Shown piece after piece: positions 1 to 64,000 of a stretch of 64,000 nt of DNA. The DNA comes from Nosocomiicoccus ampullae. GTDB taxonomy: Bacteria; Bacillota; Bacilli; Staphylococcales; Salinicoccaceae. Position 1 is the stretch's first letter. The number at the start of each line of letters is the position of its first letter. The translations under genes and the position numbers were made by a program. The notes under the pieces were generated by a model. That model was not told where the DNA came from. It was given only the letters and a program-made list of their open reading frames with translations, and did no database searches. The stretch lies in the NCBI RefSeq assembly GCF_001696685.1, contig NZ_MBFG01000003.1, positions 32,508 through 96,507 of the forward strand, in the 5' to 3' direction.

Positions 1-502
1 TAATGAGTCCTTCATATAAAAATGTAGGAATACCAGCAATGATGACGCCGAGTCCATATGTCGTTGTCATAACGAGTGCGATAAAGAAATCCATAAATGA
101 TTTCGTGTATAAGACTGTATTGTCACCGCGCATCCCTGCGTCTAGTGCTCCGACGATTGACATCGCTCCGATTATAAATATCATCGTTCCAGAGACGAGT
201 CCTTGCGAGATGTTTCCTGCGTTTTTATCGCCTAGCTTAAATTCCAGCCAGTGCCCAATACCGTTTAGTTTGTCTTCTAGCTTTAAGTACTCACCGATCG
301 TCACACCGACGATTAAACTTAACAACGTGACAATAACGTCTGTCGATGAGGAAATCATCTGAATTCCAAGCGCAATAATAACGAGTCCTTGTGCTTTTAA
401 AATTGAATCTTTCACATGTTCGGGGATAAAAGTAAATATTAACCCGAGTGAACCACCGATAATAATGGCGAGCCCGTTGACGAGTGCACCAAGTAATATC
501 AT
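1..502 (-). CDS. DUF554 family membrane protein (3' part cut off by window edge)
   Basis: I read this gene from the minus strand; it starts with ATG at 502 behind an AGGAG at 511-515 and runs off the left edge, so about 167 residues are visible. The protein begins MILLGALVNGLAIIIGGSLG and continues with hydrophobic stretches and the segment VSGTMIFIIGAMSIVGALDA. This is the pattern of the DUF554 (YdfK/YqgA) family of polytopic membrane proteins, whose function is not established. Its ribosome-binding site overlaps the stop codon of thiN, so the two are probably co-transcribed. Confidence 0.8.
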   Translation of the reverse strand, partial: MILLGALVNGLAIIIGGSLGLIFTFIPEHVKDSILKAQGLVIIALGIQMISSSTDVIVTLLSLIVGVTIGEYLKLEDKLNGIGHWLEFKLGDKNAGNISQGLVSGTMIFIIGAMSIVGALDAGMRGDNTVLYTKSFMDFFIALVMTTTYGLGVIIAGIPTFLYEGLI

Positions 503-513
503 ACTTTCATCTC

Positions 514-1119
514 CTAACTTCTGTCGTTTGAATAAATCGCGATTACTGGTTGATTCGTTTCAACCGTCGCAACGTCACTTGCAAATTCATTAGATACTGT
601 TAAGGTACTTCCAATAGACGTAGTGACTTCTCCATCATACTTAAATCCGTCTAATTTTAAAACTGTGTCGTTAAAAATTGGTATAAAAGAAATATATTGA
701 TACCCGAGATGTTTTAGTTCACGACAACCTTCGACTTTAAATATAATATTTAAATCATTGATTAGCCTGACGTCGACATCTTTAAATTTCTCATTTAAAA
801 GTAGCTGAATGTTCATTAACTCATGATCAATACGGTCACCTAATGCACCGTATACGTCGATTTTTTTGTAACCTTTATCGACAAGATCAAATAACGCAAG
901 CTCGCTATCCGTATAATCCTTTTCACTATTGACTGCATGGATTTTAAGTTTTGATTCAATGAAGTCTCGTTCTTTATCATTTACTGAATCGTAATCACCG
1001 TAACAAAATTTCGGTGTAATACCAAGTTTAAGTAACTGATACACTCCGCGGTCGACCCCGACATAATCTCCAGAAATTTTTGGAACGCTCACTTCTCTCA
1101 TCACTACGTTAGCTTTCAT
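514..1119 (-). CDS. thiN: Thiamine pyrophosphokinase
   Basis: The enzyme transfers pyrophosphate from ATP to thiamine, giving thiamine diphosphate, in the cytoplasm. The 201-aa product has the family landmarks in order: VGVDRGVYQLL near residue 20, GDYDS near 41, KDYTDSELAL near 67, and GALGDRIDHELMN near 90, which contains the conserved GxRxDH substrate-binding signature. Length is slightly below the usual 210-215 aa. It starts at an ATG behind GAGG, four bases after rpe. The order rsgA-rpe-thiN is the same as in Bacillus and Staphylococcus and suggests one transcript. Confidence 0.93.
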   Translation of the reverse strand: MKANVVMREVSVPKISGDYVGVDRGVYQLLKLGITPKFCYGDYDSVNDKERDFIESKLKIHAVNSEKDYTDSELALFDLVDKGYKKIDVYGALGDRIDHELMNIQLLLNEKFKDVDVRLINDLNIIFKVEGCRELKHLGYQYISFIPIFNDTVLKLDGFKYDGEVTTSIGSTLTVSNEFASDVATVETNQPVIAIYSNDRS

Positions 1120-1122
1120 ATA

Positions 1123-1767
1123 TTAACCTCTAAGTTTATCAATCGTCTCTTTTGTATTATCTGCTTTAAATAAGTACGATCCACTCACGAGTAAATCTGC
1201 ACCCGCTTCACGGCACACGCGTGCGGTTTCATCGTTCACTCCGCCGTCTACTTCAATTAAATAGTCATAATTTTCCCTCGTACGAATAGAATCGAGTTCT
1301 GCAATCTTTTTAACACCAGATTCGATAAACGACTGCCCACCAAATCCTGGATTCACTGTCATGACGAGAACGAAGTCTACGATGTCTAACAGATACTTAA
1401 CATCTCTCACTGGCGTTTGTGGGTTTAAAACGATGCCTGCTTTCATGTTGTTGTTTTGGATATGCGTGATTAAGCGATGTGCGTGCGGCGTTGCTTCAAT
1501 ATGAAACGATAAATAATCAACACCCATATCGCGAAACTCTTCGACGAACTGCTCTGGATCTTCTGTCATTAAGTGAACGTCTAGTGGAATATTCGTTTTT
1601 TTACTAATCGCTTCACAAACAGGAATACCGTATGAAATATTCGGCACAAATTGTCCATCCATAATATCTAAATGGAAAATATCCGCACCTGCTTCTTCCA
1701 TTCTCTTCATTTCACTTTCTAAATTTAAAAAATCACTCGCTAGTAATGATGGTAATACTTTAACCAT
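1123..1767 (-). CDS. rpe: Ribulose-phosphate 3-epimerase
   Basis: Interconverts ribulose 5-phosphate and xylulose 5-phosphate in the pentose phosphate pathway; a cytosolic metal-dependent TIM barrel. The 214-aa protein is full length and shows PSLLASDFLNLESEM at the start, the metal-binding HLDIMDGQFVPNISYG, VMTVNPGFGGQ and the phosphate-binding EVDGGVN. Its ATG overlaps the rsgA stop codon by one base (TAATG), which points to translational coupling. An AGGAGAG motif precedes the start. Confidence 0.96.
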   Translation of the reverse strand: MVKVLPSLLASDFLNLESEMKRMEEAGADIFHLDIMDGQFVPNISYGIPVCEAISKKTNIPLDVHLMTEDPEQFVEEFRDMGVDYLSFHIEATPHAHRLITHIQNNNMKAGIVLNPQTPVRDVKYLLDIVDFVLVMTVNPGFGGQSFIESGVKKIAELDSIRTRENYDYLIEVDGGVNDETARVCREAGADLLVSGSYLFKADNTKETIDKLRG

Positions 1768-2630
1768 TAATATCTCTCCTTGTAATTCGTCATTTCTTCG
1801 TATATTTGTAAGTAACTGTTGTAGCGACTTTCTTTTATATCACCATTATTCACAGCATCTTTTACGGCGCATTTCGGTTCGTTAATATGGACGCATCCTC
1901 TAAATTTACAGTCGTCTAGAAAAACGTTAAATTCTTTAAAATAAAAACGTAAGTCCTCTTTGTCGATATGTGTAAAATCAATCGTAGAAAATCCTGGAGT
2001 GTCTGCGATCTGACCGTTATTTTTATCGATCAGTTCAACATGACGTGTCGTATGTTTTCCGCGATTTAGCTTTTCACTAATTTCATTTGTTTCTAAGTTT
2101 AAGTTTGGAAGTAACGTATTTAATAACGTACTTTTCCCGACACCCGTTTGTCCAGCAAGGACCGATAAATTATCTGGGAATATATCTTTTAATGATTCAT
2201 TTACCGTGTCTTTTTCTGTAAAGTACACGTCATACATATCATATGTTTCTTTTATTTTTTTGATTAATTCTTCATCGTCATTTAAATCGTTTTTAGTAAC
2301 GATTAAAATTGGCGTAATATGATTAGATTCACTATATGCTAAAAATCGGTCTGTTAAATAAAAACTAAAGTCCGGATTTTTTATGCTCACTGTAATGAGT
2401 AGTTGATCGACGTTAGCAACTTGCGGACGGACTAAACAATTTTTACGTGGATGTATATGAGTAATCGTTCCTTCTTTTACGTTGTCCGCTTCAAAATCGA
2501 CAATATCTCCAACTAACGGACTCTCTTTACGTTTACGGAATATTCCACGCGCTCTCGTTTGATATACTATGCCGTCACTTTTAACGTAATAAAAACCGGC
2601 AAGCGCTTTTACAATTTTACCTGTTTGCAT
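1767..2630 (-). CDS. rsgA: Small ribosomal subunit biogenesis GTPase RsgA
   Basis: RsgA is a circularly permuted GTPase that checks late 30S subunit assembly. I place the start at ATG 2630 (287 aa), because an AGGAGG lies four bases upstream; a longer frame to 2651 has no ribosome-binding site. Visible parts are an N-terminal OB-fold, the permuted G4 motif VTKNDLND, then the P-loop GQTGVGKSTLLN, DTPGF, and a C-terminal zinc knuckle (CKFRGCVHINEPKC). It opens the rsgA-rpe-thiN unit and is cut off from prkC by the P450 gene and its terminator. A TATAAT at 2660-2665 could be its own -10 box. Confidence 0.95.
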   Translation of the reverse strand: MQTGKIVKALAGFYYVKSDGIVYQTRARGIFRKRKESPLVGDIVDFEADNVKEGTITHIHPRKNCLVRPQVANVDQLLITVSIKNPDFSFYLTDRFLAYSESNHITPILIVTKNDLNDDEELIKKIKETYDMYDVYFTEKDTVNESLKDIFPDNLSVLAGQTGVGKSTLLNTLLPNLNLETNEISEKLNRGKHTTRHVELIDKNNGQIADTPGFSTIDFTHIDKEDLRFYFKEFNVFLDDCKFRGCVHINEPKCAVKDAVNNGDIKESRYNSYLQIYEEMTNYKERY

Positions 2631-2659
2631 AATGCCTCCTAAAATTTTCATCTAAATAA

Positions 2660-2665
2660 ATTATA
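2660..2665 (-). promoter_or_regulatory. Possible -10 box for rsgA-rpe-thiN
   Basis: TATAAT on the minus strand, about 30 bases upstream of the rsgA start and downstream of the P450 terminator. No good -35 is seen 16-18 bases away, so the call is weak. Confidence 0.4.
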
Positions 2666-2690
2666 ACAAACGTTTATATTTAAGAAACAT

Positions 2691-2723
2691 AAAAAATCCC
2701 TCTAAACATTTTTGTTTAGAGGG
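2691..2723 (-). terminator. Rho-independent terminator of the P450 gene
   Basis: A perfect 10-bp stem (CCCTCTAAAC / GTTTAGAGGG, arms 2698-2707 and 2714-2723) with a 6-base loop is followed on the minus strand by a run of T at 2691-2697. It begins eight bases after the P450 stop codon. Confidence 0.92.
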
Positions 2724-2730
2724 AAATATA

Positions 2731-3999
2731 TTAGAAACGATCCACTTTTTCTCTAACGTTGTTGATGACCATACCGCTGTTGATGTAACCAGGGATACTG
2801 TTTAAGTCGATTGTTAAGTCTTGCTCTGGAACGTCCCAAGTGATTTCGTTTGCGAAGTATTTCATAGTTTCTTCCATGATGATGATTGTGATCCACTCAC
2901 CTGCACAACGGTGGTTAGTCCAGTAGTCTCCACCACCTTGTGGAATCATATCAAATGGTGATCCGTCCCAGTCTTTAAAGCGCTCTGGAATGAATTTGTT
3001 TGGTTGATCCCATAACTCTTCACTGTGTAGTGTACCGTATACATCGATAACGAGACGTTGGTCTTTAGGAATCGTTACACCTTTATGTTCCACTTCTACT
3101 TTCGTTTTACCAGGTAAGAATGGAACGAATGGGTAGAATCTTCTTACTTCTTGAGCGAACATGTACGGATAATCTTCTACCGTGCTCATTTTACGAATTG
3201 CTTCTGGGTGTTCGTAAAGTGCAAGTACACCGTATGATACGAAACGGTTAATTGCAATTAATGGACGGAACGTGTTCATGAGGTCGATACCTGCAAGACG
3301 TGAATCCATTTGATTACCTTCATAGTCTCTCCAGTGTGCTAACTCATATAATGATGAGCCTTTTGGAGGATTAATTTCACCGTTACGTGTTTTAATGATT
3401 TGATCTTCTAACCAGTCTTCAACACGTTTACGCGCATCTTTAGATGATTTGTAACCTTTGAACGCATTACCGAGACCTTTGAATGAGTCGATCATGATAT
3501 CCATGTCTTCTGCGATTCTTTCGATTTCTTCTTCTGGAGCAGTTACTCCCGCCCAGCGCATACCAATACGTGTTAATAGAACGATAGATTCGTGGTAAAC
3601 GTTAACGTCTCCCATCGCTTCCATACGCGCTGTGTTAGCTTTCCAGTAGTTACGTGTTAATTTACGTACATACTCTAAGTTTCCTTCAGTCATTAATGAC
3701 ATGAATAGCGCTTTTCTGTCGATATGTTGTTTACCAGTTGTCGTGTGGATCGCACCTTTACCGAATAAAGTGTTTACAACACGCTTAGGTAAACCACCTT
3801 CACGTTCGATTTTGTCGTTATCGTAGAATAGTTCTGCCCCTTCTTTTCCACTTAAAACGACGTAGCTTTTACCACCGAGTGCACGTGTTTCAAACACTTC
3901 TGCACCTAGGCGTTCTCTTTGATTTGTAGTATAAAGGTAGCCTTGTTTAAATACTTTTAACGTATTATCTAGACCTTTATCTCTTTTAATTTTTGCCAT
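2731..3999 (-). CDS. oleT: CYP152-family P450, OleT-type fatty acid decarboxylase/peroxygenase
   Basis: CYP152 enzymes use hydrogen peroxide to hydroxylate or decarboxylate free fatty acids; OleT of Jeotgalicoccus turns them into terminal alkenes. The start is ATG 3999, nine bases after GGAGG, which gives 422 aa, the length of OleT. A longer frame to 4047 and an ATG directly abutting the GGAGG are rejected. Counted from this start, I find Phe79, His85 (segment GKGAIHT), Ile170, Arg245 (MNTFRPLIAINRF) and the heme-ligand Cys365 (GGGDYWTNHRCAGEW). His85 is the residue associated with decarboxylation, whereas BSbeta (CYP152A1) has Gln there. No signal peptide or redox-partner domain is present. 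The gene sits alone between prkC and rsgA with its own promoter and terminator. Actual alkene output cannot be read from sequence. Confidence 0.93.
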   Translation of the reverse strand: MAKIKRDKGLDNTLKVFKQGYLYTTNQRERLGAEVFETRALGGKSYVVLSGKEGAELFYDNDKIEREGGLPKRVVNTLFGKGAIHTTTGKQHIDRKALFMSLMTEGNLEYVRKLTRNYWKANTARMEAMGDVNVYHESIVLLTRIGMRWAGVTAPEEEIERIAEDMDIMIDSFKGLGNAFKGYKSSKDARKRVEDWLEDQIIKTRNGEINPPKGSSLYELAHWRDYEGNQMDSRLAGIDLMNTFRPLIAINRFVSYGVLALYEHPEAIRKMSTVEDYPYMFAQEVRRFYPFVPFLPGKTKVEVEHKGVTIPKDQRLVIDVYGTLHSEELWDQPNKFIPERFKDWDGSPFDMIPQGGGDYWTNHRCAGEWITIIIMEETMKYFANEITWDVPEQDLTIDLNSIPGYINSGMVINNVREKVDRF

Positions 4000-4033
4000 T
4001 GTTTTCATCCTCCAAATTGAAGTCTTCCTTTTT

Positions 4034-4063
4034 ATTATAAATAACATTTTTTATAAACGCCAA
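4034..4063 (-). promoter_or_regulatory. Promoter of the P450 gene
   Basis: On the minus strand a TTGGCG (-35, 4058-4063) and a perfect TATAAT (-10, 4034-4039) are separated by 18 bases, about 35 bases upstream of the P450 start and inside the prkC-P450 gap. Confidence 0.65.
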
Positions 4064-4080
4064 TATTTCAATAAATTTAT

Positions 4081-6009
4081 TTAATCATTTTTGATTTTTT
4101 CTTCTAACACTTTTTTACCATCGACTTCGATACGATAACCACCTGATTCACCTTCTTCTAGGACGAGGTTAATCGTGTACGGTGTGTCTTCAAAGATCAC
4201 AAACTCTTCCTCGACGTCATCGATGTTTCGTGTTTTATCTTCGATATAGACTTTTACTTTTTTCGTTCTTTCTTTCTTGTCTTTATCTTTAGAAGTATCC
4301 TCTCCAAATGGAATCGTCACTTTAAATTGATATTCTTTTGCTTCTTTTGGCGCTTTACCTTTAGACACTGTTAAATTAATTGGAGAGCCTGGTAAAAACG
4401 CACCGTAACTTGGGTCTTGAGACACTACGATCCCTTCGCCGTATTCGTCACTATGGATTTCATTCACACTGTTAATTATAAATCCGTTGCCTTCGAGTAC
4501 TTGTTTCGCTTCCTCGAACGGTCTTCCGACGAAGTTCTCTATTTCTATCGGTTCAGGACCTTGAGATACCGTTAACGTAATCGATTCTTCTTTTGGAATA
4601 ATTTTTGTGCCTGGTTTTATCGATTGTTCGATAACTTTATTTTTATCGATTTCACTTGAATATTCCTCTTCGATATTAACAGAATTAAATCCGAGTTCTT
4701 CTAATTTCTTTTTAACGTCATCGATTGATTTTTTCGTAAAGTCTTCCATTTCATATGGTGGTTCACCGTCAGACACATTTAAGTCGATCGTGTCACCTTC
4801 TTTTAAGATAGCACCGGATTTTGGAGACGTATTAATGACGTGATCTTTTTCAATCTTTTCGTTATGTTCACGTGTAATATCACCGATCACGAGGCCTGCT
4901 TCTTCGAATTTTTGAACTGCTTCGTCAACATGCATACCTTGAACGTCTTCGACCGTGACTTCTTTCGGTGTTGATTTTAAGAATAACGCCCCTAGCACAC
5001 TTCCACCGATTAAAAGAAGTAATAAAATAACGATAATCGGCCATATACGACGTTGCTTTTTAGTCTCTTCTTTTGGTGGCTCTGTCTGTTCTGGCTTTTT
5101 GTTCTTAGGTTTTACCGGAACTGGTGCAACAGGTGCTACTTTCACTTTGTCCTTATCGACTTTTTTAGGTTCATTATTCGCTTTATACGCATGTGTCATA
5201 TTTTTGTAGTCAAGTAAATCACGAATTACTTCTGACGCGTCACTATAACGGTCGTTCGGTTCCTTTTCGGTACACTTATAGACGATGTTTTTAAGTCCTA
5301 GTGGTACACCTTCACGCTTATCGTCGATGTTTGGCATTGGTGACTGTATATGTTGAAGCGCTACGGATACTTGAGTTTCAGCTTGGAACGGTAATTCTCC
5401 CGTAATCATTTCGTATAACATGATTCCAAAGCTGTAAAGGTCCGCACGTTCATCCGCATGCTTTCCTTTTGCTTGTTCTGGTGCAATGTACTGAACAGAA
5501 CCCATCACTTGGTTCGTTTCAGTAAGTCTTGTTTCAGATAAAGCTTTCGCGATACCAAAGTCCGTAATTTCTAACTGACCATCTTCATCGATTAAAATAT
5601 TTTGCGGCTTAATATCTCTATGGATAATTCCACGGTTATGCGCGTGTTCGATACCACGAAGCGTCATAAGTGACAGTTCTACGATTTTATCATATGGTAG
5701 CGGCTTATTTTCATCGATATATTGTTTTAAGTTCGGACCTTTAATGTATTCCGTGACAAGTACGTGGTATTCACTCGTATCATCGACGTCGATCACTGTA
5801 ACGATGTTTGGGTGGTTTAATCGTGTTGTGTTTTGTACTTCACGCTGGAAGCGTTGCATCATCTTTTCTTTGTTATACGGATCTGATTTTATCAATTTTA
5901 CGACGACTTCACGGTCTAATATAATATCATCGGCCAAATAAACTGAACTCATCCCACCGCCTAAATATTTTTTAAGGCGATAACGATCTGAAATGATGTT
6001 TCCTTCCAT
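4081..6009 (-). CDS. prkC: Membrane Ser/Thr protein kinase with three PASTA domains
   Basis: PrkC/Stk1 kinases sense muropeptides or lipid II outside the cell and phosphorylate proteins controlling wall metabolism and growth. The 642-aa protein has a cytoplasmic kinase domain (about 10-265) with the catalytic HRDIKPQNIL and DFGIAKA, a basic proline-rich linker, one transmembrane segment around 325-347 (WPIIVILLLLLIGGSVLGAL), and three PASTA repeats beginning near VEDVQGMHVDEA, MEDFTKKSIDDV and IENFVGRPFEEA. A C-terminal extracellular domain of about 90 residues follows, as in the Staphylococcus kinase. prpC lies two bases upstream, the usual kinase-phosphatase pair. Confidence 0.96.
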   Translation of the reverse strand: MEGNIISDRYRLKKYLGGGMSSVYLADDIILDREVVVKLIKSDPYNKEKMMQRFQREVQNTTRLNHPNIVTVIDVDDTSEYHVLVTEYIKGPNLKQYIDENKPLPYDKIVELSLMTLRGIEHAHNRGIIHRDIKPQNILIDEDGQLEITDFGIAKALSETRLTETNQVMGSVQYIAPEQAKGKHADERADLYSFGIMLYEMITGELPFQAETQVSVALQHIQSPMPNIDDKREGVPLGLKNIVYKCTEKEPNDRYSDASEVIRDLLDYKNMTHAYKANNEPKKVDKDKVKVAPVAPVPVKPKNKKPEQTEPPKEETKKQRRIWPIIVILLLLLIGGSVLGALFLKSTPKEVTVEDVQGMHVDEAVQKFEEAGLVIGDITREHNEKIEKDHVINTSPKSGAILKEGDTIDLNVSDGEPPYEMEDFTKKSIDDVKKKLEELGFNSVNIEEEYSSEIDKNKVIEQSIKPGTKIIPKEESITLTVSQGPEPIEIENFVGRPFEEAKQVLEGNGFIINSVNEIHSDEYGEGIVVSQDPSYGAFLPGSPINLTVSKGKAPKEAKEYQFKVTIPFGEDTSKDKDKKERTKKVKVYIEDKTRNIDDVEEEFVIFEDTPYTINLVLEEGESGGYRIEVDGKKVLEEKIKND

Positions 6010-6011
6010 TA

Positions 6012-6740
6012 CTATTCACCCGCCTTTAAGTCGACGACGATAACGCTGATGTTATCTTTCGAGTCATTTTTTTCAGCTTTAGCTACAATTTCATCTGCTT
6101 TACTTTCGTTTTCATATACAATTTTATGAATCGTTTCATCGTCCACGACATCTGTCACGCCGTCACTCGTTAAAACGATATAATCATACAGATGATTTTT
6201 TAAACGGAATAAATCCGGCTGAATGAGTCTTGTTGTACCGAGTGCTTTCGTTACGATATTTTTTTGAGGATGAGATTTTGCTTCTTCTTTTGTAATTTCA
6301 CCTGAACTGACGAGCATATTAACAAACGTATGGTCGTTTGTGATTTGGCGTATTTCTAACTTTTTAAGTGCATACGCTCTAGAATCTCCGACGTTAAATA
6401 CGTAAATCATTTCATCTAAAAATGCTGCTAAAACGAGTGTTGTTCCCATATTTTTAGACTCCGTATTTTCGTTTGAATAGTCATATAACTCGCGGTTCGT
6501 TTGAATAATTAAATCTCTTAAAAAATCTTTGCCGTCGTCTGGTTTAAAGTAGTTCGTCTCTTCGAACGCTTCTTTAATTTTAGAAGCGACAAATTTTGAA
6601 GCGACTTCACCATGCTCATGGCCACCCATACCGTCGGCAATTAACGCGATTTTTTGACCGGTTTTATTTTGAAATACGTAGGCCGTATCTTCGTTTAAAT
6701 TACGGTAACTCCCACAAATACTTTTCTCATAAAATTTCAT
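6012..6740 (-). CDS. prpC: PP2C-type protein phosphatase
   Basis: PrpC/Stp1 removes phosphate from PrkC and its targets. The 242-aa protein has the PPM metal-binding motifs: ALIADGMGGHEHGEVAS, GTTLV, LTSDGVTDVV and the C-terminal DNISVIVVD. The ATG at 6740 follows GAGGACAGCT. It sits directly before prkC. In Staphylococcus and Bacillus rlmN normally lies between rsmB and this gene; here only a 12-base gap is left. Confidence 0.95.
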   Translation of the reverse strand: MKFYEKSICGSYRNLNEDTAYVFQNKTGQKIALIADGMGGHEHGEVASKFVASKIKEAFEETNYFKPDDGKDFLRDLIIQTNRELYDYSNENTESKNMGTTLVLAAFLDEMIYVFNVGDSRAYALKKLEIRQITNDHTFVNMLVSSGEITKEEAKSHPQKNIVTKALGTTRLIQPDLFRLKNHLYDYIVLTSDGVTDVVDDETIHKIVYENESKADEIVAKAEKNDSKDNISVIVVDLKAGE

Positions 6741-6752
6741 AGCTGTCCTCCC

Positions 6753-8045
6753 TCACAGTTTCTTAAATTTAGCGATAAAGAAACCGTCTGTATTCAGTTC
6801 ATGGGGGAGAATTTGACGCATGTTTCCTTTAAATTTAAACGGTGGAATTTCAAATTCGTCAAATTCTATATCCGTCGACTGTTTTTTAAACGTATATGCG
6901 ACGTTTTCATTTTCCATTTGATGCAGTGTACATGTCGAGTAAACGAGTGTACCGCCACGTTTTAAATACTGTTTGACGTGATTTAAAATCGATAGTTGAA
7001 TGTCAACAAGTGTGTTGATATCTTCTTCACGGACGTTGTACTTAATTTCAGGTTTACGTTTTAAAACACCGAGCCCTGAACACGGTGCATCTACGATTAT
7101 TTTATCGTACATCGTATCATAATCGTCTTTCGTTGCATCTTTTAGCATTACATTTAAATTCGTATGTTTTAAACGTTTGCTTTCATTTTTGATTAATGTC
7201 AGTTTATGTTCAAATACGTCTGAAAAATCGACGTGTCCATTCATATTTTCTAGTGCGTGGAATCCTTTCCCGCCAGGCGCACTACATGCATCGAGTATCG
7301 CTTCCTTTCCAGTTGGATCTAATGCATAATTGACACACATCGAACTCGCATCTTGAATACCAAATAATCCATCTTTATAGGCTTTCGTTTCCGTTAGCCC
7401 TCCACCATAAACGATGACTGCATTTTCATGAATAGAGCTTTTCTTAGCAGTCACTCCTTCGTCTTGTAGCTGTTTAATTAGTGCCTCACGCGTCGTTTGT
7501 TTCCTGTTTACACGTACGTACATGTTTGGTCTCTCAAGTAGACTTTTTGCGATATTTTCAGTGTTTTCGACTGAATGATGTTTTAATAGATGTCTGACGA
7601 TCCACTTCGGTAGTGAATACTCGATTGATAGCCTCGTCGCGTCGTTCTTAATATCGCTGATTTTTGGTTTTTCTTCACGTAAGAAACTACGTAAAATACC
7701 GTTAATTTGACGTGAACTCTGTAGTCCACCACGCTCTTTAGCAATTTCAACCGCTTCATTGATCACTGCGTAACTCGGTATTTTATCGAGATATTCTAAT
7801 TGATATAGACTGATGACGAGTAAATCGCGTTGCCAACGTTTTATTTTCGTTTGTATGAGTGGGCGTAAATAATATTCGAGCGTTAATTTCCTCGAAATCG
7901 AACCGTACAAAATCTCTGTGAGTAACGCACGGTCTTTTTGTGATAATTCGTTTTCCTCGATGATTCGATTTAAAACGATATTTGAATACCCACCGTCATG
8001 AATGACGTTTGAATACGCATCGAGTGCTAATTCTCTTACTGTCAT
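6753..8045 (-). CDS. rsmB: 16S rRNA (cytosine-967-C5)-methyltransferase
   Basis: RsmB (Sun) methylates C967 of 16S rRNA using S-adenosylmethionine. The 430-aa protein has an N-terminal NusB-like RNA-binding domain (about 1-130) and a C-terminal methyltransferase domain with the SAM motif DACSAPGGKGFHALENM and the two catalytic-region cysteines in VDAPCSGLGVLKRKPEIK and YSTCTLHQMENE. Its start overlaps the fmt stop by four bases (ATGA), typical of coupled translation. Confidence 0.95.
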   Translation of the reverse strand: MTVRELALDAYSNVIHDGGYSNIVLNRIIEENELSQKDRALLTEILYGSISRKLTLEYYLRPLIQTKIKRWQRDLLVISLYQLEYLDKIPSYAVINEAVEIAKERGGLQSSRQINGILRSFLREEKPKISDIKNDATRLSIEYSLPKWIVRHLLKHHSVENTENIAKSLLERPNMYVRVNRKQTTREALIKQLQDEGVTAKKSSIHENAVIVYGGGLTETKAYKDGLFGIQDASSMCVNYALDPTGKEAILDACSAPGGKGFHALENMNGHVDFSDVFEHKLTLIKNESKRLKHTNLNVMLKDATKDDYDTMYDKIIVDAPCSGLGVLKRKPEIKYNVREEDINTLVDIQLSILNHVKQYLKRGGTLVYSTCTLHQMENENVAYTFKKQSTDIEFDEFEIPPFKFKGNMRQILPHELNTDGFFIAKFKKL

Positions 8046-8980
8046 ACGTCTTCACCGAGCATATCACCAATTAAATGACTATTATTACGAATATATTGAC
8101 CTGCGTTTATACGTTTACCACCTGCAGGTTGGACTTCTGTAATTTCTAAGTCAAAATCATTTGTCGCAACTAAAAATCCGTCTTTCGTTTCTTTTACAAT
8201 CGTCCCTGGCTTTTCTGTCGACTGTTTTTCTGTCAATTTCGATAAATATAACTTCAGTCGTTTACCATTTAACAATGTATAACTTCCCGGGAACGGGTTT
8301 AAACCCCGGATATGGTTAAACACTTCTCTAGACGGACGGTCGAACGTAACGAACTCATCTTCTTTTTCGATGTTTGGACTAAACGTTTTTAATGCGTCGT
8401 CTTGAGGCGTACGTGAATTTGTTTCGTTTAAAATATTTGGTAACTCATTTATCAGTAATTCCGTACCAATTTCACTTAAACGGTCGTGAAGCGTAGCGAC
8501 TGTGTCACTATCTTCGATGACTGTTTCTTGCTGCGCGATGATGTCTCCCGCGTCTAACGCTTTTGCCATATACATTAATGTGACGCCAGTTTTTTCATCG
8601 CCTTCAATTATCGAACGGTGAATCGGTGCGCCCCCTCTATGTCTAGGTAAGAGTGACGCGTGAACGTTAACACACCCGAGTTTTGGTATGTTTAACACGT
8701 CTTCACTTAACAGCTGACCGTATGCGGCTGTAACAATAATATCTGGGTCGTATGATTTTATTTTTTCAATCGATGAAGTACTACCGATAGCCTCCGGTTG
8801 GAATACTTCTATGCCAAGCGTTGCCGCTTCTTTTGCGACTGCAGGAGGCGTTAAAATTTGTTTTCTGCCGACCTTTTTATCGGGCTGAGATACGACGAGA
8901 TCAACTTCGAACGTCTCGTGTAGCGCTCTTAAAATGGGAACAGAGAAATCTGGCGTTCCCATAAAAATTATATTTGCCAT
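8042..8980 (-). CDS. fmt: Methionyl-tRNA formyltransferase
   Basis: Formylates initiator Met-tRNA with 10-formyl-tetrahydrofolate. The 312-aa product shows MGTPDFSVPIL at the N-terminus, the catalytic region CVNVHASLLPRHRGGAPIH (conserved Asn, His), then LDAGDIIAQ, and a C-terminal tRNA-binding domain. def, which often precedes fmt, is not here; priA lies eight bases upstream. Confidence 0.96.
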   Translation of the reverse strand: MANIIFMGTPDFSVPILRALHETFEVDLVVSQPDKKVGRKQILTPPAVAKEAATLGIEVFQPEAIGSTSSIEKIKSYDPDIIVTAAYGQLLSEDVLNIPKLGCVNVHASLLPRHRGGAPIHRSIIEGDEKTGVTLMYMAKALDAGDIIAQQETVIEDSDTVATLHDRLSEIGTELLINELPNILNETNSRTPQDDALKTFSPNIEKEDEFVTFDRPSREVFNHIRGLNPFPGSYTLLNGKRLKLYLSKLTEKQSTEKPGTIVKETKDGFLVATNDFDLEITEVQPAGGKRINAGQYIRNNSHLIGDMLGEDV

Positions 8981-8988
8981 AGTTTCAC

Positions 8989-11364
8989 CTACATAATATA
9001 TTCTGGATCAACATCGATTCTTAACGATGTTTGTGTCTTTTGATATTCCTTACTATACTTATTATCCAGTTCATGGAGTACTTTAAACAGTTCTGGCTCA
9101 CTTTTATATTTTAATATTATTTGGAACCTATATTTGTTTTGGATTCTCTCGATTGGAGATGGACTCGGTCCAATTAAAATCGAACGATTCGACACGTCTT
9201 TTTGAATGACTGTATGAATGTCACTCGCTGCTTTAATGACGCGGTCTTGATACTCGCTTGAAATTGTAAATAATACGTGGAAGTAATACGGGCTATACCG
9301 TGCGAGTTTTCGATATTCCATTTCTCTTAAGTAAAACGAACGATAGTCATTTTCTTTTGCGAATTGGATCGCGTAATGATCTTCGTTATACGTTTGGAAT
9401 ATCACTTCTCCTTCAACGTCTCCGCGTCCTGCGCGCCCGGATACTTGAGTGAGGAGTTGAAACGTACGTTCATTTGCTCTAAAATCCGGTAGATTTAAAA
9501 TCGTATCTGCATTTAACACTCCGACGAGTGTGACGTTTTTAAAATCTAACCCTTTCGCAATCATCTGTGTGCCGAGTAGTATCGGAATATTTTCTTTTTC
9601 GAACGTGCTTAATAGCTTTTCGTGTGCACCTTTGTTACGCGTCGTGTCGATATCCATTCGTACGACGTCGACGTTATACGTATCGCGTAATATTTCTTCT
9701 ATCTTTTGTGTTCCTGTCCCGCGAAGACTTAAATCGTGTTCACCACACGCTCCGCATTTTGTTGGCATCGGCTCTTCGTATGCACAGTAATGACACATCA
9801 GTGAATTGTTAGATTTATGATACGTTAAGCTGATGTCACAGTTTGGGCACATCGGAACGTGACCACAGTTTTGACAGACTAAAAAGTTCGCATATCCTCT
9901 TCGATTGAGTAGCAGGATCATTTGTTCATCTTTACTTATTCGGTCTCGAATTTTCATGTCGAGTTTACGTGAAATGATTGACGTGTTGCCGTCTTCTCGC
10001 TCTTTAACCATACTGACGATTTCTGGAGTTGGAACGGTTTGTTCCGTCGGTCTTTCTGTAAGTTCAAGTCTCTGATACACGCCGACTTCACTTCGGGCGT
10101 ATGACTCGATACTCGGTGTTGCAGATCCAAGTATTAACGGACAGTTATAATACTCCGCGCGCCACTTAGCAACGAGTCGTGCGTGATAATACGGGCGTTC
10201 GTTTTGTTTATAAGTCGACTCGTGTTCTTCATCGATAATAATACACCCGACGTTTTGAAATGCCGCAAACACGTTACTTCGTGCGCCAATAGAAATTCGA
10301 GCACGCCCTTCACGTATTTTACGCCACTCATCATATCGTTCACCGTGACTTAACATCGAGTGAATCACTGCAACGTCGTCACCAAATCTCGATTTAAAAC
10401 GCTGCACCATTTGTGGAGTAAGTGCAATTTCTGGGACCATCATAATCGCATTTTCACCGCGATTTAATACTTCTTCGATTACTTGTAAATACACTTCTGT
10501 CTTTCCGCTTCCAGTGATTCCATGTAATAAAAACGTTTCGTGTTCATCGTTATCAATCGATTTTTTAATCGTGTCAAACGCGTGTTGTTGTTCAGGCGTT
10601 AGTATCTTTTTATCGTCTTGATAAAATACTCGCCCTTCATATGGATCGCGCTCGACTAATATATCGATTTTTTTACAAAAGCCGTTATCGACGAGTGCGT
10701 TAATGACTCCTATAGAGTATCCTTCTTCTTCGATTTGTTCATACGTTAACGGACCACGGTCTTCGACGAGTTCGAGTAACTCGATTTGTTTCACTGCTCG
10801 ACTCGATGGTTTTATATCTAAATAATTTGATTCAATCCCTCGACGTGTCTTCTTTTTCGTATGCTGAGAAAATTCTTTTTCTTCAATAATTTCTTTAGAG
10901 TTAATAAACGGCATTAATTGTTTTAAGTCGTTCATATCGAGCAGTTTGACGTCGATTTTTTCATCGTCAAACTTTTTAAATGTTTCTCTAGCAATTGTGG
11001 ACGCGTCATTACTTAGTTTTAATACAGATCTCGATTTCATTTTTAACGCTGCAGGGAGTATTGCTTCAATGACTTTTATATGTCGTTCGACGTAATAATC
11101 TGCGAGCTTTTTACTTAAATGAATGAGTTCTTTCGTAAGTACTGGGTAGACGTCCATAACTTTTTGAATTGGTTTAATTTTCGAAGGATCTAAGTCTGTC
11201 TCATTTTTTACCTCGACGACAAATCCTTGAATCATTCTCGGTCCAAATGAAACGAATACTCTAGATCCTGGTTGTATTTTATCTTCTAAGTGTTCAGGAA
11301 TTTTATACGTAAAGAGACGATCGACGTTCTTATTGCTAATCGCGACGATGACTGATGCGTACAT
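8989..11364 (-). CDS. priA: Primosomal replication-restart helicase PriA
   Basis: PriA reloads the replisome at stalled forks. The 791-aa protein has an N-terminal 3'-end-binding domain, Walker A LLHGITGSGKTEVYLQ, the DEEH box IIIDEEHESTYKQ, a zinc-binding cysteine cluster (CQNCGHVPMCPNCD, CHYC, CGACG), and the helicase motifs GTQMIAKGLDF and QVSGRAGRG. It starts where coaBC ends with a one-base overlap. Confidence 0.96.
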   Translation of the reverse strand: MYASVIVAISNKNVDRLFTYKIPEHLEDKIQPGSRVFVSFGPRMIQGFVVEVKNETDLDPSKIKPIQKVMDVYPVLTKELIHLSKKLADYYVERHIKVIEAILPAALKMKSRSVLKLSNDASTIARETFKKFDDEKIDVKLLDMNDLKQLMPFINSKEIIEEKEFSQHTKKKTRRGIESNYLDIKPSSRAVKQIELLELVEDRGPLTYEQIEEEGYSIGVINALVDNGFCKKIDILVERDPYEGRVFYQDDKKILTPEQQHAFDTIKKSIDNDEHETFLLHGITGSGKTEVYLQVIEEVLNRGENAIMMVPEIALTPQMVQRFKSRFGDDVAVIHSMLSHGERYDEWRKIREGRARISIGARSNVFAAFQNVGCIIIDEEHESTYKQNERPYYHARLVAKWRAEYYNCPLILGSATPSIESYARSEVGVYQRLELTERPTEQTVPTPEIVSMVKEREDGNTSIISRKLDMKIRDRISKDEQMILLLNRRGYANFLVCQNCGHVPMCPNCDISLTYHKSNNSLMCHYCAYEEPMPTKCGACGEHDLSLRGTGTQKIEEILRDTYNVDVVRMDIDTTRNKGAHEKLLSTFEKENIPILLGTQMIAKGLDFKNVTLVGVLNADTILNLPDFRANERTFQLLTQVSGRAGRGDVEGEVIFQTYNEDHYAIQFAKENDYRSFYLREMEYRKLARYSPYYFHVLFTISSEYQDRVIKAASDIHTVIQKDVSNRSILIGPSPSPIERIQNKYRFQIILKYKSEPELFKVLHELDNKYSKEYQKTQTSLRIDVDPEYIM

Positions 11365-12551
11365 TATAGGTCCACTCGCTTTACGATTTCGTCGACGATT
11401 TTGTCTGCGATTTCTTGTTTCGTCCCGTAGTTTAACTGTGTTTTATCACCTGTTTTAAAGAACATCGTAATCTCGTTAAAGTCACTATTCATACCGATTG
11501 ACGAGTTCGATACGTCGTTTAAACAAATCGCGTCAATTTGCTTTTTCTTTAGTTTTTTTAGCGCATTTTCTTCGACGTTATCCGTCTCAGCAGCAAATCC
11601 GACGACGTACATATCGTCCGTATTGTGCCCGACATATTTTAAAATATCTGTCGTTTCTTTTAACTCAATAGCGTCAAGTGCATCTGTCTCTTTTTTAAGC
11701 TTTTTTGTCGCTACGTGTTTTGGTGTGTAATCAGATACTGCTGCAGAAAATATACCGATATCGTTGTCTAAATTATTTTTGACCGCTTCAAACATTTCTT
11801 CTGTCGATTCAACTCGAATGACATTGACACCGCTCGGCGGGTCAATACTGACTGGCCCACTCACGATTGTTACAGTCGCACCTCGATTTTTAAACGCTTC
11901 AGCGATACTGTAACCCATCTTTCCACTCGAATAGTTCGTTAAATATCTAACGCTATCTATTCTCTCTCTTGTCGGGCCTGCTGTTACTAATACGCGTTTT
12001 CCTTTTAAATCTTCATTTAAAGATAAAATACGATTCATCTCCGCGATGACCGTTTCAATACTCGCTAGTCTACCGTCGGCATTATATCCACATGCTAAAA
12101 AGCCAGTTTCGCTATCGACAAAATGATAACCGTCTTTTTTTAAGATGTCGATATTACGTCGCGTCGCCGGATGATTTAACATATTAACGTTCATTGCCGG
12201 CATAATCATGACGGGTTTCGTATTTGCCGCGAGGACGTTCGTTAACATATTGTCGTATATCCCGTTTGCGAGTTTACCAATCGTATTTGCCGTTGCGGGT
12301 AACACTAAAATAATGTCTGCCCATTCACCAAGTTTAATATGCGCAATTTCAGCTGGATTTTCTTCTTTAAATGTATCCGTATATACGTGATTTCGACCAA
12401 TCGCTTGAAATGCGAGTGGTGAGACGAATTGTAACGTATTTTCTGTTAAAACAACTTTAACGTTATGACCGAGTTGCGTGAGTTTGCTCGTTGCATCAAT
12501 TGCTTTATAACTCGCGATTCCACCAGTTACTCCGAGTAAAATATTTGCCAT
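11364..12551 (-). CDS. coaBC: Bifunctional phosphopantothenoylcysteine decarboxylase/synthetase
   Basis: CoaBC (Dfp) carries out two steps of coenzyme A synthesis. The N-terminal flavoprotein half (about 1-180) has PAMNVNML, the flavin-binding region around LPATANTIGKLANG and the substrate-flap cysteine in FLACG. The synthetase half has TAGPTRERIDSVRYLTNYSS and the lysine-rich KKLKKKQIDA segment. At 395 aa it is full length. The order gmk-rpoZ-coaBC-priA is the standard Firmicute arrangement. Confidence 0.96.
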   Translation of the reverse strand: MANILLGVTGGIASYKAIDATSKLTQLGHNVKVVLTENTLQFVSPLAFQAIGRNHVYTDTFKEENPAEIAHIKLGEWADIILVLPATANTIGKLANGIYDNMLTNVLAANTKPVMIMPAMNVNMLNHPATRRNIDILKKDGYHFVDSETGFLACGYNADGRLASIETVIAEMNRILSLNEDLKGKRVLVTAGPTRERIDSVRYLTNYSSGKMGYSIAEAFKNRGATVTIVSGPVSIDPPSGVNVIRVESTEEMFEAVKNNLDNDIGIFSAAVSDYTPKHVATKKLKKETDALDAIELKETTDILKYVGHNTDDMYVVGFAAETDNVEENALKKLKKKQIDAICLNDVSNSSIGMNSDFNEITMFFKTGDKTQLNYGTKQEIADKIVDEIVKRVDL

Positions 12552-12570
12552 AAGATCACCTCTAATAGTA

Positions 12571-12601
12571 AAGAAAAGCTGACAACATACATTGTCAGCT
12601 T
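12571..12601 (-). terminator. Hairpin terminator between rpoZ and coaBC
   Basis: A perfect 10-bp stem (AAGCTGACAA / TTGTCAGCTT, 12576-12585 and 12592-12601) is followed on the minus strand by TTTCTTT. It starts five bases after the rpoZ stop, so it may end gmk-rpoZ transcripts or attenuate the downstream genes. Confidence 0.7.
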
Positions 12602-12605
12602 CACA

Positions 12606-12808
12606 TTAGTCCTTACGTGTTACGTGTTTATCTGCGATTTCTTCGAGTGCCATACCGACAGTCTTTTTAGACCTATATCCTGTGTCTCCACCGAACACCG
12701 CATATTCAGGATGGTCTTGTAATTCTCTTGCACGTTTTGCCGCCATAATGACGATCATATATTTTGAATTTTCGTTTTCTTTTAATTCATGAAGTGACGG
12801 GTATAACA

Positions 12809-12809
<1 letters not shown>
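12606..12809 (-). CDS. rpoZ: RNA polymerase omega subunit
   Basis: The small omega subunit helps RNA polymerase assembly. The 67-aa product begins MLYPSLHELKENENSKYMIV and has the omega core AAKRARELQDHPEY. I start it at ATG 12809, overlapping the gmk stop by one base with GGAGG and AGGAG upstream; the longer frame to 12890 reads back into gmk and is rejected. Confidence 0.94.
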
Positions 12810-13492
<683 letters not shown>

Positions 13493-13559
13493 TCACTATA
13501 AGTTAGACGGTGTTATAATAGATAAAGTACATTTTCTGAAAGATAGGAGTGCAATAATC

Positions 13560-15260
13560 ATGGCACTTGACGGAAATTTTATACATGAACTCATGAACGA
13601 ATTTACTCCACTAAAAGGTGGACGTATTAATAAAATTCATCAAATCGATCCGTATACAATTATATTAAAAATACGTGCAGAACGTAAAACACAAACACTT
13701 TTAGTGAGTTGCCACCCAAGTTTAGCACGTATTCATTTTACAAATGAATCTTACGAAACACCGTTTGAACCGCCGATGTTTTTACGCATGTTACGTCGTG
13801 ATTTAGAGTCTGGAATTATTAGAGATATTAAGCAAATCGGTAATGACCGCCGCATTCATATGAGGGTTACGAATCGCGACGAAATCGGTGACGAAATCGA
13901 ACGAGAGCTCATCATTGAAATTATGGGTAGACACTCGAACATCATTTTAACGGATGAACATAAACAAATCATTTTTGCGATGAAGCACATATCGATCTCT
14001 GAAAACGAGCGCCCGATTCAACCAGGGATACAGTACGAGGCACCGCCAACGAAAAAGAAGTTAAATCCTAGAACTGAAGAAATTAACGACTTACCAAAAT
14101 ATATTGACTTTAACGGTGGGAAACTGAATCGACAAATTTTAAATAACGTCGAAGGTGTGAGTTTACAATTTATTGAAGAAGCTGAGCACCGTGTAAAGTT
14201 CTGGAACATCAAAAATATCGTGAGTGGTATTGAAGAGACACTGAGTGCTTTATCTTTAAATCCAACATTGTACATCGGTAATAGAGATGCGTTTTACTAT
14301 AGTGAACTCGAGACTTTAAATCATCAATATGATGAAAAAATCCACTTCGATACGCTCTCAGAATTACTCGATGAATTTTATCATTCAAGATATATTAAAC
14401 AAAATATAAAACGACAAGCGAACGATTACTTGTATGTCATCGAGCAAAATTATGACAAAACGAAGCGTAAAATCGAAAAGTTAAATGAAGATATCGAAGA
14501 GTCTCACCGTAAAGAGGACTATCAAAAGTACGGTGAATTGCTGACGGCATACATGCACGAGTTACAACCGTATAGCGAGGAAGCGAAAGTCTTCGATTAC
14601 TATGAAAATAAAGAAATTACGATTCCGCTAAAAGTGCACTTATCACCTGCGGATAATGCACAAAGATATTATCACTTATACAATAAGATGAAAAACCGAG
14701 AAATTGAAGCGGAAAAGCAACTCGAAATTGCGAAGATGGATTTAAATTATCTCGAGACGTTACTACATCAAATGGAGAGTATTTCAACTACCGAAGAGGT
14801 CGAAGATATCCGTGAGGAACTGATGTCAGAAGGAATCATCAAAGAGAAGAAGCGCAGAAAGCGTAAGAAGAAGCATGCGGTTCATCTTAATAAATATAAA
14901 ACGTCAAACGGTTTAACGGTCCTCGTCGGTAAAAATAATACGCAAAATGATTATTTAACAAACCGTCATGCGAGTAAAAATCATCTGTGGTTCCACGTCA
15001 AAGATATGCCAGGAAGTCACGTCGTCATTATGCATGTTGCCGACGAGATCACTGAAGACGATATAATGGAAGCTGCGAAAATCGCTGCGTATCACTCAAA
15101 AGGAAAAGAATCACAATCAGTCCCAGTCGATTACACAGAAATCCGACATGTCAAAAACATCCCAGGCACAAAACCCGGGTTCGTCACGTACACCGATCAA
15201 AAAACAGTGTACGTCACACCGGTAGAACGAGAAATCCGTCTAATGGAAGACTCGGAGTAG
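13560..15260 (+). CDS. rqcH: Ribosome quality-control factor RqcH (NFACT/Rqc2 family)
   Basis: RqcH binds stalled 50S-peptidyl-tRNA complexes and adds alanine tails that mark the unfinished protein for degradation. Earlier annotations call this family fibronectin-binding protein FbpA/YloA. The 566-aa protein has an NFACT-N domain with the conserved DR pair (IGNDRRIHM), a central coiled coil (about 290-440, rich in K and E), and a C-terminal NFACT-R domain (NHLWFHVKDMPGSHVVI). The start follows AGGAG. It is the only plus-strand gene in the first 40 kb and is convergent with pyrE across the repeat array. Confidence 0.95.
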   Translation: MALDGNFIHELMNEFTPLKGGRINKIHQIDPYTIILKIRAERKTQTLLVSCHPSLARIHFTNESYETPFEPPMFLRMLRRDLESGIIRDIKQIGNDRRIHMRVTNRDEIGDEIERELIIEIMGRHSNIILTDEHKQIIFAMKHISISENERPIQPGIQYEAPPTKKKLNPRTEEINDLPKYIDFNGGKLNRQILNNVEGVSLQFIEEAEHRVKFWNIKNIVSGIEETLSALSLNPTLYIGNRDAFYYSELETLNHQYDEKIHFDTLSELLDEFYHSRYIKQNIKRQANDYLYVIEQNYDKTKRKIEKLNEDIEESHRKEDYQKYGELLTAYMHELQPYSEEAKVFDYYENKEITIPLKVHLSPADNAQRYYHLYNKMKNREIEAEKQLEIAKMDLNYLETLLHQMESISTTEEVEDIREELMSEGIIKEKKRRKRKKKHAVHLNKYKTSNGLTVLVGKNNTQNDYLTNRHASKNHLWFHVKDMPGSHVVIMHVADEITEDDIMEAAKIAAYHSKGKESQSVPVDYTEIRHVKNIPGTKPGFVTYTDQKTVYVTPVEREIRLMEDSE

Positions 15261-15338
15261 ATGATTATCTGTCTGAGTGGAGGATCGGGTGCTTTATCGT
15301 CTGAGATATGAAGCACCGATTGTCGATTGAGGGATTTG
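15261..15338. other. Gap between rqcH and the repeat array
   Basis: No gene or clear terminator is seen. A weak arm-like sequence (CACCGATTGTCGATT, from 15314) may be a decayed copy of the array unit. Confidence 0.4.
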
Positions 15339-15616
15339 CGTCGGTGAGATTGGATTTTCGCCGACAATTCGGATTATCGTCGGCGAATGGATTTTTTCAC
15401 CGTCGCAGAACGGACTTTCGTCGGCGAATTTTTTATTCACCGACGGGAAAGACAGTATCGTCGGCGAAAAACCCGAAACTCAAAATTTCACCGACGATTC
15501 GACCGTTACCGTCGGCGAACTGAATTTTCACCGACGATTTCCTTATTAACGACGGTTAACTTTTCATTTCACCGACGATTCAGCTTATCGACGGCGAGAC
15601 CGATCTTTCACCGACG
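15339..15616. repeat. Array of 14 alternating inverted GC-rich arms, about 40-bp period
   Basis: Ten-base arms of type A (CGTCGGCGAA) and type B (TTCACCGACG) alternate seven times. A arms start at 15339, 15378, 15419, 15459, 15510, 15550 and 15589; B arms start at 15357, 15396, 15436, 15487, 15527, 15568 and 15607. A to B spacing is 17-18 bases (28 once and 17 or 18 otherwise), and B to A is 21-23. A is the reverse complement of B apart from one position, so every neighbour pair can form a stem. B arms are often followed by ATT. The spacers are AT-rich and not conserved. Two short open frames across the array are low-complexity (FHRRF-like) and not credible proteins. I do not recognise a named repeat family. 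Confidence 0.85.
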
Positions 15617-15675
15617 ATTCCCGCATCCAAACGTACGAAATCACATCAACCCCCCATCAATACGCACCAAAACCC

Positions 15676-15712
15676 ACAAAAAAGAAGAACTCGGCGCAAT
15701 CGCCGAGTTCTT
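15676..15712 (-). terminator. Terminator of the pyr operon
   Basis: A 12-bp perfect stem (AAGAACTCGGCG / CGCCGAGTTCTT, 15685-15696 and 15701-15712, loop CAAT) begins six bases after the pyrE stop and is followed on the minus strand by CTTTTTTG. It may also act weakly on the plus strand. Confidence 0.9.
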
Positions 15713-15717
15713 TCATT

Positions 15718-16326
15718 TTATAAGTTATCTCTAAAGTTTTTAACGACTTCGATGTCCGCTTCACTGAGTCTGTTTGTTTCTTCGCATAGTTCAAGCATTT
15801 CATCGATTGTGCTTAAACTTCTGTATTCTAATCCTGCTGCTTCAAAGTTTTCTTTTAGTACGTCTAGTTCATAACTAAATACACTCATCACGGATATGAC
15901 TTCAGCGCCTGCTTCTTTTAAAGCGTCTGCTGCTTTTAGGCTAGAACCACCTGTTGAGAATAGGTCTTCAATCAAGATCACTTTTTTACCTTCGACGTCG
16001 CCGCCTTCGATTTGTTTTCCTGCACCGTGCTTTTTCTTTTCACCGCGCACGTACACCATCGGTAAGTCGAGACCTGCTGCTAAAAATGCTGCGTGCGGAA
16101 TGCCAGCTGTTGCTGTACCGGCGATAACTTCAACGTCGCTATAGTTTTCTTTAATCTTTTCAATGAATAACGTAATAAGTTCTTTTCTCTCTTTCGGGAA
16201 TCCTATCGTTTTACGGTTATCACAATAGATTGGAGATTTAATGCCACTTGCCCATGTAAATGGATCGTTCGGTTGAATTTTAACCGCTTCGATATCTAAT
16301 AAAATTTCTGATACACGTTTACTCAT
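15718..16326 (-). CDS. pyrE: Orotate phosphoribosyltransferase
   Basis: Makes orotidine 5'-phosphate from orotate and PRPP. The 202-aa product has FTWASGIKSPIYCDNR near the N-terminus, the flexible-loop lysines in VRGEKKKHGAGKQIEG, and the PRPP-binding motif KVILIEDLFSTGGSS. The ATG at 16326 follows GGGAGGGGAAATA and overlaps the pyrF stop by one base; a five-residue longer frame is rejected. It is the last gene of the pyr operon. Confidence 0.96.
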   Translation of the reverse strand: MSKRVSEILLDIEAVKIQPNDPFTWASGIKSPIYCDNRKTIGFPKERKELITLFIEKIKENYSDVEVIAGTATAGIPHAAFLAAGLDLPMVYVRGEKKKHGAGKQIEGGDVEGKKVILIEDLFSTGGSSLKAADALKEAGAEVISVMSVFSYELDVLKENFEAAGLEYRSLSTIDEMLELCEETNRLSEADIEVVKNFRDNL

Positions 16327-17018
16327 TATTTCCCCTCCCACATTGCTTTGATTTTATGATAACTTTCAACTGGATTATCTGACTGAGTAATCGGGCGACC
16401 TACTACGATATAGTTTGAACCGAGTCGTCTCGCTTCGTCTGGTGTTACGATACGTACTTGGTCGTCTGTTTGACTCTCTTTTAGACGAATCCCCGGTGTA
16501 ATTGTTAAAAAGTCTGGACCAATTTTTTCGTGTAGCATTTGACTTTCTAATGGAGATGAAACAACTCCATCTAAACCAGCGTCGTATGTGAGTTGTGCTA
16601 AGTTTAGCACTGAATCTCTTAACGATAATTTTGACTGAAGTTCGTGTTCAACCATATGTTCGTTCGTACTCGTTAACTCAGTAACCGCAATACAAATTCC
16701 GTCTGGATTATATTCTTTAAAGCTTTCGTTTGCACGTCTCATCATTTCACTTCCACCGCGTGCATGTACGTTTACCATCTGTACGTCTAAACGTCCAAGT
16801 CCTGCCATCGTACGTGACACAGTGTTCGGGATATCATGAAGTTTTAAATCTAAAAACAAATCATGTCCCATCGCGCGAATTTCTTTAAGGACGTTATGCC
16901 CTTCAAGCATATATAATTCCATTCCAACTTTAACGTATAGTTTTTCATCGAATTGTTTTAAGAAGTTTTCGACCTCTTCATAACGATTAAAGTCAAGTGC
17001 AATAATTGGTGTATTCAT
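16326..17018 (-). CDS. pyrF: Orotidine 5'-phosphate decarboxylase
   Basis: Decarboxylates OMP to UMP, the final step of de novo synthesis. The 230-aa barrel shows the catalytic [11 protein letters not shown], then ITPGIRL and the phosphate-binding VVGRPITQS. It lies nine bases downstream of pyrD. Confidence 0.96.
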
Positions 17019-17027
17019 TGTATCCTC

Positions 17028-18676
<1,649 letters not shown>

Positions 18677-18689
18677 GTCGACACTCCTA

Positions 18690-19952
18690 TTATTTTTCGT
18701 AGACGATTTTACCGTCGCAAATTGTCATGAAAATATCTGACTCTAATTCCTCACCAATAAATGGTGAGTTGCTTGCTTTAGATACGAATCCATCTTCAGT
18801 AATCGTCACGTTATCCTCTAAATCAATCACTGTTAAGTCAGCAGCTTTTCCTTCTTTAATCTCACCGCTATCTAAGTTAAAGACGTTACTTGGTTTAACT
18901 GTCATGAAATCTACAAGTTGTTGTAACGTGAATACACCTGTTTTAACGAGCTTCGTATAGAGTAATTGGAACGCATGTTCAATGCCGACAATTCCAAATG
19001 GAGCTTTCGCAACACCAGCTGCTTTTTCATCTTTATGATGAGGTGCATGGTCTGTTGCGATAAAGTCAATCGTACCGTCGAGCAGGCCTTCAATTAATGC
19101 TTCACGGTCATCGCTACCACGAAGTGGTGGGTTCATTTTGAAGTTTGGATCGAGTTCAGTAAAGTCACTTTCATCTAACACTAAGTGGTGTGGTGTCACT
19201 TCTGCTGTCACTTTAATGCCTGCACGTTTTGCGTCGCGAATGACACGAACTGATTCTTTTGTTGAAACGTGACATACGTGGTAATGGCACCCTGCTGCTT
19301 CAGCAAGTAATACGTCACGTGCAATTTGTGTTGACTCTGCAAGGCTTGGAATTCCTTCGACGCCGAGCCTTTCTGATACGTCACCTTCATGAACCGCACC
19401 AGTCCCTGCAAGTGAGTTATCTTCAGTATGTGCAACGATCGGCATATTAATCGCTGCTGCTTTTTTCATAGCTTCATACATAACTTTTGCTGTTTGGACA
19501 CCGACACCGTCATCAGTAAATGCGAATGCACCGTGTGCTTTTAACCCGTCAAAGTCGACGAGCTTTTCTCCGCTTAACCCTTCAGTAATCGATACGTAAG
19601 GTAATACGCGAATGACTGCGTCACGCTCGATAATTTCGTTTACTTTGTCGAGTGTTTCAACGCTATCGATAATCGGATTTGTATTTGGCATCGGACATAC
19701 TGTCGTAAATCCTCCACGTGCTGCTGCTAAAGATCCTGTTTTAATCGTTTCTTTATGTTCAAATCCTGGTTCTCTAAAGTGAACGTGAACATCGACGAGT
19801 CCTGGTGTTAATAACTTACCGTTTAAGTCGATTACGTCGTGACCTTCTTGCTCGATTGAATCCGCAATTTTTGTGATAATACCGTCTTCGATTAATACAT
19901 CTTTTGTGATGAAGTCATTATCTAACAATAACTTCGCTTGTGTTAAAAGCAC
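18690..19952 (-). CDS. pyrC: Dihydroorotase
   Basis: Cyclises carbamoyl aspartate to dihydroorotate. Metal ligands are visible in [23 protein letters not shown] and ATDHAPH. I place the start at GTG 19952 (420 aa): GGAGAG lies nine bases upstream, and the resulting N-terminus ([14 protein letters not shown]) aligns with known type I dihydroorotases. The longer frame starts at a TTG inside that Shine-Dalgarno. The start lies 35 bases inside pyrB, so translation is probably coupled. Confidence 0.93.
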
Positions 19953-20835
19953 TAGATTTCTCTCCTTCAAGAACTCTTTCTAAAATACTCATTCTGATAA
20001 ATACACCGTTTGCCATTTGTTCGAAGATAACACTCTTATCTCCTTCTACACATTCGTCAGTAATTTCTACACCGCGGTTCATTGGTGCTGGGTGCATTAA
20101 GATTGCATCATCTTTCATGCGTCGAACGCGTGCTTGGTTAATACCGTATCTTTGGTTGTACTCGATGTTTGATAATAACATTTTTCTGTCGTGACGTTCG
20201 TTTTGTACACGTAACATCATGACGACGTCACATACTTCAATCGCTTCGTCTAATTCCATGTAAGGCACTCCAAGTGAGTGATCTTGGTACTCTTCTGGAC
20301 CTGAGAAGTAAACTTCTGCGCCCATTTTACGAAGTGCTGTTGCGTTTGATTTCGCTACGCGTGAATGGATGATGTCTCCAACGATTACGATTTTTAACCC
20401 GTGGATTCTACCGTGGTGTTCGTAAATTGTCATCATATCGAGTAGAGATTGTGATGGGTGACTTCCGCTTCCGTCTCCACCGTTTACGATTGGAATGTTA
20501 ATGCCTTCTAATTGCTCGTAGTACTTATTATCAGGGTGTCTAATGACAAGTGCATCTACACCGATTGCTTCAAGTGTTTTACAAGTGTCGTATAACGATT
20601 CACCTTTTTGAACTGCTGATTGTGACACTTCAAAAGGAATTGCGTGCATACCAAGTCTAAATTCAGCCATTTCAAAGCTTGATTTTGTACGTGTTGACGT
20701 TTCAAAGAATAAGTTACATACCGTTTTGTCTGTGTCGAATTTTTTGTAGTCGCCTTTTTTGATTTCTTGTGCGCGTGTAATAATTTCGTAAATCTCTCTT
20801 GGTGATACGTTGTCCATTGATAATAAGTTTTTCAT
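19918..20835 (-). CDS. pyrB: Aspartate carbamoyltransferase catalytic subunit
   Basis: Joins carbamoyl phosphate and aspartate, the committed step. The 305-aa protein has the carbamoyl phosphate site [25 protein letters not shown], and the aspartate loop [11 protein letters not shown]. As in Staphylococcus, the site reads STRTK, not STRTR. Its 3' end overlaps pyrC by 35 bases. No carAB is present to supply carbamoyl phosphate within this operon. Confidence 0.95.
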
Positions 20836-20880
20836 AGTATATGCCTCCGGTTTTAAGATTATTGTAGGAGTAGTTTTAGA

Positions 20881-21396
20881 TTAAGAAATTGAAACCGAGT
20901 TTTCACCGTCGATTTCCTCGATTTTAACGACGACTTCTTCTTCTTTTCGTGTCGGAATGTTTTTACCGACGAAGTCTGGTCGTATCGGTAACTCTCTATG
21001 ACCTCGGTCAACGAGTACTGCGAGTGAAATCGTCTTTGGTCTATGGTGGAACATAATTGCGTCTATTGCTGCTCGAATCGTTCGACCAGTTTGCATGACA
21101 TCATCGACTAAGACGACGTGCTTATCATTTAAATCACTGTCAGTGTCTAACCCTTCAGTGTTTTCACTTCTCGCTGTGTCATCTCTAAAATTTTTAATGT
21201 CAATCGTACCGCCTGCAACCGCTTCTCCTTCGATTGTTTCAATCTTGTCTCGCATTCGGTTTGCAAGGTGCTCACCGCGTCTACGAATACCGAGTAGTAC
21301 GACGTCACTACTTCCTTTATACCTCTCGAGTATTTCGTGTGACATTCTCGTTAAACTTCTATTGATTCCTTGTTCATCTAAAACAGTTCTTGCCAT
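20881..21396 (-). CDS. pyrR: PyrR, pyrimidine operon attenuator and uracil phosphoribosyltransferase
   Basis: PyrR binds the leader RNA of pyr genes when UMP is high and promotes termination; it also has weak UPRTase activity. The 171-aa protein shows the PRPP motif [19 protein letters not shown] and the basic [10 protein letters not shown] region. The start follows AGGAGG. The target RNA lies just upstream in the same transcript, so it regulates itself. pyrP, the uracil permease found after pyrR in Bacillus and Staphylococcus, is absent. Confidence 0.95.
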
Positions 21397-21418
21397 TTGG
21401 CATCCTCCTAATAATCAT

Positions 21419-21449
21419 AAAAAAATACTCATGCCAAAGACATGAGTAT
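21419..21449 (-). terminator. Attenuator terminator in the pyrR leader
   Basis: A perfect 9-bp stem (ATACTCATG / CATGAGTAT, arms 21425-21433 and 21441-21449) is followed on the minus strand by a run of T, upstream of the pyrR ribosome-binding site. Confidence 0.88.
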
Positions 21450-21503
21450 ACGCGTCAGTAAACTCGCACATAGTGCGAGTATTATATATATACGTTTCAT
21501 CAT

Positions 21504-21537
21504 GTCTTTTTGGCCTCACGGGACCAATTTTAAAGAC
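21504..21537 (-). promoter_or_regulatory. PyrR-binding RNA hairpin of the pyr leader
   Basis: The minus-strand sequence GGTCCCGTGAGGCC (21512-21525) fits the known PyrR-binding loop pattern (ARUCCNGNGAGGYU). It is closed by an outer stem GTCTTT/AAAGAC. A second strong hairpin (ACTCGCAC / GTGCGAGT) lies between it and the terminator and could be part of the antiterminator. Confidence 0.88.
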
Positions 21538-21565
21538 ACATAAGTATTTAATTATGTTGCTTATT

Positions 21566-21594
21566 ATAATAGTCTTATTTAAACTATTTGTCAA
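21566..21594 (-). promoter_or_regulatory. Promoter of the pyr operon
   Basis: Consensus TTGACA (-35, 21589-21594) and TATTAT (-10, 21566-21571) are spaced by 17 bases on the minus strand, just upstream of the PyrR leader. Confidence 0.85.
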
Positions 21595-21603
21595 CATAAT
21601 CCA

Positions 21604-22509
21604 TTAACTTTTTTCTAAACGTAATTCTTCTAATACTGTTTTAAATTGTACTGGTAATTCAGATGAAAAACTCAGTCGCTCTTTCGAAACGGGATGCGTA
21701 AAGCCAATAGTTTTCGCATGTAGTAATTGTCCATCTGTATCGAATTTTGTCTTTCTTCCGTATACGGGATCTCCAACGATTGGATACCCAATATAATCCA
21801 TATGAACACGAATTTGGTGTGTACGACCCGTCTCTAAAATCGCTTCGATTAACGTGTATCCATTAAAACGTTCTAATACGTTAAAATGCGTCACCGCATC
21901 TTTTCCATCGTCGACGACAGCCATTTGTTGACGCTTTTCTTTGTTACGTCCTATCGGTGCGTCAATTGTTCCTTTGTTATGTGGAATTTCACCGTGAACG
22001 AGTGCAACGTATCGTCGGTCGACAGTTTTATCTTTTAACTGTTCACTTAAATCGCGATGTGCAACATCGTCTTTAGCAACCATTAACAGTCCACTCGTAT
22101 CTTTATCGATTCTATGAACGATACCTGGGCGATACTCTCCATTAATGCCTGAAAGTGAATCGAGTGCATACATTAAACCGTTGACGAGCGTATTACTTTT
22201 ATGTCCAGCTGACGGATGAACAACCATCCCGGACGGTTTATAGACGACTGCGACACTATCATCTTCATATACGATATTTAAATTTAAATCTTCAGGTGTA
22301 ATATCGACATCTTCTACTTCACGCTCAAACACTTCAATCACGTCACCGAGTTTTACCTTATAGTTCGGTTTCACTTCGTCACCATTGACGATAATATTAC
22401 CTTCTTTTAAACGGTTCTGAATTTCAGTACGAGAACTATTTTCGACGTAATCAAGTAGTAGTTTGTCGATTCGTACGTTGACATCTTTTTCTTCGGTTTT
22501 AATTTTCAC
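21604..22509 (-). CDS. rluD: RluD-family 23S rRNA pseudouridine synthase
   Basis: Converts uridines of 23S rRNA to pseudouridine. An N-terminal S4 RNA-binding domain (VRIDKLLLDYVENSSRTEIQ) precedes the catalytic domain with GIVHRIDKDTSGLLMVAK, which holds the active-site Asp, and GRTHQIRVHM. I favour the GTG at 22509 (301 aa) because GGTGA lies five bases upstream; GTG at 22518 or 22521 is possible. The start lies inside the 3' end of lspA by 11 bases. Confidence 0.92.
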   Translation of the reverse strand: MKIKTEEKDVNVRIDKLLLDYVENSSRTEIQNRLKEGNIIVNGDEVKPNYKVKLGDVIEVFEREVEDVDITPEDLNLNIVYEDDSVAVVYKPSGMVVHPSAGHKSNTLVNGLMYALDSLSGINGEYRPGIVHRIDKDTSGLLMVAKDDVAHRDLSEQLKDKTVDRRYVALVHGEIPHNKGTIDAPIGRNKEKRQQMAVVDDGKDAVTHFNVLERFNGYTLIEAILETGRTHQIRVHMDYIGYPIVGDPVYGRKTKFDTDGQLLHAKTIGFTHPVSKERLSFSSELPVQFKTVLEELRLEKS

Positions 22510-22978
22510 TTTGTTCACCACGCTCTGTAAAGAATTGAAATAGCATGAGTATGACTCCAATTGTTAAACTTGAATCTGCAACATTAAATATCGGGAAGTC
22601 ATATGAGAAAATCATCGTATCGATCATATCGACCACTTCTTGAAATAATACACGGTCGATAAAATTCCCTAATGCTCCTGCAATTAGCATTGTCAGTGAT
22701 ATTTGTAATAGTAAATCATCCGTCGCTTCTTTTTTATAAAAATATACCAACATAATAATGACGAATACGGTAATGATGTAGAAGAGCCACATTTTACCTT
22801 GTAACATGCCCCACGCTGCGCCACTATTTCTATGTGACGTGATCGATAAGAAGTTTTGGATGATTGGTATCGATTCCCCGTAGTCCATAAATTTAACTAC
22901 GAGGAATTTTGTAATTTGGTCAAGCGCCAATATACCGATACCGAAAATACTCATCGGAATAATTCGATAGTTTTTCAT
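22499..22978 (-). CDS. lspA: Lipoprotein signal peptidase
   Basis: Cleaves the signal peptide of lipidated prolipoproteins in the membrane. The 159-aa protein has four hydrophobic segments and the family motifs NSGAAWGM, AGALGNFIDRV and FNVADSSLTIG, which include the two catalytic aspartates. ATG 22978 follows AGGTGAGACG; a 12-residue longer frame reads into ileS and is rejected. Confidence 0.95.
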   Translation of the reverse strand: MKNYRIIPMSIFGIGILALDQITKFLVVKFMDYGESIPIIQNFLSITSHRNSGAAWGMLQGKMWLFYIITVFVIIMLVYFYKKEATDDLLLQISLTMLIAGALGNFIDRVLFQEVVDMIDTMIFSYDFPIFNVADSSLTIGVILMLFQFFTERGEQSEN

Positions 22979-22986
22979 CGTCTCAC

Positions 22987-25725
22987 CTAGTTTTCTCCAA
23001 CAACAGTACGGCAACGATCACAAATATCATCTTTACCGCTCACGAGGTTTGCGTCTGTTTTATAGTTCCAGCAACGTGCACATTTTTCACCTTCAGCATG
23101 CTCTACTTTAACTGTCGTGTTTTGATATGCTGTACCGTCTGTTAACTCATCGACGATTTCAACTTGCGAAACGATAAAGAGCTGTGTGAACTCTGAATTG
23201 ATGCTGTCTTTTGTTAATCCTTCAGGTAATGTTAACGTCACTTTCGCATCGAGTGATTTACCGATGACTTTTTCGTTACGTGCCACTTCTAACGCTTTAT
23301 AAACGTCATCACGTACCTCCATAATTTGTGCCCACTGTTCTAATACTTTCTCATCGACATCTTCTTTGTCGCTAAAGTGTGTTAAGTGGATACTTTCAGC
23401 TGTACGGTGTGGTGTATGGTCGTAAATATCTTCTGCAGTGTGAACGAGCACTGGTGCTAACACTTTTGTTAAATCTTCTAAAATACGGTGTAACACTGTT
23501 TGTACACTACGTCTTACTAAAGAATCTTCTTTTTCGATATATAAAATATCTTTTGCATAATCTAAGTAGAAGTTTGATAAGTCTACGTTGATGAAGTTCT
23601 GTAATGACTGGTAAATCGTAATGTAGTTATATGCGTCGTAGTTGTCTCTCGTTTCGTTATAAAACTTACTAAATTTGTTGTACATATATTTATCGACGTC
23701 GTATAAATCGTCATATGCAACTTTGTCTGTTTCAACGTTAAAGTCGCTTAAGTTTCCGAGTAGGAATCTCATCGTGTTACGGATTTTACGGTATACGTCT
23801 GACACTTGTTTTAAAATGTCGTCAGAAATACGTATGTCTTCTTCAAAGTCACTTGAGAATGCCCATAGACGAATGATGTCTGCACCCATTTGGTTCATAA
23901 TTTTCGTTGGATCTACAACGTTACCGAGTGATTTCGACATCTTCTTACCTTCTCCGTCCATGACGAATCCGTGTGATAATAACTCTTTGTATGGTGATAC
24001 TCCGCGCGTTGCGACACTTGTAATAAGTGAAGAGTTGAACCAACCTCTATATTGGTCAGAACCTTCAAAGTATAAGTCTGATGGATACGTTAAGTAATCT
24101 CTATAATCGAGTACCCCTCTATGTGTTGACCCAGAGTCGAACCACACGTCCATAATATCTGTTTCTTTTTCAAACGTACCGTTTGGAGAACCTTCGTGCG
24201 TAAATCCTTCTGGTAATAAGTCTTTTGCATCCCATTCAAACCAAACGTTACTTCCGTGTGTTTCAAATAGAGTTGCAACGTGTTCCATTACTTCAGGGTC
24301 GACGATTGCTTCACCATTTTCAGCATAGAAGAATGGAAGTGGTACACCCCAAACACGTTGACGTGAAATGACCCAGTCTCCGCGGTTTTTAATCATGTTA
24401 TACATACGTTCTCTATTCCACTCAACTTGGAATTTCGTGTTGTTAAGTGCTTCTAGAATTTCTTCACGTACGTTTTCGATTGACGCAAACCATTGTGGTG
24501 TTGCACGGAAGATTACCGGTGTTTTAGAACGCCAGTCATGTGGATACGAGTGCGTAATGAACTGTAGTTTAACTAATGCGCCTGCTTTATCTAAGTCTTC
24601 ACCGATTACTTTGTTTGCATCGTCATAGTATAACCCTTCATATTTGCCCGCTTCTTCAGTAAATACACCTTTGTTATTTACTGGAGATAAAATTTCAAGA
24701 TCATATTTTTGTGCAACTTTATAGTCGTCATCCCCGTGACCAGGTGCTGTATGGACAAGTCCAGTACCGCCGTCAGTCGTTACGTGATCTCCTAAAATAA
24801 CGAGACTCATACGATCAAATAATGGGTGTTTTGCTTCGACGCGTTCGATTTCAGAACCTTTAAATTCTTTCGTACGAGTAACTTTTTCTTTCTCCCACTC
24901 AACAACTTCTAAATACGTGTCAAGTAATTCTTCAGCAATAACGTACGCTTCACCTTCATAATCAAACTGTACATAATTCAATTCAGGATGAACAGCGATT
25001 GCTAAGTTTGAGGGAATCGTCCACGGAGTTGTCGTCCAAATGACTAAGTTTACGCCTTTTTCAATTACGTCATTACCGTTTTCTACTTTGAACGTCACGT
25101 AAATTGACGGTGAACGCTTGTCTTTATATTCAAGTTCCGCTTCAGCTAAACTCGATTCTGATACAGGTGACCAGTACACTGGTTTTTTACCACGGTAAAT
25201 TAAGCCACGCTCCACCATATCTTTTAAGACACGTACTTGTGATGCTTCAAATTCTGGTTTATATGTTAAATACGGGTTATCCCACTCTCCGTCGATACCC
25301 ATACGCATAAATCCTGTCATTTGACCTTGTACTTGTTCGTTTGCGAATGCTTCACATTTTTTACGGAATTCACTCACTGACATTTTGTTGCGGTCGACAC
25401 CTTTATTTGTCAGTGCTTGCTCGATTGGTAAACCGTGCGTATCCCATCCAGGTACATATGGTGTGTAATATCCTTGCATTTGTTTGTTACGGTTAATGAT
25501 ATCTTTTACGATTTTATTTAACGCGTGTCCCATATGAATCGCACCGTTAGCATATGGTGGTCCGTCGTGTAATACGAACGGTTCATTCCCTTTATTTAAT
25601 TCCAATTTTTTATTATATAAATCCATTTCGTGCCAGCGTTTTTGCATTTCTGGCTCTTTTTGTGTTAATCCGCCGCGCATTTTAAAATCCGTATGCGGCA
25701 TAAGTAGCGTGTCTTTGTAATCCAT
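22987..25725 (-). CDS. ileS: Isoleucyl-tRNA synthetase
   Basis: Charges tRNA-Ile in the cytoplasm. The 912-aa enzyme shows the HIGH box as [16 protein letters not shown], the KMSKS loop [12 protein letters not shown], an editing domain between them, and a C-terminal zinc finger ([18 protein letters not shown]). The start follows AGGAGGAAATATAAG. A T-box leader controls it. It is the eukaryote-unlike bacterial type, close to that of Staphylococcus chromosomes. Confidence 0.97.
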
Positions 25726-25747
25726 TCTTATATTTCCTCCTAATAAA

Positions 25748-25950
25748 TTAAAAACTCTTTACAAGTCAAAAAGGGACGATTTCACCGTGTTACCACCCTA
25801 ATTGACTCATAAAGAGCCCACTCATTTATATATTTATATAATTATCATATTAGTGATATCAATATATTTATTTTCTAGAGCTTTCACCGTCCTCTAGTCG
25901 CTTTAAAAAAGTCAATATATTGCGTGTCTAATACATTAATAACATTATGC
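25748..25950 (-). promoter_or_regulatory. T-box riboswitch of ileS
   Basis: The minus strand carries the conserved T-box AGGGTGGTAACACGG (25785-25799), then a terminator pairing CTCTTTA..AGTCAA..AGGG with CCCT..TTGACT..TAAAGAG followed by TTTTT. Upstream is a stem I apical hairpin (CTAGAG..CTCTAG). In the 3' side of stem I, GATATCACT offers ATC at 25855-25857 as a likely isoleucine specifier. Uncharged tRNA-Ile should favour antitermination. Confidence 0.88.
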
Positions 25951-25972
25951 AAAAATTTCAGACTATTGTCAA
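25944..25972 (-). promoter_or_regulatory. Promoter of ileS
   Basis: TTGACA (25967-25972) and CATAAT (25944-25949) with 17-base spacing on the minus strand, just before the T-box leader. Confidence 0.8.
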
Positions 25973-25984
25973 ACCATATTGAAA

Positions 25985-26767
25985 CTAGTCTTCATACACT
26001 AAAACTTCGATTCTCGACTTCCCTTTTCTCGTTTCATGAATAAACTCACTCACGATAAATCTTCCAAAACCTCTCACACTGATTACGTCTTCAAGTTCGA
26101 CTTGGAAACTCGGATCTGTCACGAGTGCATGGTTGACTTTAACTTTCTCTCGCGTGATACGATTTTTACTTTTTGCACGTCCTTCTTTTAACACTTCTGA
26201 TACGATCACATCTAAACGAAACGATGAGACGATTATCGAATGTTTCGTCGTATTCGAGACTGCGCTTAAAAATTCATCGTTAGGAATTTTAACGAGTTCG
26301 ATCGGTGCGTTTTTTATCGTCGTAAGTTCTGATTTAAATAAATCAAAGAAGTTTTTATCGATCGCAAATTGTATATGATCTGAAAGAATAATGTCACCGA
26401 GTTTACTACGGTCGACGCCGACATTCATCATCGCACCTAAAATATTACGATGTGTGAGCGTCACAAATTTTTCTGGATAATGTAACTCTACCGTCTCAAT
26501 TTCAAAATCATCTCGAGAGACTTCTAACATTTCTGGAACGAGTAAGACACGTTTGCGTTCGTGGTTATCTTCACTACCCCCACCGTAATATTCAATTTTT
26601 ATATCAGGGAAACGTCCGCTAATACTTTCGATAATTTTACGTTCTCTTGGATCAGTAAAATCGAGTAATACAGGATAATAATCTCTCGACGCGATTTCAA
26701 ATTTACTATAGTAAAAAGTAATCTTTTCTTTTTCTTCTTGTCTAAAATGTTGAAATAGGGATTCCAT
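25985..26767 (-). CDS. ylmH: S4-domain RNA-binding protein YlmH
   Basis: YlmH proteins bind RNA through a C-terminal S4 domain; in Bacillus subtilis YlmH has been linked to ribosome-associated quality control alongside RqcH. The 260-aa protein has an N-terminal domain with LTHRNILGAMMNVGVDRSKLGDI and the S4 domain at about 185-245 (SFRLDVIVSEVLKEGRAKSK). It follows ylmG as in other Bacillales, but divIVA, which normally separates it from ileS, is missing. Confidence 0.93.
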   Translation of the reverse strand: MESLFQHFRQEEKEKITFYYSKFEIASRDYYPVLLDFTDPRERKIIESISGRFPDIKIEYYGGGSEDNHERKRVLLVPEMLEVSRDDFEIETVELHYPEKFVTLTHRNILGAMMNVGVDRSKLGDIILSDHIQFAIDKNFFDLFKSELTTIKNAPIELVKIPNDEFLSAVSNTTKHSIIVSSFRLDVIVSEVLKEGRAKSKNRITREKVKVNHALVTDPSFQVELEDVISVRGFGRFIVSEFIHETRKGKSRIEVLVYED

Positions 26768-26788
26768 AATATAACTCCTAATGGCGAA

Positions 26789-26819
26789 ATAAAAAAGAGA
26801 TATTGTAACAATATCTCTT
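26789..26819 (-). terminator. Terminator after ylmG
   Basis: An 11-bp perfect stem (AAGAGATATTG / CAATATCTCTT, 26795-26805 and 26809-26819) is followed by TTTTTT on the minus strand. The stem begins with the last two bases of the ylmG stop codon. Confidence 0.88.
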
Positions 26820-27123
26820 ACATTAACATATTATATAACGATACAAATATTTGACGCATACCAAAGTTAAATAACTGGAATATAATAATTAAAAAGATCG
26901 GTGAAATATCGATCATACCACCGATTGGTGGAATTATATTTCTCAGCGGTGAAAGTAACGGTTCATATATTTTACCGAGTAACTCACCAAATGATGACTC
27001 TCTTAAACCTGGAATCCAACTAGATAGTATGTAAATGATGAATCCCCAAGTAAAAATTGGCCATAATATCGAATATATTTTAACTACTGTTGTCAGTATA
27101 TTTATCGCTGTTGATTGGTCCAC
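26818..27123 (-). CDS. ylmG: YggT-family membrane protein YlmG
   Basis: A 101-aa protein with two hydrophobic segments (IYSILWPIFTWGFIIYIL and ISPIFLIIIFQLFNF) around the conserved EPLLSPLRNIIPPIGGMID, the YggT hallmark. The family is linked to cell division and shape by its place in the dcw cluster, but its molecular role is unclear. It starts with GTG eight bases after AAGGAG. Confidence 0.9.
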   Translation of the reverse strand: MDQSTAINILTTVVKIYSILWPIFTWGFIIYILSSWIPGLRESSFGELLGKIYEPLLSPLRNIIPPIGGMIDISPIFLIIIFQLFNFGMRQIFVSLYNMLM

Positions 27124-27135
27124 AGTAAAAACTCC

Positions 27136-27651
27136 TTACATTAAGTCAGAGTCATTTTTCTCCGAAATAACACCTTCGACACCAACAGAGTTTGGTGTAC
27201 ATAAGAAAATGTCAGCTCCAACTTTTTGAATATCGCCTTCTAAAGCATACACTGTTCCACTTAAAAAGTCGATAATTCTCTTTTTGGATACTTTATCGAG
27301 TTTTGATAAGTTCACAAGTGCTGTTTGATTACTTTTTAATTGATCCGCGATATCTTGAGTTTCACCAAATACATATGGTTCAAACAGACATACTTTTGTA
27401 TTAATTTTACTCATGTCAACGTTTCCCCCTTGTTTTACTACTGGCTCACTCACTTCACGGTGCTCTCTTGCCTCAATTTTCGGTTTACGGCTTCTCTTTG
27501 TTTTTTCAGAAAAATCGACTGCTGTGACTTTACTTTTCTTTTCTACTTTTGGCTGTTCTTTAACTTCAGCTTCTTGCTTTGGTTCTGTTTCAATTTCATC
27601 CATATCTTCAGATTCGATTACGAATAAATCTTTTAAAAATTGAAGAGCCAT
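27136..27651 (-). CDS. sepF: Cell division protein SepF
   Basis: SepF polymerises into rings that bundle FtsZ and tie it to the membrane. The 171-aa protein has a short N-terminal membrane-targeting helix ([14 protein letters not shown]), an acidic/basic linker (about 20-80), and the C-terminal SepF domain ([38 protein letters not shown]). ATG 27651 follows AGGTGA; a GTG three codons earlier overlaps that site. Confidence 0.94.
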
Positions 27652-27660
27652 TTGAATCAC

Positions 27661-28290
27661 CTATTTTCCCATAATTTTACTACCGAGTCTAATAAATGTC
27701 GCACCCTCTTCAAGTGCAATTTTATAGTCGTTACTCATTCCCATACTTAACTCAGTAATATCTTTAAATTCCTTTTGTAAATCATCTCTAAGTTCTCTTA
27801 ACTGTTTAAACACATTTCTAATTTCTTCAACGTTGTCTGTTTCAGGTGCCATCGTCATGAGCCCGATCACTTTAACGTGATCATATTTTGATACTTTCGT
27901 AACAAAATCTTTGACGTCTTCAGGTTTTAAACCATGTTTCGTCTCTTCTCCTGACACATTTACCTGTATAAAACATTTTACATCATGCGAGCTATATTGT
28001 TCAATACGTTTCGCGATAGATTCTCGCTCTAATGAGTGTAAGTAATATAGATTATCTATGACATCTTTAACTTTTCTCGATTGAAGTGTTCCGATAAAGT
28101 GCATATTCGCATCCTGAGGAAGTGCGGCTCTTTTTTCGTTAAATCCTTCAATTCTATTCTCTCCAAAATCTCTCACGCCTGCGTCGTATGCTTCTAGCGC
28201 ATCTTCAACAGTATGATATTTAGTCACAGCGATAATCGTCGCTTGATTATTGACTTCTTCTTTTACTTTTAAATAATTATCTTTATTCAA
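27661..28290 (-). CDS. ylmE: PLP homeostasis protein (YggS/YlmE family)
   Basis: YggS/PLPBP proteins bind pyridoxal 5'-phosphate without known enzyme activity and balance amino acid and vitamin B6 pools. The 209-aa protein shows the PLP lysine in AVTKYH, then FGENR, HFIGTLQSRK, and the C-terminal LSMGMSNDY and FIRLGSKIMG. The start is TTG 28290, seven bases after AGGAG; no ATG is available nearby. It abuts pgeF directly. Confidence 0.93.
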   Translation of the reverse strand: MNKDNYLKVKEEVNNQATIIAVTKYHTVEDALEAYDAGVRDFGENRIEGFNEKRAALPQDANMHFIGTLQSRKVKDVIDNLYYLHSLERESIAKRIEQYSSHDVKCFIQVNVSGEETKHGLKPEDVKDFVTKVSKYDHVKVIGLMTMAPETDNVEEIRNVFKQLRELRDDLQKEFKDITELSMGMSNDYKIALEEGATFIRLGSKIMGK

Positions 28291-29055
28291 TTATAATCTC
28301 CTTCCAATAAACCCTAAAGCACGTCCCGTCGGTTGATCATCTAATCGATATGAAAAGAATTCCTCACTTTCCGTACCGATTGGTGTGACGTGAATGTTCG
28401 ATTCTTTTATACCGTAATCGAGTGCTTGGTGTTTATTTGCAGTTTTTAAATCGAGTAAAAATTTATCGTTACCTAATGGAGTCACTGCTTCTTTAGCCAC
28501 TAAAAATGAATCGTTGACGACCGCATCATCGACTTCATAATAATCACCGTTAATCGCAACTCCAATGACGACGCGTAGATCATCGATATCTCCGTCGTAT
28601 TGATCTAAAAGGTTTTTTAATACGTTCCCACGCGTTCCCTTCCATCCTGCATGCGCTAAGCCTAAAAAGCTATTCGCTACGCTGTACACATAAATCGGTG
28701 TACAGTCTGCGTAATTCATACCGAGTACGATATTTCTTTCATATGTATATAGAGCGTCTATACCATATATGTTATTTGTTAACGCATCTACATTTGTCCC
28801 GGCATCCGCTTTTTTTACTTCATACACTTTGTTTTCATGCGTTTGAATTGGGATCACGAAATCTGAACGTTCAAATCCGATTTCTTCACTTAAAAGTTGT
28901 TGATGGTGGTGTACATTGTCCGGATTATCTCCGATATATAGCGCCATATTAAATGCATTTCTTGGATAGTCGCTTTGACCGTTTGTACGTTTCGTATACC
29001 CAAACACTAAATCGTCTGAACTGTATCCTACATAATGATTATAATTTTTAAACAC
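28291..29055 (-). CDS. pgeF: Laccase-domain protein PgeF/YlmD
   Basis: Members of the DUF152/laccase-domain family are zinc or copper enzymes reported to cleave purine nucleosides and, in E. coli, to correct peptidoglycan precursors. The 254-aa protein carries the metal-ligand motifs YADCTPIYVY and LAHAGWKGT, and ends FFSYRLDDQPTGRALGFIG. It starts with GTG 29055 behind AGGAG. It follows ftsZ after a terminator. Confidence 0.92.
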   Translation of the reverse strand: MFKNYNHYVGYSSDDLVFGYTKRTNGQSDYPRNAFNMALYIGDNPDNVHHHQQLLSEEIGFERSDFVIPIQTHENKVYEVKKADAGTNVDALTNNIYGIDALYTYERNIVLGMNYADCTPIYVYSVANSFLGLAHAGWKGTRGNVLKNLLDQYDGDIDDLRVVIGVAINGDYYEVDDAVVNDSFLVAKEAVTPLGNDKFLLDLKTANKHQALDYGIKESNIHVTPIGTESEEFFSYRLDDQPTGRALGFIGRRL

Positions 29056-29076
29056 GCGTATCTATCTCCTAATAGA

Positions 29077-29109
29077 CAAAAACGGAGATATTGATGTCAA
29101 TATCTCCGT
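29077..29109 (-). terminator. Terminator after ftsZ
   Basis: A perfect 13-bp stem (ACGGAGATATTGA / TCAATATCTCCGT, 29082-29094 and 29097-29109) with a minimal TG loop, followed by TTTTTG on the minus strand. It may be partly read through, since pgeF has little room for its own promoter. Confidence 0.85.
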
Positions 29110-29120
29110 GAGTGAATGTC

Positions 29121-30284
29121 TTATCTTCTACGACTACGACGACCTCTAATAAATGATGGTACGTCTGGCTCGTTATCTAATGAAGATTTTCTATCAGAGC
29201 TATCAAATGATTGTTCAGAATTTGAACGATCATCTAAGTTGATGAATGAATCTTCTCTTTCTTTTTCTTCGAATGAAGGTGCTTGTCTACGTTCTTGTTG
29301 AACTGGACGTTCAGGACCTCTTGATACTGACTTTTCGTTAAAGCCTGTTGCGATAACTGTAATTACTAGCTCATCTTCAAGCTCAGGGTTGATTACTGTA
29401 CCGAAGATCATGTTTACATCTTCGTCTGCAGCGTCTTGAACGATGTCCGCAGCTTCTTGAGCTTCGAATAGTGATAAGTTTTCGCCACCAGTGATGTTCA
29501 TTAACACACCTTGTGCACCGACGATTGAAGTTTCAAGTAATGGACTTGAGATTGCTTTTTTAGCCGCTTCAACCGCACGGTTTTCACCACTTGCGACACC
29601 GATACCCATTAATGCAGAACCTTTGTCTGTCATAATCGTCTTAACGTCCGCAAAGTCTAAGTTTACTTCACCGCTTACGCTGATGAGGTCTGAAATACCT
29701 TGAACCCCTTGACGTAATACGTTATCCGCTTCTTTAAATGCTTCCATCATCGGTGTTGATTTGTCAACGATATCGAGTAATCTGTCATTTGGGATAACGA
29801 TTAATGTATCTACAGCAGCTTTCATTTGTTCTACACCTGCAGCTGCTTGTGTTTGACGTTTTCTACCTTCAAAAGAGAATGGGCGTGTTACAACACCAAC
29901 TGTTAAAGCTCCCATTTCTTTTGCGATTTTCGCAACGACTGGTGCTGCTCCAGTACCAGTTCCGCCACCCATACCAGCAGTGACGAATACCATGTCCGCA
30001 CCTTGGATTGCGTCTTCAATTTGTTCACGTGATTCTTCTGAAGCTTTTTTACCAATTTCAGGGTTCGCTCCAGCACCTAAACCACGTGTTAATTTTTCTC
30101 CGATTTGGATTTTAGATTCTGCTTTTGATAAGTTTAAAGCTTGTCCGTCTGTGTTAACTGCAATAAATTCAACGTTTTGCATACCTTCATCGATCATTCG
30201 GTTTACTGCGTTGTTTCCTCCGCCACCGACACCGATTACTTTAATAGATGCTTGATGGTTAAAACCAGTTTCAAATTCTAACAT
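29121..30284 (-). CDS. ftsZ: Cell division GTPase FtsZ
   Basis: The tubulin-like protein that forms the Z ring. The 387-aa protein begins [20 protein letters not shown], has the GTP signature [17 protein letters not shown], synergy loop residues in [15 protein letters not shown] context ([10 protein letters not shown]), a disordered linker from about 315, and the C-terminal binding peptide VPSFIRGR followed by basic residues. I start at ATG 30284; the frame to 30302 begins at a TTG inside the ribosome-binding region. Confidence 0.97.
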
Positions 30285-30309
30285 CTCACCATATCCTCCC
30301 AAATTTTAA

Positions 30310-31749
30310 TTACTCAAATAAATTCTTAAATACTTTTTTCATAAATCCACCAAAGTCAGATTTCTCTTTTTCTTTTGGCGGGGCATTTTTAACATCTGAC
30401 GTCTCAACGATTTCACGTTCGTAATCGTCATGTTCGTCTTCTTCGTATCGGTCGTCGTCTGACTCATATTCAACGTCTTCTTCGACTTCAACACTTTGAT
30501 TTTTCTCTTTTCTTTCTCTAAATAGAGAAGGGAAAATCGACTGTTTTTCTTCTTCTACAATTGGTTCGTTGTCATCTCTGTCATAATCATCTTCATGATT
30601 ATCAATTGTAACATAATCGAGGAGTTCATCAAAACGAATACCGCTTTCAACTGTAGCGATTGCACTCGTGAATTCAGGTTTTCTCGCACCCATTTGTGTT
30701 GGGATATGAACGCGTACTTTTTCAGAAACAATATCGAGTAGTAAATCTCTAATTCCTCTCATGTTTGCAGTACCACCTGTAATGACGAATCCACCGCTAA
30801 TATCGTCGATATTCGCTTCACCGAGTTCTCTAAAGATTTCCATAAACATATCTTCAAGAGTCACTTCGATGACGTCAGATAAGTCTTTCGCACTCACTTC
30901 TACGTCTTTATCACCGTTGTTTTGTGGGAAGACGACGCGTTCACCTTCTGGTGCTCTTTCGTAAAATGCGTGACCATATTGCTCTTTTGCACGGTTTGCA
31001 TAATGGAAGTCTGTATTAAACTCTCTCGCAATGACTTCAGTAATCGTGTTACCACCTGCAGGGATAACACCTGCATATTTTAACGATCCATCTTTATAGT
31101 ATGCGTACTGTGTTAAGTCAGCTCCGATATCCATAACGACTGCGCCGAGTTCAATTTCAGCCTCTGTTAAAATATGTGAGTAGTTATATGCGTCTGAAGT
31201 GACGTCTACGATATCTAGACCTGCTTCTGCCGCACAGTTACCCATGTTTAAGAATAACGTACGATCTACAGCGATGATACCAGCTTTCACAGTGAGACTT
31301 TCTCTAGCGATAATCCCTTTTGGATCTTCGACTTCATGTAAATCGTCAACGACAAATGACACAGGGAATACTGTGACAATTTCTTGATCTGTTGAAATTT
31401 CTTTAAAGCGAATATTTTCAAGTAATTCTTCGATGAGTTCTCCATCGATTTCTGTATCTTTACCAGAGAATCTTAACGTTTCTGTTGTAAATATGACATC
31501 AGAATTCGTTATTGGAACTTTTAAAAATACTTCGTCAATATCTATATTTGCTATTAGTTCTGCTTTTTTCACTGTATCTATAATTCCACTTTTAGCGAGA
31601 TCAAAATCTCGAATCATACCCTTTGATACGCCATCAGTGAAGGTTTGGCCAGTACCAATAATATTTACACCATCGTGAAATTTCTCTCCAATCACGATTT
31701 TAACACTCGAGGACCCTACATCTAGGGCAACATAATATTGTTCCTTCAC
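30310..31749 (-). CDS. ftsA: Cell division protein FtsA
   Basis: An actin-like protein that anchors FtsZ to the membrane. The 479-aa protein has the nucleotide-binding VALDVGSSSVKIVIGE, AVVMDIGADLTQYA and GFVITGGTANMRGI, and ends with the amphipathic membrane helix GGFMKKVFKNLFE. Between the actin core (to about residue 385) and that helix is a long, strongly acidic linker. The start is GTG 31749, seven bases after GGAGG. Confidence 0.96.
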   Translation of the reverse strand: MKEQYYVALDVGSSSVKIVIGEKFHDGVNIIGTGQTFTDGVSKGMIRDFDLAKSGIIDTVKKAELIANIDIDEVFLKVPITNSDVIFTTETLRFSGKDTEIDGELIEELLENIRFKEISTDQEIVTVFPVSFVVDDLHEVEDPKGIIARESLTVKAGIIAVDRTLFLNMGNCAAEAGLDIVDVTSDAYNYSHILTEAEIELGAVVMDIGADLTQYAYYKDGSLKYAGVIPAGGNTITEVIAREFNTDFHYANRAKEQYGHAFYERAPEGERVVFPQNNGDKDVEVSAKDLSDVIEVTLEDMFMEIFRELGEANIDDISGGFVITGGTANMRGIRDLLLDIVSEKVRVHIPTQMGARKPEFTSAIATVESGIRFDELLDYVTIDNHEDDYDRDDNEPIVEEEKQSIFPSLFRERKEKNQSVEVEEDVEYESDDDRYEEDEHDDYEREIVETSDVKNAPPKEKEKSDFGGFMKKVFKNLFE

Positions 31750-31788
31750 CTGAATGCCTCCCAATCTTTTCAGAATAATCTATCCTAT

Positions 31789-31817
31789 AGTTTACCTTAA
31801 ATAAAGCGAATTGTGAA
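31789..31817 (-). promoter_or_regulatory. Candidate promoter upstream of ftsA
   Basis: TTCACA (31812-31817) and TAAACT (31789-31794) spaced by 17 bases on the minus strand, in the 98-base gap between divIB and ftsA. An extra ftsAZ promoter at this point is common in Bacillales. Confidence 0.5.
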
Positions 31818-31847
31818 CTAAATCAGTTAAATAAATGAAACTTTTCA

Positions 31848-32981
31848 CTAATCTGTTGATGTTTCGATTTTTTCAAGTGATTTCTTAATCACATCTAGGC
31901 TTTCGTTTATATCTTCGATATAAGGTACATGTCTTGGAATACTTGACATGTCGCGCTTCACACGCCTTGCTTCTTCAGTATTATACGGAATAAACGCATT
32001 ACTCACTTCTAAATCGATAATCCCCTCATTATCTCCAATAGATTCGCGCATTCCATTAAAGTAATTGATCTTTTCACCAAATGTCGTATAGTCTGCGATA
32101 ATTTCCTGACCGTTATTCATAAGTACTTGAATTCTCGTATATGATTCATCATACGGTCGATAATATATCTCAGATATCATTCGTAACATCTCTGGATTGA
32201 CATCGTTTAAACTATCGACAAGTGCGTCGAACTCTTTACCTTCAAAGAAATGGATAATCGGTGCATCTACAGGTTCCATATGAAATCCTCTTAATACGCG
32301 TTTATTTTCGAGTACTGGATAATAGTTTCGGTTGCTTTCAATAAAACCAACGACGTTATGTTCTTTAACATTTATAATGACTTTATTTGGCCATTCACGT
32401 TCGATGTCAATTGACTGTATAATCGGTAACACTTTTACTTTATCTTCAGATTTATTTGACTGAAGCAAGTACATTTTTTGTCCTGTGTCTATACCGCTTC
32501 TATCTAGTATTTCTTTGTCGGTGATGTTTTCATTACCGACAATTTCAATTTCTTTAATATCAGATAGACTGGATATTAAATATGTAGCTATCGTAATTAA
32601 AACGAGCGCAATTCCAATAAAAAATATAAGTTTTTTATAATTTAAATTTGGCAGTGATAACTGTGGCTTTTTAACCGATTTAAATCGCTCTTTTAGCGTC
32701 TCTTTTTCATCTTCTTCAGACTCATATTCTATTGAAGGTGCATCTTTTTCTTCATCGCGATAGTCTTCAATTAAAGATGGATCTAACGTGTCATCGTCAC
32801 TCTTTGCCACTTCGTCTTGCTGTAGTTTTATAACACCTTCCTGAACGAGCGCTTCTATGACTTCAAGTTCCGTTTTAAATGAGGGGACATCGTCAGTGTG
32901 TGTATGCTTCTTATCTTTTTTAGTCGTACAATTCTTTTTTAACTTCTTTTTTAAATCATCTACGTTAAAATCTTCACTCAT
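31848..32981 (-). CDS. divIB: Divisome protein DivIB/FtsQ
   Basis: DivIB stabilises the FtsL-DivIC complex at the septum. The 377-aa bitopic protein has a charged cytoplasmic region (1-115), one transmembrane segment (about 118-141, IFFIGIALVLITIATYLIS), a POTRA domain (IKEIEIVGNENITDKEIL onwards), and the beta domain. It follows GGAGGGGACACG. Confidence 0.93.
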   Translation of the reverse strand: MSEDFNVDDLKKKLKKNCTTKKDKKHTHTDDVPSFKTELEVIEALVQEGVIKLQQDEVAKSDDDTLDPSLIEDYRDEEKDAPSIEYESEEDEKETLKERFKSVKKPQLSLPNLNYKKLIFFIGIALVLITIATYLISSLSDIKEIEIVGNENITDKEILDRSGIDTGQKMYLLQSNKSEDKVKVLPIIQSIDIEREWPNKVIINVKEHNVVGFIESNRNYYPVLENKRVLRGFHMEPVDAPIIHFFEGKEFDALVDSLNDVNPEMLRMISEIYYRPYDESYTRIQVLMNNGQEIIADYTTFGEKINYFNGMRESIGDNEGIIDLEVSNAFIPYNTEEARRVKRDMSSIPRHVPYIEDINESLDVIKKSLEKIETSTD

Positions 32982-32996
32982 CGTGTCCCCTCCTTT

Positions 32997-34328
32997 TTAT
33001 AATTGATGAACTGCTTCTTTAAAATGTCTGCCACGCGTTTCAAAATCAGGATACTGATCCCAACTCGCACACGCTGGTGAAAATAGCACTTTGTCTCCAG
33101 CATTACCATGTGTTTTGACAATGTCGACAGCTGTGAATGGATTATCTGTTTCAATCACTTCGATATTGTTTTCATTTAAAAATTGTTTTAGCTTTTCTTT
33201 CGTTTCACCAAATACGATACCAAGTTTTACATGCTTTAAATGTGGAAGAAGTTCTTTGAAATCTTGTCCACGGTCTAATCCACCAGCGATCCAAATCGTC
33301 GGCGTATTAAAGCTATCTAATGCAAATGTCGTCGCGAGCGCGTTCGTCGCTTTTGAATCGTTATAAAATCTCATGCCGAGTTTTTCATCGACGAATTCCA
33401 TACGGTGCTCGATACCTTTAAACGTCGTTAAAACATATTTCATATGCTCGATCGGTACATTTTTTAAATGTGCAACGAGTAAACTTGCAAGGATATTCTC
33501 TAAGTTATGTGGACCTTTTAACAGAATCTCTTCGATATTTATTATTTTTTTACCAAAAACATATATCCAATTATCTTTTACATATGCATCTGCTTCCTCA
33601 TCGATACTGAAGAAGTAAACGTTACTCTTCACATCTTTATGTTCGACAAAATGTCTTTGAGATTGATTAAATATAGCAATGTCCGTGTCTGTCATATTTT
33701 TCATAAGAGATAGTTTCGCTGATTGATACTCATTTAAATCTTTATGATAATCGAGATGCGCTTCATATATGTTTGTAAATACTGCGATATTCGGTCTAAA
33801 CGTATCGATGCCCATTAACTGAAAACTAGACAATTCCATTACGAGTTCGTCTGACTGTTCTTCAAGCGCCGCTTGGCTTGCTGGATATCCGATGTTCCCG
33901 CATAAAATTGAAGTACGGTTTCCGTCAGTGAGAAGTCTACCAACGAGTTCTGTTACCGTCGTTTTTCCGTTCGTTCCGGTAATACCAATAATCTCATTAT
34001 TTGTGATTAAATACGCAAGTTCTACTTCAGTAATAATTTTAATATTGCGTTTTAAAGCTTCCTGTAAAAAAGGAATCGTATACGGAATACCTGGATTTTT
34101 AACGATCAACTCTGTGTCGTTTAATAGATGCTCTGGATGATGACCATCGACGACTTTCACATTCATTTGTTTTAAATGATTTATAACACTCTCTTCAACG
34201 AGTACTTCACTCGTAGTAAGTGTGATATCTGCGCCGAGTTTAAACAGTGCTTCTATCGCACTACGACCACTTCGTCCGTATCCTAAAACGAGCACTTTCT
34301 TATGTTTAAATGATTCGATTTCTTTCAT
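32997..34328 (-). CDS. murD: UDP-N-acetylmuramoylalanine--D-glutamate ligase
   Basis: Adds D-glutamate to UDP-MurNAc-L-Ala in the cytoplasm. The 443-aa ligase has VLVLGYGRSGRSAIEAL at the N-terminus, the ATP-binding GITGTNGKTTVTELV, MELSSFQL, HRMEFV and DSKATNALAT, and the C-terminal FSPACASWDQY. It lies three bases after mraY. Confidence 0.96.
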   Translation of the reverse strand: MKEIESFKHKKVLVLGYGRSGRSAIEALFKLGADITLTTSEVLVEESVINHLKQMNVKVVDGHHPEHLLNDTELIVKNPGIPYTIPFLQEALKRNIKIITEVELAYLITNNEIIGITGTNGKTTVTELVGRLLTDGNRTSILCGNIGYPASQAALEEQSDELVMELSSFQLMGIDTFRPNIAVFTNIYEAHLDYHKDLNEYQSAKLSLMKNMTDTDIAIFNQSQRHFVEHKDVKSNVYFFSIDEEADAYVKDNWIYVFGKKIINIEEILLKGPHNLENILASLLVAHLKNVPIEHMKYVLTTFKGIEHRMEFVDEKLGMRFYNDSKATNALATTFALDSFNTPTIWIAGGLDRGQDFKELLPHLKHVKLGIVFGETKEKLKQFLNENNIEVIETDNPFTAVDIVKTHGNAGDKVLFSPACASWDQYPDFETRGRHFKEAVHQL

Positions 34329-34331
34329 AAC

Positions 34332-35291
34332 TTAGCCTCCGATTAAAATACCAATTAGACCAAAAACTAAACCGACGAATGAAAATACGAATACAATTTT
34401 ACGTTCATTCCATCCAGACAATTCAAAGTGGTGGTGAATCGGTGTCATTTTAAATACACGTTTACCTGTTGTTTTAAATGATACGACTTGTATAATGACG
34501 GATGCTGTTTCGATGACGAATACGATACCGATTAAAAGAAGTAATAAACTGTTGTTTAACATAATCGATACGATACCGACAATCCCACCGAGTGCTAAAG
34601 ATCCAGTATCTCCCATAAATACCTTCGCTGGATATTTGTTAAATAGTAAAAATCCGAGTTGTGCTCCAATTAGTATCGATAAAAATAAAATAATTTCTTT
34701 TTCTGAATGTAACCACGCAATGGCTAAAAATGCACCGTTCGCAATAATCGTCGTACTTGTTGATAACCCGTCTAAACCGTCCGTTAAGTTTACAGCGTTA
34801 CTAAAACCAACGAGCCAGAATACGATCCAAACGATGAAAAACACACCGAGTGGAATTGTAATATCTGTCATTGGTATCGAAACACCAAGCTCAATAGAAG
34901 GTACGAATTTCATCATAATGAAAAAGACGATAATTGACACGACTACTTGTGCCAGCGCTTTTTGCTTAGATGTTAATCCTCTATTATCTTTTTTTACAAC
35001 GATGATGTAATCGTCAATAAAACCAATTAACCCAAATCCTAGCGTTACGATGACGAGGATGAGTAATTTCGAAACGTCTTCAACGAAGAACATACATATT
35101 ATCGATAACACGACCGTTACAGAAATAAATGAAATACCACCCATTGTCGGTGTGCCTGTTTTCGCTAAATGACTTTCCGGACCTTCCTCACGAATTGCTT
35201 GGCCAAATTTTAATTGTTTTAATTTTGGTATCATCATTTTCATTAATGTTGCAGACAATATAAATGAAATGATTAATAATATAATACTCAT
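34332..35291 (-). CDS. mraY: Phospho-N-acetylmuramoyl-pentapeptide transferase
   Basis: Makes lipid I by transferring phospho-MurNAc-pentapeptide to undecaprenyl phosphate. The 319-aa protein has about ten transmembrane segments, the aspartate-rich FIDDYIIV, NLTDGLDGLS, FMGDTGSLALGG, and the cytoplasmic HHHFE motif (PIHHHFELSGW). Confidence 0.96.
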   Translation of the reverse strand: MSIILLIISFILSATLMKMMIPKLKQLKFGQAIREEGPESHLAKTGTPTMGGISFISVTVVLSIICMFFVEDVSKLLILVIVTLGFGLIGFIDDYIIVVKKDNRGLTSKQKALAQVVVSIIVFFIMMKFVPSIELGVSIPMTDITIPLGVFFIVWIVFWLVGFSNAVNLTDGLDGLSTSTTIIANGAFLAIAWLHSEKEIILFLSILIGAQLGFLLFNKYPAKVFMGDTGSLALGGIVGIVSIMLNNSLLLLLIGIVFVIETASVIIQVVSFKTTGKRVFKMTPIHHHFELSGWNERKIVFVFSFVGLVFGLIGILIGG

Positions 35292-35300
35292 CGTTACCTC

Positions 35301-37478
35301 CTAATTGTTTGGGTCTTTCATTTGTAACGTAAAGTTGACTTTTTGTTTATCTCCAAGTGGTTCACCTGGTTTAATCGTTTGTGCTGTGACGTAACCTTCA
35401 CCTTTAAAGTTCGATTTGAGTCCTAAATAGTCCATGATGAGTAATGCGTCACGCTTAGAAAACCCACGTAAGTCCGGCATCGTACGTTCACCATCTGTGA
35501 CGATGACGAGCACTTCAGACGGCAACATTTCTTCATTTTTTGGATAATAGTCTTCAACTTTCGTTCCTTCACCGACATACACTTGTTTTAATAAATCATT
35601 TTGTAATACGTCGACGTCTTCAATGTTTTGACCTGTAATGTCTTCCATTTTAATCGTTTTAATTTCTTGACTGTTTTGAACGTCTTTAACGTCTAAATAT
35701 TTCAGTGAGCGTTCCATTAACGGATTAAATCCTCTCGACACACCGAAGTCCCATGTCTCACTTTTATTTTTTGATGCGCGTTTAATACCGTAATAGACGA
35801 TAATTCGTGGATCTTCAACTGGTGCATATCCGATAAATGACGTTATAAATTCATACTCTCCTGTTAAATATCCGCCCGTTTTTTCGTCATACATTTGTGC
35901 TGTACCAGTTTTACCTGTGACTTGATAATCATCGAGCGCGTACATACTGTTTATATCTAACGAACCTGCGACGAGTGTGCTCATTTCTTCCATCGTTTTC
36001 TCGGCTGTTTCTTTACTAATGACTTGTCCGAGATTACGTTCTTGACCTCGATATATTTCTTCGTTCGTTTCTGGATCGACAACTGACTGAACGACGTATG
36101 GTTTTTTCATCATCCCGTCGTTTAGTAACGCAGTAAATCCTTGAATCATTTGAATTGGAGTTACACTAATCGTTTGTCCAAACGAACTCGTCTTTTGTTG
36201 GAGTTCATTGTCCCACACGATTTGACCACTTGCTTCTGTATTAAATTCTGATTTCGTAGGTGTCCCAAATCCAAATGACTGATAATATTCGAGCATCTTT
36301 TTAGGTCCGACTGAATCGAGTAAATCCATCATTAGAGTGTTCGAAGAATATTGTAACCCTTCGTTATAAGTAATTGTACCCCAACCCGACTTTTCCCAGT
36401 CGTAAATCGTCGCATCCATCACTTGTCTATTCCCAGTCGTGTAGTACTGATTTGGATCATACTTACCTTCTTCAATTGCTGCCGCTAACGTAAATACTTT
36501 AAACGTACTTCCTGGCTCGAATTGATATTCGTAAAGCATATTTAACCAGCTTGTTCCGAAACCTTCTCGAGTATCTGGGTTAAATGAAGGACGTTGACCT
36601 GCACCTAAAATTTCGCCTGTTTTTGCATCTGCAACAAAAGCAAATAACTCTTCAGGTTCGAAGTGTTCTTGCATATCATCTAATGAGTCTTCTAAGTAAA
36701 GTTGTATGTTAGAATCAATCGTTAATTCAACGTCTAACCCATCGACCGCTTCTTCACTTTCCATCGTTCCAGGAACGATATAGTTCCAACTATCGACGTT
36801 ATAATCTTTAAAGCCGTCTTTTCCAGTTAATTCTTTATTGTATTCTTTTTCAATACCTACAGCACCATTCATATCTCCGTCTTCATTTAACTCAGCCATT
36901 CCAATTAAATGTGAAGCAAACACTCCGTTAGGATACGAGCGTTTGACAACAGGAGTAAAAACAATTCCTTTTAATTCTTTCTCTTCTACTAATCTTTTTG
37001 CTTTATAATCGATATTTCTTCCTTTACTACCGAATTCAACTTGATATCTATTATTTTTAATACCATCATCGATTACCTTTAAAATTTCTTTTTCTTCCAT
37101 ATTCATAATTTCAGATAAGACTTTTGCTACTTCGTTTTTATCTTCGATATGATTATCAAAATCTTGTCCGACGATGACCGCGATATTATAAGCTTCCGTA
37201 TCTCTTGCTAAAACATTCCCATCGCGGTCAGTAATTTTACCACGTTCAGCACGGTTAACGGTGTGACGTTCATATTTACTGCGCGCTTGATCTTTTAAAT
37301 TGACGTCATCCACATTTTTAAACAACATAATCGTAATGATATTAAAAACGAGTAAAGCAAAAAACACTCCTAAACTAATATAAATCAGGAGTGTAATAAT
37401 CGGTATTGAAAAAGTAAATTGATTTTTACGTCGCTGTTTTAACGACTTAAAGATATTAGACTTAAAATTACTTTTCAT
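35301..37478 (-). CDS. pbp1: Class B penicillin-binding protein 1 (septal transpeptidase)
   Basis: Cross-links septal peptidoglycan as partner of FtsW. The 725-aa protein has a cytoplasmic tail, a transmembrane anchor near 30-50, a dimerisation domain, and a transpeptidase domain with the three catalytic motifs STFK (EPGSTFKVFTLAA), SSN (YSSNTLM) and KTG (TGKTGTAQ). Two PASTA repeats close the C-terminus (MEDITGQNIEDV, MPDLRGFSKRDA). ATG 37478 lies 11 bases inside ftsL. Confidence 0.95.
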   Translation of the reverse strand: MKSNFKSNIFKSLKQRRKNQFTFSIPIITLLIYISLGVFFALLVFNIITIMLFKNVDDVNLKDQARSKYERHTVNRAERGKITDRDGNVLARDTEAYNIAVIVGQDFDNHIEDKNEVAKVLSEIMNMEEKEILKVIDDGIKNNRYQVEFGSKGRNIDYKAKRLVEEKELKGIVFTPVVKRSYPNGVFASHLIGMAELNEDGDMNGAVGIEKEYNKELTGKDGFKDYNVDSWNYIVPGTMESEEAVDGLDVELTIDSNIQLYLEDSLDDMQEHFEPEELFAFVADAKTGEILGAGQRPSFNPDTREGFGTSWLNMLYEYQFEPGSTFKVFTLAAAIEEGKYDPNQYYTTGNRQVMDATIYDWEKSGWGTITYNEGLQYSSNTLMMDLLDSVGPKKMLEYYQSFGFGTPTKSEFNTEASGQIVWDNELQQKTSSFGQTISVTPIQMIQGFTALLNDGMMKKPYVVQSVVDPETNEEIYRGQERNLGQVISKETAEKTMEEMSTLVAGSLDINSMYALDDYQVTGKTGTAQMYDEKTGGYLTGEYEFITSFIGYAPVEDPRIIVYYGIKRASKNKSETWDFGVSRGFNPLMERSLKYLDVKDVQNSQEIKTIKMEDITGQNIEDVDVLQNDLLKQVYVGEGTKVEDYYPKNEEMLPSEVLVIVTDGERTMPDLRGFSKRDALLIMDYLGLKSNFKGEGYVTAQTIKPGEPLGDKQKVNFTLQMKDPNN

Positions 37479-37842
37479 ACTTCCTAACAACCTTTACATT
37501 ATCATTGTTTGGTTTTAGCCCAAGTTCATTTGCTTTTTGATAAATGCGTTCGTATGAAGATAAATGTGTAACTTCTGTTGTTAGTTCGTCTATCTCTTTT
37601 TCTGTAGCGTTAATTTCGTAGTTGATTTGAGATATTTCTCTCTCATATTCATGCGCTTCTAATTTTGTGTTGAGTACAAATACTACTGCTGCCGATAAAA
37701 CAATCATTAAAGCGACATATAACAGAAGCTCATTTAACTTCAGACTTACAAGGTAGCGTTTTTTCTTTGGCGCTACGTTATGTACATGATTTTGTTGTGT
37801 GTGTTCTTTTTGAACTGTTTGTCTTACGCGTGCTGCTTCCAT
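37468..37842 (-). CDS. ftsL: Cell division protein FtsL
   Basis: A 124-aa bitopic divisome protein: a basic cytoplasmic tail, one transmembrane segment (about 33-54, LLYVALMIVLSAAVVFVLN) and an extracellular coiled coil (INYEINATEKEIDELTTEV). Little sequence is conserved in this family; the call rests on topology and its place between rsmH and pbp1. Confidence 0.9.
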   Translation of the reverse strand: MEAARVRQTVQKEHTQQNHVHNVAPKKKRYLVSLKLNELLLYVALMIVLSAAVVFVLNTKLEAHEYEREISQINYEINATEKEIDELTTEVTHLSSYERIYQKANELGLKPNNDNVKVVRKYEK

Positions 37843-37857
37843 GGTTTCACTTCCCTA

Positions 37858-38784
37858 TCACTTTAACTTTTCTGCGATTCTAAGTCTAGCGCTACGTGCA
37901 CGACTATTATTTTCAAGTTCTTCGTCACTCGCTAGTATCGGCTTTTTATTGACTCTTTTTAAAATTGGCTCGTATCCTTCAGGGATAATCGGCATGTTTT
38001 TAGGTAGTTCGGGTCCGCGTTCATACTCTAAATAAATTTGTTTACAAATTCTATCTTCGAGTGAGTGGAACGTAATGACCGAGACTCTACCACCTTTTTC
38101 TAACAATTCGATCGCATCTTGTAAGCTATTTTCAAATACTTCAAGTTCGTTATTTACCGCGATTCGTAATGCTTGAAAGACTCGGCGTGCTGGATGACCT
38201 TTCATGCGTTTAAACTTCTCAGGAATTTTCGATTTAATTAAGTCGCTTAACTCTGTCGTCGTTTCAATTGGTTTTTCCGCACGTCGTTTTTCGATTTCAC
38301 GTGCGATTTGTTTTGAGAATTTTTCTTCACCGTATCTAAAGAAAATGCGTACGAGGTCGTCATAGCTATATGTATTTACAATTTCATAAGCATCTAGACT
38401 TTGTGTTTGATCCATTCTCATGTCGAGTCGTGCTGTTTTCGAATGTGAAAAACCACGTTCGACTAAATCTAATTGTGGACTCGATACGCCTAAGTCATAT
38501 AAAATGCCATCGATTTTTTCGATGCCAAGTTTATTTAATTCTTCTTTTAAATATTTAAAATTCCGATGAACGAGCGTTAATCGGTCGTCATTAAATTTTT
38601 CTTTAGCGTGATTAATTGCAAGAATATCTTGGTCAAATGAAATCACTCGACCTGTCGTTAATTGATCAAGTAAATAAGATGTATGTCCGCCACCACCGAG
38701 TGTAGCGTCTACATAGATGCCGTCTGGTTTAATGTTTAAACCGTCAATTGTCTCTTTTAATAATACTGTGTCATGTTTAAACAT
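37858..38784 (-). CDS. rsmH: 16S rRNA (cytosine-1402-N4)-methyltransferase
   Basis: Methylates C1402 in the ribosomal P site. The 308-aa protein shows the SAM motif [30 protein letters not shown], and the conserved [15 protein letters not shown] and ISFHSLEDR-like [11 protein letters not shown]. It follows mraZ by 12 bases. Confidence 0.96.
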
Positions 38785-38796
38785 TTTTTCACCCTC

Positions 38797-39228
38797 TTAT
38801 AAATCAAAATCAATTAAGTCTTCTGCAATCATTTCAAAGTTATCTGCTGAATCACTGTAGAAATCGTTCCAGCTGTCTGTATCCCAAATCTCCACACGAT
38901 CCGAAACACCGATGACTGTACACGATTTACTTAAATCTGCGTAGTCTCTTAAATGTTGTGGGATATTTACACGTCCTTGCTTATCGACGTCAACAATCGC
39001 TGCGCCAGAAAAGAATAGTCGTGTAAAACGTCTTGCATCACGTTTTGTGAGTGGTAGTTGTTTTGTCTTTTGTTCAATCGCTTTAAAATCGTCGACTGTA
39101 TAACAAAATAAGCATTTATCTAATCCACGAGTAATGACAAATTGCGCTTGTAATTCATCTCGAAATTTACTCGGGACGATCATGCGTCCTTTAGCGTCTA
39201 AATTATGTTGATACTCGCCAATAAACAC
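38797..39228 (-). CDS. mraZ: Transcriptional regulator MraZ
   Basis: MraZ forms ring-shaped oligomers and binds repeats upstream of the dcw operon. The 143-aa protein has the two SpoVT/AbrB-like halves with [16 protein letters not shown] and [16 protein letters not shown]. The start is GTG 39228, eight bases after GGAGG. Its presumed operator lies at 39265-39294. Confidence 0.95.
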
Positions 39229-39264
39229 TCGAACTACCTCCTCCCACCTACTATATTAATAATT

Positions 39265-39294
39265 TACCATATTCTACCACTTTCCACCACTTTC
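39265..39294 (-). promoter_or_regulatory. MraZ-box: three 10-bp direct repeats before mraZ
   Basis: The minus strand reads GAAAGTGGTG, GAAAGTGGTA, GAATATGGTA in tandem with an exact 10-base period. This resembles the AAAGTG[T/G] repeats known as MraZ sites in Mollicutes and related G-rich repeats elsewhere. It sits 37-66 bases upstream of the mraZ start. Confidence 0.75.
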
Positions 39295-39310
39295 TTCTTA
39301 AAAAATTGTA

Positions 39311-39341
39311 AAAAAAGAACGGCTCAACTTTTTGAGCCGTT
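39311..39341 (-). terminator. Terminator after bshC
   Basis: A 10-bp stem (AACGGCTCAA / TTGAGCCGTT, 39318-39327 and 39332-39341) followed by TTTTTTT on the minus strand, nine bases after the bshC stop. It insulates the dcw promoter. Confidence 0.9.
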
Positions 39342-39349
39342 TTTAAGGG

Positions 39350-40927
39350 TTAATCCATAATAATGATTAACTGATCCGTATAAGTTAATGGTGTAAAATC
39401 AATGAACGCATTTGAAAATACTGCTGGGTGGAACGTTCGTTCTTGCAGTACATTTTTCGGAAGTAATAACATTAGAAGTTCATCTAATTGATTGAGTTTA
39501 TTTCTCACTTGTCGTTTGACATCGTATTGATATTTTCGTTCTAAATAATCGACTTCTTTTAACATACGAGATTCGTTAATATCGATGAGTGTCTTTTCAT
39601 GTTTAGTTTCAGTTACGTCTCCAAGAGACTCATAGTGTTGTTCGATCACGTCTTTTAGATTTTGAATACGCTGTAACAACTGTTCATTAGTCGATTTATC
39701 TATTAGTTTATCTTTTTCTTTTTCAATATGTTCAAGTAAATTCGGTGTTAACGATAAATCGTATTCGTTTAATCGTTTTTCTAATTGTGGTGGAACGTGG
39801 AGGAAAGACATACGTTTTAAGACGATCGGCATTTCTCTATCCATTACTTTAAATACTTCGTGAAGTTCTCCCCAATATTTTACTTCTGCGCCTCCACCTA
39901 AAAAGACAATTGTATTAAATAGTAACTCCTGCATTAGCGGTCGTGTGACGACGTTGTTACTAAATGTTTCTGGTGATTCATTTAAATAGTTTAACAACTC
40001 TTCTTTCGTATATGTTTTGTCTTCAGTTTTAAAGACGTCACCGTCACGGTGAAGTAGCTCTCTGTTCGATTCAGAATGAATAAATAAATGAACATTCGTG
40101 TCCGTTTGAATCGTCGGGCTGATATCGAAGTGTTGATTAAATGACTGTTGACCAGATCTAAACGCTGCGTCAATTTCCTCTGATTTTTCGATTATTCGTT
40201 GAAAAATCTCTTTTTCTAACTGTCTAACGTCTTTGCTGTGCGCATTAAATATGAGTAAGCCATGCTCACTGAACACTTTATTTGTTAGTGCTGTAAAGAG
40301 CTCTGACCAGAATGTGTGCGCATTAATTTCTCGTTCGATTGTATTTTTAATTTCGATATTTTGCTTTCTGTCCTCTGTATAATTAAATACTTCATCGAGA
40401 ACGTCTAACATTTCTTTTTTATCGTATTCATAAAAGCCGATACTCATTTGTATATCGAGATTTGGTTTATATGACACTTTTTTAATACGTTTATGCAAAC
40501 TATCGTAAACGTGAGTATGGTTAATTTCATCGTAATCGTGATCTTCAGACGCGACCCAAAATACAGGTACCGCGTCGTAATTCACTTTTTCCTTAATATC
40601 TTTTACGACGACTAAAATCGAAATCACTTTATGCAAAATATATGCTGGACTGCCAAACAGACCTGCTTGTTGTCCGCCGATGACGACTTTATGGCCATTT
40701 TTTAATTTTTTAATATTATTTCTTTGACTTTCTGTAAGATCACCAACAATTTCGAGCATATCTTTTTCGATTATAGACGCGAGTCTTTCTGTATGTTCAT
40801 GTGGTGCTCTTTTAATTAATCGATGAAGCGATTCATCATCAAACTTATTATGATGAAAGAACTTATAATCCTCTTCGCTTATACAGTGAATGTCATCATT
40901 AAATTCATCATTAAACAGATACCTCAT
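39350..40927 (-). CDS. bshC: Bacillithiol biosynthesis cysteine-adding enzyme BshC
   Basis: Adds cysteine to glucosaminyl-malate, the last step to bacillithiol, the main low-molecular thiol of many Firmicutes. The 525-aa protein shows GGQQAGLFGSPAYILHKVIS, FWVASEDHDYDEINH, and a C-terminal coiled coil. The start at ATG 40927 follows AGGAG by seven bases; an eight-residue longer frame is rejected. Neighbours mraZ and rpmF agree with the Bacillus order. Confidence 0.94.
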   Translation of the reverse strand: MRYLFNDEFNDDIHCISEEDYKFFHHNKFDDESLHRLIKRAPHEHTERLASIIEKDMLEIVGDLTESQRNNIKKLKNGHKVVIGGQQAGLFGSPAYILHKVISILVVVKDIKEKVNYDAVPVFWVASEDHDYDEINHTHVYDSLHKRIKKVSYKPNLDIQMSIGFYEYDKKEMLDVLDEVFNYTEDRKQNIEIKNTIEREINAHTFWSELFTALTNKVFSEHGLLIFNAHSKDVRQLEKEIFQRIIEKSEEIDAAFRSGQQSFNQHFDISPTIQTDTNVHLFIHSESNRELLHRDGDVFKTEDKTYTKEELLNYLNESPETFSNNVVTRPLMQELLFNTIVFLGGGAEVKYWGELHEVFKVMDREMPIVLKRMSFLHVPPQLEKRLNEYDLSLTPNLLEHIEKEKDKLIDKSTNEQLLQRIQNLKDVIEQHYESLGDVTETKHEKTLIDINESRMLKEVDYLERKYQYDVKRQVRNKLNQLDELLMLLLPKNVLQERTFHPAVFSNAFIDFTPLTYTDQLIIIMD

Positions 40928-40962
40928 AATGTGTCTCCTTACAATCGTCATAGTTAAATAAA

Positions 40963-40991
40963 ATTATATGGAATTTATCCGTATGACACAA
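40963..40991 (-). promoter_or_regulatory. Promoter of bshC
   Basis: TTGTGT (40986-40991) and TATAAT (40963-40968), 17 bases apart on the minus strand, 36 bases before the bshC start. Confidence 0.7.
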
Positions 40992-41007
40992 ATAAATAGT
41001 TTATAAA

Positions 41008-41038
41008 TAAAAAACATGGACATTTCTATGTCCATGTT
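41008..41038 (-). terminator. Terminator overlapping the rpmF stop codon
   Basis: An 11-bp perfect stem (AACATGGACAT / ATGTCCATGTT, 41013-41023 and 41028-41038) followed by a T run on the minus strand. The stem starts within the rpmF stop codon. Confidence 0.9.
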
Positions 41039-41210
41039 AGTTGTTTACAACTTCTGCACCGTTATATGACCCACAGTTCGGGCAAACGCGGTGTCTTAAT
41101 TTCATTTCTCCACACTCAGGGCACTCAACCATTCCTGGTGCACTTAACTTAATGTGTGTACGACGTTTATTTTTACGAGTTTTCGAAGTTCTTCTTTTAG
41201 GTACTGCCAT
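41037..41210 (-). CDS. rpmF: Ribosomal protein bL32
   Basis: A 57-aa protein too short for long-ORF lists. It reads [20 protein letters not shown] at the N-terminus and has the zinc-ribbon cysteines [18 protein letters not shown], so it is the zinc-binding form. The start at ATG 41210 follows GGAGGATTAGCA. It is the partner of yceD two bases upstream. Confidence 0.97.
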
Positions 41211-41212
41211 TG

Positions 41213-41734
41213 CTAATCCTCCGTTTCGTCTGTTTTAAACAGCGTTTCTAATTTTTTTAATCTTGGGTCTACAGGCTTATCTTTTTCGTACGCTTCGATA
41301 CTGCCGTAGACATTCCAATTATCAGTGTTTGATGAGTCCGGTAATTCATTACTTTCAGAATACACTTCAGGAATGCTAACATTTATTAACTCACGAATGA
41401 CTGGTTCTAAGTCGAGCTCATGTAGCACCGGATGTAATGACGGATCCTCTAGCTTTTCATCCGCTTCAAGCGTCTCATCATACGTTTCAAACGAATTTAC
41501 GCTTAAATCGTAAAAAACATCCTCTCCAGAACGACTATCAACCATTTTAACACGTGCCTGAATTGTTATGTCGACATAAAATTCATGACCACTATTTTTG
41601 ATTGAGCCTTCTGTGAAAATATCACTTACATCTAGAACGTCTTGACGATTCGAAACATCTTCAAGTGATAAGTGTTCTTCAAAAGTAAATGCGGTATTTT
41701 GAAACTTTCTGAGTTCCGATAATGACCACTTCAT
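41213..41734 (-). CDS. yceD: YceD family protein (DUF177)
   Basis: A 173-aa acidic protein of the YceD/YlbN family, usually paired with rpmF and thought to take part in 23S rRNA or 50S assembly. The conserved core is [20 protein letters not shown] and [11 protein letters not shown], and the C-terminus has [11 protein letters not shown]. Role is inferred from family and neighbourhood. Confidence 0.92.
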
Positions 41735-41764
41735 ATTTACCCACCTCTTATAAGCACAACAAAC

Positions 41765-41793
41765 ATTCTACCGATTTTCAGTGAAAGTGTCAA
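41765..41793 (-). promoter_or_regulatory. Promoter of yceD-rpmF
   Basis: TTGACA (41788-41793) and TAGAAT (41765-41770) with exact 17-base spacing on the minus strand. Confidence 0.82.
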
Positions 41794-41823
41794 GTTATTT
41801 TCTTAACATATCACCGAATAAAA

Positions 41824-41852
41824 TTAAGATTTATTATCTATTTTGATATAAT
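41824..41852 (+). promoter_or_regulatory. Promoter of tmcAL
   Basis: TATAAT at 41847-41852 with a weaker TTAAGA (-35) 17 bases upstream, 30 bases before the tmcAL start. Confidence 0.6.
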
Positions 41853-41882
41853 GATATCGAATAATAAACGGAGTGTTGCGAT

Positions 41883-43013
41883 ATGAAAGTTTTGTCTTTA
41901 ATTACAGAGTATAACCCGTTTCATAACGGTCATATTTACCACATCGAGTCTTCCAAACAATTAATTCAACCGGACGTGACGATTGCGATCATGTCTGGTA
42001 ACTTTACTCAGCGCGGAGAACTCGCTGTGACGAATAAATTTAACCGTGCACAAGAAGCAATTAAACACGTTGATTTAGTCATTGAACTACCGACACTATA
42101 TGCGATCAGTTATGCGGATGACTTTGCATATGGGGGGCTTCTTGCTGCAAAGATGCTACAAACTACCGATATCGTCTTCGGAAGTGAACTCGATGATATA
42201 GAGAAACTCCATAGTGCATACTTAAAAGCAAAGCGTATTACGAAAGAAGACCTCGTACCGATGTTACAAAAAGGATATTCGTATCCACGTGCAATGTACG
42301 ACTTAACAAATGAAGATGCATTTCAATCTCCAAACAACACGCTCGGCATGAGTTATTTAAAAGCACGCGACGATTTAAACTTTGACGTCTCTATGCACAC
42401 GGTTAAACGCACGGGTAACAACTATAACGATAAAACACTCTCTCATACTCAGTTTTCAAGTGCGACGAGTATACGCGAGTCACTATTAAATGGAGATATA
42501 GAAGACGCGATTCAATTTATGCCAGAAACTCTCGCAAAAGTGATTATGGAAGATAAGGTTGTTACAAATGAGCACATGTTTAATACGTTAAAAGTAATTA
42601 TCGAGCGCAGTTCTTTAAAAGATTTAAAAAACATATACATGATGACTGAAGGGCTCGAACATCGACTTAAAAAGAATATTCGTCTATCAAATAATTACGA
42701 ATCGTTTATCGACTCTATTAAAACGAAACGATATACGAGAACAAGACTTCAACGTTTACTCTTATACGTTCTTTTAAACGTTACAGAAGAAGATTTTCGT
42801 AACTATGAGGTGGATAAATTAAGAGTCCTTGCAATGAATCATACTGGTCAACAATACTTATCGACAATTCAAGATGGTAGATTTATAACAAATTTAACAA
42901 AAAAAGATGCGCCAGACTTTTACGAAACGATAAAAGCGACGCATATATATAACACGTTAACAAATGGATGTGTGAATGATTTTAATCAACCTGTTATGAT
43001 TCTAAAGTCTTAA
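41883..43013 (+). CDS. tmcAL: tRNA(Met) cytidine acetate ligase (YlbM)
   Basis: TmcAL activates acetate with ATP to acetylate the wobble cytidine of elongator tRNA-Met. The 376-aa protein has the nucleotidyltransferase motif [13 protein letters not shown] and [13 protein letters not shown], as in the B. subtilis enzyme YlbM. Its 3' end overlaps that of coaD by 20 bases in convergent orientation. Confidence 0.94.
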
Positions 43014-43491
43014 ACTTTACAACAAGAGCTTCTTCGACAGCTGGTGGCACGACATCACTAATTTTACCGTGGTGTTTTGCCACATCTTTTGCGATTGAAC
43101 TCGAAATAAACGAATATTTGTTATTCGTCATAATAAATAACGTCTCGATCTCTTCAGCGAGCTTTCTATTCATCGACGCCATCTGCATTTCATATTCAAA
43201 ATCTGAAACTGCGCGTAATCCACGGACGATTGCATCTGCATCGACTTTTTTACAAAAATCGATTAACAACCCTTCATGCTTATCAACTTTCGTATTGTCA
43301 ATATGAGAAATTGTTTCTTCGATGAGGTGTACACGTTCGTCTGGCGTAAATAGTCCTTTTTTTGTTTGGTTATGTGATACACACACATAGACGACGTCAA
43401 AGATTCTTGACGCACGTTCAATAATGTCGATGTGTCCATATGTAATTGGGTCAAATGATCCAGAGCATACTGCAATTTTTTTCTTAGTCAT
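42994..43491 (-). CDS. coaD: Phosphopantetheine adenylyltransferase
   Basis: Adenylates phosphopantetheine to dephospho-CoA. The 165-aa protein has [17 protein letters not shown] with the T/HxGH motif, [14 protein letters not shown] and [15 protein letters not shown]. Its start overlaps rsmD by eight bases, the standard rsmD-coaD pair. Confidence 0.96.
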
Positions 43492-44032
43492 AATTTTCCT
43501 CCGTTGTTAACACTTTATATTGAATCGTTCCAACTTCGTTATGCTTTAATTCAACAAAACCATTTAAGTCTATCGTTTCATTCGCACCCGCTTCAACGAT
43601 AATGATTCCGTCTTTTTTTATTATGTCGTACGTTTTAATGAGATGAAGTGCTTCATCGATCAATTTTTTATTGTAAGGTGGATCTAAAAATATTAAATCC
43701 ATTTGTCTATCGCGTTTGCTGAGTGCTTTTAACGCGCGTCTAAAATCATTTCGGTAAATTTCAACAGGTTCGTCTAACCCTTTCGTATTGTTATGAATGA
43801 TACGAATGGCGTCTTTTGCACCGTCGACAAATATACAGCGTTCTCCGCCTCGAGATAATGCCTCGATTCCAAGCGCACCAGATCCTGCAAATAAATCGAG
43901 CACGTCCCCACTGACTCTTTCGCCGATTGCGCTAAACATACTTTCTCTTACTTTTTCACTCGTCGGACGCGTGTCATTATGTTCGAGCGTCTCGATACGT
44001 CTTTTTTTATATTTACCAGTAATTACTCTCAC
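43484..44032 (-). CDS. rsmD: 16S rRNA (guanine-966-N2)-methyltransferase
   Basis: Methylates G966 of 16S rRNA. The 182-aa protein begins [15 protein letters not shown] after a GTG start at 44032 behind GAGGTG, has the SAM motif [19 protein letters not shown] and the catalytic DPPY ([10 protein letters not shown]). The longer frame to 44101 crosses the promoter region and is rejected. Confidence 0.94.
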
Positions 44033-44095
44033 GTATACACCTCGTTTTCTATTTATACTATAATTAAAGAAACAATAATGAGAGGTTGAAATTTC

Positions 44096-44464
44096 ATGCA
44101 AAAATTTATCGTCTTAGGACATGGCTACAGCGAGATTTTCGAGTTAAAAGCGTTACTCGAATACAATCACAAACGAGTAAATAAAGCGATCTTCTTTCAC
44201 CATGAAGATGCGCCGTCATCGTTTAGTTTAATCATGAACCCTGTCGAAAAAGACTTCCAAGCACTCTATACAATCCTCCGAGGGCTAAGAAACGGTCCGG
44301 AAGGTAAAATGTACGAAATGATTCGCGAATTATGCGAAATGTACGATGTTCAAATCGTCGAGATGACAGCACGTGACCCGGAAGATTTCCATGAGGAAGA
44401 ATTATTCTTCCAATATATGATTGGTGTGTTACGACTCAACCATCTCATTCCACCGTTAAAATAA
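44096..44464 (+). CDS. Conserved small Firmicute protein (DUF7147-like)
   Basis: A 122-aa soluble protein beginning MQKFIVLGHGYSEIFELKAL and ending YMIGVLRLNHLIPPLK. Both ends match a small family found in Bacillus and Staphylococcus near rsmD and coaD. Some databases carry it under the doubtful name methylthioribose kinase; no kinase motif is visible. ATG 44096 follows GAGAGG. It is convergent with ylbG and divergent from rsmD. Function unknown. Confidence 0.78.
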   Translation: MQKFIVLGHGYSEIFELKALLEYNHKRVNKAIFFHHEDAPSSFSLIMNPVEKDFQALYTILRGLRNGPEGKMYEMIRELCEMYDVQIVEMTARDPEDFHEEELFFQYMIGVLRLNHLIPPLK

Positions 44465-44704
44465 TTAAACTGTTCCTTTTGGATATGATAGTTTAATGTT
44501 TTTATATTCACTGACGAGTACTTCTGTCACGTATTTTAAGTTAGATAAGCGTTTTAACGTGTCTTCGAGCTCGTTCTCATCGATATATATAAGCATATAT
44601 TGCTTATTTGTATTGACGTAAACGACATGACCATGACGCTTTAACTGTCTAATAAATTTATTATGTTTAAAATAAATATATATTCCAATGCGGTCCTTTA
44701 GCAT
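44465..44704 (-). CDS. ylbG: YlbG family protein (DUF2129)
   Basis: A 79-aa protein with the family pattern MLKDRIGIYIYFKHNKFIRQ, GHVVYVNTNKQYMLIYID and KLSYP-like ending (IKLSYPKGTV). ATG 44704 follows AGGGTGATATAT; a GTG three codons upstream lies inside that site. Function is unknown; location next to rsmD/coaD matches Bacillus. Confidence 0.88.
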   Translation of the reverse strand: MLKDRIGIYIYFKHNKFIRQLKRHGHVVYVNTNKQYMLIYIDENELEDTLKRLSNLKYVTEVLVSEYKNIKLSYPKGTV

Positions 44705-44780
44705 ATATATCACCCTTCTTCGTTAAACACATGATAACACATTTAACTTTTAGTATACTAGACACATTAGGAGGACAATT

Positions 44781-45680
44781 ATGAAATTACGTACAAAACT
44801 TCTTCTTCTTACTGCTGGCCTATCAAGTGCATACATTTATAGTAAAATCCAAGCAGAGCGAAGAGTAAACGAAATGAAACCTGTCTTTAAAAGACCTGCA
44901 CCATACATATTCGCTCATCGTGGGGGTAAAGGAAATTATCCAGAGCATACGAGACTTGCGTTTAATAATGCAGTAAATCAAAACGTCGACGGTTTTGAAA
45001 TCGACGTACGACTCACAAAAGACAATGAAATCGTCGTACTCCACGATTTATATGTAGATAGAGTTACTGAATATAGTGGAAAAGTTTCAGACTATACGCT
45101 CGACGAATTACGAAAATTAGATTTTGGATACAACTTTAAAGATGTGAGAGGAAACTACGCATATCGTGGGCATCCTGATGCCGGTATCGTTACTTTACGT
45201 GAATTATTTAAAGAATATCCACACCAAATTATTAATATCGACATGAAAGATTCGATCGATACAGAAGCAGGTCAAAAAATTGCACCTCTACTATTCGAGC
45301 TTATACTAGATGAGAAAGCAACAGACCGCGTCATTGTGACAAGTTTTGAAGATGAACAAATTCGTCGCTTCACGAGTTTTAGTGGAGATTTAATTGCGTT
45401 AGGTGCTGGCACTGAGGAAGTGACAAAAGCATACACGCTTTACCATAGTGGGCTTGGTCACCTATACCAACCGTCAAGAGACACATTCCAAATCCCGATT
45501 AATTTATCGTCTGTTAAGCTCGATAACGCTGGATTCATTCGTTACTTAGATGATTTAAACGTTAAAGTCGGATTTTGGGTCATCAACGATACAAATGAGA
45601 TGACACGCTTACTAAACTTAGGTGCACATACGATCGTTACAGATTATCCAGACAAAGCAAATCTACTCATTAATTATTAA
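44781..45680 (+). CDS. Glycerophosphodiester phosphodiesterase family protein
   Basis: GDPD enzymes split glycerophosphodiesters into glycerol 3-phosphate and an alcohol. The 299-aa protein starts with an uncleaved-looking membrane anchor (residues 5-22, TKLLLLTAGLSSAYIYSK), then the catalytic AHRGGKGNYPEHTRLAF with His/Arg/Glu, EIDVRLTKDNEIVVLHD, and IVTDYPDKA at the end. It is probably held at the outer face of the membrane. It could act on phospholipid head groups or teichoic-acid glycerol; sequence alone does not say. Confidence 0.9.
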   Translation: MKLRTKLLLLTAGLSSAYIYSKIQAERRVNEMKPVFKRPAPYIFAHRGGKGNYPEHTRLAFNNAVNQNVDGFEIDVRLTKDNEIVVLHDLYVDRVTEYSGKVSDYTLDELRKLDFGYNFKDVRGNYAYRGHPDAGIVTLRELFKEYPHQIINIDMKDSIDTEAGQKIAPLLFELILDEKATDRVIVTSFEDEQIRRFTSFSGDLIALGAGTEEVTKAYTLYHSGLGHLYQPSRDTFQIPINLSSVKLDNAGFIRYLDDLNVKVGFWVINDTNEMTRLLNLGAHTIVTDYPDKANLLINY

Positions 45681-45685
45681 TAACA

Positions 45686-45720
45686 AAAAACGGATTCGTA
45701 AAATACGAATCCGTTTTTTA
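45686..45720. terminator. Bidirectional terminator between the GDPD gene and ylbF
   Basis: A perfect 16-bp inverted repeat, arms 45686-45701 and 45705-45720 (core ACGGATTCGTA), with A and T runs at the outside serving both strands. The ylbF stop codon lies in the right arm. Confidence 0.92.
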
Positions 45721-46155
45721 ACTTGCACAACTACATCCGCCACCCGTCATACAGTTTGACTCTCCACTTGCAAAAAATGGATTCGTACTAACGACATTGG
45801 CATGATCACTGACAGACTTACCGATAATATATAAAATCTCGTCGAGTAAACTTTGTAGTACATACTCTGCCCGTCTAAATTCTATGACGTTTTCATCCAT
45901 ATCTACTTTCTTTTTAAATAAACGAATCTCTTTACGTTTTTCTTTATAGTCTGGATGATATCTCCCAAAACGTTCAACTTCTTCAAAGTCTTCTTTTAAT
46001 CTATTGAATTGTTTGATGAGCATTTGTGTATCATTATCTTGTTCTAATTTATGTTTGTAATATATATATGATTTAAATTCCTCAGAAGATTTTACCATAT
46101 CGTTAATGTGATCGAGATGATCTAAAATTTCGATTGTTTGATTTGTAGAAAACAT
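45718..46155 (-). CDS. ylbF: YlbF/RicF family regulator
   Basis: In Bacillus subtilis YlbF works with YmcA and YaaT (the Ric complex) to promote RNase Y processing and development. The 145-aa helical protein has the long coiled-coil core KLIKQFNRLKEDFEEVERFG-like segment and ends with a cysteine-rich tail, CMTGGGCSCAS, in line with the iron-sulfur cluster of the complex. ATG 46155 lies six bases after AGGAGG; the ATG two codons earlier touches that site. Confidence 0.88.
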   Translation of the reverse strand: MFSTNQTIEILDHLDHINDMVKSSEEFKSYIYYKHKLEQDNDTQMLIKQFNRLKEDFEEVERFGRYHPDYKEKRKEIRLFKKKVDMDENVIEFRRAEYVLQSLLDEILYIIGKSVSDHANVVSTNPFFASGESNCMTGGGCSCAS

Positions 46156-46270
46156 ACGCATCCTCCTACTGAGAATATGATACCATACTATTGTAGTACA
46201 TAAAATTGTATTTGTGTTTCTCGCTCTTTTCGATTAAAATAAAGATATTGGAATAGGGAGGTCTACTCGG

Positions 46271-46627
46271 ATGGTATTTGAAAATTCTGGTCTTGAAAAA
46301 TTAGTAATTGAACAAAACTTATTACAAGAGGTCATGAACGAACATGGCTGTGTTTTAGGTGGAAGTTGGGATTACGAACGTATGACGTTCGACTTCCAGT
46401 ACAAAGTTCCTGAAGGTGTGTTTTACCTACGTTTCCCTGCATATGCAGTAAGTGGTGACGTCGGTGCGAACGACGCTGTACTTCAACTTATGGATCCTTA
46501 CATTGGTAAGTGGTATTTCCCAACAGGTATTGAATACGGAAAAGATGAACATTTCCCAGAAAGAATTGTTGAACATGCAATTCAAAAAATTAGAGCATTA
46601 CACAGCGACTTAGCTGTTCACGCTTAA
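46271..46627 (+). CDS. YugN-like family protein
   Basis: A 118-aa soluble protein with WDYERMTFDFQYKVPEGVFY, YLRFPAYAVSGDVG and PYIGKWYFPTGIEYG, the pattern of the YugN family (PF08868) of Bacillales. Function is unknown. It starts at ATG 46271 behind AGGGAGG and has its own terminator. Confidence 0.85.
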   Translation: MVFENSGLEKLVIEQNLLQEVMNEHGCVLGGSWDYERMTFDFQYKVPEGVFYLRFPAYAVSGDVGANDAVLQLMDPYIGKWYFPTGIEYGKDEHFPERIVEHAIQKIRALHSDLAVHA

Positions 46628-46630
46628 TAA

Positions 46631-46666
46631 AAAAACCCGTTACTTTAAAAGTAACGGGATTTTTTT
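46631..46666. terminator. Terminator between the YugN-like gene and the CtaM-like gene
   Basis: Stem CCCGTTACTT / AAGTAACGGG (46636-46645 and 46649-46658) flanked by AAAAA on the left and TTTTTT on the right, so it can serve both converging genes. Confidence 0.9.
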
Positions 46667-47129
46667 AATGGAATATCGCATCGAGTAATCCAGAAGTTTC
46701 TCCACCTGGATATAACACATATAATAAAATATACACAGTTACTCCAGTAATTGCTGTTAAGAACCAAATCACTGCTGCAAAGATTCCAACTTTTCTATGC
46801 TTCGATAAAATTCTCTTCTTACCTGTAAATACTTGGAATCCTCCAAGTACACCACCTGTCGTAGATAAGATAATATGCGAAATTAAAAATACAACATAGT
46901 ATGTTACGAGATGTTCAGGTCCACCAAACTGCGTACTTCCTAAAAATACTGTCTTCGATAAGTAAATGATAAAGAAAATTAACGCAAACCATGCACTTAA
47001 TGTCATAAACTTATCGTGACCAGCAAGGTCTCTTTTCTTAAACATTTTGTAAAGTCCAATTGCCATCATTATCGCACTTAATACGATAAATGACGTACTA
47101 ATCGTTGGTAGTATAAAATGCAAATTCAT
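46665..47129 (-). CDS. ctaM: DUF420 membrane protein, CtaM-like oxidase maturation factor
   Basis: CtaM/YozB proteins are small membrane proteins; in Staphylococcus aureus CtaM is needed for the aa3 menaquinol oxidase. The 154-aa protein has four to five transmembrane segments (for example LPTISTSFIVLSAIMMAIGL and VVFLISHIILSTTGG) with conserved His in HDKFM and SKHRKVG. Its place beside ctaG and the caa3 oxidase supports a role in oxidase assembly. Whether it serves the caa3 or another oxidase is not shown. Confidence 0.85.
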   Translation of the reverse strand: MNLHFILPTISTSFIVLSAIMMAIGLYKMFKKRDLAGHDKFMTLSAWFALIFFIIYLSKTVFLGSTQFGGPEHLVTYYVVFLISHIILSTTGGVLGGFQVFTGKKRILSKHRKVGIFAAVIWFLTAITGVTVYILLYVLYPGGETSGLLDAIFH

Positions 47130-47143
47130 AATTCAACCCTCTA

Positions 47144-48097
47144 TTATCTATATAATTCTTCTAACTTTTTACGCTCATTTGCTCTTTCTAATGATTCACG
47201 CGTAATTTCATCTGGATCTCTAGACTCTTGTTTCCACCAGTTTGCAAATAAGTACGCAATGATAAATCCAAAGAACACTTCTTGAAGAATCTTCATAATG
47301 ATTCCACCTGTACGTTGGTCAGACAGTGGCGTCATATGACTGAAGTATTCCGGTCCACTAATCATATTTTGATCTTTTAGCGTATCAAGAACACCTACTG
47401 GAACACAAAGCTCCATCGATTTTAACCATGCTGCACTTTCAGTATACGTCTTAAACATAGGTGTCTCCGAGAAGATGATTAAACCACATGCTGGTAATAA
47501 TAATCCACCAATACCAAATACATATAATATCTTAAATAAGTAGTTCATATGCTTTTCTTGAGGATCCACTTTATTTAATACTGGCCAAAATGCGATTGTT
47601 GCAAGTAAAAATAAAATCGCTAATGACATAAAGTGTAATGACTGATTTAACTTTAACGTATCCATAACTGTAGGGATATGGTAAAGCGAAAACGCACCAC
47701 AGAAAAGTATGAGCGCTAGTAACGGTTTCTGACCAATCTTATGGAAAAATCGTAATACAGGTAGTTTTACCATGTATGCCCATAAGTAATCTGGTATTGC
47801 AAAGTATAGTAACGGCGGAATGAGTAACAACCCAAGTGCCATTTGCACCATATGAAACGTAAATAAAATATGACTTAATATATCAATTGGTGATCCGAAC
47901 GTTATATAAAATAATAAAATAACTGTAATTGACATCCAAAACTCTAATTTAGTTAGTTTTCGACCACCTGGTATATCTTTGTACCATTTCATCGTAATTA
48001 AGAAGTACACTACTGACGCTACAATAATAAACGCAATTAAAAATGGACTCCAATTTCCGATGAAACCAAAAATTCGTATCGACATTAAACGATCCAA
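47144..48097 (-). CDS. ctaG: Cytochrome c oxidase assembly factor CtaG (caa3_CtaG family)
   Basis: CtaG of Bacillus is required for formation of active caa3 oxidase, probably in CuB insertion. The protein has seven hydrophobic segments and conserved His in ILFTFHMVQMALG and AFSLYHIPTVMD. Start is uncertain: TTG 48097 (317 aa) follows AAAGGGTGA at good distance; GTG 48106 overlaps that site and ATG 48085 is an alternative. It is cut off from ctaF by a terminator and has a TATAAT-like -10 upstream. Confidence 0.9.
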   Translation of the reverse strand: MDRLMSIRIFGFIGNWSPFLIAFIIVASVVYFLITMKWYKDIPGGRKLTKLEFWMSITVILLFYITFGSPIDILSHILFTFHMVQMALGLLLIPPLLYFAIPDYLWAYMVKLPVLRFFHKIGQKPLLALILFCGAFSLYHIPTVMDTLKLNQSLHFMSLAILFLLATIAFWPVLNKVDPQEKHMNYLFKILYVFGIGGLLLPACGLIIFSETPMFKTYTESAAWLKSMELCVPVGVLDTLKDQNMISGPEYFSHMTPLSDQRTGGIIMKILQEVFFGFIIAYLFANWWKQESRDPDEITRESLERANERKKLEELYR

Positions 48098-48183
48098 ATT
48101 TATCACCCTTTTAATATAAGCTACATACCATTATAGACTATTTTTAATGAAACGAACATATTTTAATATGTCTATTTTCTAAC

Positions 48184-48213
48184 AAAAAAATGGACTAGCA
48201 ATGCTAGTCCATT
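48184..48213 (-). terminator. Terminator of the ctaBCDEF operon
   Basis: An 11-bp perfect stem (AATGGACTAGC / GCTAGTCCATT, 48189-48199 and 48203-48213) followed by TTTTTTT on the minus strand, five bases after the ctaF stop. Confidence 0.92.
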
Positions 48214-48218
48214 GAAGT

Positions 48219-48566
48219 TTATTGAATTCCACCTGTTCCAATCCATACAATGAACACAAATGTGATAATAAACGCAATTGCAAAGTACATACCAACTAAG
48301 ATAAATAGCTTCGCAAAATCATGTCCTTTGTCCTTCATGTGCATGAAGTAGAAGAATTGTAGAATAACTTGTACAAACGCTAAAGTAACAATGATTGCTC
48401 CAACAAAGTATTTGTTAAAGTCTAATGCTACTAATCCAAATGCTATAAATGTCATGAAAATCATAAGAGCAAAAGAGGTTAGTTGAAGTCTCATTTCTTT
48501 TGCACGTGCTTTGTAAAGTGCGTCTAACTCTTTTCTTGTTAATGATTCAGTTTCTACGTTCGCCAT
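48219..48566 (-). CDS. ctaF: Cytochrome c oxidase subunit IV
   Basis: The small fourth subunit of the caa3 oxidase. The 115-aa protein has three transmembrane segments (LQLTSFALMIFMTFIAFG, YFVGAIIVTLAFVQVIL, LFILVGMYFAIAFIITFVFI) with the conserved FFYFMHMKDK between the second and third. It starts one base after ctaE. Confidence 0.93.
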   Translation of the reverse strand: MANVETESLTRKELDALYKARAKEMRLQLTSFALMIFMTFIAFGLVALDFNKYFVGAIIVTLAFVQVILQFFYFMHMKDKGHDFAKLFILVGMYFAIAFIITFVFIVWIGTGGIQ

Positions 48567-49193
48567 TTATAACACCCCTAACAGATAAACGATTGTGAAG
48601 ATGAACACCCACACAACGTCAATGAAGTGCCAGTATAATGAAGCTGTATTAACTTTCGCAGCTGTGTATACTGATAATCCGCGTCCAGAGTTACGGATGA
48701 TGAGTAATGTAATCCAAATTAAACCGATAATAACGTGGAATCCGTGTGTACCGATTAAGATATAGAATGCACTACCGAACGCACTTGATCTAAACGTGTG
48801 ACCGAGTTGTACATATGCAATGAACTCGTAGATTTCAAGTGCTAAGAACCCAGCACCTAAAAGAACTGTAATTCCTAACCATAATTGCATTTTCGCGAAG
48901 TTGTTATTTCTCATATGGTGTACTGCGAAAACACTTGTTAATGAAGATGTTAATAAGAACATCGTCATTACGAATGCTAACTCTAAGTGGAATAGGTCAG
49001 CTGCTAATAAGTGATCGCTACTTGGCACTGAGTCTTTAAGTGCGAGGTAAGTCGCGAAGAGACATGAGAATAATACTGTCTCTCCCGCTAAGAATGTCCA
49101 GAAACCAACAAACTTGTTTTTACCTTCTAACGTAGCTGTTTCAGGGTGCTTCGGCCAATTAGCATTATCAACATTATATTTAACTTCTGCCAT
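48567..49193 (-). CDS. ctaE: Cytochrome c oxidase subunit III
   Basis: A 208-aa five-helix subunit III with FWTFLAGETVLFSCLFATYL, the conserved IGTHGFHVIIGLIW and the C-terminal YWHFIDVVWVFIFTIVYL. It overlaps ctaD by one base. Confidence 0.95.
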   Translation of the reverse strand: MAEVKYNVDNANWPKHPETATLEGKNKFVGFWTFLAGETVLFSCLFATYLALKDSVPSSDHLLAADLFHLELAFVMTMFLLTSSLTSVFAVHHMRNNNFAKMQLWLGITVLLGAGFLALEIYEFIAYVQLGHTFRSSAFGSAFYILIGTHGFHVIIGLIWITLLIIRNSGRGLSVYTAAKVNTASLYWHFIDVVWVFIFTIVYLLGVL

Positions 49194-51124
49194 TAGTTTG
49201 CACCTCTTTTTCTTTCTTCATATTCGCGCATTTCTCTTTCAATACGTTCTTTCTTGACGTAGTGACCGTGGTCATCAATCCAAGATCTTGCCATCATTGA
49301 AAGGAATGTGATTGTTAAACCACCGACGAGTAAAATCATTGACCAAGGTCTCATGCTTGGTAAATCTTTAACTGCTGCAATCGCCCATTCTTGACCTGAC
49401 GCGTGGAATAATGCACCAAATCCTGCAATGAATAACCCTAAAGTTAAGATAAACGGAATAATTGAGTTATTTGGCATATGAATATCCTCAACTGGTCCAG
49501 CTGATGGAATTTCACCGTTGTTTTCTTCTTTTTCTAACTGTAAAACATCTAAACCACGTACTAGTGGAGTTTGGAAGAAGTTGTATTCTGGAGTTGGCGT
49601 TGCAACTGCCCACTCAAGTGTACGACCGTCCCAAACGTCAACGTTTACGACTCTATCATTTTTAACAACTGTCATAATGATGTTAATAACAAGTACGATT
49701 ACCCCAACTGCCATGAGTAATGCACCGATTGTTGAGATTAAGTTTGCTAAGTTAAAGCCTTGACCGTCTAAGTATGTGAATACACGACGAGGCATTCCCC
49801 ATAAACCTAACCAGTGTTGAACTAAGAATGTCATATGGAAACCGATAGCAAAGATTGCCATTTCGATTTTACCTAATGTGTCGTTTAGCTTAGTTCCAAA
49901 CATTAATGGCCACCAGTAGTGAAGACCTGCTAATATCGCGAATACTACCCCACCTACGATTACGTAGTGGAAGTGCGCAACGATAAAGTATGAGTCATGG
50001 TACTGATAGTCTGCTGGAGCTACCGCTTGCATGATACCTGTTACCCCACCCATTACGAATGAAGGGATAAACGCTAATGCATAAAGCATTGGAGTTGTAA
50101 ATGTAATACTACCGCCCCAAATTGTAGCAATCCAGTTAAATATTTTAATACCCGTTGGTACCGCAATTGCCATTGTCGCTAATGCGAAGATAGCGTTCGC
50201 TGTTGGACCTAAACCTACTGTAAACATGTGGTGCGCCCAAACCATGAATCCGAAGAATCCGATTAATACTGTCGCGAATACCATCGCTGAGTAACCGAAT
50301 AATCTCTTTCTAGAGAATACTGCGAAAATCTCTGAGAAAATACCGAATGCCGGTAAGATTAAAATATATACTTCTGGGTGTCCGAAGATCCAGAATAAGT
50401 GTTCCCAAATAATTGTGTTACCACCAGCTTCAACTATGAAGAAGTTCGAACCGAACATACGGTCAAACGTTAATAGGAAAAGTCCTACTGTTAATGGTGG
50501 GAAACCAAATACGATAAGAATTGATGCAACAAGTGCTGTCCATGTGAATAATGGCATTCTCATATAAGTCATACCTGGTGCTCTCATCGTAATAATCGTT
50601 GTTACAAAGTTAATACCTGTAATTAACGTACCAGCCCCTGCAATCTGTAAACCGATTGCGTAGAAGTCAATACCGTGTCCAGGTGATGCAATTGATAGTG
50701 ACGCATAGCTTGTCCAACCTGCGTCAGGTGCATCTCCGAATAACCAAGAAACGTTAACGAAAATACCACCTAAAATAAACATCCATACACCTAAAGCGTT
50801 CATGAATGGGAACGCTAGGTCACGTGCACCAATTTGTAATGGAACTACTGCGTTCATAAATGCGAATAAAATTGGCATCGCAGCTAAGAATATCATCGTA
50901 GTACCGTGCATCGTAATCATTTCGTTAAATAATCCAGCTGATAAGAAATCGTTATTTGGTACCGCGAGCTGAATACGAATAAGCATCGCTTCAATACCAC
51001 CCATGACGAAGAAGAATCCACCGCCAATTAAGTAAAGGATTGCAATTTTCTTATGGTCTACTGTCGTTAAATATTCCCATATTAAACGCCCAAAGCCAAC
51101 TTTTTGCCCATTAACTGTTGCCAT
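49193..51124 (-). CDS. ctaD: Cytochrome c oxidase subunit I
   Basis: The catalytic heme-copper subunit. The 643-aa protein shows the low-spin heme ligand in MITMHGTTMIFL, the CuB ligand and cross-linked tyrosine in GHPEVYILILPAFG, the His pair in WAHHMFTVG, and the heme a/a3 ligands in YFIVAHFHYVIVGG. Twelve core helices are followed by extra C-terminal segments as in Bacillus CtaD. The start overlaps nothing; ctaC ends two bases upstream. Confidence 0.97.
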   Translation of the reverse strand: MATVNGQKVGFGRLIWEYLTTVDHKKIAILYLIGGGFFFVMGGIEAMLIRIQLAVPNNDFLSAGLFNEMITMHGTTMIFLAAMPILFAFMNAVVPLQIGARDLAFPFMNALGVWMFILGGIFVNVSWLFGDAPDAGWTSYASLSIASPGHGIDFYAIGLQIAGAGTLITGINFVTTIITMRAPGMTYMRMPLFTWTALVASILIVFGFPPLTVGLFLLTFDRMFGSNFFIVEAGGNTIIWEHLFWIFGHPEVYILILPAFGIFSEIFAVFSRKRLFGYSAMVFATVLIGFFGFMVWAHHMFTVGLGPTANAIFALATMAIAVPTGIKIFNWIATIWGGSITFTTPMLYALAFIPSFVMGGVTGIMQAVAPADYQYHDSYFIVAHFHYVIVGGVVFAILAGLHYWWPLMFGTKLNDTLGKIEMAIFAIGFHMTFLVQHWLGLWGMPRRVFTYLDGQGFNLANLISTIGALLMAVGVIVLVINIIMTVVKNDRVVNVDVWDGRTLEWAVATPTPEYNFFQTPLVRGLDVLQLEKEENNGEIPSAGPVEDIHMPNNSIIPFILTLGLFIAGFGALFHASGQEWAIAAVKDLPSMRPWSMILLVGGLTITFLSMMARSWIDDHGHYVKKERIEREMREYEERKRGAN

Positions 51125-51126
51125 GC

Positions 51127-52275
51127 TTATTTGTCGCCCCCTTCATCATTGTCCTCATTTTTCTCTGCTTCAATCTCTTTTTTCATTTTTTCGACATCGC
51201 CAGAGTTTTTATCTAGTTTTAGCTCCATTAAGTATGCAGCTACTTTGTCAATTTCTTCATCGTTTAATTGATATGCTCCAGTCATTTTGTTGTCTGGTTT
51301 AATCTTTTCTGGATCTTTGATCCAGCTTACTAAGTTTTCTTTGTTGTGCTCTAAAATACCAGCGATAAGTTCTCTATCACCAAAGTTAGTTAAGTTTGGT
51401 CCAGCAGCACCAGGGTTAGTTGGTGTAACTGCGTGACATCCTATACAAGAGTTGTTGAAGATTTCTTGACCTTCTTTTGCATCGTCAGCTGATGCAACTT
51501 TTGCCTCTTCTTCGTAAACTTTCATATCAGCTAACCATTGATCGAATTCTGCTCTTGGTAATGCAACTACTTTAAAGTCCATTAGTGCGTGTGAAGGTCC
51601 ACATAATTCCGCACATTTACCATAGAATAAACGATCTGCATTTTCTGCTTTGTCATCATCAAACACTAAGTAGAAGCTGTTGATTCCGTCAACGTTTGTA
51701 TCGAGTTTACCACCCGCTGCAGGTACCCAGAATGAGTGTTTTACGTCAGCACCTTTTAAGTTGAAGAATACTTTTTCATCCGTTGGAACGACTAAGTCTT
51801 GACTCGTAACAACATTTTCATGAACGTATTCAAACTCCCACCAATATTGGTAAGCAGTTACGTTAACGATTACTGAATCTTTGTTCGCTACACCATCTTC
51901 AGTTACCATATCCTCAACGTCTGCTAGAGTAAATGTTACCCAAACTGTTGGGATTGCTAAGATGATAAGTAAAATAATTGGGATAGTCGTCCAAATTACT
52001 TCAAGTGTATGGTTACCCGCAACTTGCTTTGGTACGAAATCTTCTCCCACTTTACTTCTACGACTTTTTACAACTGCAATTGTAAATGCGATTGCTACTG
52101 TTCCAACGACAAGTAACATGATTGAAATTGAAAGAATAATTAAGAAAAATTGTTGTCTCCCAACTTCACCAGCAGGTTGTAAAGCACTTAAGTTTTCTTT
52201 ACCACAGCCTGCTAAGAAAATAGCAAGAACAGACATTAACATATAAAATTTTGTTTTAGTCCAACTGTTCTTCAT
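51127..52275 (-). CDS. ctaC: Cytochrome c oxidase subunit II with fused cytochrome c domain
   Basis: Receives electrons at CuA. The 382-aa precursor is a lipoprotein (lipobox LAGC, Cys24), with two transmembrane helices, a CuA domain (CAELCGPSHALM plus upstream His in KHSFWVPAA), and a C-terminal c-type heme domain (CIGCH, axial Met in KMTGAY). The fused heme makes it a caa3 oxidase. The gene follows ctaB by 28 bases. Confidence 0.96.
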   Translation of the reverse strand: MKNSWTKTKFYMLMSVLAIFLAGCGKENLSALQPAGEVGRQQFFLIILSISIMLLVVGTVAIAFTIAVVKSRRSKVGEDFVPKQVAGNHTLEVIWTTIPIILLIILAIPTVWVTFTLADVEDMVTEDGVANKDSVIVNVTAYQYWWEFEYVHENVVTSQDLVVPTDEKVFFNLKGADVKHSFWVPAAGGKLDTNVDGINSFYLVFDDDKAENADRLFYGKCAELCGPSHALMDFKVVALPRAEFDQWLADMKVYEEEAKVASADDAKEGQEIFNNSCIGCHAVTPTNPGAAGPNLTNFGDRELIAGILEHNKENLVSWIKDPEKIKPDNKMTGAYQLNDEEIDKVAAYLMELKLDKNSGDVEKMKKEIEAEKNEDNDEGGDK

Positions 52276-52303
52276 CTAATAGACCCCTCTTTCAAAAATA
52301 AGT

Positions 52304-53215
52304 TTAGATTAATAGACCGGCGACTATAATCATAACGTAAAAAATAAGAATGTAATTTAAAGAAAATACAAACACTGTTTTTGCATAGCGCTTGTAATCG
52401 GTGATTGGCTTAAACATGTTTAAGGAAAGTATTAACCAACTTAAGTTCAGCAGTGTGATTAATACGACAAACCAAATCCCTAAATCAGTCATGAAAAACG
52501 GGGTAATGACGAGTAGTGATATCCACATCACAATCGACCTAACCGTACGTTTTTCTCCCTTCACACTCGGTAACATTGGAATGTTAGCGGTGCTGTACTC
52601 ATCTTTACGATTTATTGCTAAAGCGTAAAAGTGCGGTGGTTGCCATATAAACATTACAAAGAACATCGCAAACGCGAGTGTATGTAAGTTTGGGTCTATA
52701 ACCGCCCATCCAATTAAGGGAGGTGCTGCTCCTGGTAATGCTCCAACTACTGTATTGACAACATAATGTCTTTTAGAGTAGATGGAATATAGGACTACAT
52801 AGCCAAAACCAGCTAAGAGGCCAAGTGTACCTGCAGTCATATTAATTGAATATAAGAGAATTTCTCCTATAACAACCATTGAAAAACCAATCCATAGGAT
52901 GTCTTTCCCACTATACGTGCCGTCGATACTTGGTCGTTGTTGCTTAGACTTCATAACTGAATCAATATCCCGGTCATAATAGTTATTCAGTGCAGCAACG
53001 CCACCAATTAAAAGACCAACACCTAATAGCATGATTAACAACAATGGAAGCGAGCTGAAAAAAGAATGACCATAATACATAACAGCTAGAAAACCAGCAG
53101 CAAATGCTGGGATCAAGTTCGCTTTTATGATACCTTCTTTAATTAACACTCGAAATGCTTGTTGTTTTTCAATAAACGTCATCGTATGCCTTTCACTAGA
53201 CACATGACTCTGCAT
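52304..53215 (-). CDS. ctaB: Protoheme IX farnesyltransferase (heme O synthase)
   Basis: Attaches farnesyl to heme B to give heme O. The 303-aa membrane protein has about eight helices and the prenyl-diphosphate motif NNYYDRDIDSVM, plus YSIYSKRH. ATG 53215 is kept because relatives have a similar N-terminal length; an ATG 11 codons later with AAAGG upstream is an alternative. It heads ctaBCDEF and is divergent from ctaA. Confidence 0.94.
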   Translation of the reverse strand: MQSHVSSERHTMTFIEKQQAFRVLIKEGIIKANLIPAFAAGFLAVMYYGHSFFSSLPLLLIMLLGVGLLIGGVAALNNYYDRDIDSVMKSKQQRPSIDGTYSGKDILWIGFSMVVIGEILLYSINMTAGTLGLLAGFGYVVLYSIYSKRHYVVNTVVGALPGAAPPLIGWAVIDPNLHTLAFAMFFVMFIWQPPHFYALAINRKDEYSTANIPMLPSVKGEKRTVRSIVMWISLLVITPFFMTDLGIWFVVLITLLNLSWLILSLNMFKPITDYKRYAKTVFVFSLNYILIFYVMIIVAGLLI

Positions 53216-53277
53216 TTAACCTTCGCCCCCTTTCACCAACATTTCTAGTTACTATAATGATATAGGAAAACAGACCG

Positions 53278-53400
53278 AGAATCTATAGTGTTGATACCTT
53301 TTTTTCACAGATTGTTCAAAAATTGTTCAAATAATTTACAATTTAAACATTTATCTATGGAAAGTACCACTATAGTCGCTATTGTTTACATATAGATTCT
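53278..53400. promoter_or_regulatory. ctaB-ctaA intergenic control region with ResD/SrrA-like repeats
   Basis: The 300-base gap between ctaB and ctaA holds no gene. On the minus strand TTTGAACAAT, TTTTGAACAAT and TCTGTGAAAAA follow each other at 53302-53333 and resemble ResD-type TTTGTGAAT sites. AGAATCTATA (53278-53287) and TATAGATTCT (53391-53400) form a perfect inverted repeat around this block, with an inner pair CTATAGTG/CACTATAG. The exact promoters were not resolved. Confidence 0.5.
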
Positions 53401-53523
53401 ACCACAGTTTACAATTTTGTTAAGTCTTTCTTATAACTTTAATTATTGCATGATTCTATGTGATGGTTTATATTTATTAATTGAACAGATATTTGTACGG
53501 ATTTTTTTAATGAGGTGTTTTGG

Positions 53524-54429
53524 TTGTATAAAAAATTGAAAATAGTGGCGGTGATTACGACCCTCATCATGGTTTTTGTTCAAATCGGTGGAGCACTCGT
53601 GACAAAAACTGGATCTGCTGAAGGGTGTGGAGATTCTTGGCCACTATGTCATGGTCAACTTATCCCTAAAGACTGGCCATTAGATACGATAATTGAGATT
53701 GCACATAGAGGTGTATCTGGAATCGCAATTATCTTTTTAATCATCTTTGGAGTTATGGCTTGGAAACAACTCTCACATATTAGAGAAACGAAGTTTCTCG
53801 TCTGTGTATCTCTTAGTTTTATTCTCATCCAAAGTTTAATTGGTGCCGCGGCAGTTGTTGGTTTATGGCACGGTGAGTTTGTTCTCGCTGCACACTTTGG
53901 AATTTCGTTAATATGTTTTGCAGCTGTGTTCGTGTTAACACTACTCGTCTTCCACGTTGACTTAAAGTATGATACGAAAGGTCTTATCATACATAAAGGA
54001 TTGAGACGTCATACGATCGGGATTATTATTTATATTTATTTCGTAATATATAGCGGCGCATTAGTTAGACATGCCGATGCATCACTCGCATGTACAAAAT
54101 GGCCACACTGTATGCCAAACCAAATTTTACCAACGAACTTTTATCAAGCCGTTCAAATGGGACACCGCTTTTTAGTACTCATACTATTTATTTGGATGGT
54201 TATCGCTTTAATTCACGTATTAAAACATTACAGCAACTACCGAGTCATTAAGAACGGTTGGATTATCATGATGACTTTACTCGTATTACAAATCATCACA
54301 GGTGCTTTAACGATATTTACGTACGCAAATATTTTCATCGCACTATTCCATGCATTATTTATCACTTTAATATTCGGTATACTATGCTATTACATCTTAC
54401 TCATTAGTCGACCGGACTATGAACCATAA
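53524..54429 (+). CDS. ctaA: Heme A synthase
   Basis: Oxidises heme O to heme A in the membrane. The protein has eight helices, the N-terminal cysteine pair in GCGDSWPLCHG, a second pair in ACTKWPHC, and conserved heme-binding His in IAHRG, LAAHFGIS, MGHRF and ALFHALF. I prefer TTG 53524 (301 aa) with GAGGTG six bases upstream over GTG 53515, which overlaps that site. Confidence 0.93.
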   Translation: MYKKLKIVAVITTLIMVFVQIGGALVTKTGSAEGCGDSWPLCHGQLIPKDWPLDTIIEIAHRGVSGIAIIFLIIFGVMAWKQLSHIRETKFLVCVSLSFILIQSLIGAAAVVGLWHGEFVLAAHFGISLICFAAVFVLTLLVFHVDLKYDTKGLIIHKGLRRHTIGIIIYIYFVIYSGALVRHADASLACTKWPHCMPNQILPTNFYQAVQMGHRFLVLILFIWMVIALIHVLKHYSNYRVIKNGWIIMMTLLVLQIITGALTIFTYANIFIALFHALFITLIFGILCYYILLISRPDYEP

Positions 54430-54457
54430 AACGTGAGGGTTTCCCCTCACGTTTTTT
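54430..54457 (+). terminator. Terminator of ctaA
   Basis: A 10-bp stem (AACGTGAGGG / CCCTCACGTT, 54430-54439 and 54444-54453) followed by a T run on the plus strand, starting at the stop codon of ctaA. Confidence 0.92.
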
Positions 54458-54461
54458 TATA

Positions 54462-54490
54462 TTAAAAAAAGACGTTATAACAACGTCTTT
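54462..54490 (-). terminator. Terminator of ftsW
   Basis: A 9-bp stem (AAAGACGTT / AACGTCTTT, 54468-54476 and 54482-54490) followed by TTTTTTAAT on the minus strand. The stem starts in the ftsW stop codon. Confidence 0.88.
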
Positions 54491-55685
54491 AATCACGATT
54501 GATTGCTTTACGATATCTAATTTCTTTAATAGCCACAGATAATACTGCTAATGCAATCGATATACTTAAGAAACTTGATCCACCGTAACTGAGTAACGGT
54601 AACGGAACACCCGTTAATGGAACAGTCTTCGTTGCGCCTCCAATGTTAAAGAAACATTGGATTGTAATATATATACCAATCCCAAACGTAATGAGTCTTA
54701 AATATAAATCTCCAGTATGATATGAATAATAAAATGCTTTAATGACAATTGTTGCATATAATCCTAGTACGATAAGTACCCCGATGAGCCCAAGTTCTTC
54801 AGCGATAACTGAAAATATAAAGTCTGTCTGTGCTTCAGGTAAAAATCCGAGTTTCAATATGCCGTTTCCAATACCTTGCCCAATTAGTCCTCCATTGGCT
54901 ATCGCAATCAAACTATTCGTAAGCTGATATCCATCGCCATACGGGTCGTTAAACGGATGGAAAAACGTATCGATTCTCGCGAGCTGATATGAACTTAAAA
55001 ATTGTCCGTCAAACATGATAAAAGCTCCGACGACAAGGATGATAATACCTACAATTCCTGCAAATATCATAAACGTAAATTTCCGTTCAAAGTTTAAATA
55101 GAAAAACATCGAGATAATAATCGATAAAATGATTAACGACGTTCCGAAGTCATTTCTACCAATCCATAACGTCATTACGAGTACGAGTACAAATGGCATC
55201 AAGTGCTTCGTATCTGTAGGGATAAGCTCTGTTTTTATACGTAGTCGCCTGTCATAAACATATGCTAAATACATAATGACAACAATTTTAACGAACTCAG
55301 ATGTCTGTAAATTTATAAATCCGAGACGAATCCAGTTTTTCTCACCGTTTACTTCAATACCAAAGATTTGAGTCGCAAGAAGTAAAAGAATACTTCCCGC
55401 AATTAACGCAATTGGAATAATCGGCTTTCTAAATAATCGTGAACTCGTAAAAAATGTAATAATTACAAATATCGTCATCCCAAATATGACAAAACGTAAC
55501 TGCGAATCAAAGAAAAACTTTGGATTAAAGTTCGTCATCTCACTGCGTGATGATTTAACCATACTCCCACTATAAATCATGACAAGGCCAATAATTGCAA
55601 GTGCTATGTATGCAAATATAATGACATAATCAATGTGCTGATTTGTCTTACTAATCGGGTAGTTTAAGCGTTTTGCTTTCTTCAT
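54489..55685 (-). CDS. ftsW: Septal peptidoglycan polymerase FtsW (SEDS family)
   Basis: SEDS proteins polymerise lipid II into glycan; FtsW works with Pbp1 at the septum. The 398-aa membrane protein has about ten helices and the conserved SEFVKIVVIMYLAYV, RNDFGTSLI, and GVPLPLLSYGGSSFLS. Position beside ylaN, as in Staphylococcus, favours FtsW over RodA. ATG 55685 follows GGGTGATCCA; pycA, normally next, is missing. Confidence 0.92.
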   Translation of the reverse strand: MKKAKRLNYPISKTNQHIDYVIIFAYIALAIIGLVMIYSGSMVKSSRSEMTNFNPKFFFDSQLRFVIFGMTIFVIITFFTSSRLFRKPIIPIALIAGSILLLLATQIFGIEVNGEKNWIRLGFINLQTSEFVKIVVIMYLAYVYDRRLRIKTELIPTDTKHLMPFVLVLVMTLWIGRNDFGTSLIILSIIISMFFYLNFERKFTFMIFAGIVGIIILVVGAFIMFDGQFLSSYQLARIDTFFHPFNDPYGDGYQLTNSLIAIANGGLIGQGIGNGILKLGFLPEAQTDFIFSVIAEELGLIGVLIVLGLYATIVIKAFYYSYHTGDLYLRLITFGIGIYITIQCFFNIGGATKTVPLTGVPLPLLSYGGSSFLSISIALAVLSVAIKEIRYRKAINRD

Positions 55686-55696
55686 TGGATCACCCA

Positions 55697-55999
55697 CTAC
55701 TTATTTGCCTTTTTTAGTTGTTCTCTATGCTCATAATACGCTTCATGTACGTCTGATACTTGCTTTTCTAAATCTGCTAATATCGAACGTCCATGCTCTC
55801 TATCTATTAACCCTAGTCTCACTGCAAAATGAATTTCTTTAGATAACCCGAACATTTGAGTATCTAACACTTCTTCATATACCGGGCATTGAGGCATTGT
55901 CAAATTATCCATTTGAACACGAATCAGTTGTACGATTCTATCTGCATCTTGCTCGAGTGTTTCTAATGCAAGCCTTTTTAAAGTTTCTTCACTAGACAA
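55697..55999 (-). CDS. ylaN: YlaN family protein (UPF0358)
   Basis: YlaN binds Fe(II) and the repressor Fur and helps derepress iron-uptake genes in Bacillus and Staphylococcus. The 100-aa helical protein has [20 protein letters not shown], the family-typical [19 protein letters not shown] and [15 protein letters not shown]. It appears to start with TTG 55999 close behind AAGGG; no in-frame ATG lies near the N-terminus. Confidence 0.9.
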
Positions 56000-56115
56000 G
56001 GCCCTTCCCCCTTTTCATTACAACTAAATACTACTCTACAGTATTACATTTTTCAAGTGAGTGGCTATGTTCAATTATGTATAATTTGGTATAATTTAAG
56101 CTTAGGAGGGGTTAC

Positions 56116-56586
56116 ATGCTGCTACAAATTAAAGGAAACGTAAACTTCGTCATTACATTAGACTCGAGTGCATGGATTTTCGACGATCGTAAAATACATA
56201 TAGAAGATTTAGTACATGATGAAGAACACATTGAATTTGAGGATAGTGAAGAGTGGAACCGTCAAATTATAGAAGGAGACACACTTCCACCGACATTAAA
56301 ATCAGAAAAGAGATATAAAAATAAAAAAGAAGAACTGCTAAACGGAACGTTTATTATGGCACTCGACCCATTTTTAGAATACGCTGAACCAAACAGTGTA
56401 AACTATGAAATTACACATAAAAACGGGACAACAACACTCGCATATAAAGACCGTTACGATCATTACGCACAGTTTTCTAATAATGGTAAGAGATTATACG
56501 ACGACGGTATGATCGACCTACTCGTCATTAAAGACGGAGAAATCATCGAACGATACGAATACGTTACAGCATTTACGTTCGTATAA
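56116..56586 (+). CDS. YlaL-like conserved protein
   Basis: A 156-aa soluble protein beginning MLLQIKGNVNFVITLDSSAW, followed by IFDDRKI and a conserved C-terminal half (NYEITHKNGTTTLAYKDRYD). Size and position between ylaN and typA match YlaL of Bacillus. Function is unknown. ATG 56116 follows AGGAGGGG. Confidence 0.78.
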   Translation: MLLQIKGNVNFVITLDSSAWIFDDRKIHIEDLVHDEEHIEFEDSEEWNRQIIEGDTLPPTLKSEKRYKNKKEELLNGTFIMALDPFLEYAEPNSVNYEITHKNGTTTLAYKDRYDHYAQFSNNGKRLYDDGMIDLLVIKDGEIIERYEYVTAFTFV

Positions 56587-56589
56587 AAT

Positions 56590-56630
56590 AAAGACCTGTC
56601 ACATTTTAATATATGTGACAGGTCGTTTTA
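56590..56630. terminator. Terminator between the YlaL-like and YlaH-like genes
   Basis: A 12-bp perfect stem (GACCTGTCACAT / ATGTGACAGGTC, 56593-56604 and 56613-56624) with A/T-rich tails on both sides, serving two converging genes. Confidence 0.88.
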
Positions 56631-57011
56631 TTATTTATGCGTTTCTTTACTATCGAACGATATCGTACCTTTTTTCTTTTCATTATATAGTCTATATCGG
56701 TACATTCCCATTACAAATACGATGACGATTAAACACTCTGCAACCGGGTAAAACGCTGCAAAAAATGTCAGTGGTAATGAGAATAATAGCATAATGATAT
56801 AAATCACGATGTTTTGCCAAAGCTTTAACTTTTTCGCAAAACCAAGTACGTATGCGAGAACTGATAGTACGTATACAGTAATAAACAATAACCACATCGC
56901 AGTATCTGGATTTTGATCTGCGCCATATAGCTTACCAAACATCGACAATCGGTTATATAAACTACTCTCGTCTGTTTGTGCCGCTGTCATTAAGACGAAC
57001 GAAAAAAACAT
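56631..57011 (-). CDS. YlaH-like membrane protein
   Basis: A 126-aa protein with three hydrophobic segments (AMWLLFITVYVLSVLAYVLG, LWQNIVIYIIMLLFSLPLTF, ECLIVIVFVMGMYRYR) matching the YlaH family downstream of typA in Bacillales. Function is unknown. It begins six bases after the typA stop, so it is likely in the typA transcript. Confidence 0.83.
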   Translation of the reverse strand: MFFSFVLMTAAQTDESSLYNRLSMFGKLYGADQNPDTAMWLLFITVYVLSVLAYVLGFAKKLKLWQNIVIYIIMLLFSLPLTFFAAFYPVAECLIVIVFVMGMYRYRLYNEKKKGTISFDSKETHK

Positions 57012-57017
57012 TGCCTT

Positions 57018-58850
57018 CTACTCCTCTTGCTTTTTAGCATTCTTTAGCGCACGGTCGCGTTCACTTTTGTTTAAAATCTTTTTACGTAAACGAATCGACT
57101 CTGGCGTCACTTCTACTAACTCATCGACGTTAATATATTCTAACGCTTCTTCTAGCGTCATAATTCTTGGACGTTTCATCGTTTCTGTTTGGTCCTTTGT
57201 TGCTGAACGCATATTTGTGTGTGCTTTTGTTTTCGTAATGTTTACACCTAAATCATTTTCACGTGAGTTCTCACCGACGATCATTCCCTCATACACTTCT
57301 GTACCAGGTTCAGTGAAGTTTGTTCCACGGTCTTCTAAGTTCATAATTGCAAATGCGCTCGCTGGACCTTTGTTAATAGAAACGAGTACACCGTTACGAC
57401 GTCCACCAATTTTACCTTGGATTACTGGACGATAATCTTCAAACGTATGGTTTAAAATACCATAACCGTGAGTCATCGTCATAAACTCTGTCGTATATCC
57501 TATTAAACCACGAGATGGTACTAAAAACACGAGTTTCGTTTGACCATCTTCAGTCGCCATATCTAACATTTCACCTTTACGTTGGCCGAGCGACTCAATG
57601 ACACTTCCTGCATGTTCACTTGGTACGTTAATTTGTACGCGCTCAAACGGTTCATGTTTTTTACCATCAATTTCACGAATAATAACTTCTGGTTTAGATA
57701 CTTGAAGCTCGTATCCTTCACGTCTCATATTTTCAATTAAGATGGATAAGTGTAACTCTCCACGTCCAGAAACGATAAACTGATCTGGCGTTGCTCCTTG
57801 GTCGACTCTTAACGATACGTCCGTTTCTAGTTGAATATCTAAGCGGTCTTTAATTTGACGTGCTGTTACAAATTTACCTTCACGCCCAGCAAATGGTGAG
57901 TTATTTACTGAAAACGTCATTTGTAACGTAGGTTCATCAATAGTTGGTGCAGGGAGTGCTTCTACTGTTTCACGGTCTGTGACTGTTTCACCGACGTTAA
58001 TATCTTCTAAACCACTTAATGCGATAATGTCTCCAGCTTTCGCATGTTCAATTTCAATACGTTTCAGACCTAAAAATCCAAACATTTTAGTGACTCTAAA
58101 TTGTTTTACTGTACCATCTAATTTAACGAGTGATACATTTTCTCCAACTGAAATTGACCCTCTAAATACACGACCGATACCGATACGTCCAACGTAATCG
58201 TTATAATCTAATAATGATACTTGGAATTGTAACGGTTCATCGCTATTATCTACAGGTGCAGGAACAGACTCTAAAATCGTATCGTATAGCACTTTCATAT
58301 TGTCGTCTTGAGTTTCTGGATCTAAGCTTGCAGTTCCGTTCATCGCTGAAGCGTATACGACTGGGAATTCAAGTTGGTCATCATCTGCTCCTAAATCGAT
58401 AAATAGTTCAAGTACTTCGTCGACAACCGCTTCAGGTCGTGCTTGTGGTTTATCGATTTTATTGACGACAACAAGCGGCGTCACACCGACGTCTAAAGCT
58501 TTTTTAAGTACAAAACGCGTCTGTGGCATCGTACCTTCAAATGCATCAACGACGAGTATTACTCCGTCGACCATTTTTAAAATACGTTCTACTTCTCCAC
58601 CGAAGTCAGCGTGTCCTGGTGTATCTAAAATATTAATTCTTACATCTTCATAATCGATCGCAGTGTTTTTAGATAAAATTGTAATACCGCGTTCTTTTTC
58701 AATATCACCACTGTCCATCGCACGGTCTTCAACGTGTTCGTTGTCTCTAAATAAACCAGATTGTTTTAATAATTGGTCGACTAACGTCGTTTTACCGTGG
58801 TCTACGTGGGCGATAATCGCTATATTTCTTAAATCTTTTCTTACTGTCAT
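57018..58850 (-). CDS. typA: Ribosome-associated GTPase TypA/BipA
   Basis: TypA assists 50S subunit assembly under stress. The 610-aa translational GTPase has the G1 motif [40 protein letters not shown], and the BipA-specific C-terminal domain ([20 protein letters not shown]). It is full length. Confidence 0.97.
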
Positions 58851-58953
58851 TCAAAAGTTCCCTTCGTATTTAGGTTATTTAACTGTACAATTATATCATA
58901 TCGTACTTATTCTATGATATAATTGAGAAAATTTATATGTGGAGTCGATATAC

Positions 58954-59142
58954 ATGGAGAAAAAATCGAAAGGGATTTTTTTCATACTTGCGGTACTCGC
59001 AATCGTTTTACTCGTTTTATTATCAGTCACACTCGCTGAAGAGATGTGGGGATTCGCAATACTGCTCGCAATTGGATTTGTTGCAATTTTTGGTATTGGT
59101 TTTACATTAAAGAAAAAATATCGCGAAAACGATTGGCTATAA
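58954..59142 (+). CDS. ylaF: YlaF family small membrane protein (DUF5325)
   Basis: A 62-aa protein with two transmembrane segments (GIFFILAVLAIVLLVLLSVT and FAILLAIGFVAIFGIGFTL) and a basic tail. Position divergent from typA matches ylaF of Bacillus. ATG 58954 lies nine bases after GGAG; the frame to 58939 begins with a GTG overlapping it. Confidence 0.85.
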   Translation: MEKKSKGIFFILAVLAIVLLVLLSVTLAEEMWGFAILLAIGFVAIFGIGFTLKKKYRENDWL

Positions 59143-59163
59143 TAAATATTCCCCCTCATATGA

Positions 59164-59187
59164 TGTGCTACCCAAAAGTTGGACTTT
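59164..59187. repeat. Likely terminal inverted repeat of an IS3/IS150-type element
   Basis: TGTGCTACCCAAAAGTTGGAC lies directly downstream of a transposase remnant and resembles IS150-group ends (TG..CTACCC..AAAGTTGGAC). The partner end is not in place. Confidence 0.5.
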
Positions 59188-59192
59188 TGGAA

Positions 59193-59369
59193 TTATGCAG
59201 ATTGTAAGGTATGTTTCCTGAATTCTTCAGGAGACATGCCTTTTAATTTTAGCTTAATTCTATCTTTATTATAGTATCTAATATATTCATGTACTGCGAT
59301 CTCTAATGCTTCATATGTCTTGAATACTTCTCCATTTACTTCAATATCTTCTCTTGATGGGTTTGTATC
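59193..59369 (-). pseudogene. IS3-family (IS150 group) transposase remnant, C-terminal 59 codons
   Basis: On the minus strand the frame reads EVNGEVFKTYEALEIAVHEY, then IRYYNKDRIKLKLKGMSPEE and FRKHTLQSA before a stop. The YYN..RI.LKLKG.SP motif is the usual end of IS150-type OrfB integrases. Upstream the frame is closed by stops (TAA at 59370-59372), so only the tail is left and it cannot work. It marks the edge of the accessory region. Confidence 0.85.
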
Positions 59370-59459
59370 TTATCAATAGTAAATTATGAAAAAAACGGTT
59401 TAAATCAATGTTCTTACTTTAAGTACATGTGTTTAACGTAAATGATAATTAGTTAAATA
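59370..59459. other. AT-rich gap between the IS remnant and the cad terminator
   Basis: No gene, repeat or promoter is recognisable here; it may be decayed mobile-element sequence. Confidence 0.4.
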
Positions 59460-59491
59460 TAAAAAGGTTATCCCAATCAATAGGATAACCT
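59460..59491 (-). terminator. Terminator of the cad operon
   Basis: Stem AGGTTATCC / GGATAACCT (59465-59473 and 59483-59491) followed by TTTTT on the minus strand, 35 bases after the cadD stop. Confidence 0.88.
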
Positions 59492-59526
59492 CTTTATACT
59501 TTACTTTATGGTTTGGATTCGCCACT

Positions 59527-60144
59527 TCAAAGAAGAAATGAAATCAGAGCATTGAATGTTCCATTTTCAAACAATATATAAATACCTAGCCCAATGAATA
59601 CAATTGGTACAATCCAACGTTCATATTTCTCAATTGTTTCCGATATAAAATCGAAGGAAGCTAGACGGTAACTGACATAGCACAAAACTCCAACCATAAT
59701 AAGAAAGACAATAGTGACAATAAAGATTTCAGACATATTTAAGGTCGTGAAGTACGGTATATAAATGGAAAAGTCATCCGCACTGGAAGCCAATACGATG
59801 AAAGTCATCGTCAAAAATAACTGATTAAATTTTCCAGAGGAGAATAAGGATAAAATGCTACTTTCATCTTCATCCTCTTCTCCTTTAATCCATATTTTCA
59901 CGCCTAGGTAAAGTGGTAAAAGCCCAAGTAGTCCGATAACCCATTGCTGAGGAATTAAATTTACAATCCCCTGTGCAACTAAAAGACTTGCTCCTATCAC
60001 AATTGCAGTCCCTATATATTGTCCTATCCAAATATGTTTTACCTGACCTTTTTTTACTTGCGAAAACAAAAGAATTAATATGACGAGATAATCAATTCCT
60101 GTTGCTACATATACCGCAGTAGCCGTCAGTATCGTCGCGACAAT
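59527..60144 (-). CDS. cadD: CadD-family cadmium resistance transporter, apparent AUU start
   Basis: CadD proteins are small LysE-like membrane transporters that give cadmium resistance. The protein has about five or six helices (for example VIGLLGLLPLYLGVKIW and IVPIVFIGLGIYILFENG) and the typical SADDFSIYIPYFTTL. The first in-frame ATG, GTG or TTG gives only 180 aa and loses helix 1. In-frame sequence continues upstream as VATILTATAVYVATGIDYLV; an ATT at 60144 lies eight bases after GGAG and gives 205 aa, the family length. I take ATT as the start. A one-base change or a missing base in the A run just upstream are alternatives. Confidence 0.85.
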   Translation of the reverse strand: MVATILTATAVYVATGIDYLVILILLFSQVKKGQVKHIWIGQYIGTAIVIGASLLVAQGIVNLIPQQWVIGLLGLLPLYLGVKIWIKGEEDEDESSILSLFSSGKFNQLFLTMTFIVLASSADDFSIYIPYFTTLNMSEIFIVTIVFLIMVGVLCYVSYRLASFDFISETIEKYERWIVPIVFIGLGIYILFENGTFNALISFLL

Positions 60145-60170
60145 TTTATCATCTCCAATATTTTAGGGAT

Positions 60171-60198
60171 AGGACTTTTCTTCAAAATGAAAAGTCCT
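60171..60198. other. Inverted repeat between cadA and cadD
   Basis: AGGACTTTTC and GAAAAGTCCT form a perfect 10-bp hairpin with an 8-base loop. There is no T run, so it is more likely an RNA processing or stability element than a terminator. Confidence 0.6.
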
Positions 60199-60223
60199 TC
60201 CGTAAATTGCACACATATAGTAC

Positions 60224-62638
60224 CTATTTATCCTTCACTCTCATCAGTCGCAAACTATTTAATGCTACCAAAATAGTGGCTCCCATATCGGAAAGAATCG
60301 CAATCCAAAGGGTTAGCCAGCCTGGAATAACCAATAGTAAGGCAATTATCTTAATTCCGATGGCAAACGTGATGTTCGCTTTGATGATATTTAGCGTTTT
60401 CCTGCTAAGTCTTACTGCAAATGGAAGCTTACTTAAATCATCTCCCATTAATGCAATATCAGCTGTCTCGATGGCAGTATCTGTTCCAGAACCGCCCATT
60501 GCAATGCCAACAGTGGATGCAGCAAGTGCAGGAGCATCATTGACGCCATCGCCAATCATAGCTACATTACCATGCTCGGCTTTCATTTTTTTAATATAGT
60601 CCAACTTATCCTGTGGCATCAATTCGGACTGAATATCAGAAACGCCTACATGAGCACCGATTGCTTCTGCGGTACCTTGATTATCACCTGTCAGCATAAT
60701 TGTTTGCTTGATTCCTAACTGATGAAGTTTTTGAATCACATTTTTACTTGTTTCGCGGACCTCATCTGCTACAGCAATCACGCCGAGGATTGTTTGGTCC
60801 GTTCCAATAATCATGGCCGTTTTCCCTTGGTTTTGTAAAACTTTCACTTTATTTTCAAACTCAAGGCTAAAATCGGAAACATTTAATTCTTTAAAAAGCC
60901 TTGGACTGCCAATATAATAGGTTGTTCCATCTATATTCCCTTGAATGCCCCGACCTGTAATAGAAGTGAAGTCTTCCACTCTAACATCGGAATAAGTAAT
61001 ATTATCTTGCTCTGCTTTCTTCATTGTTGCTGAAGCAAGTGGATGTTGTGATCGATATTCTAAAGCTGTAATAATGGAAAACAGCTCTTTTTCTTCCACT
61101 TGATCATTTAACACTTTAAAATCTGTTACCACTGGTACACCTTTTGTCAGTGTTCCTGTTTTATCAAATGCGATTGCCTTAATGGCTCCTAATTCCTCTA
61201 GATAGACACCGCCTTTAATCAACACACCTTTTTTAGCTGCATTTCCAATTGCCGAGACAATCGAGATTGGAGTAGAAATAACTAATGCACACGGACATCC
61301 AACTACAAGTATCGCTAATCCTTGATAAACCCAAGTATCCCAACTTCCACCAAAGAATAAAGGTGGAACGACTGCAACGAGCGCCGCAATAACCATAATG
61401 ATCGGAGTATAATATTTCGCAAATTTATCTACGAATGCTTGCGCTGGAGCGCGCTCCCCTTGTGCTTCCTCAACCAGATGAATAATCTTGGAGATGGTTG
61501 TATCCTCTACGTATTTGGTGATTTTTACTTCAAGTAGTCCCTCTTCGTTAAGCGTACCTGCAAATACTTCATCATCTACCGTTTTGGCAACAGGGACAGA
61601 TTCTCCTGTTATAGCAGCCTGGTTGACAGCCGACACCCCATTTATAATGATCCCATCCATGGCAATTTTCTCCCCTGGTTTGACGATCATAATATCACCC
61701 ACGGCGATATCGTCCACATGGATCATTATTTCCTGACCATTCCGCCTAACAAGTGCTTCTTTTGGAGCAATATCCATCAATGAACGAATGGACTGTCTTG
61801 CTCTATCCATAGAAAAACGTTCAAGTGCTTCACTGATTGCAAAGAGAATGACAACAATGGATGCCTCTGCCCATTCACCAATGATGGCAGCTCCAATAAC
61901 TGCAACGGTCATAAGGGTTTTCATGTCGAAATCAAAGCGTATCAAATTTTGAAAACCAACTTTAAATAGTGAATATCCGCCAATTACAATCGAACTTACA
62001 AATAACATGGAAGTTACAAGGTTATCTTCTCCATTTACAAAGTGAGAAAGGTAACCAAAAGCAATCATTAATGTGGCAAACAGCAATGTGCTGTGCTTTT
62101 TATAAAACGGTATTTTCTCTTCTTTAAGAGCCTTAGTGTCTTCTTTGACCGCTTGTATCGATGGATTCGCCAGTTTTTCAGGAATTACCTTAAGATTCTC
62201 GAAAGCACCTGCTTTTTCAAGCTCTTCAACCGATGCATTTCCATATACATCAATTTTGGAAGCTCCGAAATTGACTTTAGCATCATGCACCCCTGGTAGT
62301 TCTTTTACATTTTTTTCAAACTTCCCAGCACAGTTTGCGCAAGAAAATCCCTCCACACGGTAAACATTTTTATCTTCTGTTACCACTGGTTCGACCCGTC
62401 TTCTAGTCTTCTCTGGTGCCACTTTAAGATTCTCGAAAGCACCAGCCTTTTCCAAATCTTCAACAGTTGCACTGCCAAAGACATCAATTTTGGAAGCTCC
62501 GAAATTGACTTTAGCATCATGCACCCCTGGTAGTTCTTTTACATTTTTTTCAAACTTCCCAGCACAATTCGCACACGAGAAACCCTCCACACGGTAAACC
62601 TGTTTATCTTCTGTTAATGTTTTTGTTGAACTATCCAA
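60224..62638 (-). CDS. cadA: Cadmium-exporting P1B-type ATPase with two heavy-metal domains
   Basis: CadA pumps Cd2+, Zn2+ and Pb2+ out of the cell. The 804-aa protein has two nearly identical N-terminal metal-binding domains with [14 protein letters not shown] (about 20-75 and 95-155), eight membrane helices, the CPC motif ([14 protein letters not shown]), phosphorylation site [16 protein letters not shown] and [18 protein letters not shown] 62638 lies nine bases after GGGAGG; a frame three codons longer overlaps that site. The single-domain plasmid CadA is shorter (about 727 aa). It overlaps cadC by eight bases. Confidence 0.96.
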
Positions 62639-62996
62639 TACTAGCAACCTCCCTTTGATGCAAGAAAGCTTTTTCTACAAGCTGTTTAACATGCTCATCA
62701 TCTAGTGAATAATAGACTAATTTTCCTTCTTTACGGTATGTTGCTATACCTAAATTTTTCAACAATCTTAAATGATAGGATGCCGTAGCCGTTGAAGATT
62801 CAATGATATTCGCTACATCACAAACACATAACTCTCCCTCTAAAGATAAAACATAAGCAATTTTAACCCTTGTATCATCTGACAGAGTCTTAAAAACTTT
62901 CGCTACATCCATAGGATTCTGTTTAGCAAGCTCTTTTTTAGCCCTGTTTACCTTATCTTCGTGAATACAGGTAACTTCACACATATCTTTTGTCAT
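62631..62996 (-). CDS. cadC: ArsR-family metal-responsive repressor CadC
   Basis: CadC blocks the cad promoter until Cd, Pb or Zn binds. The 121-aa winged-helix protein has N-terminal cysteines (CEVTC), the alpha-3 metal site ELCVCDVA, the recognition helix region [17 protein letters not shown] and the wing [12 protein letters not shown]. This set of four cysteines is the cadmium-sensing arrangement. ATG follows AAGGAGG. Codon use and base composition here differ from the core genes to the left, in line with transfer. Confidence 0.95.
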
Positions 62997-63010
62997 AATT
63001 ATCCTCCTTA

Positions 63011-63066
63011 TTCAAATGACTATTTGTTTGATGATTATAATATATCATACCATAAACAAATAGTCA
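63011..63066 (-). promoter_or_regulatory. cad promoter and probable CadC operator
   Basis: A perfect 13-base inverted repeat, TGACTATTTGTTT (63017-63029) and AAACAAATAGTCA (63054-63066), flanks the promoter. On the minus strand TTGACT (-35) lies in the distal arm, with TATATT 17 bases downstream. CadC operators are AT-rich inverted repeats with a similar TCAAATAAATATTTGA core, so this is the likely binding site. Confidence 0.75.
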
Positions 63067-63097
63067 AAAGATTGTTTGAATGATATATAATTAATAT

Positions 63098-63133
63098 TAA
63101 AAAGGATTGATTTCTAATGTTAGAAACCAATCC
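63098..63133 (-). terminator. Terminator upstream of the cad operon
   Basis: A 14-base stem with one mismatch (63104-63117 and 63120-63133, loop TG) followed by TTTTTAAT on the minus strand. It separates cadC from the transposon-like remnant upstream. Confidence 0.85.
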
Positions 63134-63231
63134 CTTCGGAGATTTTAACCAAATTTTAAAGTATCTTAAACATAACTGCCCTGTTAGTTTAAGTACATTT
63201 CTTCACAATTCAATTATAGATTAACTTTTAA

Positions 63232-63396
63232 CTATTCATTATTGTACAATTCTCCATATAATTTCTGAATTTGGTTTTTTAATTTTTTATTTTCCTCCTC
63301 TAATTCCTTAACTCTTGTTTTTAAAGTCTTAACAAGAACCCCTTCAGATCGAGAGCTTTTCTCAGATTTTGATAAAATAATGTCTAACTTGTGCAT
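63232..63396 (-). pseudogene. Fragment resembling the C-terminus of Tn554-type TnpC (DUF6262)
   Basis: The 54-residue frame begins [20 protein letters not shown] and continues [20 protein letters not shown] with a leucine-zipper-like coiled coil, ending [11 protein letters not shown]. The ending resembles Tn554 TnpC/DUF6262 proteins, which are about 125 aa, so roughly the last 45 residues remain, fused to a short unrelated start. ATG 63396 has AAGGA upstream, so it may still be translated. Cad genes next to such a remnant recall pseudo-Tn554 of staphylococcal cassettes; this link is inference. Confidence 0.6.
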
Positions 63397-63414
63397 TTGA
63401 ATTCCTTCTTTCAA

Positions 63415-63824
63415 ATTTTTCTACTACACTCACCGTAGTGAAAAAGTAAGTATTTTGTTTTATGACAAGTTTTTAACATATCTGGAACGGGATGCATGGA
63501 CTAGTTATCCTTATGAGTATACGAATTAGGATCAACTGCATGTTTATCCTTGCATCTATCAGTGAGAGATGCGGTAGTGTCACGATCAATAACAAATACC
63601 ACTGGCGAAATAGAGTGTGAGAACACGAACGCTTTGCCTTTTTTATTGTCGGAATATGATTATACAAAATGTTGTTTTACTGACATTGGTGTCAGATGAA
63701 GGCAAATAATAAAAAGGGCTCTTCTAGGAGTACTTACATTCATATATTTATTATAGTAAGAAATATAAAAGCGAATTTCTGGAAAATATTTCTATGCTTA
63801 AGGTAAAACTACTCAATCTAAAAT
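63415..63824. other. Gene-poor stretch with a degraded coding-like segment
   Basis: No intact gene is seen. On the minus strand a frame from about 63660 to a stop at 63501-63503 reads GKAFVFSHSISPVVFVIDRD and CKDKHAVDPNSYTHKDN, which looks protein-like but has no start and is bounded upstream by a stop. I do not recognise it. Confidence 0.4.
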
Positions 63825-64000
63825 TTATAATTCCAATTGGTATTTAAAGTTTCTCTTATTTATCGTCAAATAGTCTTTAGACTTAAAAATAATGTAACTA
63901 GCTATACCAGTGAAATCCCTTCTAAAATTCCTACTTTCAGAACTAAATGACGTAGTCTTATCTTGAATGATTTCTAATATTTCTTCATAGGTGGTTTCTA
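63825..64000 (-). CDS. Unrecognised protein, C-terminal 58 residues (cut by window edge)
   Basis: On the minus strand an open frame enters at the right edge and stops at 63825-63827. It reads ETTYEEILEIIQDKTTSFSS, ESRNFRRDFTGIASYIIF and KSKDYLTINKRNFKYQLEL. Composition is that of a normal protein, without membrane segments. I cannot assign a family from this piece; its position suggests part of the accessory region. Confidence 0.5.
   Translation of the reverse strand, partial: ETTYEEILEIIQDKTTSFSSESRNFRRDFTGIASYIIFKSKDYLTINKRNFKYQLEL

What the first reader, a model, noticed from the sequence alone, without database searches (positions are those of the whole stretch)
15339..15616. Fourteen-arm alternating inverted repeat array between rqcH and pyrE
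Ten-base arms A (CGTCGGCGAA) and B (TTCACCGACG) alternate seven times with a strict 17-18/21-23 spacing (about two helical turns each, 40-bp period), broken once by an 11-base insertion. Spacers are not conserved, so the arms themselves appear selected. Such phasing fits a multimeric DNA-binding site, a chain of RNA hairpins, or a repeat family spread in the genome. It does not match a repeat I know.
Basis: seen in the sequence. Interest (0 to 1): 0.75.

Follow-up and report, generated by a model that had tools for sequence, protein, structure and literature searches.

The report
Mobile phased DNA arrays with nuclease partner
The odd repeat between two bacterial genes looks like one stranded copy of a large, apparently undescribed family of mobile DNA arrays, whose repeat units are spaced in whole turns of the DNA helix and which often sit beside a gene for a DNA-cutting-type protein.

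Summary
The array is real. Diverged copies sit at several loci in the three Nosocomiicoccus genomes held and in none of the other 30 family genomes. In the nearest relative one copy directly follows a gene for a NERD protein, a predicted PD-(D/E)XK nuclease with zinc ribbon and winged helix. Of 59 NERD loci examined, 46 have an array of period 38-54 or 61-62 bp (about 4, 5 or 6 helical turns) within 900 bp, mostly just behind the gene. Array period largely follows the NERD tree, also within single genomes. One single-contig genome has about 29 solo arrays related to its NERD-linked ones. Sister species lack the array at the same site in 16 of 27 comparisons; one site shows a 6-7 bp target duplication. 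Best reading: a solo, non-autonomous copy of a nuclease-plus-array element, working like REPIN/RAYT but unrelated to it. Binding, cutting and insertion route are inferred. I found no such pairing in print (open-access search).

The parts
15339..15616 (.). whole 14-arm array (solo copy of the array family)
   Evidence: profile R1 hits 15378-15577 (+) and 15378-15556 (-)
15339..15468 (+). left half: arms A1 15339, B1 15357, A2 15378, B2 15396, A3 15419, B3 15436, A4 15459 (10 bases each)
15469..15486 (.).
   Evidence: same 28/27 start spacing in the copies of alignment A1
15487..15616 (-). right half: arms B4 15487, A5 15510, B5 15527, A6 15550, B6 15568, A7 15589, B7 15607; mirror image of the left half in spacing
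13560..15260 (+). rqcH, upstream gene, convergent
   Evidence: name from the finding; 96% identity to the N. massiliensis protein
15684..15713 (.). terminator-like hairpin, found on both strands, at the end of pyrE
15718..16341 (-). pyrE, downstream gene, convergent
   Evidence: name from the finding

Best explanation
The array is a solo, non-autonomous member of a family of mobile intergenic arrays. Each family belongs to a NERD protein: a predicted PD-(D/E)XK nuclease with a C4 zinc ribbon and a C-terminal winged helix, usually encoded beside a master array. Proposed working: the winged helix reads the arms as phased sites, NERD molecules assemble along the array, and the nuclease cuts or nicks there and at intergenic target sites, so that repair copies arrays into new places, mostly behind gene ends. 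Shown: copies, phasing, gene-array adjacency, period following the NERD tree, solo arrays, presence/absence between species, one target duplication. Inferred: binding, cutting, oligomer formation, the copying mechanism, and that the window's family belongs to the NERD type found at G001:C54.
For: Copies in 3 of 3 Nosocomiicoccus genomes held and 0 of the other 30 family genomes. Arms are conserved and spacers much less among window/G001 paralogues (arms 0.81-0.88, spacers 0.42-0.69). In G001 (N. massiliensis) a copy starts about 100 bp behind an intact NERD gene. NERD genes: 46 of 59 loci with an array within 900 bp (41 of period 38-54, 5 of 61-62); 50 of 115 windows of 900 bp next to NERD genes against 1 of 183 further off in the same loci, for arrays of 39-42, 50-52 or 60-63 bp (Fisher 2e-23). 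Within the scanned range of 36-66 bp the periods fall only at 41-42, 50-52 and 61-62, one coding-type repeat of 66 aside. Period class needs 22 changes on the tree of 82 NERDs against a shuffled mean of 46.6 (0 of 200 as low); G012, G009, G004, G005, G072, G042 and G158 each hold two or more classes. Q81, D83, K98 and four cysteines are invariant and E96 nearly so in 16 aligned homologues; model pLDDT 90; nuclease-fold and winged-helix neighbours. G012 has about 29 solo array loci. At one site 5 species are empty and the G012 insert has CATTAAA/ATTAAA on both sides; over 9 sites, 16 of 27 comparisons with congeners show no array and 6 show an array without similarity to the one in G012. In G003 the orthologous NERD gene is split over two frames, and between G002 and G003 the arms are less conserved than the spacers (0.77 and 0.76 against 0.88 and 0.86).
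Against: The window's own genome is not held, and the window shows only weak NERD hits (best E 0.014, a C-terminal stretch). The window-type array is not a clean tandem (TRF does not see it), and its nearest NERD groups with two 52-bp-array NERDs, whereas its own A-A spacing is 39-41 with one 51. 13 of 59 NERD loci show no array of these periods by TRF, and 22 of the 82 rows of the tree carry none; some clades mix classes (for example 41 bp at L204 and L224 within a mostly 51-bp clade). In 5 of 27 comparisons the congener carries an array similar to that of G012 at the same site, so not all differ. The target duplication is clean at one locus only; at the seven other loci it was not. At 10.5 bp per turn the arm centres of the window array are not in phase. 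Copies at orthologous loci in Nosocomiicoccus species show that some arrays stay put for a long time. One copy (G001:C54:1816-2015) lies between divergent genes. The G003 frameshift could be a sequencing error. Arms were the basis on which copies were found, which favours their conservation.
Confidence: 0.6

Rival explanations
1. Host-serving chromosomal sites: arrays are binding platforms for a nucleoid or supercoiling protein (REP/BIME-like), kept behind gene ends, and the NERD protein is their dedicated binder rather than a mobilising nuclease.
For: Orthologous placement between convergent genes at five loci in Nosocomiicoccus; 10 convergent, 10 same-strand, 0 divergent of 20 solo arrays in G012 (flanks called from open reading frames, two of them short and unsure); spacing plan held while spacers diverge.
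Against: 16 of 27 comparisons with congeners show no array at the site and 6 show an array of unlike sequence; many unlike array families in one genome; conserved nuclease residues; patchy across genera: no NERD match in any of the 25 genomes of genus g8 in the order search.
Confidence: 0.2
2. Transcribed chain of RNA hairpins (terminator, mRNA 3' stabiliser or sRNA source).
For: Inverted arms with 7-8 base loops; inverted repeats are enriched in the units of other arrays (18 of 46 at p<0.05, Fisher 9e-15); in the window the array lies before the terminator-like hairpin at 15684-15713, so an rqcH transcript could include it.
Against: No pairing register is consistently preferred, and A-C mismatches are common on the + strand; in G001:C85 a terminator-like inverted repeat stands before the array (2291-2340 in L094), which would keep it untranscribed from that side; periods step by about 10.3 bp, as expected of B-DNA; no listed Rfam match reaches its cut-off.
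Confidence: 0.1
3. Addiction or decoy pair: the array titrates its own nuclease, so loss of the array frees the nuclease (toxin-antitoxin-like), and solo arrays are protective sponges.
For: Same adjacency and period data; weak similarity to NERD parts of defence proteins such as PglW and MkoA; NERD domains occur in defence systems (PMC10952713, one passage seen).
Against: No direct evidence; no match of one NERD query on 72,556 plasmid or 50,697 phage records at 1e-5, where addiction pairs are common (recalled).
Confidence: 0.08
4. Neutral slippage product without function.
For: Unit number varies widely among arrays of G012 (4.5-16.9 units).
Against: Arms constrained and spacing fixed among diverged paralogues; quantised periods; NERD linkage.
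Confidence: 0.02

Closest known systems
REPIN/RAYT (REP doublets with REP-associated tyrosine transposases)
   Same: Dispersed intergenic palindromic repeats; each family linked to a distinct nuclease-type gene with its repeats beside it; most copies solo; mostly between same-strand or convergent genes (abstract of PMC3733652; passages of PMC3116915, some from its abstract).
   Different: The partner is a NERD PD-(D/E)XK protein with zinc ribbon and winged helix, not a Y1/HUH protein; arrays of many units with 41/51/61-bp periods instead of one doublet.
STAR elements of Staphylococcus
   Same: Interspersed intergenic repeat arrays with expanding and contracting unit number; positions differ between species; function, origin and means of spread unknown (PMC3532100: abstract, passages and section 6 seen).
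False-CRISPR tandem repeats
   Same: Regular repeat-spacer look without diverse spacers or companion cas genes (PMC5294841, passages). NERD is listed among putative CRISPR auxiliary genes in a figure legend of PMC10910872 (one passage), perhaps because such arrays resemble CRISPRs (my guess).
   Different: Helically quantised period and a nuclease-type partner gene of their own.
parC/ParR-type phased centromere arrays (recalled, no call)
   Same: Sites of about 20 bp in series that could carry a nucleoprotein filament.
   Different: Several to dozens of copies per chromosome, turnover between species, partner is a nuclease-fold protein; no ParM/ParR gene was looked for.

Membership tests
NERD-linked phased array class (defined here) | array period of about 4, 5 or 6 helical turns | tested here: met
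   window A-A starts 39-41 apart and 51 across the centre
NERD-linked phased array class (defined here) | a copy of the same family lies beside a NERD gene | tested here: met
   G001:C54 array behind an intact NERD gene; the orthologous place in G003 has array and broken NERD gene
NERD-linked phased array class (defined here) | cognate NERD gene in the same genome | not testable with these tools
   the window's assembly is not held; no convincing NERD hit in the window itself
REPIN/RAYT | partner gene is a Y1/HUH tyrosine transposase | tested here: not met
   partner is PF08378 NERD, nuclease-fold neighbours of the PD-(D/E)XK kind
REPIN/RAYT | 20-40 bp REP with GTAG or CGTC tag, in inverted doublets | tested here: not met
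   arms begin CGTC, but the element is a 14-arm array with 40-bp period, not a doublet of 20-40 bp palindromes
STAR element | T(G/A/T)TGTTG(G/T)GGCCC(C/A) motif | tested here: not met
   0 matches in the window with up to 2 mismatches
CRISPR array | same-orientation repeats with unrelated spacers | tested here: not met
   arms alternate in orientation with 7-18 base spacers
CRISPR array | cas genes nearby | not tested
   no search for cas genes was made
structured RNA family of Rfam | match at or above gathering score | tested here: not met
   best 28.9 bits against a cut-off of 114
insertion sequence/transposon | target-site duplication around the insert | tested here: inconclusive
   6-7 bp at one locus of G012; seven other loci not clean; for the window copy no empty site was seen in the genus

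The most novel reading that the evidence does not exclude
NERD proteins of Bacilli drive a new kind of mobile element: a site-specific PD-(D/E)XK nuclease that assembles along its own helically phased palindromic array and copies or converts arrays into gene-end sites. Many independent NERD-array specificities compete within one genome, leaving dozens of solo arrays; the window array is one such solo copy. STAR-like arrays in Staphylococcus might be relics of the same kind.
Probability: 0.4. Interest if true: 0.92.

Novelty: categorically new. Interest (0 to 1): 0.82.

Why it matters
If right, a common but poorly assigned protein family (NERD) gets a substrate, and many intergenic tandem arrays in Bacilli, some perhaps misread as CRISPRs or treated as anonymous satellites, get a cause. 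It would be a second, independent route to the REPIN/RAYT lifestyle with a different nuclease, and would make the open question of how such arrays spread directly testable with one protein and one DNA fragment. Series of NERD proteins with different array specificities would also be a natural set for learning how the winged helix reads DNA.

Tried and rejected
Pattern search with tight spacing in 20 relatives found nothing: its spacing did not fit the later seen copies; a second pattern found four places in G001 only, and a sequence profile was needed for the rest. A profile hit at window 43122 lies inside a coding sequence (coaD by recognition) with a low score and was dropped; so were its like in G001:C121 and other low-scoring rows. 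RNA covariation: no register preferred; two structure strings were printed for the pair-counting tool, which I then did not run. Plasmids and phages: no DNA match, no NERD match; viral contigs: no pattern match. My first control (76 rqcH loci, L017-L092) gave 17 of 506 windows of 2.7 kb with an array of 38-54 bp, but it is not clean: most of those are intergenic arrays of 50-52 bp in Cohnella and Paenibacillus, that is, perhaps the same phenomenon. I therefore rely on the within-locus control, whose period classes were chosen after seeing the data. The crude dyad test on whole units was weak and was followed by a local inverted-repeat test, which allows many loop lengths; its shuffles are treated alike. 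A search for the prsA locus in G001 landed on two contigs and gave no empty site. Solved-structure sequence search gave nothing convincing. Of the structure matches only the nuclease-fold and winged-helix ones were used.

Literature searches that listed no report of NERD genes with arrays: (open-access papers, top rows only where the list was long); two searches looked up STAR and REPIN/RAYT. A description elsewhere cannot be excluded.

Mended on rereading: the number of g8 genomes (25), the counts including related arrays, and the statement that period always follows the clade (it does so largely).

Full report
WHAT IS THERE. The window holds 14 ten-base arms at 15339-15616 in strict alternation between rqcH and pyrE, which converge. 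The motif CGTCGGYGAA occurs 10 times in 64 kb, nine of them here; shuffles give 0.2 on average, at most 2. The start-to-start spacings are 18,21,18,23,17,23,28,23,17,23,18,21,18: an exact palindrome. The arms are quasi-palindromic (TCGYCGRCGA); their centres lie 19-21 bp apart with one step of 30, which is two turns and three turns at about 10 bp per turn. At 10.5 bp per turn the phase is lost over the whole array (coherence 0.08 against 0.92 at 10.0), so strict same-face geometry would need slight overwinding or a superhelical path.

COPIES. The window's own assembly is not held; the nearest genome is G001, whose rqcH contig has the length (34273) of the Nosocomiicoccus massiliensis NP2 contig that encodes a 96% identical RqcH. 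A profile of nine copies (A1, R1) finds matches in 3 of 33 genomes of the family, all three of the window's genus (G001-G003), at several loci in each. They lie at rqcH/pyrE (window, G001, G002, G003), NERD gene/ABC ATPase (G001, G003), pbuX/guaD (G001, G002 twice) or pbuX/groEL (G003 twice), prsA/abgT (G002, G003) and hemQ/agcS (G002, G003), all between convergent genes, plus one between divergent genes (G001:C54:1816-2015) and one at a contig end beyond acpP (G001:C118), where the context cannot be told (gene names by recognition of the translations). The 28- or 27-base centre recurs in the nine aligned copies. In G001 the rqcH/pyrE array has two more outer units than the window. Across copies, spacers of the left half resemble reverse-complemented right halves of other copies (mean identity 0.494) nearly as well as other left halves (0.542), so the ancestor was probably a true long palindrome; within the window copy itself the spacers of the two halves agree at 0.30 only.

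CONSTRAINT. Among window and G001 paralogues arms are 0.81-0.88 identical while spacers are 0.42-0.69. In contrast, orthologues of G002 and G003 have arms less conserved than spacers (0.77 against 0.88, and 0.76 against 0.86). In G003 the NERD gene next to this array family is split over two frames; in G002 I saw no close orthologue, but that genome is incomplete. I read this as decay of GC-rich arms once the partner is lost; it is one lineage and could have other causes.

THE PARTNER. The G001 copy at C54:4892-5179 starts about 100 bp behind an intact gene for a NERD protein (Pfam PF08378). In G004 a NERD gene lies between the rqcH and pyrE matches too, without an array that TRF sees (L207); in P. 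pinnipedialis (L015) I saw neither by eye. NERD matches are multiple: 1-11 per genome in 32 of 33 family genomes (a few genes count as two pieces). In a sample of the order 39 of 80 genomes match, 7 of 47 outside the family; in a sample of the class with another query 17 of 151.

ARRAYS AT NERD GENES. I examined 59 NERD loci out of more than 150 listed matches, taken genome by genome. 41 have a tandem array of period 38-54 bp within 900 bp and five more one of 61-62 bp. Of the 13 without, L173 and L177 have duplicated blocks of about 240 bp, L175 has 51-bp spaced repeats on both sides, and L093 is the window family. In the call that lists single arrays in the range 36-66 bp the periods are 41 (23), 42 (3), 50 (1), 51 (14), 52 (8), 61 (2), 62 (3), and one repeat of 66 that looks coding and that I set aside; 45 of 55 arrays, this one included, lie on the 3' side of the gene. 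Within the same loci, 50 of 115 windows next to NERD genes hold such an array against 1 of 183 further away. Of 30 loci returned by the class search, 17 show an array of period 40-63 in the fetched stretch, 52 bp in 10 of them. Inverted repeats are enriched in the units (18 of 46 at p<0.05), though many units show no clear one.

COGNATE RELATION. On a tree of 82 NERD proteins (80 different) the period class, 'none' included, needs 22 changes; shuffles need 46.6 on average and none of 200 as few. One clade of 21 has 20 loci with 41 bp and one without array; a clade of 13 has ten with 52, one with 51, two without; a clade of 11 has seven with 61-62 and four without. G012, G009, G004, G005, G072, G042 and G158 each carry two or more classes, which sit in different parts of the tree; the fit is not perfect (for example two 41-bp loci within a mostly 51-bp clade, and 51 and 52 mixed in another). 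This is the strongest evidence that the protein and the geometry of its array belong together.

MOBILITY. In the single-contig genome G012 pieces of ten NERD arrays hit 40 loci in the 46 rows I copied from 149 matches, 11 beside NERD genes and 29 solo (an eleventh NERD match of G012 was not listed, so one solo array could be NERD-linked). Of 20 solo arrays fetched, 10 lie between convergent, 10 between same-strand and 0 between divergent genes, with 4.5-16.9 units of 41-42 bp. At queA-tgt (names by recognition) G012 has an insert of 769-770 bp; five congeners (G022-G026) have the empty site, and CATTAAA or ATTAAA stands on both sides of the insert; G021 has 14 bases there and no array, and G008 and G027 carry arrays at the same site. 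Over nine sites and 27 comparisons with congeners, 16 show no array (two with a short remnant similar to the G012 array), 6 show an array without similarity to that of G012, and 5 show a similar one. For example at L277 G022 has none, G026 a different 41-bp array and G008 a 51-bp array. For several loci the similarity with the sister genome ends just behind a terminator-like T-run (by eye).

HOW IT MOST LIKELY WORKS. NERD proteins bind the phased arms with their winged helix, assemble along the array, and cut or nick; repair or copying then founds or converts arrays at gene ends. Shown are adjacency, matching periods, dispersal and turnover. Not shown are binding, cutting and the copying route. 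The window array would be a solo copy, kept because a NERD protein still acts on it or recently did.

KNOWN OR NEW. It works like REPIN/RAYT, but the partner is unrelated and the repeat is built differently (PMC3116915 passages, PMC3733652 abstract). STAR elements (PMC3532100: abstract, passages, section 6) are the nearest array type I know in the order; their motif is absent from the window. Searches of open-access papers listed no report of NERD genes with such arrays. Outside the NERD-chosen set, 17 of 23 array rows of period 30-70 at 76 rqcH loci of other bacteria also have 50-52 bp, several in the interval behind rqcH, without a NERD gene in the fetched 21 kb or less. So the phased arrays reach beyond the genomes in which I saw the NERD link; whether those genomes have NERD partners elsewhere was not tested.

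Noticed in passing
L023-L075 (rqcH loci of Cohnella and Paenibacillus), e.g. L029:11776-12226, L032:11808-12207, L045:11781-12287: Intergenic tandem arrays of 50-52 bp period, several directly behind rqcH between convergent genes; no NERD gene found in those fetched loci.
   Followed up: partly
G003:C1:1204430-1204844 (L099) and G002:C82:1130-1546 (L097): Two window-type arrays side by side next to pbuX; the gene on the far side differs (groEL in G003, guanine deaminase in G002), so a rearrangement or gene loss lies beside the arrays.
   Followed up: no
window 62190-62616: 234-bp unit repeated 1.8 times at 90%; 234 is a multiple of 3, perhaps a duplicated protein segment.
   Followed up: no
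G001 and G002 contigs C145, C56, C83, C5, C22, C88, C4: Draft contigs end within a few hundred bases of NERD genes, as if the arrays broke the assembly; arrays may be under-counted in drafts.
   Followed up: no
L174, L176, L175, L181, L182, L195: Arrays stand on both sides of the NERD gene; recombination between them could remove the gene and leave a solo array.
   Followed up: no
PMC10910872, figure legend: NERD is listed as a putative CRISPR auxiliary gene; phased arrays beside NERD genes might have been counted as CRISPR-like.
   Followed up: no
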